Below, in pieces: positions 1 to 64,000 of a stretch of 64,000 nt of DNA (its first letter is position 1; each line of letters begins with the position of its first letter). The position numbers and the translations under genes are program-made. Origin of the DNA: Paramacrobiotus metropolitanus (taxonomy: Eukaryota > Tardigrada > Eutardigrada > Parachela > Macrobiotidae). Location of the stretch: NCBI RefSeq assembly GCF_019649055.1, contig NW_026570249.1:868001-932000 (forward strand). The letters are read 5' to 3'. The notes below the pieces were generated by a model. It saw nothing but the letters and a program-made list of their open reading frames with translations. It searched no databases and was not told the DNA's origin.

Positions 1-50
1 GGTATTATTTTAGCTTGTTTAAAAAAAGTAGTTTAGTGTACAAGCCGTAC

Positions 51-841
51 CATTTGCCTGTTGGGGAACATCCAAATATTGGAATTTCGGCCGTTCCAAA
101 ATACCAAGCGCCTTCTCCATAATGGCCGCAACTTCTTTGGCAGTTTTCATACTGTGTCCCATCCAGGAGTCCAAATAAAAGAAGGTATTCTCCAATCGAT
201 TATACACCAACAGGCTCCTGAAAACAACAATTTCACTGGACAAATTAAACTGAAGAAAATAAAAACTTTAACCTACCAGTGGGTCCCTCCTGCAGCATCC
301 ACATGCTCGTTATTGTTCAACGGTAGAAAGACGTAGGATTTCTCAGCAAGACGGAGATCTTTGGTTATATCACTGGCAGCGGCATCTGAATCATAATTTC
401 AGTTATTTTAGTACCAATCTAGCAAAGCGACAAGATTGTCCTTTTCTGTTTTGTTTTCACCTGCATTAGACGATTATTATTAGAGTCATTAGACGGAACA
501 GCAGAATCAGCTCATAATGAAAGTACTCTGTACCCGTGCTGACTGAACAGGCGAAGACCACATCGGGATGGACGAAACATATATCCGCACGATTTTCAGA
601 ATAAACGTACTTTTCCAAATATCTACAGAAACCGAAAAAGTAATTAGGATTATAAAAAACTAATCGGAGTAAAAGTACTTAACTAGAGTTTCGAGCAAGA
701 GCCGGGAACTTACTCATTATAGAAACCAATAATCACGTCGTTGATCCAGTGCTTTCCATCCAGTAGATCAACATCGCGTCGATAGATAAGAGTGTCAAAG
801 AAGCTCAAAATTATTTCGTTCGGGAAGGGTTTTTCCGACAT
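51..841 (-). CDS. SENP8: SENP8/NEDP1-like NEDD8 protease (C48 cysteine peptidase), 3' end off the window
   Basis: Partial gene, exons read as 714-841, 534-622, 277-385 and 51-217. Phases fit and donors and acceptors are GT-AG. The protein starts MSEKPFPN and then shows DVDLLDGKHWINDVIIGF, the substrate-binding block of SENP8 (human has DVSLLDPPSWLNDHIIGF). The catalytic His is in AAGGTHWSLLVY, which is split by intron 3, and the catalytic Asp is in FFYLDSWMGHS. The last visible exon ends QQANG just before the expected DCG nucleophile motif, so the catalytic Cys lies left of base 1. Family knowledge: SENP8 processes NEDD8 precursors and removes NEDD8 from cullins and other proteins. About 150 residues are visible of a usual ~210. 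The ATG at 839-841 is the only in-frame start of this exon. Family call is firm; exact internal splice sites are slightly less so. Confidence 0.88.
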
Positions 842-1594
842 TTTATGCAAAGTAAGTTAACACCTAACACAATAATCTAACCAAAGAATTCTGCGTCATA
901 AACTTCGAAAACAAAAAGAAAAACAAACTGAACGAAAAATATTCAAATGAATGTCTGAAACGTTCAAAAGTGAACCTCAAAAACAGCAGAAGTCACGTAA
1001 CCTTCGTGCGTGGTGGTGGATGCAGCGAAAGCGGCACCGCATTAACTTTTCCGGGTAGATTGTAGCACTACAGAGACGTAGAAACTTGAAAGGATGCGAA
1101 AGGGATGAGCTTTTTAAACTGCCAAAAAAAGGCCCAAATTCCAGGTACGGTTAGTAGCAGGGGCAGCAAAGCAATCTAGCAATCGTACTAGCGACATAAT
1201 GGCGTTAACGGTCATAATAATTATTTCCGTCGGTCCGAACATAAATAATACGCTGCATGTGATTCATCCTGAACACTGGATGTCCAACGTCCTTTCCGGT
1301 CTTATACATAGGACATGATACACTCGTACTTTTACAGGATGTATGTCCCGGTACAGTTTACATGGTGCATGGGAATGTGTATTATTTATTGTTTTATTTT
1401 TGCTCTGTTTTTTTTTGTACAGTTTTATTATGTACATTACCGTCCGTAAGAACAGATACGTATAAAATTGTCCGGCTCTACTCCGTAGTAAAAATCATGA
1501 TGGTTAACAACATTGTGCATCTTACTGTTAAAAACACTGCTACAGAGTATACTTACGTTATAAGTGAAAATTTTTAATCACAAATTAGTTCCAA
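842..1594. other. Intergenic, SENP8 5' flank and 3' flank of receptor gene 1
   Basis: AT-rich sequence. The only open frame (1362-1577, +) is short and low-complexity with no recognisable similarity. It presumably holds the SENP8 promoter and the 3' UTR of the first receptor gene. I see no RNA gene or repeat. Confidence 0.5.
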
Positions 1595-3165
1595 TCAAAT
1601 ACTGGTGAGGTTTGCTTTGAGTTCTTCCGGAATGGTGACGTTGTGGTCGACAATCAGCTTGGTAACCATGCGGGCAGTTGACTGGATGTTCTCCATGCGA
1701 TCGACCGCAAATATGACGAAGCCGAGAACACAGCAGGCGAACTAAATATGTAAGTACAGTAATACATACAAGAAGCATCTTCTCCCCTGTGTACTCAAGG
1801 GAATTTCTAAAACATTCATGCCCACACGGGCCATACCAACATCTACATTAATTTTTTTCTGTATGGCTATGAATTGTTAATAATTTCCTTCTATATGTTC
1901 CCTTACTGTGAGTAAGGAAAGCGGTGTCAAATCCATAACGCCACCGGCGGACAATGTTAATCGTTTCGCATGGCCCCGCTCGACCAGGGAAGTCATAATA
2001 TCGTATTCGTCTATTGTCGGTTCCTGAAACCAAAACAAAAGTAATTTGTCAGAATTATTACTGTCCGTTCGAACGAGTGCACTAGCTGCTACATGATACG
2101 TGTTGTCAAATTTTCGCCGAGAATTGATATTTGCGGTACTTAACGGTTTTGCGGGTTTCTTGGCGCCAGTAAACCAGGCTTTCCAGTTTTTCAGCGATCT
2201 GTGTTTGCTAAAATATCGTTGCAGTTATTTACGAATTATGGTTAATTATCATTCATTACGTTAAAGTCAGTGGACTTCAGTACCAGAGCGTAAACCTGCA
2301 GTGGCAGCTTAGCCGCTGACCACAGCTGTAGAATCAAAACTAGCGTCGTTGTGCAATATCGCAACAGACGTCTCGGTGATCCCATACTCGGCACAAAGGC
2401 GAACATCACAAACCACGCAGAGGTCACCATGATTTCAAAACCATTCCCCAGTACCGACACCAGAATCTGCCAGTGCAGTGCATTCTGCACCTCCCTGACC
2501 TTTCTAATCAAATGCTCGTAACCCGCACGCAGCCTAATAAGTTCGTCAATGAAATCGTCATCCGTCCACTTATTGCTCTGCGTCCGCTGAATGGCACGGT
2601 CAATATCATCTGACAAGATTTCAGCTTCTTTGACAATAAAGCAGCATGCGTAGCCAAAGAATGTCTCGCTGATGATGTTGATCATTGTACCCAACCACAA
2701 AGCAATGGATGAATATAAAAGGACAAAACTGTTCGTAGTTTGAAAAATGAAATATGTATTGGGATCACTGTTGAATCCTGGTTCTACAATGATTAACACC
2801 AGCGTGGCCACAAAGCGTGCCGTGACTAACAGAACAAGAACCAGGAAGCGGTACAGCACTCGTCTGGCGCTAGATGGGACAGCCACAACGTGTCCAATAA
2901 AAGGGCTGCGGATGGCCCGCAGCGGATCGGGTAAGCGTTGGATGTCGGCGTAAAATAGCGCGCTACTGAAGCAGATTCCGGTACCACGGAGGAATGCGAT
3001 TTGGGTGTGCATCAGGCTGACCGTTGCTACAATATGGCTAGCTACGGCGAACTGACTTCGCAGATACGTATCAAAATTAGAAATATCACCAAAGTCCAGT
3101 AGAGTAGCAACACAAAACAATCCACTGAGAACGAAAAGACAGCTTCTTTTACTGCAAAAGGCCAT
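1595..3165 (-). CDS. Seven-transmembrane gustatory-receptor-like protein, subfamily A (gene 1)
   Basis: Four exons: 2284-3165, 2145-2207, 1907-2023, 1595-1741, all introns phase 0, about 402 aa. The first exon codes about six hydrophobic segments; the last two complete the seventh (AKRLTLSAGGVMDLTP, then FVIFAVDRMEN). Subfamily A marks are GDISNFDTYL, LMHTQIAFLRG and HWQILVSVLGNGFE. A long N-terminal half, a soluble loop before TM6 and phase-0 introns clustered at the 3' end are typical of the insect chemoreceptor (GR/OR/GRL) superfamily. That assignment is inferred, as the classic TYhhhhhQF motif is absent. The donor after VYAL at 2284 was chosen because all six paralogues break seven residues after the same Pro. 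The frame is open to an upstream ATG at 3294, but the Met at 3165 aligns with genes 3 and 5 and has a good start context (A at -3, G at +4). Ligand unknown. Confidence 0.85.
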
Positions 3166-3846
3166 TATGTAATCGAGAAGCTTAATGACTGTATTAATGA
3201 CTGTATTAATTAAAAGTGGTAAATTGGGGTTATGTACATAAGATTCCGGGGGTGGTATCTGCAAAACGTTTGCAAAGTTGCTTGCAAAGCGCACTGGTTG
3301 TATGCTTGGTACACTTTATTGACAAGTGAAACGGAAAAATTCAATGCTTCGCTAATTCTCGACGATGAATGTCATTCATCCAAATTTTGCGAGACAGGTG
3401 TCGCAATGCGGTACCAGACGTCATTTTTGGCAGAACGTCAAATGGCAAGGTTTACTTCGTTAGTTATTGAGAAACTGATCCCGGTGGTGTCATTGTGGTA
3501 GTTTGTGAGTTTGCAACTGCACTGTACGAACTACGACATATCGGATATCTTACATGTACGGCGGTTTAATTAAAGGAGCTTTATCAGCTAGCGGATACGC
3601 TTAATGCCGTAAGAGAGAGAAAATAAAAATACACTGTGGTAGCGCTCCAACTACAGATTATGTGAAATCTTTCGTTGAAAAACTTTAGATGCAGTTAACA
3701 AATTAAAAGCAAATCAGCTTTAGTCATATCTATATTCTCCATGCGTACAAGTTTAAACCCAAGTGTCCGACCAATTCACTAATCGGCATTCGGCACTCAT
3801 TCAACTTTACAATCGCAAAGTCCGGCTAAAAAGCAGCGGCAACTTT
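3166..3846. other. Intergenic, receptor gene 1 to gene 2
   Basis: This is the 5' flank of receptor gene 1 and 3' flank of gene 2. An upstream in-frame ATG for gene 1 lies at 3294. A short exact direct repeat (atgactgtatta, twice) sits at about 3185-3208 just upstream of the preferred start. Nothing else is recognisable. Confidence 0.5.
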
Positions 3847-5487
3847 TTAACAATTTATCAAGTCATTATCGTCTTGTGAATGTATAACAGAATAGCTTTC
3901 GATGCGCTCGATGATGAAGCAAACGAATCCTGCCACCGAAACAATGGTCTAAGAGAAAAGTTAGGTAATTAAACGTCAGCATATTATTGTATTTACGTAT
4001 TTTTACCCACTGCTTACCGAGATGACCGTGGCTCGATCAATGCCAATTATTTGTCCGGCACAAAACGTGAGGTCACTGGATTTTACTTTTCTGTCCAAAG
4101 TTTGGGTGACATCCACCTCGGTTACGGATGCGATATACTGCAAGTACCAGTTGTGATCAGAGATGATACGGTTAAAAGAGATGCGGCAGTGCAGCATACA
4201 TCGTACGTAGTTCTACGAAAGCGTTTACTTCAGGTTCACCATAACTTATCCAGATTTATTTAAATCAAACCTAGAATCTTTGCAGAAGTTATATTATTTT
4301 CACCTTTTTTCTTTTAGCTTGTCGTTGATACAGGGCCTCATCCACCAACTCTGCTAACTTATCGGGCTAATGTAGGACAAAAGTATCCGTATTAACAATA
4401 ATATTTTACGATCATCAGTTCATGTAACGAAGACCATGCAGTACATTGTAAATTTGTAACGTCTTCGTTTTATATGCACGAATGTTCGTACCATGTAACT
4501 AAACTTCAGAGGCTGTGCCACAAGGTAAATAAGCCGAAGAATTGTGCCTAATAAAGTCATCAGCATCCTTGCAGTTTTATACTTGTTTCCAAAAGTCGGT
4601 AACGCGACCCACGAGCAAAACCAGGCAATCACGACCAAAACTTCGAAAAGGTTCCCTGCGATATCAATCAGCAGTTTGCTGGAGAACGTCTTCTGCATCC
4701 TCTCGAACATATCGCATAACATCTCATGCTGTCGCCGTATATGCTTCAGCTTATTCGCGAATTCATCCGTTGACAAGGCGGCTGGCGCGGGTTCATCAAG
4801 CAGCTTCTGAATATCTTCAGCACAAACTTCAGCACAATCGTTGAGGATAGCGCATAGATAATAAAACATTGTCAGCAACGGGAGATTAATCCACGAAGCC
4901 AGAATGACCCAAATGTAAATGTACGCATTGATCTGCCACACATAAATGTAGAAGAATCCATACGGCACCCTCTTGTACAAGTTATCCAGATTTTCCAACA
5001 TTCCCACAACCAATCGAATTATGCACGATACTTCCACAAAGAGAAAAAGAAGCTGCCCTCTTTTAATGTGATGGATGCGGCGATTCGCCGGAATCTTAAA
5101 AACATCTGCGCATTTCAAGACAAAATGCGCACACGCTACCATTTCCTTTCCATGCCGCATGCTGAAGATGCATGATGCGGCAGCGCGGAAAAAAGTTGTC
5201 TGACTGGCTGCAAAACCGATTATGACAATGATCGGATTAATGCGGCCATATGCCGGGTCCTTGTCGCGACCTTGTAAGTGGACTAGATCGACGAAGTCGA
5301 GTATGAAAACCCACGTAAAAACAGCAGTTATGGCATAACCGGTACATCGCGTGGAAAAGTGGGATGTTTTTGATAAAAGTGATTCCTCATCACGGACGGA
5401 AGAAGGAGATACAAAAAGGCGCAGAAATAAGCGACCCGGATAAGGAGGTCCTTTACGCAGCCGTAGAACATCTGAACCTTTCCGCAT
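3847..5487 (-). CDS. Seven-transmembrane gustatory-receptor-like protein, subfamily B (gene 2)
   Basis: Exons 4492-5487, 4304-4366 (63 nt), 4018-4137 (120 nt), 3847-3948; all introns phase 0; about 426 aa. Subfamily B marks: DKDPAYGRINPIIVIIGF followed by AASQTTFFRAAAS, then SSKLLIDIAGNLFEV and FCSWVALPTFGN before TM6. The small second exon gives ELVDEALYQRQAKRKK, which aligns with the corresponding exon of every other member. The third exon carries LTFCAGQIIGID, the counterpart of LTFSAGGIFDLT in gene 3, and the last ends FIIERIES. Compared with subfamily A the N-terminus is longer (about 45 residues before TM1). Presumed plasma-membrane chemoreceptor or ligand-gated channel; that function comes from the fold family and not from any motif seen here. 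Confidence 0.85.
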
Positions 5488-5922
5488 TATGATCGATTCA
5501 TCGCATTTTCATCGCTTCAGTTAAAAACATGATGTGACCTTTTTCGTTTTGACGTTACAAACCACCATCAAATCTCAAAAGCTGTAAGTCAGGTGTTACC
5601 AAGTCTTTAAAGAAAAGCTATTTATTCTATGAATCTTTACTAAATATTACGGAAGTGCTTTAGTAATATTCTTTGTGAAACTCGTATTCGAGATAATTCA
5701 AGCTCTGTTTGCATTTAGCAATAGTTGCCATTCGATCCAGCACAGGTGAATCTGACAGTGACAACCATTCTTCCCCAACTGTCAAAATTAATGACTTTCT
5801 CTGCCAAACAAGCAGAATTACTAAATGTACTTCAGTACTTGCATTTTGAAAATGAATACGCGCGTGGCAAAATATCCGATCCGCACACAAGGTACTAAGC
5901 TAAATCCGTCAATACAAGAAAG
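5488..5922. other. Intergenic, receptor gene 2 to gene 3
   Basis: 435 bp between the start of gene 2 and the stop of gene 3. One small minus-strand frame at 5660-5890 shows no recognisable protein features. No repeat or RNA gene was seen. Confidence 0.5.
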
Positions 5923-8419
5923 TTATGTAAATCCTGTCTTGTTGTGACCGATATTAAGCAAACTCGAATTCCTTGTGCTCCCCGACAAGTCGGTAACTTT
6001 ATCCATTATCGAGTCCGTGTTTTCCATGCGATCAACCGCAAAAATTAGGAAACCCAGGATACAGTAAGCCATCTGAAATGCAGGCATATGTGTACCAAAG
6101 CAAAAATTGCAATAATGATGTAAGAGTTCTGTACCGTCATTGTTGAGTACGGAGTCAAGTCAAATATTCCCCCAGCAGAAAAGGTCAAACGTTTGGAGTA
6201 TCCCCGTTTGGTTACGGACTGCAGCAGCTGATATTCTTCCAGTGAAGGTCCCTAAAACAAATAAAGTACAGATCGACCTTACGCTTAAAACTGGTAACGA
6301 GGTTGAGGTGATGCCAAAATAAACGGATTTACCTTTATTCGCTTTCTTTGTCGCCAGTAAACTAGTGTCTCAATTTTTTCCGTAATTTTGCATTCCTGTG
6401 GAGTAAACCATACAACTTTTTCTGTTTGCGTTTAGAGCTTAGACATTTTGCGTACTGGCAAATGGTAATCGACCGAAGCGAAGCGAAGGTCCTCTATGTT
6501 CAAGATAACAGAAGTTTTTGTCGGTCATGTCGGTCACGCAATAATCTGTCCGTCGGTCACGCTGCTCACGCACTACTAATAGCAGAAAACCTATAATATT
6601 ATTACAGAATGGTAAGTATTAGTAGAGCTGGTTCACGGCGCTGCTGCCGTCACTCGGCTAGAATAAGACGTTACGGCAACACATAATATGGTTAAATCGG
6701 GCGCGGTACATAAGCACCATGCTTAGCCACAAGGCCCTTAACGTAAAACTCCAGCCGGGTGACGGCAGCAGTGCAGGGAGACGATTCGGGTAGACTGGTT
6801 TTGCCCCCTATATTATGTGAAAGCATGTGTGTTTTTCACTGTTGTGTATTTACTAAAACAAATTGGCACTGTAAAAATTTGAAATTTGTTGAATTTTGTC
6901 AACGTGTGTGACCGGCAAAAATGTCCCCCGTGTCCCCCCGGACATTCTTGCTGTGTCCCCCCTGCCACCATCGCCAAAACGGTAACCCTTTGGCCAGAAT
7001 GGTGACACAGGGGACTTACAACGAAAAGCTGAAAATCAGGTCACTCGGTGACCTTTAAAGAACCGCCACCAGCGTTACCACAGCGTTACCAGTCAAAAAT
7101 CAGTGAACGACAGCAATTACGGACTGGATATTATTGCCGAAACCAAATTATTGGTGTCCGGCATGGGGGACATTATTGCATTACAATAATGCACTTTTAA
7201 ACTAACACAACTTGATAATCTTTATCATCTTATGCTTTATACGTGGACCTGTTTTATCTGTGGAATTTTTGTCAATATTCTTCCCTAAAATGCTCTACTG
7301 TAAACTTTCATTCTGAGACTGTTGACAAATCATTCCAACTGCATAATACAGGCAGCAGATAAATTATCTGCTGCACATTTTAATGTTGACTAGAGATATG
7401 TGAATTTAAAATAGGACGAAAATTCGTAATACAGGATAAGATTTTGTTCAGAATGGAGCATCTTACGGAAATTTCTGGCTTCGCTTCGGTCTTTTAGTGC
7501 TAGCCTGCAGCGGTGCACTTCCCTAGTAATAGTTTACCTTTTTCCACATCAGACACGGGAAATGCAGCATCGACCAGAGTTGAAACAGCACAAGCGGCAC
7601 CGTTAAACAGTATCGAATGAATCGTCTTATCGAAAAGATTTTGGACATGTAGGCATAAATAACGAACCACGCAATCGCAACGATTAACTCCAACGAATTC
7701 CCCATAACCGATATCAGAATTTGCCATTTGACACAACTTTGCAGCATAACCACGTTCTTGGCAACGTTTTCATAATGACTTTGAATGTCCAGGACAGCTT
7801 GGTAAAATTCATCGCAGTTGTATAAGTTTTGCATGGTAGCAAAGGTGTCCTTTTCGATATGAACAAGCAGTTCGTCGGCTTGGTTAACCAAATCAGCAAA
7901 ACAGTAAGAGAACAAGACTTCTGGAATGATGGTGGCCAATCCAGCCACAAACAGGAGAAACGCCCAGTAGCATAAAATCCCAATGTTGCTGATGTTCAGA
8001 ACAAAGTACTGGGTGCGGTCGTAAGACGTTTTTGATTGGCGAGTGGCCAGTATTGTCATCGCAATGAATCGCACGCTGACCAGTACGATCATGACAACAA
8101 ACCGTTTAGCCAAAAGTTTGCACATGGATTGATCTTTCGGAAAGCACTCTTTCAGTCTTAAGTGCAGAGGAAGCAAGAGGTTTTTGATTTGATTATACTG
8201 CCATACATTAGCCAGGCAGACAGCTGTTGCACGAACGAGAGCGATTTGGGTGTACATTAAACTCATCACCGCAAGGACCGGACTAGCGCCGAGGTATGAA
8301 TCCTTCAGGTATGTATCGAAATTCTTCAAGTCGCCCACTTCCATAATGGTAACAATCAGTAAAAACACATTGACTGTGGCCAAAGCCATTCTCCCATGTG
8401 AACTGCACATCTTTGCCAT
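5923..8419 (-). CDS. Seven-transmembrane gustatory-receptor-like protein, subfamily A (gene 3)
   Basis: Exons 7538-8419, 6333-6395 (63 nt), 6135-6251 (117 nt), 5923-6072; phase 0 throughout; about 403 aa. Exon 1 (294 codons) is exactly as long as in gene 1. Marks: GDLKNFDTYL, LMYTQIALVRA, KWQILISVMGNSLE; third exon SKRLTFSAGGIFDLTP; last exon ILGFLIFAVDRMENTD. It is the closest relative of gene 1 in the window. Its first intron (6396-7537, 1142 nt) is about ten times longer than the same intron of its paralogues (62-125 nt) because it holds a transposon-like insertion. The frame extends upstream to an ATG at 8509, but the Met at 8419 fits the family and has a good start context. Confidence 0.86.
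6471..7491. mobile_element. Non-autonomous DNA-transposon-like insertion in intron 1 of receptor gene 3
   Basis: The two ends carry a perfect 14 bp inverted repeat, GACCGAAGCGAAGC at 6471-6484 and its reverse complement at 7478-7491. Removing the 1021 bp between them leaves an intron of about 120 nt, close to the 62-125 nt of the same intron in the five paralogues. No long open frame lies inside. An internal inverted repeat (about 6641-6660 against 6754-6775) suggests further secondary structure. No clean target-site duplication is visible, so the class is not assigned. A related end sequence recurs at 43738-43761. Confidence 0.6.
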
Positions 8420-9202
8420 GATACAAACCGATGGCCTTGTTACAATTGTTGTTAATTTAATGGTGCATTGTAACGTGCTTACCGGATCGTAACTTTGCAA
8501 AACATCCACGAACTGACCACGAGTGCAAATGCCGCTTTTATGTATATATTTATTGTGCGCTTAGTCGCTGTACAACGGTAAACATTTCTGTTAAGTGTAC
8601 ATTTGGGAAAAATTCAGCATCGACACTGTTACTTAATTTCCCCAGAGAAATAGCACCAAATACGCTAAATATCTCCACCATCTCTGCTCTCTTATCACAA
8701 GAAAACACCTCACAAATTAGCGAATCAGCAAAACAAAAACGTTTCTAACGCGATACCGACACATTCATTTTTCTCTGCTAAGAGGATCGTTGTACAAAAG
8801 TAAAACACATTAATAATCATAAGATTGTGTACTGCAGAAACGTAAAAAATCAAGTGCAAATTTATAGACCCTTTCGTCTTTATTTCACTCCATAGAAACT
8901 TGAAGTTGTTAAAGAAATCACATGCGTCAGGAACCAGATAATGCATAGTCTTCTATACACAAGGTTGTTTTATTACGAAGCGTATTTTCGAGATCTATAC
9001 CAAGAGGACACGAAGCATTGTTCCTTTGTGTGAGATAGCATTTTCGCAGTTTACCTGTGCGTTGCAGGTTAAGCAAGCAATGCCCTACGAATACCGAATA
9101 CAGTAAGTACATGTTAGGCTGCGCAAAAAAATGCTACAGTATGCAATGCGTAACATTGCATGCTACTGTTACGAACGCATACGAACCATAACCCGGGAAC
9201 CG
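8420..9202. other. Intergenic, receptor gene 3 to gene 4
   Basis: Holds the 5' flank of gene 3, with a TATA-like AT stretch on the minus strand near 8541-8548, and the 3' flank of gene 4. The short minus-strand frames at 8725-8946 and 8927-9112 have no recognisable features and I do not call them genes. Confidence 0.45.
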
Positions 9203-10812
9203 TCAAGATGATGTACTTGCGTTGTTGTGCCACACGGGATCATCGAAAGGTGTGGAATTTTCGATACGCTCGATAACGTAGCAAAAGAATGCAAGCAAAC
9301 AGAATGCGCCCTGCAACGAATAACAAATCAATTAGGCCATGCTGAAGTTATTTTGAGGATATTTTAGCGAACTGCACAAACACTTTGCCACTGACCTTCA
9401 AAGCCGCGCCAACGTTCAAAGGCAGGACATCACCAGCTGTTAAGGTCAATGAGTTCGATTTTGTCCTCCGCACGAAAGAATCAATACATTCCATCTCTTT
9501 GATGGTTATATTCTGTAAAAGTTCAGTACTGCTACACAGGGACAAATTTCTCTTCTTAAAAAGTATCACACAGTAAATTTTGTGTTGTACTCATAAATGA
9601 TAATAGAACAGCGGCTGAAGCGTGCTCCGAATAATGGAAAAATAATGCAACCTTTGACGTACTATACGTTTCTTTTGCTCACGCTCCGAAATCTTTTCAG
9701 TTATTTCCACCAATCTCCTTTGCTGCAAAGAACGAGGGACATTATGAACGGGGGTCCCAACAACAATGTGTAGCAAACAAGTGATTCAAAAACGTCATTA
9801 CCATCAGGCTTAATTTGATAGGCCCATATGCAGTGGTGATTAACGTAATCACTGCATTGATGCCGTACAACGCCACCCGGCCGGCGCGCAAAGGTTCCCC
9901 AGAATCAGGGACCGATAGCCACGTGCAGAACCATGACATAACGATCATTAACTGAATGCCAGGAATGAGTGACTGGATTAACGAAATTTCGCTGAAAGCC
10001 TTTTGAGCAGCAGCATAAAGTTCAAGAAGTTTCTCGTATTTGTACCGCACAACAGTGAGCTCTTGCATCGCCACGGTTGATTTTTTGTCGCTTCTATCAA
10101 AAAGACCGACAAGATCGCTATGGACTGTGCTAGCATATTCCGAAATCGTGATACCAGCGTTGAATATCAGCAGTACAAAGGGAAAGTTGATTATTAACAA
10201 TGCAGCCTCAACGGAGAATATGTAACACTGCAGTGCTTTTATCGGGATTCGCCAAAACGCGTACGGGAACAATCCATCTCGTCCATAACGTGGTTCATAT
10301 TCCAGAATACTGACCACTGCGTAAATAACGCTGTTTAGCACAATAAAGCAATATAAAAGGAGACATTTTCGTCTGAGATACTTTGTACAATTTGGCTGTG
10401 CAAACAGCAGTTCTTCTTGTGCATCAGTGATGGTCAGCAAGCAAGATTTGATGCGCCATGATCTAATAACCAAAATCAGTGCTGCGGCTGCCACATGGAA
10501 GAAGCACACTTGACTAGCTGAGAAGCCGATCATAGTTATTACGATGTTGATCTTTCCGTAGGATGGATCCCGTGTCATACCGTGAACGAAAATATCCATT
10601 AGATCCAATAGGAAAATTGTGATCATTACCAGTATTACAAGGCATATTAGAGGCTTTCTTATGAATTTTGTTACATGACGCTTTGAACACACTCCGGGGC
10701 AATGGATCTCATAATCGGTGCCAATGAAGAATCGCAAAACCTGTCCTCCTGGAAGCTGTTGGTAATAGTTCGCGATATGCGCCGAAGGAGAAGACAAGCC
10801 GGTATCCTGCAT
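9203..10812 (-). CDS. Seven-transmembrane gustatory-receptor-like protein, subfamily B (gene 4)
   Basis: Exons 9802-10812, 9663-9722 (60 nt), 9396-9512 (117 nt), 9203-9310; all phase 0; about 431 aa. Subfamily B marks: TRDPSYGKINIVITMIGF followed by SASQVCFFHVAAA, and FCTWLSVPDSGEP before TM6. The exon breaks after KLSLM as in gene 2 (KFSYM) and gene 6 (QVSQL). The third exon gives SLTLTAGDVLPLNVG and the last CYVIERIENST, matching gene 2. It has a long N-terminus of about 55 residues before TM1. Same inferred role as the other members. Exon 2 is one codon shorter than in genes 1, 2, 3 and 5. Confidence 0.85.
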
Positions 10813-11476
10813 TTTGGTTCCAGTTCTTTGTCTCGTGCATGGAATTTTGTCAGCAAAATTTAATCTTTCCGAACCACTGTACCATTAAGATTATTTTTAC
10901 AGGCGTAATTTTTACCTAGTTATCAGTATATCACAACCGTATATTAGCTATTGTCAACGCCAACAGCAGCTGCCAAATCACTTGCAGTGTCAAACGTATG
11001 AATACAGTGGCAGTTGTACGAGGACAAAACATTTAAAATTCTGGCGTATTTTGGCCTACCCAAAAGTCCGTGGGTGTGTTGTTTGCTCATCTGTTTTCTA
11101 AACCTTTAAAATTTGCAGCGTAATAGTAGGAAACTTCTTATCTGATGGGCCCGGGACCGGCGACGATATGTTATGTGCCACGCGTGTGTCTAATTTAGCC
11201 AATTAATTTTGTATAAGCACTCGTAATTGGTTGAAGCAGCAGCACTGCAAGCAGCTCTCAGCATAACATTACGTACACAGATTTTCAGCACGCTGGTGAT
11301 GAATTCGTAACTAGAATTAAATGCAAGTGTGTTGGTAAGTATAGGCTGTATAGCTACTCGAAGCAAAAAAGTCATTTGTTCACACAAACAGGAAACATGT
11401 CCCTGGACCATACAGTATAAGAACTGCTGTGGCAATCATCTCCAACAGAGCAAAACTACAATATTATTTTGGCAGC
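10813..11476. other. Intergenic, receptor gene 4 to gene 5
   Basis: 664 bp with no convincing frame. It should hold the promoter of gene 4 and the 3' UTR of gene 5. Short frames on both strands (11190-11435 and 11329-11565) overlap each other and lack features. Confidence 0.45.
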
Positions 11477-12953
11477 CTAACCAGTCGTTGAATTATGGTT
11501 CAGAACCGGTCGGACGTTCTGCATTCGATCCACCGCAAAAACAGCAAAACCAAGAATTCCCATGATTATCTACAAAGACAATTTTTGTTGCAACGAAAGG
11601 TCAGCAATTACGAGTACATATGCGAGATCACGAGCTGGTCGGCAGATTTTCTTTGACTCCATACCGTAACAACAGCGTTGAGATCGAAGTGAACAATCCC
11701 ACCAGCGGAAACAGTCAGACGCTTACTATGCCCGCGCTCAGCCAGTGATTTCAGAATATTATATTCGCCAACTCCAGGATCCTACAAAAAGTTTTTGAGC
11801 GTTAACAGTTGTTACTTTAACAAAATTCCAGACGAATACGGCGAAAGCAGCCATACAAAGCACAACAATAGCAAAGCACAACATACAATACACTCGATCT
11901 TCAATCAAAACAGCGAATAGAAGCATACTGGCGCACCGCCGCTTACAGTCTCTCTAGTCTGTTGCCGACAAAAGACGAGCACCTCTATCTTTTCAGCCAA
12001 GACGTGTTCCTGAAACATGGGGACTATGCTAGTTAAGATTTAAAGGATGTCTAAGAAATACTGCTGTTCGTTTGTGATGTGTGTTTAAGTACCATTTTAT
12101 AGAGACTGATGGGGATATCCATAACATTCCACAGCTGGACAGCGAGAATACCCAAGGTCATGCTGTCGCGCATTAAACGGTAAATCATTTTCTCTTGTGG
12201 TGCAAAGGCGTACATGCTTAAGGATGCAATGACGCTAAGTGCTTCGAAAACACCGCCCACCAGGGAGATCAAAATTGGCCAACCGAAATTGTTGCCGATT
12301 TTATCTACAGCTTCGATAACGGTTTCGTACTGATCTCGAATACCAATGACCTCGGTTGAAAATTCGTCCCAACTCCACCGTGCCTCTTTCATCGCCTCGG
12401 TGGTTTTTGTCACGCGGTTTTCAAAATTTTCAGCCAGTTCTAATGGAGCGCAGCACATACAGCAGAATAAGCATTGAACCACAATGTCGAAGAGCGAACT
12501 GACCGCGATGATCGACGACGCATAAGATCGGATGTTTTGCACGGTAACAACGAAAGCAGAGTATGTGCTCATTTCACTAGCTAAGTGGCTGTATATGACG
12601 AAACATGACGCCAATCGCAGAATAACTAATGTTAGCATTATGGCTAGCCGGATCAACATCTTAATCGGTTCCCGATGCGTGCCCCGAAAAGCGCATTTCG
12701 CTGCATTGAAATAATTCGACTTGAAGTATGTGCTCAAAAGCAAAGCGAATAGGCGGCTGTACGAAATCTGGCTATGAATTAGGATGATGGATGCCACTAA
12801 AGGACTTGCTTCGGACAGATTGACCGACACATACTGCGAGAAGTTATCCATATCCGAGAAGTCCACAATCATGGCAGCGCCGACGATCACAATAATAAAC
12901 GTCTTGAACGCCCTTAACTTGCTGTCGGGGAAATGACTTTGGGACTTTGCCAT
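11477..12953 (-). CDS. Seven-transmembrane gustatory-receptor-like protein, subfamily A (gene 5)
   Basis: Exons 12093-12953, 11947-12009 (63 nt), 11665-11781 (117 nt), 11477-11569; phase 0; about 377 aa. Marks: SDMDNFSQYV, LIHSQISYSRL, GWPILISLVGGVFE; exon 2 EKIEVLVFCRQQTRET; exon 3 SKRLTVSAGGIVHFDL; last exon ILGFAVFAVDRMQN. It is more diverged than genes 1 and 3 and has a shorter tail (30 residues in the last exon). The Met at 12953 aligns with the starts of genes 1 and 3; the frame also allows an ATG at 12986. It is divergent from gene 6, with about 670 bp between starts. Confidence 0.84.
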
Positions 12954-13627
12954 AACTAAGCCGCTTAGGAATGCTGCAAGAGGCAAAATATTACAGAGCT
13001 CTGTACTTACGTACTAGAGAACTGTGCAAGTGCATGCGTAAGTCTGCACTATAAGTGTAACAGTTTTTAACACTCTTGTTACTTTCGTCAAATTACCGAT
13101 ATTACAAGTACTGCAATGCCACCTGAACCTAGTTGTCACAAGTTTCGTGCGACCGAGTGATCGGTAACGGATAACATGCTTGACAGGTGTTTCTTTACAG
13201 GTTCCGGAGATGCAAACCACAAAATTGTATTCGTATCAGCTACCCTTAATGGCGAGGTCTGAACGCTCAAAAAGAATTTAAACATCCTAATGACAACAAC
13301 AAGCATTATGCAGAATATTTAAATCAAGTTTTGGTTCCTATTTGTACGAGTATTTTGTGACTATGAGCCATCTAATTTTGTGCACGAGACGATTTCAAGG
13401 CGATATACTCTGTACATATCGGGTGTGGACACTGGAGAGCGTCGATAAACATGAACGGAAACTTGATTGTGGGAATAAATAATATGAAAATGAAAAGAAA
13501 TGCAGTGCTTACCTTCGATTCCATTGAGTCACTGACTGTATATGTCAGACCAATTACATTAGACATTTAGCGGCATCAGCAAATTAGAGCGTGTGCTAAA
13601 TGCTAACATTACCGAGAAACGATTACA
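12954..13627. promoter_or_regulatory. Putative shared divergent promoter region of receptor genes 5 (-) and 6 (+)
   Basis: About 670 bp separate the two divergent start codons, and no other gene is visible between them. It contains one copy of the recurrent octamer TACGAGTA (13345-13352). I see no clear TATA box at a useful distance, so the promoter role is positional inference only. Confidence 0.35.
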
Positions 13628-15034
13628 TTGCCGCTTCTGGTTACTGCTACTGGTTACCTTTGCTATGATCCGTTCTTTGCTTTGCTTGTTTCAAAAATGC
13701 ATTCTGCCGGTGAAAAATATCCATACAAAGCATTCCTGGGACTGTTTTTGGACAGTGGTCTCCCCGTTAACCGGTGTGCGCAGAAAATGTTGCGAGCGTG
13801 TGGGTACGTAGTGATCACGGTTCTGGCTGTAGTTTTATTCCTGGACATTGCAGATTTGCCAGTGGAAGGAAGCAATGAGTCGTACGGGCGGGTAAACGTA
13901 ATTGTTGTCATGATATCTTATGCGTCCACGCAAATCACGTACTTGACTGCTCTTACTTCATCTATATACGCTATTGTCAGATCTCGCCAAATTGGGCATT
14001 GCATTAGTTTTGCTCTGCTTACCATCTCGAAATTTGATTCTTCGAAAGATCGCTTGACTAAGTACACCCAAGCCCGGGTTATGCTGGGAATCTTGATTAC
14101 ATTGGAAATTTTTCGCTTAGTGTTTGCGTTATTAGAAACCACGGAAGCTATTTCCTCCACGGTGGATTCGGCAACGTTCTTTAGTGTTTCACCATACTCA
14201 TTTTTCAACATCACGAACGGCGCAAGAACAATTTATTTATACACTTTGACATTGTTAAGTGAAACTGTGAAATTTTCCTTAACGGTGTTATTTATATTTA
14301 CATGTTCCATTCTTGGAAACTGCGGTCGCCATTTGCTTACTAATAATTCAAATGTTAGTTGTGAAGCAGCGATTCTCGAGGGAAGCTCAGAAGTTTGCAC
14401 AGAGGTGCTATTTAAATTACGCTGCAGTAGCGGTATGCTGTACGATCTGTTTAACGAGATCCAAGATGTTTTCGGTGTCAAAATGTTAATCGACCTAATG
14501 GAAGCTGTCTTTGAGATATTCGTTGTGATTTCATGGATTTGTTGTTGCATAGCTGTGCCCTCCCTGGCACACAGTTTTCGTACCGGTCGCATGATTGTCA
14601 TCTTTGTCAAAGCACTCTGTCATCTCGGTTTTTTAGTACACGAGCCAATGCAAGTCAGTCAGCTGGTAAACAATTAATCTGGTAAGTCACCATTGATAAA
14701 TCCTTAAAACTGGCTTTGTTATTGCAGCCACACCAGCTCTTAGTCAACTGGCGGAAAATCTGTTTTGCACGCCAGCAGTGTATCAGTCAAAAAAGAGTAA
14801 GCAAGCAACCTTTAAGGCTGCAAAAATCTGGAAGTGATAAACCACAATTTCCAGGTTGGGATCACCTGCGAGGAAATGGACATAGCATATTCTACAGAGC
14901 AGCTACTTCGTAAGGAAATGACCTTTATGGCTGGCCATATGGCGTATCTGGATTTGTCAATGATTGCTTCGGTTAGTAATTTTTGTGTGCTACCTGCACA
15001 AACACAACCCTATCACCATATCGATAATCTATAA
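13628..15034 (+). CDS. Seven-transmembrane gustatory-receptor-like protein, subfamily B (gene 6), missing the last exon
   Basis: Exons 13628-14665, 14728-14796 (69 nt) and 14855 onward, the first two introns in phase 0. Subfamily B marks: NESYGRVNVIVVMISYASTQ, GVKMLIDLMEAVFEI, CCCIAVPSLAHSFR. Exon 2 (KICFARQQCISQKR) and exon 3 (KEMTFMAGHMAYLDLSMIAS, homologous part ending at 14971) match the paralogues. At the usual splice site (14972, GTTAGT) no fourth exon is present: only 83 bp remain before the P-glycoprotein start at 15055. Read-through ends at a stop at 15032-15034 after about 20 unrelated residues, giving about 428 aa without the second half of TM7. Either the gene is 3'-truncated and possibly non-functional, or its last exon lies further off. 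An alternative start is the Met at 13697. Confidence 0.75.
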
Positions 15035-15054
15035 TTCCTGAGCCGCGATTTAAA

Positions 15055-18000
15055 ATGGATCGTAAAGAGGAAGAGGGTGCTTCAAATGGGACAGCAGGAA
15101 GATCCTCAAGGGGCCATGTTAACGGCGCATTTGTGCACAGCGGAAGCACCGATCAGCTCGTCACAGACGATACCACTTCCTTGAGTGACCATGAACTTGA
15201 CACGATGCAAAATGGCCAATCATCTGTGACGGTCGGGGTCAAACCAACTTCCACGTAAGCTTTCAGTTCGTTGTATATGTATATTGCATTATGGGAAACT
15301 TCGGCTGAAATGGAAGAAAACTTTGAGTTTTTTCAAGTTACTTTGCATGCTTCAAAGTAGTTCTCAAAGCTAAAACTGATTTCGAGTTACAACTGACCTC
15401 GATGTCAACAGTGGTCACTTAGTGTCATACGTAAATTGGTAAAACCATGCAGGTATTAATATGGAATTATTACGAACCAGTTTGCCGGTTCATATCAAAA
15501 TTCAGTATTCAGTATTTTCAATGATTTCCTTGCAACGAAAACCCAGACTTCGTTATAATTATCTTGTATTACGTACGTAGTGTAAGTTAATCCAATTTTG
15601 TCCAAGTACAGAGACATAATTCTTCTCCTGGGGTTTAATTACTTTGGATGCAGAGGAAAATTTAATTTTTAAATTTATTTTACATGGATGGTGCGCTAGT
15701 AAATATGAATGTAACGGTGAAACAACTGATTAAATATTGATACTAGTTATTACTAGTTTTACAACTTTTTATTAGTAGAAGTATGATAATCCTACTGATT
15801 TTTAGCTTTTTTGCAAAGTACGGCGCAAACTAAATGAGAGTGTTTAAAACAATTTTGATTGCGAGTAATACTTTATTCATTAGTCGACCAACATGAAGCA
15901 AGGATATTATTCACAAATAAAATATTGTTTTTCGGTACAGTACTAAAAGAGCGTAGTACGGTATGCCGTTTAGAAGAGAAATTTAAAGGCAAAGTATTGA
16001 TCTGTGGGATCGCATCGGCTCACCATGAGTGATTCAGAAACCACAGCGGCACAGCCGATCGGCTGTCGTTTGTACCTAAACATCACGGCTGATCTAATCC
16101 TCCTGGAGGAAGATGGGCGCTTCAAATGGGTTCATTTTATGGACTTTAGGTCGTGCTCAGTGGCAGCGTTTACACATCCAATCTGCCACAAAATCCATTG
16201 GAAGTTGTTGCTTTTCAGTGCCTAAGCGCAAGCCCAAACACGAAAATAATTAATATTACTGTATTTGAAATTAGAAATTTTAGCTTTTATCAAAAGGAGG
16301 GCTTAAAAGCAAAGCGCAGAGCGTATCGACCCTGATAACAGGTACCCGATTTTCTGTTATTATGGTTAAGATTTTATTATTGTTAGAATACAAGTCATCT
16401 GGCTGCAGAATGTCATAAAATAAAACTAAAAATGTGTTTGGGAGTGCGCAAAAGTTAACTTTTCGTGCATGTACACGAATTTGGTACCTTGTACCGGCCC
16501 ACTTCCTTAATTTGACCGGAGCCATAACCCGAGTGCTAACGTTAGTTCTGATCAAAGTGAAAACCTGATTGTTGATCTTAGTTTTAACCATAGTCTTAAC
16601 CCGAGTGCTCATGTTAGTGTTGTCGAAAGGCTCCTTATGTGTTAGTGTTTCCTTAAGTGGAAGTGATAATTTATTGATATTTTAGAATTCTTTGTAAGCA
16701 TGTTTCGGTAGGACAAAAACGGTCCTTGACTTTTCATTTTAAACAAAAAATAGTTTTGTAATGCTTCCATTGCTGGTCTGAAAGTGTAACATATGGAAAA
16801 GTATCTGAAAAAAGGTTCATTTGTTATTTGGTCAAAATAGAAGTTAGTACGAGCGAGAGAAATTCATCTTCAATTCTTCTACTTAAACGAGGCATATGTC
16901 GATATGTGGTACCTTTTACAATTCACAAAATGTTTCACACGCCAGTCAGATTCTAACAATAATAAAATCTTAACCATAATAACAGAAAATCGGGTACCTG
17001 TTATCAGGGTCGATACGCTCTGCGCTTTGCTTTTAAGCCCTCCTTTTGATAAAAACTAAAATTTCTAATTTCAAATACTCTAATATTAATTATTTTTGTG
17101 CTTGGGCTTGCGCTTAGGCACTGAAAAGCAACAACTTCCAGTGGATTTTGTGGCAGATTGGATGTGTAAACGCTGCCACTGAGCACGACGCTAAAGTCCA
17201 TAAAATGAACCGAATTGCGTGAATAGCGCCCATCCAATCCCTCCAGGAGGATTAGATCAGCCGTGATGTTTAGGTGTCGTTTGTGAATTGTGAGTCAACC
17301 CATGCAAGCTCGCAAAACTGTCGTTGTAATCGTTTGTTGTTATTTCCTCATGTTATTTTGAGTCAGCCTGATAATCAACAATCCTTGCAATGTAGTCCGT
17401 CACTGCGATCTCCTCCTGCCGATGCGCAGGATCTTTTGAATCTCGTCTCGATTTATTATCTCATGAAATTAGAATCTCAGTAAAATGCGTCGTTATGTAC
17501 CTGTTTCACGTAGGCCACCGGATGAAGAGGCCAAGAAGAAGAAAGACGAGAAGGACGACGCGGAGCCTAAACTGCCGCCGGTTCCGTTCTCCACCTTGGT
17601 GAGAACTGAATATCCTCGAGTATTTATCGTTTTCCCTCACCTGTTTCGTTATGGAATTGATAGTTCCGCTATGCCACATGGGTGGATGTCGTGCTGATGG
17701 TGGTGGGAAGCCTGTTTGCCTGCGCGACGGGGCTGGTAAGAAAGCGTGACGAACGCTCACGAACCGTGGAAAAGTGCTGTCTGCATTTTGGACGGTGTAA
17801 ACGGGTTCGATATTTGCAGGCATGGCCTATGATGAACGTTGTCTTCGGTACGCGGTATAAGCACCTACACTGTCAGATTCAATTAAATACAGATTGCTCT
17901 AAAAATCATTGAATCTTACAGTAAAAATTTAGAATATCATCACGATGAACCGAGTCGGAGCGTATATGTTTGCTGAAAAGCGCCTTGAATAAGTCTTGTA

Positions 18001-21000
18001 TTAATTGCGGTTTTTTATTCTTACTTGTTAGGGGATATGACGGATTTATTCAGTGTGGGCGAGGGAGGTATGTGTAATGATTGTGGTATGATAAAACCGA
18101 ATCTTCCGTTGGAAATAATTGTTTAACGACGGGATTATTGCAGAAAAATGCTGAATTGCAGAATTTTCGAGGCGATTATTTTTTACTTGTTTTTTCTCTC
18201 GTTTTTTATTGTTAGGTGACAGTTCAGTATTTTTAATGATTTCTGTATATTTTGGTAAAATAGGTGAACAACGAGCAACGGTTTACCTGGTTAAACGTCG
18301 CAGAAGGTTTATGCTTATTTCGTTGTTAGGAATTCCTTCCGGTGAACCGAATACTACGAGTTTTCCCATACTACCAAATTCATCGTTTTCCCCGATAATT
18401 CCGTCGGCGACGTACATGGAGGAGCAGATCAATAAATTCACGTACCGCTATCTGTACATTGGCGCGGCATCCTTCGTGGCCAGCGTATTTCAGGTATGGC
18501 CGTATGGGGAACAACGAGTGTTTACATTCTTCCCCCGCATTAGATGACCTTGCTTATACAGCATTATTTACTTATTATTTACTTACAATATTTCACAGGT
18601 GGCCTGTTGGGTTACCGCCTGTGAGCGTCAGATTCACAAGATGAAGTGAGTGCGCAGCCGTCCTAAGTATACTTAATTTGCAAGATTTTAATATTTGCAA
18701 ATTTCAGAAAGAAATTTCTGCACTCTGTACTGCGGCAAGAAATGGCATGGTTTGATACCCATGAAAGTGGATCACTGACAACACGTTTATCAGAGTAAGT
18801 AACCGGGTCCGGGATGGTGATAGCACCAAATTTATCTGGCTTTGATTATTTTTGGTTGGAATGCATAGTATTGGCCAATAATTAAACCAGCAATCACTTA
18901 AATTAGTACTTTGTAATTTATTTGACTTTTGGCGATATTTGCTGACTGATAAGGCAACCAGTGTTCTTACAAATGCACTGCTTACCGGCTTCTTCAGTAC
19001 AGGTATTACCGTTTCGTTGCTGATAACGCTGAGTAATTTGATAATTATGTAGAACAGCTTTTTTTCTAAACATTACATACTTTTTGTATTTTATTTATTC
19101 GAGATAAGCTATTACAGCAAAAGCTCGCTGGCTGAATGGCACTCAGGTCACTCAATACAAATCTTTTAACTTTATTGCTGTGATCTTTTTAAACCAGGTT
19201 AAAATTCTTGAACCGCTTTGATTAATTTGTATAGCTTTTCCAGGTTAAATAAACCAGTAAATGTGACTCCCTAAATTCCTAACGAACAATAAGAAACACC
19301 TACAGGTCTGTACTTCGGTACTCGTATTATCTGGATTATTGCCGGGCCGGGCCAAGATCCCTTAAGGATTTTACTATAGCTGTGTAATTGTACTCTTGGA
19401 AGTTTGAAAATGACCCACGTTAATACCGCAGAAACGGGATTTATAATACCTAGTTATTACGCAACAAGTACCACAACCGTTTATGACGAGTCTACAGTGA
19501 TACTTGTGTGATGCAGCGATATGGAACGAGTGAAAGATGGTCTCGGTGACAAAATGTCCTTTGCTCTTCAAGCCTTTGCCCAGTTTGTCGGAGGTTTCGC
19601 CGTTGGTTTTTATAAAGGATGGGATTTGACTCTGGTTATGTTATCCCTGGTTCCGTTTTTGGCCATTGCCGGAGCTTTTATTAGCAAGGTATATGTGTCG
19701 GCGTGCTACGATGCGCAATTTCTTCAGTTTGAGAATATTTAGCCTGATTTGCATACATTTTGTTGGTTAGCTCGTCAGTGAGGCATCCACTCGGGAACAG
19801 GAGAAATACGTGAAAGCCGGCGCCATCGCTGAAGAAGTACTGGGATGTATCCGGACTGTGACGGCGTTCGGAGGACAGCGGCGAGAAATTCGCAGGTGGA
19901 GATTTTTCTCAAGCTCATGTGCTACTGGTCAAAACGATGACCTCCTTTGTACTTGATTTAGATACGATACGCAAATGGCAGCAAGTGAAAAGTTGGGAAT
20001 TAGGAAGGCCTTCGTCACTGGCATTGGACTGGGCGCTGTATTCGTAATTATGTATGCGACATACGCACTGGCTTTCTGGTACGTTTACCTCTGGTTGTTC
20101 GTTAATTACGTAAGAAATCATTTATGAATTAATTTTTTAATTGTTTAATCGTTATCATTTCACTAATAAGTAACTTAACAAACTTTCAAACTCTACACTG
20201 AGCGCATTTTGCAAAACGTGGATACACATTTGTGGATATTCATTTCGACCAAATGATTTCTACAATAACATTTTTCTAATAATTTCTAGAGTACAGTATA
20301 CACCTAAAACTCCTTGATTATTTTATTTTAGTTTTGATGGTGTCAATGTAGTTTGATGCACTACCCTGCTTGTTTAGCTGCATACTATTGTTTGCATCCT
20401 TTATAACCTGCGGTAGTATGTGCACTTTTTGATTGTCGACTTGTTAGTGTTATTGTCACTTTGCTGAAGTTGATAACGCTTTTTCTTGAAGGTATGGCTC
20501 GACATTGCTGGCAGCCGTCCCCAAGACCAAGACCGTCGGTGAGATCTTCACAGTGATCTTCTCCGTCATCATCGGTGCATTTTCAATCGGCATGGCTGCA
20601 CCGCACTTGGCCACGATCGCCACCGCCAAGGGAGCAGCGGCAACCATCTTCGAGGTCATTGACAGTGCTCCCACGATTGATTCCTATTCGGATGCCGGCG
20701 CCAGGCCCGACAAGTGCGAAGGACGCATCGAATTCCGGAACATCAAATTCCGGTACCCTACCCGCCCGGATGTGGAGGTGCTGAAGGGCGTTAACGTTGC
20801 GGTGAATCCCAATGAAACGGTGGCCCTGGTGGGTAATAGTGGCTGCGGGAAGTCGACGCTGTTGGCGCTGTTGCAGCGCTTTTATGATCCGGAGGAAGGG
20901 CAGGTGTTGCTGGATGGGCGGGATATTCGGGAGCTGAATGTGCACTGGTTGCGATCCAATATCGGCGTGGTACGTTTGTAACAACAATAATTTGTATTCC

Positions 21001-24000
21001 TATTTGTTACAGTAGGAATAATTGTTGGGGATGCTTGTTTCATCGCCATAAATATTATAACATTCAGGGATAAAAAGGAAATTAAGTTTCACTTTTTACG
21101 GTTACCTGTCCTGTAATTACTGTACTCGCTTATCAGTTCACATACATAACGAGTAAAATTGTTTTCTATTAATTGCCAGCTGTTTTGTTATTTTATCAAT
21201 TATCCTTCCGAATGGAGTTTTTCAACTTTTTTCTTTGGTCTACATTGCACGTTGTGTTGCTACTTTGATTTTTAGAATACAACACTGATATGTGAAGTAA
21301 AGAATTGTTTTTGTAGTGTTTATATTGTCCAGGATTTTGTATTTTCTTGTATCGATCAGGTGGGACAGATGCCGGTTCTGTTTGGATTGACCATCGCCGA
21401 GAACATTGCCCTGGGACGCACAGTGACCGAAGACGATATACAGCGGGCCGCTCGTTCGGCGAACATCCATGATTTCATTGTCGGTCTACCGGATGGTTAC
21501 AACACCATGGTCGGAGACCGTGGAGGTCAGTTGTCCGGAGGACAGCGTCAACGTATCGCTATCGCCCGCGCCTTGGTAACTAACCCGACCATTCTTCTGC
21601 TGGACGAAGCCACGTCGGCGCTGGACGCCGAATCCGAGCATCTGGTGCAAATGGCTATTGATAAGGCACGGGAAAATCGCGCAACAATTGCTATTGCCCA
21701 TCGTTTGTCTACGATTCAAAACGCCAGTACGATATATGTTATGGAAAAAGGTACGCAAAAGGAAAACTGATGGAAGTGTAAATTAAATTATGTTTTTTCT
21801 CGGTTCGTTGCTTAGTTATTTTATTATAGTAGTTGTGTAAATTACAGAGCGTATTATGAAAATTAAAATAAAATTGCTTTAAGTAATTAACAATGTTATA
21901 TACTGTATGTTAGGGCAAAAAAAAGGGAAATGAAGAACAGAAGGGAAGTTTAAATTAAATTATGTCGTTTTCCGTTATTTACTGTAGTAGTTACAAATTG
22001 CAGACATTACACTATGTACTGTAATACCATCAAGAGTGTACCTTTAAAACAGGTCATGTGGCCGAACAAGGAACCCATGAAGAATTAATTTCTCAGAAAG
22101 GCATCTATCAGGAACTGGTCAGTCTCCAGCGCATTCATCGCGCCGACGCTGTGACGCCAGAGCAGGCCAAAAGCCAGCAAGATCTGGAGGAGGAATTCCA
22201 CGCAGAAACCGATGCCAAGAAAGTAGCTATAAAACGCCAGAAATCGATCAAAGCCGCTAAGGAAAAATCCAAAGACTCCTTGGAGGAAAGGATGAAGGAG
22301 CTGAAAGCGGAGGAGGCGGAGGCGCCGACATTTTTCCGCATGCTCAAGGAGAATAGTCCCGAGTGTGGCTGGATTGCTGCCGGGACTCTGGGCAGTTTGA
22401 TTCTGGGCACGGCAATGCCGGCCTTTTCCTTGCTCTACAGTCAGATGTTCGAAGAGTTCAGCACAACCGATCAGGAAGCATTGAAACGGGCTGGCGTGTT
22501 TTGGTCCTGCATGTTTTTGGTTTTAGGAGGTTGGTCAGTCAGGCACTTGCTTTTTCTGCACCAGTGCCTTTTATTGGTTTTCCGTTCAGTTGGGATTATT
22601 ATAACAGAACGTAGTGAAGGTTTTTTGTAGTTCATTTAATTTTTAGAATATTTCTAGAAGCGAAACAAACCATTTGCTGCTTTTTCAGCTGCTAATTTCA
22701 TTGGTCATCTACTGCAAGCCGGAATGTTTGGTACCAGCGGTGATAAGATGACGCGCCGTCTTCGCATTCGAAGTAAGATTACCAGTCGTATTACTTTAAC
22801 ATCAGAATGCAGTACCATCGAATTGACCCTGATGTCTTGCAGCATTTGAGAATGTTCTTCGACAAGACATGGCATACTTTGATGAAGAACGCCATACCAC
22901 CGGGAAACTGACCACACGTCTGGCTACCGATGCTCCCATGGTCAAAGGGGTAAGACTTGACAGAATTGTGGAAATTTGGTGGAAGACTGCATGTTGAGTA
23001 TATTCTTGTAGGCGACAGGATATCGCTTAGGTGTTTTGGTCAACACCGCGGTTGCCGGGATTGCAGCCATTGTTATTTGCGGATATTTTGGTTGGCAATT
23101 GGGATTGGCCATTATCGGCTGTGCCCCGGTTCTGATCTTGGCCGGCGGCATCAGCATGAAACTGCACACCGGTGACCAGCAGAAAGACACCAGGGAATCC
23201 GAGCGAGCGGGAAATGTACGGTTCCATTAAATTGGTATTGTGTAGTTTAAACTGTTTAGTAGAATTTTTACTTTCATATTTCATTAGTTAAAAAGACATT
23301 GTTCAAAATCCGCTACGTAAAATGATTATAATTTAAGTATTGAAGAAATAATCAAAATTGTATATCTTCAAAAACAATTTTGTCCAAAGATGTGTATTAA
23401 AAAGAAACAGAAATATTTGACTATTGTTATAGTACTTAAGAGTTTGCTCAGTGTAGTATACCGTGTGTATTTTCGAGCTCGTTAGTGGTGCCAGTTTATT
23501 TTGGATTGCTTTAGACAGCGGCGGAATCCATTGAAAATATTCAGACGGTGCAGTCTTTGTCACAAGAACCATATTTTTACGATCAGTATTCGAAGTACCT
23601 GGAATTTCCTCACCAGACGAATCTGCGCCGAAGCAAGGTGTATGCCGTGGCCTTTGCATTTTCGCAGGCCGTTATTTTTCTGCTGTATGCCGGGGCCTTC
23701 CGTTTTGGATACTACTTGGTATCGATTGAACAGATGAAGTTTGTGGATGTTTTCCGGGTGTTTTTCGGGATTGCCTTCGTAGCAATGACCTTCGGACAGA
23801 TGACGTCAATGCTGCCGGATTATTCCAAAGCCAGAATATCGGCCGGTTTGATTCTCAAAATGATGAGTCAATTGCCGCGATTCGACGTGTACAGCACTGC
23901 GGGAACACGTCCGGTAAAATTTCGTTAGTTTTAATATGGTTTCGATATTTAACCGCATTGTTAAACAACTGTCTTTGTACCGTTAAAAATTTGGCAAAAT

Positions 24001-25346
24001 TAAAAAAATTCCAAAGCTAAGCTGGTCAGGTATATATATGTGGTAGCGCTGAACATTGCCATTGTTTAAATACGGAACATTTTGAAAAATGAAGGCTCAA
24101 GCCGTGTATTTATCAGAAACTGTGCCTTCTTAAGTGACAAAATAATAATTTACTGAAGGTTGGCTGTTACAGGAAGGAGGCGGGGAAATCGAGTTTCGAA
24201 ACGTGTCTTTCCATTATCCATCTCGTCCTGATGTTCCCGTGCTGAAAAACCTGAGTTTCCGCGTTCAACCTGGTCAGACACTGGCCATTGTAGGCGCCAG
24301 TGGTTGCGGCAAAAGTACGGTGGTATCGCTGCTTGAGCGTTTCTACGACCCGGTGGAAGGAGAAATTGTAATTAGTAACTGCCATTCATTAGCATTCATC
24401 AGCTTGGTTTCCTAACCTGAGATTTTTATGATTTAAATTTATTATTTCCGGACTGACAGTTGGTTGACGGAGTGGATTTGCGGAACCTGAATCTGGAAGC
24501 GTATCGATCGCGCGTGGCTATTGTGGCGCAGGAGCCCATCCTCTTCAACACCTCCATTAACGAGAACATCGCGTATTCTCTGCCCGACGGCGCCGTGGTG
24601 CCGGAAGAGACCGTGATGGATGCCGCCCGTGTGGCGAATATCCACGACTTTATTATGAACCTCCCGCAACGCTATGAGACGGGTGTTGGAGAAAAAGGCA
24701 CGCAATTGAGTGGAGGTGAACGGCAACGGGTGTCCATTGCCCGTGCGGTCATCCGCGATCCGCGGATACTGCTGCTGGACGAGGCCACATCGGCGCTGGA
24801 TTCCACATCGGAAAAGGTCAGTCTGATGCTGACTAATGCGCGATATCTGTAGTTCCGATATCTTTGTCGACTTGTTCGTGTTTATGATGAAATCGTGACC
24901 GGTAAAGTTTAAGACTTCGTTTTCGTAAATGTTTTCTATACTGGCGAGCGAAATTAAGCGCTTGCAGGCTTTTTTAGTTGAATTAATTTAGGAGAAAATG
25001 CAAGACCAGAGATCGGTTCAGTTATGCATAAAACAGTAACAATTTTCTGGGTTTTGCAGTAAGTATTAATGTTACAAAATCCTAAGCATAATTAAAGTTG
25101 ACAATTTTACGTGGAATAAGCGGTTGTGCTTGAATTCTTTATTCACAGGTTGTACAAGTGGCTCTGCAAGCGGCGAGTGCCGGTCGCACCTGTATCGTCA
25201 TCGCGCACCGGCTGTCGACGATAAAGGAGGCCAATGTGATCATGGTAATGGACAAGGGCACCATCATGGAGCAGGGCACCCATGAAGAGCTCCTGGCCCA
25301 GAATGGCCTCTACGCCGAACTAACACGAGGACAGCGCTTAAAGTAG
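15055..25346 (+). CDS. P-glycoprotein-like ABC full transporter, ABCB/MDR1 family
   Basis: 22 exons, summed in phase to 1353 aa: 15055-15254, 17514-17598, 17664-17735, 17820-17847, 18032-18067, 18216-18254 (optional), 18330-18493, 18599-18645, 18708-18794, 19517-19688, 19771-19895, 19962-20078, 20492-20969, 21360-21750, 22053-22529, 22689-22772, 22843-22949, 23012-23215, 23515-23913, 24173-24367, 24460-24816, 25149-25346. Architecture is TMD1-NBD1-linker-TMD2-NBD2. NBD1: Walker [10 protein letters not shown] (about residue 505), signature LSGGQRQ (about 608), Walker [14 protein letters not shown]-loop AHRLST. NBD2: GASGCGKST (about 1146), LSGGERQ (about 1252), [18 protein letters not shown]. 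Both sites look competent. The NBD1 Q-loop reads VGQMPVLF where the family usually has VSQEPVLF. Family knowledge: ATP-driven efflux of hydrophobic compounds at the plasma membrane. The N-terminus is long (about 95 residues, acidic then Lys-rich). Exon 6 keeps frame if included or skipped. A gene symbol beyond the ABCB family is not justified. Confidence 0.95.
16074..17275. repeat. Large imperfect inverted repeat (foldback element) in P-glycoprotein intron 1
   Basis: The left arm, 16074-16389, is nearly identical to the reverse complement of 16950-17275. The spacer is about 560 bp. The left arm has small deletions against the right. The minus strand of the right arm keeps an open frame (stop near 17004, reading in from about 17255) with [20 protein letters not shown] and [16 protein letters not shown]. 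In the left arm the same frame is broken. So the arms look like an inverted duplication of a piece of some coding or element sequence that I cannot identify. No transposase was seen. Confidence 0.8.
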
Positions 25347-27754
25347 AAGGTCACGCGGTTGGGCACCAAAGGGAAAGAGAGTACTATGGGCAGTGGTCGT
25401 CTTTATGATTTTTTGTATTTTTGTTTGTTGTTGCTTGAGCCTGGATTTCTTACGTTGAAAGTTTTCATTTTGCTTTATGTGATTGACATAGGCTTTCCGC
25501 AAAATTAATGAGACTCACTTCAAATAACTTGAATAACGCAAAACTGGTTTTTGCTTCCTTCTGTGTTAATTTTTTGTGTTTAAATGATTGATTTACGTGT
25601 GGAATGAAATTGAGCTTTTAACGTTGTAACGGAATGTGGGAGCATATGTTCGCGTATTATGCGTATATCATTAGCGTATTAATTATTATGAACTCGCAAC
25701 CAGAATCTTTTATTTTATTACAAATATTGATTTAAAAGCGCGCGTAAATGAGCCATATTGTAAAATTGATTAAAATTTAACATAATAAAATTTGTGGGTG
25801 GAAAATCTGATATTCTTAGAAGGAAGATGTGTGAATGGAAAATTAAATATTAGTTATTTCATGTAATACTGTTCAGCATTGAATGGAACGATTGCCTAAC
25901 ATGTCGTGCCTAGTAATTTTGAAAAATTAATTGTTCATATAATGGCTCATTTGGATTGCTTGCTGTCGATCAAAGCAATTTCCAACGATGTTATGGTATT
26001 ACAGTGTGTTTACATTGTTTGTAAATTGTAAGTAGCAGTCGTTAATCCTGCAGCTAATATTTATATCCCTGATGTGATAAATCGGATGATTCCGTACAAT
26101 GAGTGACAACAGTCGACTATCCATTACACCTGGTAATTCATTTGAACATCTTTAATCTGCAAGCGCAGTGCTTGTCATCCAGGCCGGAAGTGCCGATCCA
26201 GATGTTCCGTAATCGCAATACAGTGCTGGTGGCAACATATCACATGCAACCTATTAAACGGAAATTGCCCTTCTCATTGACGATTCTGTTGACGGTATAC
26301 ACCGAATAGCTGTTTCTTTTAGTGACGTCTGAATAAGTCACATTCTCGGCAGATCGTGTCTTGTCAACGCGATAATGATGGCGCTAGTGGGGGCAAAAAA
26401 TTTACCTAGTAATATCCTTCATTTTATTTCTTTATTGCTTTTATAAATTATTGCATTTTGCAACGGGGGATGACATCTCTTCCTATAATGTAAGTATATA
26501 CGTCGACTTCCTACGTGCAAATATGAATCAAGTACCGGAATTCACAACGCTGGTACATGTACATGTTACATGCTTTTAAGATTACTTCTACTAATAAACA
26601 GCGAAAATCAAAAAATTTTTGAACGTTCAGTACGAATACAGCATTTAAATTTTAACAACAAAATTGCACACGTCATAAATTTACTTTGACAGCGCAAGAT
26701 GTAAATTGCCCACATTTCGTACATGACAAGGTTACAACAATTATTTCCGGCATCGTACATGCTGCATTTCGGCTAGTTCGGTACAAGGATGATTGTTTCG
26801 AAGGTAAAATAGAACGGTACAAAAAACTGTTTTCATCTTTCAGACAGTCTGGTAATTATACGGTTGCACCGTATGTACTGTATAGCCGGTGAAATTTTGC
26901 GGAAATATGCGCCGGAATACAACTTTACGGTAGTTCTGTGGAACGGTTGCTTATGACTGGTTTTTATTAAATTTCTTAGAAAACGGCACAGCACGTGATT
27001 GCTTTTCATTACCCGTAGTCATGAGTTACGAGTACAACCTTCACAATTTTGTTGACACTTTCTTTCACATGGAATGATGGGCGCATGCATTCATTTGTGT
27101 GTAATAACAGCGCGCGCTTTATTAAACAAAAACACCGTATGACACGCTTCCACTGAATCAATGACCTCATCTGCGCCGGGCAAGCATTCAATAATCGGAT
27201 GTTATTGCCTTTGTTCTTGACTGATCCCTAACGCCGACGTGGTGAAAATTCTTGGATGTTCTGCAGTATAAAAAAAATTAACGAATAACTTGCGCGCGCA
27301 GTTGCATATTATGCAGAATGCGAACGTCCTACAAAAACCGGCAGTTGTCAGTCAAAATGTTGCCAAACAATGCGGTATCACGTGGAAATAAACATTTTCA
27401 AGAGAACTAAGCGGAAAATGCCCCGAAACTGTATAGTGTAACACTTTTGCATTTATCCAAGTTGATATAAACACAAGCTTTCGTGTATATGCATACCGAG
27501 TTATTTACTATGCGGTTGTTTCCTTAATACTGAAATGCGTAACCTAAAATCTGCTAGCGTGTCGATTAGTCGAATTTGGTTTTTGTGTATGTAAGTCAAA
27601 CACACTATTACACTAGTTCGGAATTTCTGAAAGTCTTACTATAATTATTGCTGCTCGTGTAATATTAATTGCGTTGCAGTGATTTGTCCAGCACAGCTGA
27701 TACGGATTCATAGGAGAGTTGAATAATTGAGTGGAATCAAAGTGAAAATTTAAA
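25347..27754. other. Intergenic, P-glycoprotein 3' flank to F-box gene
   Basis: 2.4 kb of AT-rich sequence. An AATAAA-type signal near 25786 may end the transporter transcript. Small frames at 26103-26309, 26686-26892 (+) and 27009-27191 (-) have no recognisable features. No channel-like exons were found on the minus strand here, which matters for the KCNH-like gene further right. Confidence 0.5.
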
Positions 27755-29279
27755 ATGAGCGTCTGGTTTGAATCTCCGGCCATTTCTGTGGAGGAGGACT
27801 GTTTGGATTCTCAGGATGCTGGGGATAACGCATCCGATGTGGAATTACCGCTAGAAATTTTGGAGAAGATATTACAGTTGATGCCGGCATCCCATCATCC
27901 ATCTTTAACAAGGTGAGCAATATAAGTAAAAGTTTTTTTGTAGAAAATACTACCAAAAATTATAAGGAAATCTTTTAAGCGCACGCCACACTTACATAAA
28001 ATTATAGTAGTATTACTGCGCCATTAAATGCCTGTATGAGGAAAACTATAATCACTGTACATGTTTAGACACAATAACAAATCAAGATTATAAAATTATG
28101 GAAAAATTTGGGGGTGATAATTTTTTGTGCGTATAATACAGTTCATGGTAGTTACGACATGTGGCGTGGCAGTTTCGTTACAGGAAAGCAGAAATTGGAT
28201 ACGAGCTGTAATATTAGCACATTATATATATACGCGCAAACACGCAATAGTTTATTACAATTTCAAAATTTCCAAACCTACATAGTGTGTTGCGGAAACG
28301 CTCATTTATTCTGCAAATAACATGCTATTCATTGCATCTAGTGCATCAAGGCACAGTGTAAGCATCACGTGCCTGATATGTCAATGGGAAAATTGAATAC
28401 AATTAAGCTGTGTAATTCGATTCTTTTTAAGCGTTAACACTTATCGGTATCGATCTCATGGTGCGGCATCCGATAAGCAGTTTTTGCAGTGTTTGTTGTC
28501 TGTGCGACATATCGCGCCGATACAGTATTTTCAACAATCTTCTGTTAGCAGTTTCACACGATTTCCGTTTTTATTCGTTTTTTTATACATACCTTTGTTT
28601 GTTTGTATAAGTTTACTCGTCATCTCGTTGAACTGCTTTTGAGTTTTATTTATCTGCCTGTATGTACTGCTATTATTTTCTATTTTTTTTACTCGTGGTT
28701 ATGTAAATGTTGAATATTTTTAGCGTCTCCAAGAGATGGCAAAGCATCGTAGCCGAGCCTCTTTTAAAACGGGAAGTGATCATAAACTCGGACCACTTCG
28801 ACACCGCCTGGAAAACCCATTATCAGGATCTCTTTGTTCTGAAAATCTTCGCCGACATGGAGCCGATCGTGCAGGCATACGAGCATATCCTGGCGCTGTG
28901 GATCATGCGCTTTGTCGGGCAGCATACCCGCACACTGTGCCTGGCCAACGAACTATGCAACAAGGCCCACCTGGTGTGGCCGCGGCTGCGACGCCTGCTA
29001 AGCGAGCAGTGTCCCAAACTGCGAAAGGTGATCTTTCAGACCGGCCAAATCCGTCTGGATGTATTATGCAGTATGCCGGCGACGGTGGAGTTTGTAGGAT
29101 TAGAGGAATGCCGGGTGGTGAAACGGCACCCGGTGGAAGGCTTTACCGAGTGTGTACTAGCTATGAAAGGTCACCAGCGGGTGTCCATTGATCTGCGCCG
29201 GATATCCGCTGGCAAAGTGGAAGAGTACTTGCGGAGTGTGCATAGGAATCACCGAACCGATCGTAAAGACTCCTGCTAG
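27755..29279 (+). CDS. F-box protein
   Basis: Two exons, 27755-27912 and 28724-29279 (junction splits an Arg/Ser codon), 237 aa. The F-box spans the junction: LPLEILEKILQLMPASHHPS, then VSKRWQSIVAEPLLKR. This is the usual L-P-x-E-I-L-x-x-I start and the V-S-K-R-W centre of the motif. By family knowledge the F-box binds Skp1 and links a substrate to a Cullin-1 ubiquitin ligase. The remaining ~180 residues could resemble a leucine-rich arrangement (CPKLRKVIFQTGQIRLDVLC, MPATVEFVGLEECRVV), but no regular LRR array can be counted, so the substrate-binding part is unclassified. The N-terminus is acidic. The intron is 811 nt. Confidence 0.88.
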
Positions 29280-29322
29280 CTTTAATTTGCTTTGTTTTTT
29301 ATTAAGTTAACCAGTGAAACCA

Positions 29323-29604
29323 AAGTTGTACATTTATTTTGCAGCAGTGTATATGTAGTCTCGCAGAAACATGGCATTACTGTCGCAGCGGAAACTCGAA
29401 AAAACAGAATGCCTAGAAAAGTCGTACAACACGATTTTGAATCCATTGACTAAATAAAGTTGTACATACAGGTATTATATTTTTGCAGCAATGTATATAG
29501 ATATCTAGTTTTGCAAAAACAGTGGCAGATCTGTCACAACGAAAACCCGAAAAACAGAATGTCTAGAAAACTCGTACAACAAGATTTTGAATTCATTGAA
29601 TAAT
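29323..29604. repeat. Tandem duplication of about 135-147 bp in the F-box gene 3' flank
   Basis: Two adjacent diverged copies begin at about 29323 and about 29457. Both run from a gttgtaca start through a ttttgcagca block to a tagaaaa-tcgtacaac block and gattttgaat. The first copy carries an AATAAA signal at its end (about 29452-29457), a possible polyadenylation site of the F-box transcript. Confidence 0.75.
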
Positions 29605-30437
29605 ACTGATTGGATTATGCCGGAAAATGGTTACAGTAGGGACTGTACACCAGCGGAATCGTGGCGCAGTCCGAAGGGAATAAAAATTAATTATGTTATG
29701 CGTATGACATGATAATTATCTGGATGTACGTGAGCGATTGTCGTTCTTTGTCTTGCTTGAGCTAGGAATGGGGTTTGATGGGGTGTCTTTGGGATCTTTT
29801 CCCGCTATATATAGAAAAACAATTATTACGTGCCACGGTTATATATTACCCGGGGTATAGCAGATACGTTTTACGAATAGGATGCATTTTATTAGGGTGT
29901 GCCATTTACGTACAGCGCTACTAGCATATAATTTGATTAGACGGAATTTCATCAGTAGTAGCGTGCATTATTTGTTCCGACTATTAATCAGCGTCAAGTG
30001 GTCTTGAATTATGTTGGTCAATTTCATGGGAGATATATTATAATCGCATGCGATGTATATAGTAATTTGTAGCTGCCGACGAATAGTTGCCAGAATCGTT
30101 GTTGTACAATATGTATTAGCCACGGTAAAATGTTGCGTAAGACCTTGCTTAAAGTGGAATCAATTTCATTTATAATTACTGCAACCGCCAGATTTGTTAA
30201 ATTATTGTTTTGCATTGCTGTTTTTATCTGATTAGAACGTATTAATTTTTGTCTATGCTTGCATAGGAACTACAGAGTTCATGGAAAAAAAGTCTTAACA
30301 ATATTATTTAATACGGAATCAATTGTATATGTTTGTATTCAGTACTAATTAAATGTCATATGTGTTGTTCTTAATAAAATGTGACACTAGTTGATGTACG
30401 AAATTTTGTTCGCCATTTATTAGAAAGAAATAAAAGG
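29605..30437. other. Intergenic, F-box gene to erg-type PAS gene
   Basis: The convergent 3' flanks of two genes meet here. No frame with protein features is present on either strand. In particular there is no S1-S6, selectivity filter or cyclic-nucleotide-binding sequence to continue the PAS exons. Confidence 0.5.
30416..30421 (-). terminator. Candidate polyadenylation signal of the PAS-only transcript
   Basis: AATAAA on the minus strand, 17 nt past the read-through stop of the PAS gene. It supports, without proving, a short transcript ending after exon 3. Confidence 0.4.
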
Positions 30438-33400
30438 TCATCGCGGAATGTTTGTATACTGACCTGTAACATCTTCGAAGTTGAGTATGTACAGCACCAC
30501 AACGGAGGTCTCGTTGCGCACCGGTATGAGAATGACGTTGCAGAGCATCTCCGTTCCTATTAAGAGAGAAAAAATCACCCAAGGTCACGATTGTATCTCC
30601 AGGTGGCAACTGTTAAAGATTTTCAAGGCTCGGCGCTAGCCATTGTTCTTATTCCCATCCGGTCACCACTATACACCATTAATGAACGCCCCAGAGCCCA
30701 GTTTCACACTTAAGCGCTGCTGATGAATGGTGTAACAATTGCTTGAAAGCCTCCTTGTACAACTGTCGTCAACGTATGTTGCTGCCTAATGCAATTCCCA
30801 TCGCGCTGTATATATGCATTTCTTTTCCCGCATGCAACACATAAAGGGCTATACACAGTGCAGTGTGACAGGAAATCGATTCGGCAACGGAGAAGTGCGT
30901 GTGTGTAGCTGTCTAAGGATGGCTCTTCAGTTTTTTAGGTCAGCCGTTAAATTCTCCCCATTATATGACAAACGTCCCTTACGTGCGAAAAACTGGTATA
31001 TGTCGTTTCACTCTCCCGGTCGCTCCTTTCCGAGGGTTGTTTTGCCAATTCTCAAAAGAAAAGTTTACATCATGCTGTGTAACCGGATTTTTTCTCTCTG
31101 TTGATTGCTTTCTTTCTTTTCTCTGCTTTTGCCGATTATTAATATTATATGCCTTTTCTTGTCTGAGGTCACTGTGTGTATGTGTCATGGTTTTATCCTT
31201 TTCAATTTTCCCAACTGTCATTTTCATCAACACTAGCGTGTGCGCTGATGAAATTTCGATTATCTTACGTCATTGCAAATTCATCGGCATATTAACTGTC
31301 ATTTTTTCGCTTCGCTGTTATCGCATGATATGTGTGTGAATACTTGCAATATATTTCGCCTTTGTTTACAAAATAAATCCCCTTTCAGTACAGCAGATTT
31401 CCCAATGATAAACGAGATTGGACAGTAATCGATATAAAGTCAAAACCCAGGGTCTGTCATTGCCGGCTAATCCCGGACAGTAATAAAGGGACGATGCGAA
31501 GCGTAACCGGCAATAGCGGCGCAAGTGCGCACTTATCGTTACGTTACCAGTAATCACATTTTTTCGGTTCAGTGGACAATGGTTTTATTATTGAAAAAAA
31601 GAAGGAAGAGATTTATCTGCCGGCATTATATGCGTCGCCTTACCGTCTTTGCGATACAGACAGAGCTGTACCAGAACCTCCTCGGCCTGCCGCACACCCG
31701 CCTCAATTTGCCTAATTTTCGTCAAATCCGTCCGCGGTCCATGCAGCAACTGGATGGTGTAATTGTTCTTCATTACTTCCGGCCGACTGAAGCCAGTAAA
31801 TTCAAAGAAGCGGTCGCTGGAGTAGATAATGGGAACGTGTGGTGTTGTCGCGTTGCAAATAACAAAGACGCGATCTGTTGCAGAGGAAAAAAACAAGATA
31901 ATGTTTTACATCCGGTGTATAAATGAAAGGTCAACGACAGTGTAATGCTGATCATGCAATTAAATGCTCATATTTCGTTAATCACTGTTATAATACAACC
32001 GTAATTCCCCGAAACACAGGAAAAAATAAAGCCTTATTAGCGGTTTTGTTGAATATCAGGGATTATTGTGTCTCATGTACTGTAAAATATATAAGCGAAC
32101 AAACACAACTTAAAATAATATTTGTGCAAACTGTGTATATAAGAAAAAATCAAAACAGGTGTGTAAGCGTCATGTAAATAGGTGGGGCCTCTAAAACAAG
32201 TTCAATTTGCTCCGGAAAAGACGCCGGATTGAGGAGGAGAAGAGCAATACTGCGCCAGACTGCTCTTATTGATACAATTAAATCAACACACAGGAGCACA
32301 TTGCGCAAGGCGCTGTGCATACCCCGTTATGGATGAATGATCGATAAGTGTACAGTCGCACATAGAATTTATACAGGGAATAGGGAACGTGCCTACCGCT
32401 AATAACTGGCCATTTACTTTTAATTTACTTTGGCAAAAAAGCGGAAGATGCTGATTTACATTCGACGCCTGTGCGGCAACGGGATAGGTGTTCGTCCCGG
32501 GCAATCATTGACAGTAAAGAAACCAATAAAACACGTGCGTCATACGCCGGTACCGTTATTTTACGCTGGGTATACGTTGTCGGCGCGTGCTCAAACGACA
32601 GTCGGTGCACGTTTAATTCTTTATGAGTAGGTGTTCGGGTAATTATCTTTTTCCTATTTCATGTACTAAACTGCAGTACCCAGCAACTGCAAAAATATTT
32701 TAGCTGCTGCCTAATTTTTGGACCCGAACTTCCTGCTGTCCAGAGTATTCTTGCGGGAATGAGTGTAATGAGATGAATAGCGCTGTTGAGCTCATTGTTA
32801 TTATATTATAATACCGTTATTTTTAATTAATTTAGACTTGCAGCCATATAATGCATTTTAATTGATTCAGCGATCGACAGGAAGCGCTCGCACACCGGCA
32901 TAGTTTGTTTTTAGAAATCAAAGGCTATATCAATCTATATTTTAGGCCATACGTAACTGATGCAGCTATTATGTTAGCTGCAAAGACCGTAATCATTATA
33001 ATGCAGAGCTGCACACGAATACCGATATTAATAAACTTTGTGGCAGTAAATCAATAAACAGCCTTCTATAAATTAATATATATTTTCTTTACTGCTGTTG
33101 CTGTTGCTGCTTAGGTTCGCCATATATCGACAAAAGCTGGACCATAAGAAATTGCATAGACCGTACTGTTTTGGATAAAAATTTAGTTAGAATAAATGTA
33201 CGCATTTTAGTTAAAAGTAAATAGTTAAGCTGATAAATAAAAATTTGTAAAAAAGTTTTTCTTAACAAAATCATGTTCAGAATAAATTAAGCGCCTAATG
33301 ACCGAGTTTATGTAGGACAAAAGCCCGACAAACCTAGCTGGCGAAACCGCACTTACGCACACTTAGCCCATAAAATGACAACAATACGTACTCTGGCTCT

Positions 33401-33467
33401 CGAACTTCCGGATGATGGCTTCGATAAAGGGGAATTGCTGGCTGCCGCATTCCCGGCGTATGGGCAT
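30438..33467 (-). CDS. Erg-type (KCNH) N-terminal PAS domain protein, no channel exons seen
   Basis: Three exons: 33392-33467, 31644-31874, and 30464-30556 or on to 30438. Junction phases are all 1. Exon 1 reads MPIRRECGSQQFPFIEAIIR then KFESQ, the counterpart of the PAS-cap and start of the Erg channel N-terminus. Exon 2 holds VFVICNATTPHVPIIYSSD, GFSRPEVM, LLHGPRT and LYRKDG, the PAS core; LLHGPRT is more erg-like than elk- or eag-like. Exon 3 gives MLCNVILIPVRNETSVVVLY then ILNFEDVT, the last strands. Channel family members continue with S1-S6 and a cNMP-binding fold, but none is encoded on this strand in the remaining 30 kb. If the exon 3 donor (30458-30463) is not used, the frame stops at 30438-30440 (about 141 aa) with an AATAAA 17 nt later (30416-30421). 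A TATA-like box lies upstream. Either a PAS-only gene or the 5' part of a very split channel gene. Confidence 0.82.
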
Positions 33468-35713
33468 GGTGCCGGCACTGTTTGTTGACTGAATGGTGGC
33501 GAATTGGCGAGAGTGAGCGTTGAGGGGGAACAGGCTATGGTGTGAATATGTATATATGTGTGTCGTTAACGCGGTGACTTCCTACTCCAACTACCGGAAC
33601 ACGGGATGATCCAGGATGCGCGAGCACACAATCTTCTTTGGAGCCCGGCGCGATCTTATATATACACAAGACTCAAGGCTCCGGACAGAATATTATTCAC
33701 CACACGGCATGCCTGCCAGCGACAACCATCATTGAATGCGGCGGTCCCCCGGACACACGCAGTCCCCGGCAATCAAGGCGCTTGATTGCTGGCAATTGCT
33801 GGGAAAATAATCGCGCACCAGGGCGATATAGATGCCAGGGCCAGTAATTCCTTCCAACTGCCCGCTTCAGCTTCGCTAAACCGATCCGCAAACAAACAAT
33901 AACATATTCCACCAGGGAATATATTATATAGTGAAGATCACGGAGAGAGAGGGGGGAAATCATCAGCTGCCCAGCTGGGCTTAAGTAGGACGTTGGGATG
34001 TGTGCGGGGATGTGGGGAATCTTGTTTGTGTGCGGCAGGCTGGAAGAATGATGAGGCGACCGGCGTTAAAGACATTCATGTTTTAATACGCGGTGCGCTG
34101 GTAGTTCATACTTATATATACGTGTGTACATGTGTGTATTATCTAAGTCAGCTGGCCAATGCCGGCATCGATCCATTATACGCATTTCCGCCTGTAACCG
34201 GCACCCATTGCGTTATATGCGACCGGCAACCTGATCTCGCCGAATCGGCGAAATGGGGTTTTTAAGGGAATCTTATAAATATTGATGGACAAGTGAAAAA
34301 TGAGCGTGTGTGTGTGCTTGTGTGTGCGTCTACCGGGCTCAATCGGGGGTAATCGGCGACGTGTCAGGGTAATAAAAAGCCAGAGTACAACTTTACTGGC
34401 GTGAAAACTCTGGACAACAAAAAGCGGGCGCCGAATATATACTGTGCCGGGTTTTTTTCTCTAGAACGGGGGGTAACATGAGAGAGATAAGCTGGGCAGT
34501 TCCCATCACCGGAAATGATCATCTGCCGCGCGCGCGACAGCTGATACGGCCGGCATGAATAGAAGCAACGGGGCTTTGGTGCATCCTCTGTCCCATATAT
34601 GCCGGTAATGGTAGACGCTAATGCAGGCTGCCTTTGTCTGATTATGGAAGAAAATGCGCGTAAAACGCTTAAGACGCCGGCGACATAAACGCCAAAGTGA
34701 ATGTTTACGTAACGGCCCCTGTTTAAAAAACATGACAAAGACGTCATTTTTACTTATAAGCCAACCCGGAGCTCGGAAAGTGCTAATCTAGTGTTACCAA
34801 ACAGAAATGGGATGTTTTCGGTATTATGTGCAGCACAGAAAGATGCGTGCCGATAACGTATATTCCGGATATATCCAGTCGAAACTTGGGATAAATATAT
34901 CCCACTGACGACAATTTTTATTTTATGGCATTAGAGGAAATTTGGCACGGCATATATCGCATTGCGACGCCAGTGTCAGTCTAAAGAAGGACATTTCCAT
35001 GCATTTTTTACTAGGAACTTTATTAATTATGAAAGCCGGCAATTGCTACGAGTAGCAGTAAGATAAATCAAACACGCAAGCATCTTATACATACTATACC
35101 ATATAACGTAGGACATGCTATTATTGCTGATACATAGTTCGTAATCACATCTTGCATATGTTGTTTTCCCGTTTATAACGTCCGTGATAAATAAATACGT
35201 CATAAAGAAAACGCCACCACGCGCTCATTAGCATAGCCGATCCTGGGAAAATCCAGGGCATTGAAGGTGAAACGGTAGACTACAGGTAGCGTACTCCCGA
35301 TATAGGATCATCTAAAGCCAAAGCGCAGTTAAGGCACGCAACGCGGGTAATCAATCCTTTGCATGGTTTCACAAGCCGGCTCATAAAACTGCTACATTTG
35401 TCAACAGACGGATTGGATCGTCAGGCTCAGCCAGCCCTAGGAGATAATCCAATTTTTACTCAAATAACCGAGAAAAATATTGGCAACTCCCTGATTACCG
35501 AGAAAATAGTGCCGCTAGCTGGTTAATACACAGGATAAATTAAAGAGTGCGGGATGTTCTGCCGCTAAACATCAACAACGAATTATGTAGTAATTATGCA
35601 GTGGAACAATTAAACAGGTACGACCGCCGGGGTATAAGAAAACAATCTGCCAGGGAAACCCACCACAGAACGAGGTTTGCTTGTTCTGTTATATGGGTAT
35701 TATATGTAATTAA
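33468..35713. other. Intergenic, 5' flank of the PAS gene
   Basis: 2.2 kb. The only usable signal is the TATA-like box at 33655-33664. Frames such as 33638-33847, 33697-33963 and 34364-34747 overlap on opposite strands and have no recognisable features. One TACGAGTA octamer lies at 35047-35054. Confidence 0.5.
33655..33664 (-). promoter_or_regulatory. TATA-like box of the erg-type PAS gene
   Basis: The minus strand reads TATATATAAG here, about 190 bp upstream of the ATG at 33467. The distance suits a short 5' UTR. Assigned from sequence and position only. Confidence 0.4.
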
Positions 35714-36834
35714 TATACAGCCCTGCCGGGCCAAGTTGGGGCAGTTGTAAAAAATAAATTATAAAATAACTGTATTCATTGTTTTGCTGTTATCTTTTAG
35801 CATAGTTAATGTAACTTTTCGTCGCAAATCTAGAACTGTTAAATCCGGTACTTATCGGTGTGCCAGTAGCGAGCCGATCGGTGATTTAGGGGATGGGATA
35901 GTGGTCTGTTTTAGGGCGCTTATACGTGCGCTTCTGAAAATGTCACCTGCAGATATTTTTTCGTGGATGTTTTTGAAAACTATTGAGAGACCCAAAAGGT
36001 GTCTGTTACAAGTTGGGAGAAGAATCGTGCTCCACGTCTGCTTGCGGTCACCGGGGAATAAGGTGTTGTTCCCATAGACTGCTATGATATAATGAGCCTT
36101 CGGAAGAAGAGGGTTGCCTAGCGCGTCTGGTGTGCTAATCTCGAAATGATATTTTCCATTGATGACACATGGATAACATCATACGAATTTGATGTCCAGA
36201 TTGGCATCTTTTGCACAGACGGGCAGAAGGCTGGGCCGTATAAGTGGAATAAAAAACCGACAAAGCGGAAGATAAAAAAAGATGTTGTCGCTGTTTGAAC
36301 GCACTGGAGCGGAATACGGGTCTATTACGAGGACAGCGAGATTTAAATTGACCCTCAGAACTTCATGAACGAGATTTGTCTAAAAAGATTTCCGTAGGGC
36401 GCCATGTGCCTGTACGGCGAGCATGCAGAGGAGGTCATCCTCCAGTTCTCCGGTTCCTCCAGTCAGACTGCTAAGGTCACGCAGGCTTGGTTGAAAGTAG
36501 CTGGTATATTGCATAATTTGGAAGAGCACGAAAAGGGGAACAGCTTGAAGTTACTGATTTTACACTACGACACACACACCCAATTTATAAACGAATTCTA
36601 AATCGGACAGTGCCTAACAAGTAGGATGGGTCGAACCAGTTTCTCCAGCTGGCCCGCTCTAATTTTTATCCCGCTGTAATTCGCAGCACGCTTTCAGCAT
36701 GGAAACCTTAAGTGCAGCAGATGTTGGACACACATAGGCATCATGTAAAGATTTAGTAAGTTTGATTTGGTGACGGATAACTCACGGAAATTTTTGAGAA
36801 AAACTGCCCCAACTTGGCCCGGCAGGGCTGTATA
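35714..36834. mobile_element. DNA transposon with perfect 33 bp terminal inverted repeats
   Basis: Bases 35714-35746 and the reverse complement of 36802-36834 are identical over 33 bp. They begin TATACAGCCCTGCC and end near GGGGCAGTT. If the flanking TA is counted as target-site duplication, the repeat proper starts CAGCCCTG, which would suit a TA-targeting family (Tc1/mariner-like or related), though this is unproven. The 1.05 kb interior has open stretches on + (35784-36077, 36404-36601), but I recognise no transposase motif, so it is probably non-autonomous. The perfect repeats suggest recent insertion. Confidence 0.85.
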
Positions 36835-38194
36835 CCGAGAGGTTACGAGAAGCGGCTTCGCCTGCGCGCTTAATTCTTGTGAATCGACGATCGCAAATTA
36901 TCGAGCTCTGTTTGCTGAAAAATCGTAGTACTATGAGGTGGTAACAGTGCTACACAAAGGTGACCACTGACCAGCTAATTGACCACTATAGTCAATCACC
37001 ATTAACGCCATCACCCGTAATTATTCCCGTTTGAAAATTTATGTAAAGTGCACAAAGTATCACCGTTCCACCACACAATAATCGTGAACCGATATTATCG
37101 ACAAGCTGTTGTTGTATCGTAAAGAACTGGTGACCTTTCCTTAATTGTTGCGCAATTCGAAGGGTTGTAGCGCTTTGATGTTTGAAGTCCTGTCCACAGT
37201 ATACAAGTTAGCCTCCGCGCTCGACACTTCGGTATTGGATAGACAGAAGTAGTTCTAGAACAAAGTTCGATTTTGATTTCGCAATAAAAAAATACACAAA
37301 AGAGCAATTTGCGCCGAAACCAGCATAAACATACTTACGATGACCCCATCGTGCCTTTAACAGGTAGACGAATAAAACATAGTGGAGAAGTCGCAAAGTT
37401 TACTCTGAAAGAAAACCAGTTTGGGCCTTTTTCAGTATTAATTGTTTTTTTGCTGGAATTAGTTGAATATATGTAGTTTATTTCACTTGCCCATGGTCAG
37501 ATTAATTTAAATAAACCACGCCACCAGTCACGGTCAGAAAGCACAGAACTCGGATAAAACTATTTCGTTTCCGCATAAAAAAATCTTAATTTTTAAAATC
37601 TGAAAGTGAATCTTCAAGGTTACGCCGATTGCCGAATGCCTCATGTCCATTTTTGCATGCGATATAATCGTGCGTGCATATTGTTTTCAGGAAGCGCAAC
37701 TGCTCAACTCCCAAAGCACACTCACAGATAAACGTAAAACATCCTTTTTGGGAAGAATTTTAAAGCAGTCGTTTTTGAATCTGAACATGGACGGAACTTC
37801 TGATTCAGTAATTGGGTTTTCTTTTTCTACGAAGGCCTGACTGAATTTTTGGCTCATTAAATGACCATAGACATTAGCTACACGAAATCCCGACACTTCT
37901 GTTGCCCGAGACTTTTCTGTTGCCAACTGAACATGTTTTCTTTTCGCACCTCTTCACATGAAAGTTAAAAACTCGATTTGTTTGGCTACGTATTGCGGGT
38001 GTACAGTCAACTCGTAAAAAAACATATCGGCATTTCTTCAACTTAAGAAAAGCGCGCTCGAACCAAATACATAACCAACGAATACCTAAATAAAATTTCT
38101 CATGTATCACATAACAGGCAATGGAAAAAAATAAAACAAACGATTAAAAAAGTGAGCATGCCAAAATGAAAATCAAAGACTGTCGTAATCATCG
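36835..38194. other. Intergenic, transposon to alpha-glucosidase 3' end
   Basis: 1.36 kb of AT-rich sequence with short overlapping frames (37643-37840 +, 37687-37926 -, 37874-38110 -) lacking features. It should include the 3' UTR of the glucosidase gene. Confidence 0.5.
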
Positions 38195-45128
<6,934 letters not shown>

Positions 45129-46361
45129 TTTTGTTGATTATGCGAAAATGGTCACACCGAATTTTGTGTGCAAATCTCGGAATGCGAAACTGAAAAAGCA
45201 AAAGAAATCGTGATGACTTGGTTTATATATTTTTTTTTTATCACTGTTAATAATTAGTATTAAAGGGTGCTGTACAGGGATCAATTACAAGTGACAAGTA
45301 CGATGAACTATCGATACGAGTGGTAGCGATAAGGAATGCACTGATACAGCCGGAATTAGCACATAACCACTTGAACACAGCGATCCACAACAATGTAATC
45401 TATCGTTCTCTTCCCAGACTGTTTATAACGGTACTCGTATCATCATAGCTGCGCATAATAAATCAGCTCCACCATGTGATGCAGCTACATATGTATCATG
45501 CTCCAAACATCGAAAGTGGAACGAAGTACAAATTGAGTTTCCACTCACCAATGATGGTGCAAGCATCCAGTATGAGATCAAAGCGCTTCAGAAAGTACTC
45601 TGTATGTGCACGAAAACGCACCTTGTCCAGTTGTTGTTATTCCATCTGCAACTTCTGGATGCGAGTGAATCCTTAAAGCAGATGAGCCGACTGAGAACTG
45701 ATATCCATGCGGATGTGCCAATGACTCGCACCAACTGCGAGAAGCAACGCTGCAACAAAATAGGAAACTAAGTAACCGTGCCCAAAGGATAAGTTGAGAG
45801 TGAGAAAGTTCTGGGAGGAACAATCTGCTGTGCACTGAGTGCAATCACTGTAATGTGTTTTTATTAATTTTTGAAATTGCACTTTGTAATCTATGCAACC
45901 GGAAGTGCGTCGCATTTCCGGTTGCATAGCTAATGGAAGCCCCAATCGTGGGCGGAAGGCACTTACACAGCCTATACCTCCACCCAGGCTGGCGATCAGA
46001 TGCCAAGCGGAAGGAAAAAGCGGGAAAGAAAAACTTCTCGATCAGCTGTTGCAGCAGAGAGAAAGATTGTAGTCTGTCGAGTGTCGACTACCAAGTCAGC
46101 TCCTGTTAGGGTCTTTAACTTGTTTTCAAGTTTCAAGTGTCTAAATTGTATTTATTTTAAAATTATACAAAATTAAATGTAGATTTATGTGAGCAATTTT
46201 TACACATTGCATTTATTAGCTTTAGTTTTAGCTTTTGATTACTTGAGTTTCCACTTATTCATCCTTCGCATTCAAGCAATGGTTAGGTATGTTAGAAGCT
46301 TATGGTAATTGGCGTGGTATCTCGCAGAATCTGTTATCCGTGTTTTCGGAGACCCGTAATC
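45129..46361. promoter_or_regulatory. Divergent intergenic region between alpha-glucosidase (-) and PrimPol (+)
   Basis: 1.23 kb separate two divergent start codons. It contains a 39 bp near-palindrome (45891-45929) with two face-to-face GGAA cores, and a TACGAGTA octamer at 45432-45439. Short frames (45476-45676 +, 45578-45844 -) are not convincing. Promoters of both genes should lie here; no TATA box stands out. Confidence 0.5.
45891..45929. promoter_or_regulatory. 39 bp near-perfect palindrome with two ETS-like cores
   Basis: The sequence reads CTATGCAACCGGAAGTGCG on one arm and its mirror with one mismatch pair on the other. CCGGAAGT is the consensus core of ETS/GABP factors, a common site in animal housekeeping promoters. 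Position in a divergent promoter region fits. Binding is inferred. Confidence 0.4.
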
Positions 46362-47924
46362 ATGGACTCCAGCAAGTTTTACGGTGCATCATCATCCGTC
46401 CCCACCAGTCCACTCGTGCAGAAAATCGAAAAAGCCTGGAAAGCTACCGTCGCAAGCAAGAAGAAGACTCCGCCTGGGAATACGCAGGACGATGCATTCG
46501 ATCCTTTTCCTCTAACCTTCCCCAAGCAAAACGCCAGTTCATCCAGTGCACATCGCGCCTGGCCCTTTGGCATCGTGGCGCAGAAGAAAAACGCAGCCAG
46601 GAGTCGTTTAGCGGGTGCAGACAAGAGCCACAGGGATCTCCTGGCCAAAAGCGCAGTGTGGGGTTTGTTCTACCAACTACAGCCCGCACTGGACTACGCC
46701 AAGGAGAAGAACGCACAGGAGCAGCATCGGGAGTGGCCTGTGCGCTGCTTCTCCTACGAGCACGAGCAGTTGCGCGATGGCAAGCGACGCTTTTTAGCCA
46801 CCACGTACTATCATTGCTGGCATATTTACTGGCGAACTCCGGAGGAACAACGCATGCTGTATGAAGTCATCCCCGCGGAACTACCCGTCAAACTGTATTT
46901 CGACGTGGAATTTCCGCGGACTGAGCAGAACAAAGGCAAAAATGGTGACGCCATGGTTGACTGTCTGGAATCGCGGGTGTATCGCTGTTTGTCCCATTTA
47001 TATCCTGAAAAATTTCCCCTGAATAATTTGAATGCGGAAAATGGTGCCGTGGAGGGAAAGCTACCCATGCTAAAATTGGACGCCTCGACGGATGCAAAAT
47101 TCAGTCAGCATTTAATATTTCCTACAGTGGTGTTTCGGGATGTGAATCATGCAGGATTATTCGTCAAGTATTTGTGCAGCAACCGTGCGGATTATGATGC
47201 AGCAGCAGATCTGAGCTATGATGAGCTGCTCGTTTGGAAAAAGGATGGCAGTGCGCAAGGCTCATGTGTAGACACGGGCGTGTATAATAAGAACCGCAAT
47301 TTCCGATTGTTTTTATCCCATAAACAAGGCAAAAATAATCCTCTGCTGTTTCAACCCACGGCAGCATTCCAGGACATTAGCGAACGCGAGATTTTTATGG
47401 AGTCGTTGATCTGCAACGTGGAATCTAACTGCGATGCACTGGAGTTTCCGGCCCATTTGCAGCCAGAAATCGTCCGGAATTGCCCTGTGACGAATAATTT
47501 TATTTCCGCGGATGGCGATGCGCGTGCGCCCGTATCGGGCCCGGGCTCACCGTTCCCGGAGGTGGATCGTTTCATCGAAAGCGTGATCACACGCGACGGT
47601 CTGCAGAGCAGCATTCGGCAGTGTCGGTACCATCCCGATACGCATAGCATTGTGTACAATATACAGGGTCAGTATCGCTACTGTCAGCGTATTGGACGCC
47701 ATCACGCATCCAACGGCATCTTCTTCGTGGCGTATTTGAAGGAAGGAATTTATTATCAGAAGTGTTTCGATCCGGATTGCCGGCACTACCGATCGCCGAG
47801 TTACAGTCTGAATGTTAAGTTGACATTTGAGGAAAGTGCTGGAACGGTTGCGGATAGTTCCGCTGAAAGCAGCCAAAGCGAAAAAGCGAGCGGCGGATCC
47901 GATAACGGAGTGAGCTTAATTTAA
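46362..47924 (+). CDS. PRIMPOL: PrimPol, DNA primase-polymerase (AEP superfamily), intronless
   Basis: One uninterrupted frame, 520 aa from the Met at 46362 (ATCATGG, strong context); the frame is open to a weaker ATG at 46302. Archaeo-eukaryotic primase motifs in order: motif I DVE in KLYFDVEF (about residues 181-183, metal ligands), motif II SQH in FSQHLIFP, motif III DTGVYNKNRNFRLFLSHKQG. The C-terminal zinc-finger ligands are visible as CRYHPDTH and YYQKCFDPDCR. Family knowledge: PrimPol re-primes stalled replication forks and performs translesion synthesis in nucleus and mitochondria; the zinc finger is needed for primase activity. All key residues are present, so it should be active. 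The acidic RPA-binding tail of vertebrates is not clear here; the tail is Ser-rich. Absence of introns is unlike most neighbouring genes. Confidence 0.95.
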   Translation: MDSSKFYGASSSVPTSPLVQKIEKAWKATVASKKKTPPGNTQDDAFDPFPLTFPKQNASSSSAHRAWPFGIVAQKKNAARSRLAGADKSHRDLLAKSAVWGLFYQLQPALDYAKEKNAQEQHREWPVRCFSYEHEQLRDGKRRFLATTYYHCWHIYWRTPEEQRMLYEVIPAELPVKLYFDVEFPRTEQNKGKNGDAMVDCLESRVYRCLSHLYPEKFPLNNLNAENGAVEGKLPMLKLDASTDAKFSQHLIFPTVVFRDVNHAGLFVKYLCSNRADYDAAADLSYDELLVWKKDGSAQGSCVDTGVYNKNRNFRLFLSHKQGKNNPLLFQPTAAFQDISEREIFMESLICNVESNCDALEFPAHLQPEIVRNCPVTNNFISADGDARAPVSGPGSPFPEVDRFIESVITRDGLQSSIRQCRYHPDTHSIVYNIQGQYRYCQRIGRHHASNGIFFVAYLKEGIYYQKCFDPDCRHYRSPSYSLNVKLTFEESAGTVADSSAESSQSEKASGGSDNGVSLI

Positions 47925-48846
47925 GTAATCTCTTTCGCGGCATCTTCTGATATTGGGTTATTTAACTTATTTTGCTGCTGTCCGTTGTGTTGTGTACAAT
48001 AGGAGCGCGTGTAGTGTGCGTTGTATTTTCTCGTTGAACGGTTTTTGATTTTTTGAAAGTTTAAAATCTGTCTGAATATTCGTCTCGAGTTTTACGAATT
48101 CAGTGCTTCAATTCACCCTCGCATTGTATAGCTATAGTATTTTACTGTCATGTATTACTGTACTTTTTTCGTTTGACAACTACATCACAGAATAAAAGGT
48201 TAGTTTTAATGATTAAAATGAAGAGCTAACCTACTCCGTACTTGAACAAGGAAAATACTCGTACATACAGTACTCTGCAATATTCAGAGTGCATTAGCAG
48301 TTTAGCACACCGAAGCGGTTTTCACGTTGTTAATAACACCGACCAGTGAGCTGCAAACACTTTCAAGTCTGAAATGTTCATCGAAAACGAACGACGACGA
48401 AACTATGTAAATTGACATCGTTGTACCGTCCGGTTTTGATCGCGCAATCAGATTCGTTACTACGTATAGTCTCGCGTAATACTATGTTACCTGTAATTTT
48501 AAACAGACTTAGAAATTAGAATCACTTCTTCTTGGCAGTTTTGCTGTGATTTTCTTATAAATGCACATGATTTGTCAGTATTCGGCGCCGAATCACTGCA
48601 AGCCTGGATTACACCTTTCTTCAACGAGATACTTAATACCATAGTGCACGGATTGCTGCACATTCTCAGGTATCATTCGGACAGAATTACCTTGGCTAGA
48701 TTTCCTCCGACATTTTCCATTTCTTGGTCGCATTCACACGTTACAGTCCGAAAGCGTAGTTTCCATCTGAAGCTGAAAGGTCATCAGTCGAAAGGGTAGT
48801 TTCCATCTGAAAGCTGAAGCATTCAATATCTGTCCATTAACATAAC
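47925..48846. other. Intergenic, PrimPol 3' flank and promoter region of the Gly-rich gene
   Basis: The first 600 bp are featureless apart from a TACGAGTA octamer at 48256-48263. From about 48640 to 48830 the sequence is similar to the reverse complement of about 63150-63320, the upstream region of the decayed paralogue. That segment contains a short tandem repeat of the phrase tagtttccatctga (about 48754 and 48797). Confidence 0.6.
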
Positions 48847-50574
48847 ATGAGCTATTTATATTCCTGGATTGTTTTTTTCGGGTGTTCCGGCCTTGTTACA
48901 GGTGAGTAAGCGGAAACGGTTTCGAATCTGGTTTGCTTGAAGCTGTGAGTTCGGTAGCTAAATACGTGTACATACTTCTATTATTAATGGTGCAAGCACT
49001 TGCTTCCATTGTTACTTAAGCTTTTTTTGAAATGCATCATAGTGCAAGGCTTCTACGGCAGTGACAACAGCAGTTTTGGTGGTTATGGAGACACCGGAAA
49101 TCCTCACGGCGGTGGTCCACAAGGCGGCGGTCACTATGTTGATCCCCAATCGCCGATGCAGCACGGAGGCCTAGGGATGCTACAGGGAAGACGTCTCCCT
49201 AATTCCACCAATTCCCAGATGTCTCCGCAGCTGCCGATTTACTCCGGAAGTGGAGGAATACCCATGATCTTCATGAATCCGGATAAGGCTGTAGCTGACG
49301 CATTTTCTGCCATACTGAGCAGCATCTGTAAGACAGTCAGATAATGTGATTGATTAACAGTTATGTACATGACCAATTAAATTAACTAAAAATAGTAAGC
49401 AGGTATTTTAATCGATTTCATGAAAAGAATAATTATTGTATTTATACTCTATTTAACTCGCATGCAGTTACCGCATTTTACCAGTTAGTGACCCGGGGCC
49501 CTTCTCTTCTCGTAAAGGTTTTAGATGGGGTCTTTCTTTCACGAAGGTTTTCTTTTAACAAACACTTCTTACGTTGATCAACCTTTAATATGTACGAGTA
49601 CAATGTATGATATAATATCAGAAACAAACGGAGTACAAAAAACGTTCTTACGTATATACCTAATTAAATTAAAAATAATTTTACCGCTAATAACTATTGC
49701 ATTTAACCAAGTATTATTAGCTCCGGGCTTATATTTTGGGAGGGGTCACAAAGTGATGAAGTACGATACCTGCGTGGCAGCAAGATTTCACTACCGTCAC
49801 TTTAGCTCTGTAGCAATACAATTGTATTGTGATTTCAGTTAATTCTCGGGGGATGCCAATGCCGTTCTCAGTCGGGGCAGCCAATACCGTTCTTGCTCCA
49901 GGACTACCAGGAGCACCATTGCCCGTGCAGGCCAGTGCTGGGAACCCATATGCATTATACAACGGAAGCGATGTTGCAGGTAGCCGGCGCTATATGCACC
50001 AGACGCATACGCATATGTCTAACATCGCTTAGATCGAACTGTTGGCTGAATGTGTCTGTTTCTAGAAGCTTATGGTGTGTACGGGAACCGATCGACTGAC
50101 AATGCGTTTGGACGCTACGGCGGCAACGGAAGCCGCATGGACGATCAGTGGGGAATCGGAACAGGTTTTGGAAGTAACCGCAGTGGACTAAACACCGGCG
50201 GATTCCATGGCTACGGCATGGGCGGTGGCCCATACGGTCGGAATTTCAGCAGTTTTAACGGCAGTTCGCCACCAGCGATAATCGCGGTGCCCGTCGGACC
50301 GATGATGAGCGGAAACTTTGGGTCAGGGCCGCAGATCAATAGCTTTGGTGGAACGGTATATCAGTTTCCGGGTGCCACATCGGTGAACATCGGTTTGCCG
50401 GCACCTTCACCCAGCTTAATTGTCCCACCAGGGATCCTCCGGGTCCAGTTTTCTTTTTCCGGAACAATTGCCTTTATTCCATTCTCGCATAATGCGAGTG
50501 CAGCGCATAATGCGAGCGCAGAATATAGATATAGTAAACTGATCCCTAGAAATGAAAGTGGACATGTACCGTAG
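48847..50574 (+). CDS. Secreted glycine-rich protein, unknown function
   Basis: Four exons, 48847-48901, 49043-49327, 49839-49979, 50066-50574, in phase, 329 aa. Exon 1 is a signal peptide (MSYLYSWIVFFGCSGLVT). The mature part is Gly/Ser/Asn/Pro-rich: GFYGSDNSSFGGYGDTGNPH, GGGPQGGGHYVDP, then RYGGNGSRMDDQWGIGTGFG and FHGYGMGGGPYGR, with few charged residues and several N-x-S/T sites. Composition resembles cuticle, adhesive or other extracellular matrix proteins, but no named domain is recognised and I infer only secretion. A decayed inverted copy, including upstream sequence, lies about 11 kb to the right. The C-terminal repeat HNASAAHNASAEY is a small internal duplication. Confidence 0.72.
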
Positions 50575-51153
50575 TGAACGCTTCTGTGGATTCTGACTGT
50601 GTCTTTCTAATTCCTACCCTATTAGTTTTCTTGAATCGGTCTACATAATGGTGTTTGGTAGGTTTGCGATGGTGTTGTAACCTGTCAGTCGCTAGTTAAT
50701 TTTGATAGATGCTGGTCTGAAATATTGATAATTTGGTACTTGTACAGTATTGTAGTAAATAATAAAATCAGTGACACGAAAATGCTTGCTTATTCGTTTT
50801 TTTTACCAACGGTAGCCAACGAATTCCAAATAAATTCCAATCGTTTTTACTTCAGCCTTAAGGGGATGCTGGTGATCCGAAAAATTATGTTCCAATCCTG
50901 TAAACCAAATGACAGTAAATTTAATTTAATCGCCCTTGTACAAATTACAAAGTAAGAATTTTACGAGTATATTGTACTGTACGAGTACTATTTTAACAGC
51001 AATCGCTTCAGTGAAGCGGCTCCACTAATAAACTGTACTGCCGCACTTAGCGCTCGGTGCAAATTTCCTGGACTTCCCTGCACGCGTACGGTCGCGTATT
51101 TTTTGTTTTATAAGCTGTGACCATTGTTCTTGATTTTCTTGTGTTCTGTTGAA
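50575..51153. other. Intergenic, Gly-rich gene to FOXRED1
   Basis: 579 bp. Two TACGAGTA octamers 18 bp apart (50962-50969, 50980-50987) lie about 170-190 bp upstream of the FOXRED1 start. An AATAAA near 50759 may end the Gly-rich transcript. Confidence 0.5.
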
Positions 51154-54100
51154 ATGTCTCGGCTTTTAAGTAAGAGATGGTTTATACATGCGTGCATCTC
51201 CCACTGCAATCCTCCTGCATGCGGAATCTCGACGAGCTGTTCCCTTTCAAAAAAAGTCGACCGCTCTCCCCCGGCCCCCTCCGCCGACCAGATCGAGGAA
51301 GAAGAATGGCGACGGCGTCGCCGCTACGTGCCCCCCGATCCGGTACTAGACGAGGGCTCGTGGAAGCGCGCATCCACCGTGATGCGCTGGGATATGGCCA
51401 ACATGTACGATCTGCTGCGCGGCAAGGCGCCCTACGGGCATGATGCGCGGGTGGAGGGCCAGATCTTCCCGCAGTTCTGCGATATCTGTGTGATTGGTGG
51501 GGGCATTATGGGCTCGCTGATTGCCTATTTTATTAAGCAGCGCTGTGTGGGCGAAAAGAATCTGCGGGTTGTCGTGGTGGAGAAGGATCCCAGTTATGCG
51601 CAGTCGGCCAGCACCAACTCCTTTGGAGCGGTCCGGGTGCAGTTCTCGCAGGAGCACAACATCAAAGCGGCACTGTACGGGGCGGAATTTCTCCGCAGGA
51701 TGAAAGAGCATCTGGCTGTTTTTGGTAAGAAGTCGTGCGGGCTATTTGGCGTGTGAAGAACTACATAAAATTAGCTATGAGTCCAGTTCAGATTTATGGC
51801 TGCTGCTTTTATTGCAAATGATTATTTTTGATTTTTCTACAGTTAAAACTGTTAAATTATTTTTTTTAGAAGCACTGCCTCAGTTTGCTGAAAATCTTGT
51901 GTGAATTCTGCTAAATCTGCATTTGATATGGCGCGGAATGCATATTTTGCAACTAGGAATGTGTTGAATGTTTTTTTTAGAAAAAAATCCGACAATTTCG
52001 CTGTTATTTCTAAAAATTTTCTTTTATTGTTTGGACTATAGATTGATTCTTGATTTTTTACGATTTTTACGATAGAAGTGTTGGGCTGTAAATATCACCA
52101 CCGTAAATATCACTTCAGCGGAGACAGCGAATATCCATTATTTATTTGCATTATTTTTTCAGTGTGTATGCTTCTTGTGTGTATTTTTCAGTGTGTATGC
52201 TTTTTTCAGTGTGTATGCTGGCAAGTGTAATGTCTTTTAGAGAAGGAACCGGGAGATTTGCAATTCCAACCACAAGGATATCTGTTTCTGGGATCCGAGG
52301 CGGATGTGGCGCAGTTGAAAATCAACCACGAAACGCAGATAAAGTGTGGTGCTAAAGTAGCGCTGCTGCTCCCGCATCAGCTCGCCGAGCGGTATCCCTG
52401 GCTTAATTTGGACGGCATCGCGCTAGCAAGTTACGGTAAGATAAATAAAATACCGGCGTAAATAAATTGTTATTTAAAAAAAGTTTCCTGAAAAAATATG
52501 AATTTTTTCTCTTCTTAATGCGGTAACACAAACATGTAACCATTGCGGCGGCAGTTTGAAAATGTTTGTTATGCTTAATAGCTGGTAATTTAATTTATGG
52601 GTTTGTGGCTGCTGTTCAGGATTAGAGCACGAGGGATGGCTGGATACGTGGAAATATCTGTACGCTCTGAAAGAGAAGAACATGTCCATGGGTGTACATT
52701 ATGTGGACGGAGAAGTAGTCGAGTTCCGCCGGGATGATTTCGCCGGCAGTCAGGTGGCGACAATGGGCGGTGTTCCCTTCGAAAAGTGGAAGTGGGTTAG
52801 GGTAAGCCGCAGCTCGCTCTGTAAGCTTGAAATTTTGGGTATACATTTCCATGTACGCTTTGCTTATTAGAATTTGAGGTTTTGAAAAGCGAACAGTAAT
52901 GCACTCTGCTGACCCTACGTTTTTTTTATTTCTCACGATATCATGCAAAAACGTACCCTGATGGCCTGTTACAAAGTTACAATCGGCTGAGCAACGCAGT
53001 TACTACGAGTACGCAGTTTCGTAAAATCATGTAATCATTAAAGCGAAATTGATATTCTTATACTCGTATTTATTGAAATGTGGAAACCGATTTGTCATAA
53101 TGATCCTAATTTGTGCATTTATTGGTGGCTTTGTGTTAGGTTCGCACGAAAGAGCACGGAGATCAGCACATTCAGTTTTGTTTCGTTGTTAATGCGGCCG
53201 GGGCGGACTCCGGCACGGTTGCGAAGCTAGCTGATGTTGGCCAGAAGAGAGGAACCCGGATTATTCCGTTACCTGTGGAAAAGAGGTTAATAAACCGTAA
53301 ATACGTTCGTTTAATTGGTGTAAAAAATTTTCGGCACACATTTTTACTGACTTTCCGTGATTGCAAAGTTTCTTATTATTAATACTTTGTGTTTTGTTTT
53401 GCAAGTTAATATTTTGTACTTGACTAACTTGACGTGTTGGGACTTTGTCATTGCTGCTGCAAGAAAAACGTGATGATTTAAATAATCAGCGAAATAAGTA
53501 ACTACCTACCAGCCATTTTCTGCACGCAATCTGCCGATAATGGGAAGTGTTAAGGCGTCTTTACCGATTTCGAATACGATGTTTTTTAGGAAACGATATA
53601 TGTATGCCTTCCACTGTCCAGAGGGACCGAAACTGTCCATGCCCATGTTGGTGGATCCCAATGGATTGAACATACGGAGAGATGGCATTAAAGGCATGTA
53701 CATTTGCGGTTGGACGCCCAAAACCAACGAAGAGGAACCTGATCCCAATGATCTCACGGTGAAGAATGAATTTTTTTACGACGTATTATGGCCGAAATTA
53801 TCCTTCCGGATACCGGTGTTTTCGAAGCTGGAGGTCTGTCCGTTAGCTGTTTGCATTTTACAAACAGTTAAATTTAACCATTTTGTGCTTATGCTTATTG
53901 TTTATTCATGTTTATTGCAATATTTTGTGGCTGGCTTATTCACTTTTCAACACTGAATAATCAAAACTTATTGTTTTTCCAAATATTTTCTTGCTGTTGT
54001 TTGCTGTTCAGCGTTTATGTATCATTTTCCAAAGCTTATTTCATTCGTTTTGCAGTTACGAGGTGGATGGTATGTCCATTATGACTACAATTACTTTGAT

Positions 54101-54310
54101 CAGTCCGGGATTTTGGGACCACACGTCTATCACGGAAACATGCTGTTCGCATGTGGATTTTCCGGTTACGGCATGGCTGTTGCGCCAGGCTACGCAAAAA
54201 CAATAATGGATTACATTTATGAAGCCCAGTACGAGGAACAAGATGTGACTCCTTATGAATTTGAGCGTTTGTTACATTTTGAACCACAGAAAGAAATCGT
54301 CCTCGTGTGA
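51154..54310 (+). CDS. FOXRED1: FOXRED1-like FAD-dependent oxidoreductase (complex I assembly factor)
   Basis: Six exons, in phase, 530 aa: 51154-51724, 52241-52435, 52620-52801, 53140-53285, 53590-53833, 54056-54310. The N-terminus is basic and amphipathic (MSRLLSKRWFIHACISHC), a likely mitochondrial presequence. The Rossmann FAD site is DICVIGGGIMGSLIAYF, followed by VVVVEKDPSYAQSASTNSFG. Further family blocks: RYPWLNLDGIALASYG, VVNAAGADSG, RKRYMYAFHCPEGP, EEEPDPNDL, and the C-terminal GGWYVHYDYNYFDQSGILGP and FACGFSGYGMAVAPG. Each matches a conserved block of FOXRED1 (DAO superfamily, near sarcosine dehydrogenase). Family knowledge: needed for assembly of respiratory complex I in the mitochondrial matrix. 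Length is close to the family (human about 486) with a longer, acidic/Arg-rich N-terminal stretch. No defects are seen. Confidence 0.94.
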
Positions 54311-55235
54311 GTACCGCTCTTTGGGATTTTTATTTTTAGTTTGTCGTTGTTGTACGTTTTTGGACTGTAAAAAGTTGTTGAATTTATATGCTGAAATTTT
54401 CGAAATAAAGCGAAACGGTGATTTTACCGAGCTTGGCATCTGTAACTTGTGTGTGCGCTGTTATTGCGCTAAATTTCGCGGTTTACTTGCAAGACAAATT
54501 AGTGAAGATTAAAATACTGTGTTTTTTGAAAGCGTAATTACTGGTATTATTTTTAAAAGGTAGACTGCAGATTTTACAAACGAAGAGCAAAATATGGAAA
54601 ATGTGCAGACGCAGAAATACGAGTATGTATGTATGTGATGTTACGATCGGTTACGTTCTGAATTGGTTTATCTGTTATTTATTTATTTCTGGACTTCTTT
54701 TTAATTCGCATTAGATAGGCCGGTCTGAAGACCATTACGAGCGATAGATTTGCAGTGTTTCCCTGGGCGCTATGAAAATATAACTATCTCTAACGAGATT
54801 ACTCATTCTTTGCCGAGCGAGCGTATAAATATGATTAGCATTGTGTGTGGCGTAATCCGCCGGCTGTCAAATTGCCAGCAGCTTACTCACTGACACTCCG
54901 CTGCATCACGCTGGCCCGTGTATTTCCGCTGTAACTACTACGAACGTTAAAATTCAACCTTGGAGCGCTGCTAGTCGCGGCCGTAGAGATCTTTGCTGTT
55001 TGCTAATGTGGCGATAAATTTACCTCAGAGTTAAAAGGAGGAACGCTCTTCGGAATGTTTAGAGGCGCCTAGTTAGAACGTTTTCTAAACAGTTAAAAGT
55101 GCTATGCGGAAACAAACTGTTTCCGGCTTATGACACATACTAGCTGTGCACAGAATTGGTGCGTCAGCGTATTGAACTGGATACATATTTTATGGGGATT
55201 TAACAACGGATTTCATAGCGATTTGATTGAGTGTG
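54311..55235. other. Intergenic, FOXRED1 to rhomboid gene
   Basis: 925 bp without a convincing frame. One TACGAGTA octamer at 54618-54625. It should contain the rhomboid promoter and 5' UTR; no TATA box is evident. Confidence 0.5.
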
Positions 55236-58116
55236 ATGGCCAGTATTTATCCCAAGTTACAGGAAAGTATGGAGTACGTCGGCCGAGGTCCCAGTAATGC
55301 CGGCAAATTGGAGATCAACTTTGATCAGTACAAATATCGTAAAGATGTCGAACTGGAACATGTACGTATTTTATTACATACTTAATAGTTAATTACAATA
55401 TTATTTCGCTCATACGCATACAAACTTTGTAATATGTGTTAGCTAAAGATTAATGAAATTATATATGTGCGAATGATGATATTGTTATCAAGTATTTGAG
55501 TTACGAGTATACATGTAATGCCAGGAACGGTATTCATTGATGGCTCAGTGGAAATTATTATCTATAGTTTCTTAACGTAAAAGAAGTATACTTCTATTCA
55601 AGTTTCGTAAATATAGATATCAGGATAAATACAATGGTTTAGCTTTAAGAGTTTGGTACAGAGTACGTACTCGTATACATACTGGCATACTTTGTTCAGT
55701 TTCATAATTATGTTCGGTTTAAAGGAAAATTAACTTAATTAACGCGCAATATACAATAAAAAAAATTTCTTTCATGCGTTGCTTACCTTTGTAGCGTTGG
55801 ATGGGTGTTTTTCAAGAGATGGATTATGACAAAGATGGCAAAGTGAGAATCCGCGATCTGCGTGATCGTCTCCGGCGAGCTGACCGGAAGTTGGCCATAC
55901 CTGAGCACATTCGCGATGATTTGCTGAGGCGGGCGGACATGAACAAAGACGGCTATTACGAATTCCATGAGTTCCTACATCTGGTGAGTGATATCGATTG
56001 TTATTTTACTCTACTTTTAACCGTATTAGTAATGCATTTAATTGTTGTCGGGCTTGTAAGTATGTACGCGTTCACCTGTGACCGTAATGCGTAATGCGCA
56101 TATCACTTGTATTCAGAATTTTTGTCTACACGAGTATAGAAGATGTCGCGTCAGTAGCATTATGCTTTTACAATGAGGCGCCTCTTCGCTTGCCGCATCA
56201 ACGAAAAGCCGTTATAAGTTGTAATTGGTTTTATTAATTAAGATTGACAGTTTATTAGATTGTAGTACGTGTTTAAAATTAATTTATTACTGTTTTGAAT
56301 TGATACGCGACGTATCTGTGCAGGATGTTTTACCGACAGAAAAAGAGGAACGTTACGGTATAATGAATTATGATTACAGCAACTGGGAAAAGCTTACCAT
56401 CATGGCTAGAAAATTACTGAATCATAATTGTAGTATGACTGAAGTGATATTTAATTAACGGCAATGTAATTCTTAAGCTCCGATTTGCCAATACACGGAT
56501 TTTTGATTTTTTACATTTAATGTTTGGGTGGAATTATTTGCAACGTGACGGAAAGGTTGAACACTCTTTGTTGACGCAGATCGAATTAGTGGACAGTCAT
56601 GCCCATTTGGATAAATTCCACAAAGCGTTGGCATTGGCCTCCTATGTTGTGGTACCGGAATCCGAACGTCCCCAGTATGTGGAATCGGAACTGAAGCACT
56701 ACACGTGCTGTCCACCGCCCATCTTCCTCATCCTGGTGTCGGCGGCGGAGTTAGCCATTGCCCTGTATTACCACTTCACTACTCCGAAGGGTATGAGCGA
56801 CATGTCGGTCACCATCAGAAAGGACTATTTGCCTTATAATCCCAACCGGCGCAAAGAAGCCTGGCGCTTGTTATCCTATATGCTGGTGCATGCCGGGTGA
56901 GAAATGTAAATTGTTGTTGGAAAGTACAAGCTCGCAGATTTATAAAACATTTTCTTAACTGTTGCTAATATCTTTGTTTTGGAAAAATTTATGTTGACTT
57001 ATTTATGTTGTTTTGGAAGAATTTATGTTGTTCTTATAAATTATCTGGGAAAAACTGTATGAACGTTTATACAAATTTGTATGTCTTCTCATCGGGATCC
57101 GAGAACGGTATAGAAACAAAATATTTTCTGCATTTGTCAACCATGATTAACCCGGTATCGGTGACAACACGAACAGCATATGCATTTTTATTGTATGCTT
57201 AACCGCTTACGTTTTGTTGCTTTTTGTAATCTTGAAGCATATTTGCATTGCAGGTGGTACCATTTGATTGTCAACCTCGTGGTACAGGTGGTACTGGGAA
57301 TTCCTCTGGAACTGGTGCATAAATATTGGAGAGTCGGTACGGTCAATGCATAATTAGAATTATTAGCCAGATGAATCAATCCAGTGAAGATTTATTGCAA
57401 TTGTGCTATTTTTATTATATATTGTTGTGTTATATTTTTACAGGAATTGTCTATCTGTTGGGCGTGATTGCCGGCGCCTTAGGAACGTCGGTTACCGATC
57501 CTAATGTGTTCCTGGTGGGTGCTTCCGGTGGAGTGTATGCACTGCTAGCCGCTCACCTCGCCAGTATGATTATCGTAAGTGTCACCGTTTTAGGATTTTT
57601 ACCATTTTTTACGTATATTTACAAGCGGTTTGTATTAAACTGTCGTACGCCTTTATTTTATATATACAACTACCTATCTCATTACACTTATTGCGGCCCA
57701 GAAATAATTTACAAATACAGATAGGAGTACTCGTAGCAATCGACAAAATATGAAAATATCCTGCGTAAATTATTACATAAAAAATTAAACTGTATGATAT
57801 CCAGAATTGGAAAGAAATGGAGTATGCCTGGATCCGGTTGATCTTCTGGATTGTCTTGATGGGCAGTGATATTGGTGTATTTATTTATTACCGGCATTTC
57901 TACGATGGCAAAGACAAGCCGATGATTGGCTATTCAGCGCACTTTTGCGGAGCAATATGCGGATTGTTATTGGGAGTGGTTTGTCTGAAAAATTTGAATA
58001 AACTGGCGTGGGAGCGGGTAATATGGTGGATTTGCCTAGTGTTAACCATTCTGCTGTTTGTCTTCGCTATTTTGTGGAACATCTTCTGGACGGGATTTCC
58101 TGTGCAGCATGTATAA
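55236..58116 (+). CDS. Rhomboid intramembrane serine protease with two EF-hands (RHBDL1/3, Rho-4 type)
   Basis: Six exons, in phase, 393 aa: 55236-55361, 55795-55983, 56556-56896, 57254-57336, 57444-57574, 57805-58116. N-terminal cytosolic part has two canonical EF-hand loops, [12 protein letters not shown] and [12 protein letters not shown], so calcium binding is likely. The family block [13 protein letters not shown] opens TM1. The catalytic Ser is in GASGGVYAL (GxSG motif, exon 5) and the catalytic His in [11 protein letters not shown] (exon 6). The TM2 region reads [12 protein letters not shown], the counterpart of the EHLGLN block of RHBDL3, with H and N kept. EF-hands are a mark of RHBDL1/3 and fly Rhomboid-4. 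Family knowledge: secretase-type rhomboids cut type I membrane proteins such as EGF-like ligands. The exon 3 acceptor (56555) has a poor polypyrimidine tract but gives the right phase and no insert; it is the least sure junction. Confidence 0.92.
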
Positions 58117-58388
58117 TGGGATTTCCTGTGCAGCCACATTTGTGTGAATTGTTAATGTTTTTGTACTACTGCACAATAAATCAATGCTATTGCTTTCCCC
58201 GTTTTTTATACTTTTTATTTGTGCACTCAGCTTGAAATGATGTTTATACGCAGCAAGTGTTTTTAACAACCAGCGAGATCAATAAAACTGTAACGACCAG
58301 GAAATTGCAAAACAAAAATTGTGTACAAAATTAGTTATGCTGACTGATATCCGTTGTTCCATTCACAACTGTAGCAAACACGGGAAAG

Positions 58389-59832
58389 TTACTGATCGAA
58401 TTCCGAATCCATCACTCCAAAGCGATCTAAAATAGACAGCAAAATTAGAGACGTGTTTATACAATAATTAAATAAAAATCGGAGATAAGTACAACGTTTT
58501 GATTACACCGTGTCAATCAATCATCCCGCGCTTATAGTAACAAAAATTAAACACATTTTGCAAAAGTTCTTAAGCCCATGTCAATTACATGTATATACTG
58601 GTAATATAAAGCGTCTATAAAAAAATTCTTCGTTGGGAAAAAAATAGTTAGCACTTACTGAATATAAGCAGCGCATTAATACTTACTGAGTGCGTTAAGA
58701 TTGGATGGAATGACAGTGATGTATGACCCGGGAATAATCCCGGATCCGGGAAGACGACCCGGAAACGATCCCGGGGCCGCGAAGACACGCTGGGTCTGCG
58801 GTTGCATGGGAATGGCGGATGCCGTCGACATGCCGGTAGTGTCGATGTTGCTGGTAGCGGCCGGCGTCGGAACACGCGACACACGACTGTATCCGGGGCG
58901 AAGCTTGACGAAGACGCTCTGAATGGCCTCACCCGGAATGCGGATGACCTTGCTGGGGTCACTGCCAATAGAAGTCGCATCCGTCTGCTGGGATTCATCG
59001 GCTGCGCTCTCGTCTTCAGACATGGCGGACTGTCCATCCTGGCTTTCATCCCAAAACAGACCTGCAAATCAGTGAGACAATTAAGGAAAATATTACTAAA
59101 CAATATTCAATGACTACGAACAACTGAATTGGTGGGTTTAGCTGATACTAGCGGTCCGATATAGAAATAACGACTGTGATATGTCAATGATCGAGTACAG
59201 TACTGTATAACCGAAAATTTACCGGTATATAATCGTGCTAGTTCACATAAGTATTTACAAATACATATATATATTCGTTAATGGTTTCTCTACCTGGAAA
59301 GCCGAGTCCGAAACCGCCTAACCCGAATCCACCCAATCCAAATCCAAGACCGCCTAAGCCTAACCCGCCCAGGCCTAATCCACCGAAGCCAAGACCGCCC
59401 AGGCCGAGACCGCCGAAACCCAGTCCAAAGGGAAAGAGGAGGCGCTGATCCGGATTAGATGCATCTAAAAACGAAGCCAAAATAATTCATATTTGCCGGT
59501 GTTAGGTGTAAATAGTGATTTCAGTACACATTTGGACATAAAAGACTGAGTTGGCCTTTAGAATCAGTATATCATGCCCATCAGATGTTAAAACTTACCG
59601 ACAACGAGTGTTGGCTGCGTGTCCGTCGGTTTAATCTTCGGATCGACTTTCTTCTTATCTATAAAACGTTAACAAAATTTAAGAAACATGCTATAGCCGA
59701 CCTGCTTAGTGTAAAACAAAAAAATTAGGAAAGCCCGTAAACATCATATTGGCAAGTTAAATCAGTCTCACCTTTATGTGCAATGCAGCTGCCGATGAGA
59801 AGAGCACTAAGGAAAACGTAGGTGAACGACAT
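58389..59832 (-). CDS. Small secreted Gly/Leu/Phe-repeat protein, unknown function
   Basis: Five exons, in phase, 234 aa: 59772-59832 (signal peptide MSFTYVFLSALLIGSCIA), 59599-59658, 59294-59464, 58687-59061, 58389-58426. Exon 3 is a pure repeat built on G-L/F-G-G (for example GFGGLGLGGLGFGGLGLGG, about residues 52-97), seen in elastic or silk-like matrix proteins. Exon 4 starts with an acidic Asp/Glu/Ser stretch (DESQDGQSAMSEDESAADES) and then a Pro/Thr/Ser-rich tail. If the donor at 58681-58686 is skipped the frame stops at once (ALSKY), so the last exon changes only the final 12 or so residues. Function unknown. Composition and signal peptide suggest an extracellular structural protein, possibly cuticular; this is inference. 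A TATA-like box sits upstream. Confidence 0.8.
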
Positions 59833-59965
59833 TTTTGCCTTTGTTAAAGGTCAACTTCACTTAATCAGTACACGACTAAATCAACAAATTAGAAGCTGTA
59901 ACAATAACAAACTGTAGGAGCACGACAATCTGAAATCTGGAGCCGGAGTTTGTCAAATTTTTAAG

Positions 59966-59976
59966 TTATATATATA
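59966..59976 (-). promoter_or_regulatory. TATA-like box of the Gly/Leu/Phe-repeat gene
   Basis: The minus strand reads TATATATATAA about 135 bp upstream of the ATG at 59832, a spacing that allows a short 5' UTR. It is position-based evidence only. Confidence 0.45.
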
Positions 59977-60475
59977 CCATGGCCAGTACTTCACCGGATC
60001 AAAATGGTTATTCCCGGATGCGATAGGCCGATTTTATACTTTGTACAAAGGTCGCCCATATGCAATGAGCTACAAGTTGCACTATTCTGAAAATACCTAT
60101 CTGCAATTTATACATAAGTTAACCTGCGTCTGCACGCCCGAAGGCCATGATTGGCTCTAACGATTTTGTATGCTTTTTTAATGTTTAAATTCGATCATTT
60201 TTATTAGTGTAAAACTTGCGTCTTCAAATAATAGTTCCTTTAAAACCTGCAATACCTATTTCCGGTAAAACTACCGTATAATTTGGTGTAAAATGTCCAG
60301 CATTGTTCAGCATTGTAAAGGGCAGTTTAACTAAAGGTGTTTTGTTAATTCAAGCTTCAAGTTAATTCAGCATTACGATGGTGCATGCAAAGCAATGAAA
60401 CAGGATTTTTAAGTACAGTACAATAGCAAATTAGATGTACATTTGGCAGTGTCAGTTGTCACATACGGTATTTAT

Positions 60476-60835
60476 TGTAAACTAGTACTTGTATTAAAAA
60501 ATGTACAGTAGTTAGTTTTCTTCGGTCTACAATCATTTTGTTACTGAATATTTTTTTTGCCGCATTTGCCGTGAGAACATGGATATCGCATTCGCCGGAT
60601 ATCAATCAAAGCAGTAAAAGTGAACGTTTAAATGCACTTAAAATAGTTTTTGTCCTAGTACGGCCGCGGTAGCGAACTAGCTACACACTCGGCAGTGTTA
60701 CATGTTGTGTTATAAACTAGTGCTAACAAATGTATTGTACAGTAGTTAGCTTTCTTCGGTCTACAAACAGTTTGTTACTGATCTTATTTTTTCTTTCCCG
60801 CATTTGCAGTGAGAACGTGCGCAACGCCGGATACT
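60476..60835. repeat. Direct repeat pair, about 125 bp, period about 236 bp
   Basis: Copies at about 60476-60602 and 60712-60835 share taaactagt, tacagtagttag, tttcttcggtctacaa, ttgttactga, cgcatttgc and gtgagaac blocks with diverged sequence between. The + strand contains splice-acceptor-like and donor-like strings, but no frame runs between them. Confidence 0.65.
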
Positions 60836-61866
60836 ACCGTAATCGAAACAATAAAATTAAACGTCTGATGTATTGTACTTATGGTTAGAATACTTCTTGT
60901 CATCCGTGTATCTTTTGACTTTCTTGGACACCAGCTTCTACATTTTGTTTCATCCAGTTCGTGCACCTTTACTAAATGAAATAAATTAAAGAAAATACTT
61001 ATAAATTAATTTTACTTATTAATTGGTCAGTTTGGTGTTTTGCATCTAGCAGTAACCGGAAGTTCAAGTTTGATTGAATGTGAAGTTTTTTCTTTCCCGG
61101 TTCTTACAAAGTACTTACAGATACAATACGCTACTCTGGGCAACAGATCGCCAGCCTGGGTAGAGCAAAAATCGTATAAGTGAGTTTCACATCATTATAC
61201 GCAACCGGGAGGGCTTTTGATATATTATTAGAAACTAAGCGCATTTCTACCAAATTTTCCTCTAGTTATTCAGCATATTTTCAACGTGCACCAATTTGAA
61301 CCAATTTGTTTGAACCGATTTTTAGATGCAGAACATGGAATTTCGAATTTCAGTAGTTTGAAGGGTTTCCGCAATAACAAAAGCGCACTACCGTACCAAA
61401 TGCACGAGCGAATAAAAGGAAGTACCGCATACGTATACTGTACATTTTTTCCAAAAAAAAATAAACATTTTTTCCAAAACATGATACAAGCGGTTAACAG
61501 TAAAGTTCCAAAGTAAAACATCACTTAATAATACCGTCGCCAATATTAAAATCACTGGTTTGGAGCTTGATCTATTTATAACAGAAGCAGGTACAGAGTA
61601 CATTGCAGCGTGGTAGTGGATGTGCTGAGTGTTTTTAGAACCGAGGTTGACAACAACTGCCCCACATCTGGACCAGAGTACGGACTGGGAAGAACTGATG
61701 ACGGTGGAGAAGAGCGATCATACTCAACGGGACGCACCCGGACATTTGGGAGTGCGACATTTCGCCGCAATTAAATTCGACGCACAACTTTTTCGACATA
61801 CTCAACGGGGTCACCGGCGCCGCTCCACTGACCACTGCCATAACGTGACGCTCCGGATCCCGGGGT

Positions 61867-63152
61867 TCAATAACCATCGCTCAGGCTCCGACCGTACCGG
61901 GCGCCGTAGCCACCGAATCCACCGCCGTAAAAGATACTGCAATCACTTCCGTACCCAACTCCGCCGATTCCCCACTGATCGTCCCAGCCACTTCCGTAGC
62001 CGCGCCCAAACGCACTGTTAATTAAAGGGCCGGTTCCCGTACAAACCTATTATAGTGAACGACAAACAAATAATTTTAAATGCTAATAATTTAAGTTATA
62101 ATCATATAGATAAAGCGCGGACTACCTGCAAGACCGCTTCCGTATAATCGGTTCAAGTACGGGTCACGGACAATAGTGCTCCTGGAGCGCGGACGGCACT
62201 GGCAACGCCGGCGCTAAAATAAACTGAAATCACAATATGTACAATGTTAAGGCAAAAATAAGAGCAGTGAATCTTGCTGTCTGGTAAGTATAATTAACTA
62301 GGTAATACAAACTTAAATTAAAATCAACACTATTAAATACTGGCGATATTGCCGATCAAAATTCGTTTGTATCATCTTTGACAAAATTAACGAAAATTTT
62401 AATTACTGCTTATCTTTAGACAGTTTAGAAGGCTATTAACCAGATCACCCGGATTTTTTCTAATACAAACACAAATATTTTTTTAATTATTGCAAAAACT
62501 ATGTCAATAAAGACGCTTATACCAGCATTACCGGGAATTGCGAATGCATTGCTGCCTAGAAAAAATTGCCCTGATGCGGTTAAAGGTGATGGTTGCACTA
62601 CCGCTGCAACGGTCTTGTCATCCGCGGCCATCTGCGGATTCGTGAAGATCACGGGCATTCCTCCATGCCGTTATCTTCCCGAATCCTCAGACGGCAGATT
62701 CGCACTTCCGAAGTGCCTGTTCGGCTGGGAGTTGCTGAAATTAGGGAGGCTTTTTCGCTGTGGCATCCGTAGATCTCCGTGCTCAATCTGCGACTGGAAA
62801 CCGCCGAGCTGGACGCCGGCTTGTGAAGGCCACCGCCCTGAGGATTTCCGTCCTCTCCATATCCACCAAAACTACTGCCGGCACCGCCGTAGAAGCTTTG
62901 CGCTACAACGCAATTAATGCATTCTGCAGTTTAGGACCGAAACAACGTAAAGGAAAGAAACGCTGCGAGTAGAATTACTTGAGGCCCACAATGACTGCCT
63001 CACAAATGCAAGGAAAATAAAATCAAAATAGCTTTCGAATTCGGCTCACTCACCTGTAATAAGGCCGATACCTCCGAATTCGGATGTGTCGGTCTGATTA
63101 CAGATGAATTTCATGCGAATGAAATAATCCACGAATTTAAATAGCTGCTCAT
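61867..63152 (-). pseudogene. Decayed inverted paralogue of the secreted Gly-rich protein
   Basis: All four exons of the gene at 48847-50574 have counterparts in order: exon 1 about 63054-63152, exon 2 about 62500-62902, exon 3 about 62121-62219, exon 4 about 61867-62020. Exon 1 keeps the ATG (63150-63152) and the donor, but an insertion of roughly 40 nt brings a TGA after 13 residues (MSSYLNSWIISFA). Exon 2 starts well (FYGGAGSSFGGYGEDGNPQG) and then shifts frame, with an in-frame TAA near the SGGIPM site. Exon 3 also has a stop. Exon 4 keeps SGWDDQWGIGG but stops early. About 170 bp of upstream sequence is also similar. It is therefore a duplicated and broken copy. Confidence 0.72.
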
Positions 63153-64000
63153 GTTAGTGGACAAATGGACAGGCAATCGAATGACCTTTCCTCTTGAGAT
63201 GGAAACTAGCTCTTTCGACTGGAACGTGTAAATACTAACACGAAATGAATGGTCGCGAAAACATTCTGCCAAACTAATTCTGTCCGAATGATATCTGAGA
63301 ACATCTAATGCTCGCACTACATACAAAAACATGTATATTTTCGAAAATGCGTTAATTAATTTACGTTAACTGTCATGGCACGGATCTGTTGCGCACAAAG
63401 CGAACGGTGATGTAAGTCGGTTCAAAATAACAGGTATCGTTACGCTTACTTTGGTATACAATAGTAGCAAATCCTATTGCAAGTCTAAACCGGACGCGAC
63501 AACACTTAGGTCAATTCCCAGAGCAGATAAACATACTGTACAAGTTCGTTTTTCGATGAAAACTGGAGCGCCGTTTCTCCATTTTCGATTATCCAGTTTA
63601 TAGCCACAACCAACTTTATGAGAATTTCCCCTTTATGCATTAAGGGGCCCGGAAGCAGTAGCAAGCGGGTTTGGGAATCGAGAATGAAAACCGCACAGCA
63701 GCTGCTATTGTTCGGTGGCTGGTAGTAACGATTCTCGAGGCGGTCGCCATAAACCACAGTAACTCCGTTAACGTTTCACCGCGGTTACGGTTACACTTTT
63801 TTGCGATGCTGTCCGACACAGTCGAAAACTCCTTGTCATAAAAATTTAATAATGATAAATCACAATAATAGTTAATACAGAATTTCAATTATTGCAAAGA
63901 ACGTTCTTATTACATTTATCGTTAGCAAATTGAGTTACTTATTAGTAATAAGTAGCAGTCTGGTTGTGTAAAACAGACAATCTGACAAGCACCCACCGGG
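63153..64000. other. Right end, upstream of the decayed paralogue
   Basis: Bases about 63153-63320 match the promoter region of the intact Gly-rich gene. Beyond that, one minus-strand frame (63506-63757) includes YGDRLENRYYQPPNNSSC; I recognise no family and do not call it a gene, although it could be an exon of a gene continuing off the window. Confidence 0.4.

Follow-up and report, generated by a model that had tools for sequence, protein, structure and literature searches.

The closest described counterparts of the genes reported here are arthropod GRs such as those of Daphnia pulex (PF08395), which have a 7TM fold, lie in tandem arrays of many genes and carry C-terminal phase-0 introns, the last of which falls six codons before the S7b motif (PMC2680840). 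This intron arrangement is reported for the GR family at large (PMC2680840), and the S7b signature of arthropod GRs is TYhhhhhQF. The CO2 receptors Gr21a and Gr63a are a precedent for two cooperating GRs (PMC2680840). The genes described here share the fold, the introns and the tandem arrangement with the Daphnia receptors, but in S7b they read (G/A)Fhhhhh(D/E)R. The array arranges genes of a known kind in a new way: by title and abstract opening, we recognised neither an earlier alternating chemoreceptor array nor published variants of TYhhhhhQF among the matches listed, which does not establish absence from print.

The window, the whole stretch of DNA analysed, comprises 64,000 nt of Paramacrobiotus metropolitanus (GCF_019649055.1, contig NW_026570249.1, 868,001-932,000, forward strand); coordinates of array genes are window positions, and gene models were built by hand from DNA, without transcripts. 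Between 1595 and 15034 lie six 7TM chemoreceptor genes in the order A1-B1-A2-B2-A3-B3, such that two subfamilies alternate strictly. Five are on the minus strand and have four exons: A1 (1595-3165; exons 3165-2284, 2207-2145, 2023-1907 and 1741-1595; 402 aa), B1 (3847-5487; exons 5487-4492, 4366-4304, 4137-4018 and 3948-3847; 426 aa), A2 (5923-8419; exons 8419-7538, 6395-6333, 6251-6135 and 6072-5923), B2 (9203-10812; exons 10812-9802, 9722-9663, 9512-9396 and 9310-9203; 431 aa) and A3 (11477-12953; exons 12953-12093, 12009-11947, 11781-11665 and 11569-11477; 377 aa). The first intron of A2 spans 1142 bases; its model in the trees ends at 5950, and its stop codon is at 5923-5925. The sixth gene, B3 (13697-15034; exons 13697-14665, 14728-14796 and 14855-15034; 405 aa), lies on the opposite, plus strand and has three exons, its frame continuing to a stop after the third. 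All 17 introns of the six genes have GT-AG ends and lie in phase 0. In alignments longer than 200 residues, protein identity is 31-37% between A genes, 24-27% between B genes and 19-25% between A and B, with only short weak matches between A3 and B3. The earlier note had read this stretch as six receptor genes alternating A-B-A-B-A-B; gene models, identities and tree all agree with it, and the order is real.

Membership in the insect chemoreceptor superfamily, also proposed earlier, is borne out by the fold of A1 and B1 and by the phase-0 C-terminal introns. Structure models of the exon-1 part (S1-S6) of these two proteins (mean pLDDT 80.3 and 80.5) find insect GRs or ORs in all 19 top rows for A1 (Z 15.7-18.2, the next row at 10.0) and all 20 for B1 (Z 17.4-21.9, the next at 6.6); Foldseek by itself gave A1 only a weak match (best E 0.048). 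To BmGr9 (8vc2) the Z-scores are 18.2 for A1 and 20.9 for B1, at 8-9% identity between BmGr9 and the array proteins. A profile built from the six array proteins matches Gr64a in the PDB (E 0.0067). Two B relatives on C35 exceed the PF08395 (7tm_7) cut-off of 26.6 bits, scoring 53.3 and 33.3, with L010 (23.3) and B1 (14.0) below it; no match was found for A1, A2 or the C35 A gene, nor for A3, B2 and B3, where the scan covered just the first exon. The last intron lies six codons ahead of the S7b motif in each of the five four-exon genes; in B3 just the first two introns are present. Because A1-A3, B1 and B2 lack the TYhhhhhQF signature, we place the array genes in the GR/OR superfamily as GR-type members of a signature-less clade and not as canonical GRs. 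Odorant receptors (7tm_6) were first suggested by a weak match of A1 (20.5 and 23.3 bits, under the cut-off of 25.8), and B1, A2, B2, A3 and B3 gave no 7tm_6 rows; given the 7tm_7 matches of the relatives, this reading was dropped. Genome-wide, six pieces match 7tm_6 (4 above cut-off) and 60 match 7tm_7 (32 above cut-off). A profile search for the insect OBP family PF01395 returned no match and recovered no control either.

The split into two subfamilies is well supported. In a tree of 28 rows, A1-A3 fall inside one clade (100/99) and B1-B3 inside another (99/98), and among 1000 bootstraps these clades recur in 99.9% and 98.8%; forcing neighbours together as sisters is rejected for A1+B1 (AU p 2.9e-6) and A2+B2 (AU p 9.1e-6), upholding the claim that adjacent genes are not sisters. 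The trees were built without L006 (broken), L018, L023, L030, L031 and L041-L044, the 41-row tree also without L026, and row L021p combines two adjoining genes at C45 in one chimeric sequence. The motifs by which the subfamilies had originally been told apart survive less evenly. A2 has MYTQI, departing from the H-T/S-Q-I block; VIERIE, ascribed to genes 2 and 4, is present in B2, but B1 has IIERIE; the 'LTFxAG' of the B genes actually reads LTFCAG, LTLTAG or MTFMAG. SAGG fails as a mark of A genome-wide, since it occurs in L010 and L011, outside both clades, and is absent from the C35 A gene.

How did the alternation arise? A founding A-B pair that undergoes single-gene tandem duplication, each copy landing beside its parent, yields only A...AB...B, and this favours the copying of segments; the other A-like clusters of the genome are indeed such runs of alike genes. 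Two-gene segment copying is the most economical origin and the probable one. The account we lean towards, with slightly better than even confidence in the whole, is as follows. An old cluster of GR-type 7TM ligand-gated channels would have comprised two subfamilies; segments with an adjoining A and B gene would have been copied in tandem at least twice, producing the alternation, and one A-B pair would also have been copied to another locus, C35. At a later stage B3 would have been inverted and stripped of its last exon, and individual members would have dispersed to other loci alone. Intact proteins are predicted to be tetrameric cation channels gated by ligand in the S1-S6 bundle, with the S7b pore helix supplied by the last exon, and the change from TYhhhhhQF to GFhhhhh(D/E)R would set an acidic ring and an arginine ring at the gate.

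The serious competitor, to which we give a substantial but minority share of belief, is that alternation is a by-product of the history of an old cluster, whose genes were duplicated singly, moved locally, inverted and lost until A and B chanced to lie interleaved. Two of the 20 possible orders of three A and three B genes alternate perfectly, a 10% chance; B3 is inverted and its last exon was not found; A and B members are dispersed singly over several contigs; and a mixed cluster at C22 has the order AAAABA. In the best tree, moreover, members of the array do not group most closely with one another: neither A1-A3 nor B1-B3 forms a clade, which means that the array did not arise by a simple recent amplification, and trees holding each set together give AU p 0.21 and 0.095. 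A repeat search detected no non-coding similarity between A+B units, the longest direct repeats being exons. Against the by-product reading, it requires more events than two segment copies, and it must treat a second adjoining A-B pair, at C35, as another coincidence or a separate move of a pair.

Branching order bears on the same choice. A1+A2 are paired in 98.4% of bootstraps, B1+B3 in 79.4% and B1+B2 in 6.6%; separate A and B trees give 92.6%, 68.3% and 20.9% for the same pairings. Within A, AU tests return p 0.55 for A1+A2, 0.042 for A1+A3 and 0.12 (not rejected) for A2+A3. That A and B should branch in matching order, as the earlier note anticipated, is seen as same-index congruence in just 7.1% and 13.6% of bootstraps (two data sets), yet none of B1+B2, B1+B3 and B2+B3 is rejected (AU p 0.13, 0.13 and 0.21). 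Branching within B stays unresolved across three data sets, with B2 a long branch in the B clade and L013 also long. Offset pairing (A2-B1, A3-B2, C35A-C35B) is congruent in 78.5% and 78.7% of bootstraps (two data sets). Repeated duplication of an A+B unit, the origin first proposed, keeps its plausibility and its economy but is unproven, and by index A and B branch in different orders.

Elsewhere in the genome, A and B genes mostly stand apart, contrary to the idea that relatives would show A/B pairing. Outside the array we find six places with B-like genes and at least 18 with A-like ones; of the A-like places, several are broken and the majority belong to a distant A branch. A2 was not among the search queries, and ten A-like places are assigned by search match only, outside the trees (C54:428k, 436k and 439k; C66:180k, 224k and 229k; C22:381k and 386k; C39; C3:1185k). 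Alike A-like genes run four in a row at C54:428-440k and three at C66:224-230k, with no B-like partners in the searches made near these runs; likewise, those searches revealed no partner genes near the B-like C153, C82, C27 and C35:534k. Besides the C22 cluster, the exception is the one adjacent pair at C35, which is arranged tail-to-tail, not head-to-tail. Its A group is sister to A2 and its B group sister to B1 in 67.2% of bootstraps. A2 and B1 are neighbours in the array. Since five of the nine A x B combinations are neighbours there, this sister relationship argues only weakly that a pair was copied.

Strict alternation and the C35 pair would both be expected if A and B products had to assemble into heteromers, or preferred to, and if joint duplication kept the two partners in step; a count restricted to the closest A relatives (C35 and two broken genes at C3) also shows no excess of A. 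Heteromeric GRs are known, namely Gr21a/Gr63a in Drosophila and Gr22-24 in Anopheles (PMC2680840). We nevertheless consider such a partnership very improbable. B-like and A-like places are unequal in number and most have no partner found nearby, B3 has no S7b exon that we could find, and BmGr9 is a C4-symmetric tetramer (PMC11100771). The gates of A and B bear the same charges (D-R and E-R), so mixed channels would gain nothing from electrostatic complementarity. Alternating arrays that arose by copying of an A+B unit are also formed by the MHC class II alpha/beta gene pairs, whose products are known obligate heterodimers; here a heteromer is conjecture, and branch orders are unmatched by index. 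From the unpaired relatives, the C22 order and the failure to find a last exon for B3, we infer that obligate pairing is absent. Equally doubtful is a bolder version, in which the array encodes a novel type of GR channel built from A and B subunits that were copied as partners. Each subunit would supply one acidic residue and one arginine to the gate, at positions mostly occupied in GRs by Gln and Phe, and salt bridges between subunits would lock the closed pore until ligand binding breaks them. An assembly artefact, a false join of alleles or paralogues, can be set aside as highly improbable: we found nothing in its favour, the window contains no N and within-subfamily identity of only 24-37% means that the array genes are not alleles.

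Whatever the origin of the order, the gate motif itself is altered. Written as the six residues before the motif and then the motif, the last exons read FACCVL-GFVIFAVDR in A1, MAYCIL-GFLIFAVDR in A2, IIMGIL-GFAVFAVDR in A3, TIVSVA-GFVCFIIER in B1 and GAFCLL-AFFCYVIER in B2; that is, GFhhhhhDR in A1-A3, GFhhhhhER in B1 and AFhhhhhER in B2. This replacement of TYhhhhhQF in all five four-exon genes was unexpected, and it would place charged residues at the known gate, D or E and R standing where BmGr9 has Q443 and F444. For B3, no such exon was found by motif pattern on the plus strand from 15000 to 23000, using a scan that recovers all five last exons of the other array genes and hits one chance place in 35 kb elsewhere; spliced alignment to 18600 gave short pieces only, without the motif.

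The charged motif extends well beyond the array. With S or Y also allowed, [GSA][FY]hhhhh[DE]R is carried by 24 of the 30 rows sampled from one clade (L022 and L027 being counted from gene models, not the pattern scan), and 29 last exons in the DNA scanned fit it, five of them in the window. The six rows without the motif are L008 (NQ), L013 (DE), L028 and L029 (both EQ), L005 (unreadable) and B3 (no exon). With 11 further receptors of the genome as outgroup, this clade comes out as monophyletic (92/95). The outgroup receptors are represented by single reading frames without later exons; a TY or SY last exon was recovered for seven of them and none for L036, L037, L038 and L040.

These results have implications for how such receptors open. 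MhOr5 no longer responds once its equivalent gate Gln is replaced by Arg or Ala (PMC11100771), and this clade nonetheless carries charges at both gate positions; it therefore allows a direct test of the gating model, and we regard the charged gate as a more testable lead than the arrangement of the array. If paired copying were confirmed in related species, the array would in addition be a natural set of candidate GR subunit pairs.

The span 1595-15034 of the window (C29:868001-932000, on contig C29 of the 169.8 Mb source assembly) is occupied by six 7TM receptor genes, named A1, B1, A2, B2, A3 and B3 in array order. The gene models are predictions from splice sites and reading frames. In these models, A1, B1, A2, B2 and A3 lie on the minus strand with four exons each and B3 lies on the plus strand with three; A3 and B3 stand head-to-head, their start codons 743 bases apart, and 17 of 17 introns are in phase 0. 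The first intron of A2 (6396-7537) is 1142 bases long versus 58-166 in the other 16; within it lies an imperfect inverted repeat of 44 bases (6633-6676/6736-6779), possibly an insertion. Elsewhere in the window are reading frames that, by eye, we take to be SENP8-like (1-850, at the left end) and to resemble an ABC multidrug transporter (20-25 kb), a trefoil-containing alpha-glucosidase (38-45 kb), PrimPol (46-48 kb), FOXRED1 (51-54 kb) and a rhomboid protease (56-58 kb). At 16280-17059, two opposite-strand reading frames end in the same 33-residue peptide, a sign of an inverted repeat that may be a small transposable element.

Pairwise identity is 31-37% among the A genes, 24-27% among the B genes and 19-25% between A and B, with A3 and B3 giving short weak matches only. 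The whole assembly was searched with A1, B1, A3, B2, B3 and four relatives as queries (A2 was left out), and the matches were modelled with a small spliced aligner. In a 28-row tree, support is 100/99 for the A clade and 99/98 for the B clade, and constraining neighbours as sisters is rejected for both A1+B1 (p 2.9e-6) and A2+B2 (p 9.1e-6). Array neighbours thus differ in subfamily, as the earlier note had proposed, and the alternating array is real. A further receptor ~16 kb left of the window (L001, C29:849-852k) belongs to another clade and therefore does not extend the alternation leftward.

Two B relatives on contig C35 match the 7tm_7 family at 53.3 and 33.3 bits (cut-off 26.6); B1 scores 14.0 bits, and A1 matches 7tm_6 only, under its cut-off. 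AlphaFold models of exon 1 (the S1-S6 part), with the six window sequences alone as input, have a mean pLDDT of 80.3 for A1 and 80.5 for B1. Plain Foldseek places A1 weakly (best E 0.048) and B1 better (2.9e-5). In structure comparison, the top rows against solved structures are all insect ORs and GRs: the A1 model matches BmGr9 (Z 18.2, 254 residues, 3.4 A; next unrelated row Z 10.0) and the B1 model AgamOR28 (Z 21.9, 289 residues, 3.9 A; next unrelated row Z 6.6). By analogy with BmGr9, we infer that the array products would be tetrameric ligand-gated cation channels.

Of 1000 bootstraps of the 28-row tree, 98.4% join A1 with A2 to the exclusion of A3 and 79.4% join B1 with B3 to the exclusion of B2; B1 and B2 pair in 6.6%. 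Same-index congruence, in which the order of A1-A3 matches that of B1-B3 gene number by gene number, reaches 7.1%. A 41-row tree, with other receptors from this genome as the outgroup, gives corresponding values of 97.4%, 81.8%, 13.7% and 13.6%, and separate A and B trees give A1+A2 92.6%, B1+B3 68.3% and B1+B2 20.9%. The predicted match of A and B branch orders is therefore poorly borne out, and the simple unit (A1B1)(A2B2)(A3B3) is not favoured, although every B pairing goes unrejected (B1+B2 p 0.13, B1+B3 p 0.13, B2+B3 p 0.21), as does A2+A3 in the A subfamily (p 0.12). With offset units (A2 with B1, A3 with B2, plus a pair on C35), A/B agreement is 78.5% in the 28-row and 78.7% in the 41-row tree. 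Starting from an A-B founder, single-gene copies set beside their parent cannot alternate; an A+B segment copied twice alternates at once. The main rival is that chance rearrangement within an old cluster left A and B interleaved. In its favour, three A and three B genes can be arranged in 20 ways and 2 of these alternate perfectly, so that a random order alternates in 10%. A-like runs occur elsewhere in the genome, with four in a row at C54:428-440k and three at C66:224-230k. The array order most likely reflects two-gene segment copying, in which segments of two neighbouring genes (A+B) would have been copied to give A-B-A-B-A-B; the repeated A+B duplication suggested earlier is plausible.

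Outside the array we count 6 places as B-like and 18 or more as A-like; by the search tool's own warning, its counts are lower bounds. On C35, an A gene (606975-608458, plus strand) adjoins a B gene (about 610315-612227, minus strand) tail to tail. A2 is sister to the C35 A group and B1 to the C35 B group in 67.2% of bootstraps; A2 and B1 are array neighbours, but so are five of the nine possible A x B combinations. On C22 (376-402 kb) the order is A A A A B A: a single B-like gene among five A-like places, of which two are broken or only fragments. Another B-like gene, at C35:534k, is ~72 kb away from the C35 A gene. In the whole-assembly searches, no separate A-like match was listed on the contigs of the C153, C82 and C27 B-like genes, nor a separate B-like match for the A-like places at C3, C54, C66 and C39. 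Among the relatives, A and B genes adjoin at C35 and are mixed at C22, but most relatives were found unpaired. Most A-like places fall on a distant A branch, and close A relatives occur only at C35 and C3. C3 carries two A-like copies broken by frameshifts or stops: L005 at C3:1305k, which groups with the C35 A gene, and L006 at C3:1185k.

A pattern scan of plus-strand 15000-23000 found no last exon for B3, the same scan recovering 5/5 in the other genes, and spliced alignments extended to 18600 added only short fragments that lack the motif. B3 could be a truncated subunit or a broken gene, and its stop codon is followed, 20 bases on, by the start of a reading frame (MDRKEEEG...), perhaps the first exon of a downstream gene.

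The last exon encodes the pore helix, S7b. PMC2680840 places a phase-0 intron six codons ahead of the canonical TYhhhhhQF in Daphnia and most insect GRs. Exactly six codons separate the last-exon start from the S7b motif in A1 (1595-1741, GFVIFAVDR), A2 (5923-6072, GFLIFAVDR), A3 (11477-11569, GFAVFAVDR), B1 (3847-3948, GFVCFIIER) and B2 (9203-9310, AFFCYVIER), all on the minus strand. These nine residues align with TYLVILIQF of BmGr9, in which Q443 turns towards the pore interior when the channel opens, while F444 forms the hydrophobic plug (PMC11100771). By this alignment, the Q position holds D in the A genes but E in B1 and B2, and R stands at the F position in all five, so that the gate would be D-R in the A genes and E-R in B1 and B2, in contrast to Q443/F444. 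In the DNA examined, [GSA][FY]hhhhh[DE]R (h here also including G, S and T) occurs in 29 last exons, 5 inside the window and 24 outside; outside rows with the replaced signature are L001, L003, L004, L007, L009-L012, L014, L021, L024-L027 and L032-L035, where the last intron likewise precedes the motif by exactly six codons. Some relatives carry EQ, EK, DE, NQ or DG at the gate pair, and other receptors of the same genome retain TY (for example, TYLLVIYQT). The receptor clade that contains A and B is monophyletic in the 41-row tree (30 rows, 92/95, 92.4% of bootstraps), and 24 of its 30 rows have the charged form, a count that is no census because the sample was picked by similarity to A and B.

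The idea that A and B products are obligate partners is not supported, given that most relatives found stand alone, that no S7b exon was found for B3 and that the two gates would carry like charges. Among the matches listed in literature on TYhhhhhQF variants, there was no description of the charged variant. The charged S7b signature is a more unusual feature than the alternating array, and it is the one that merits the next test.
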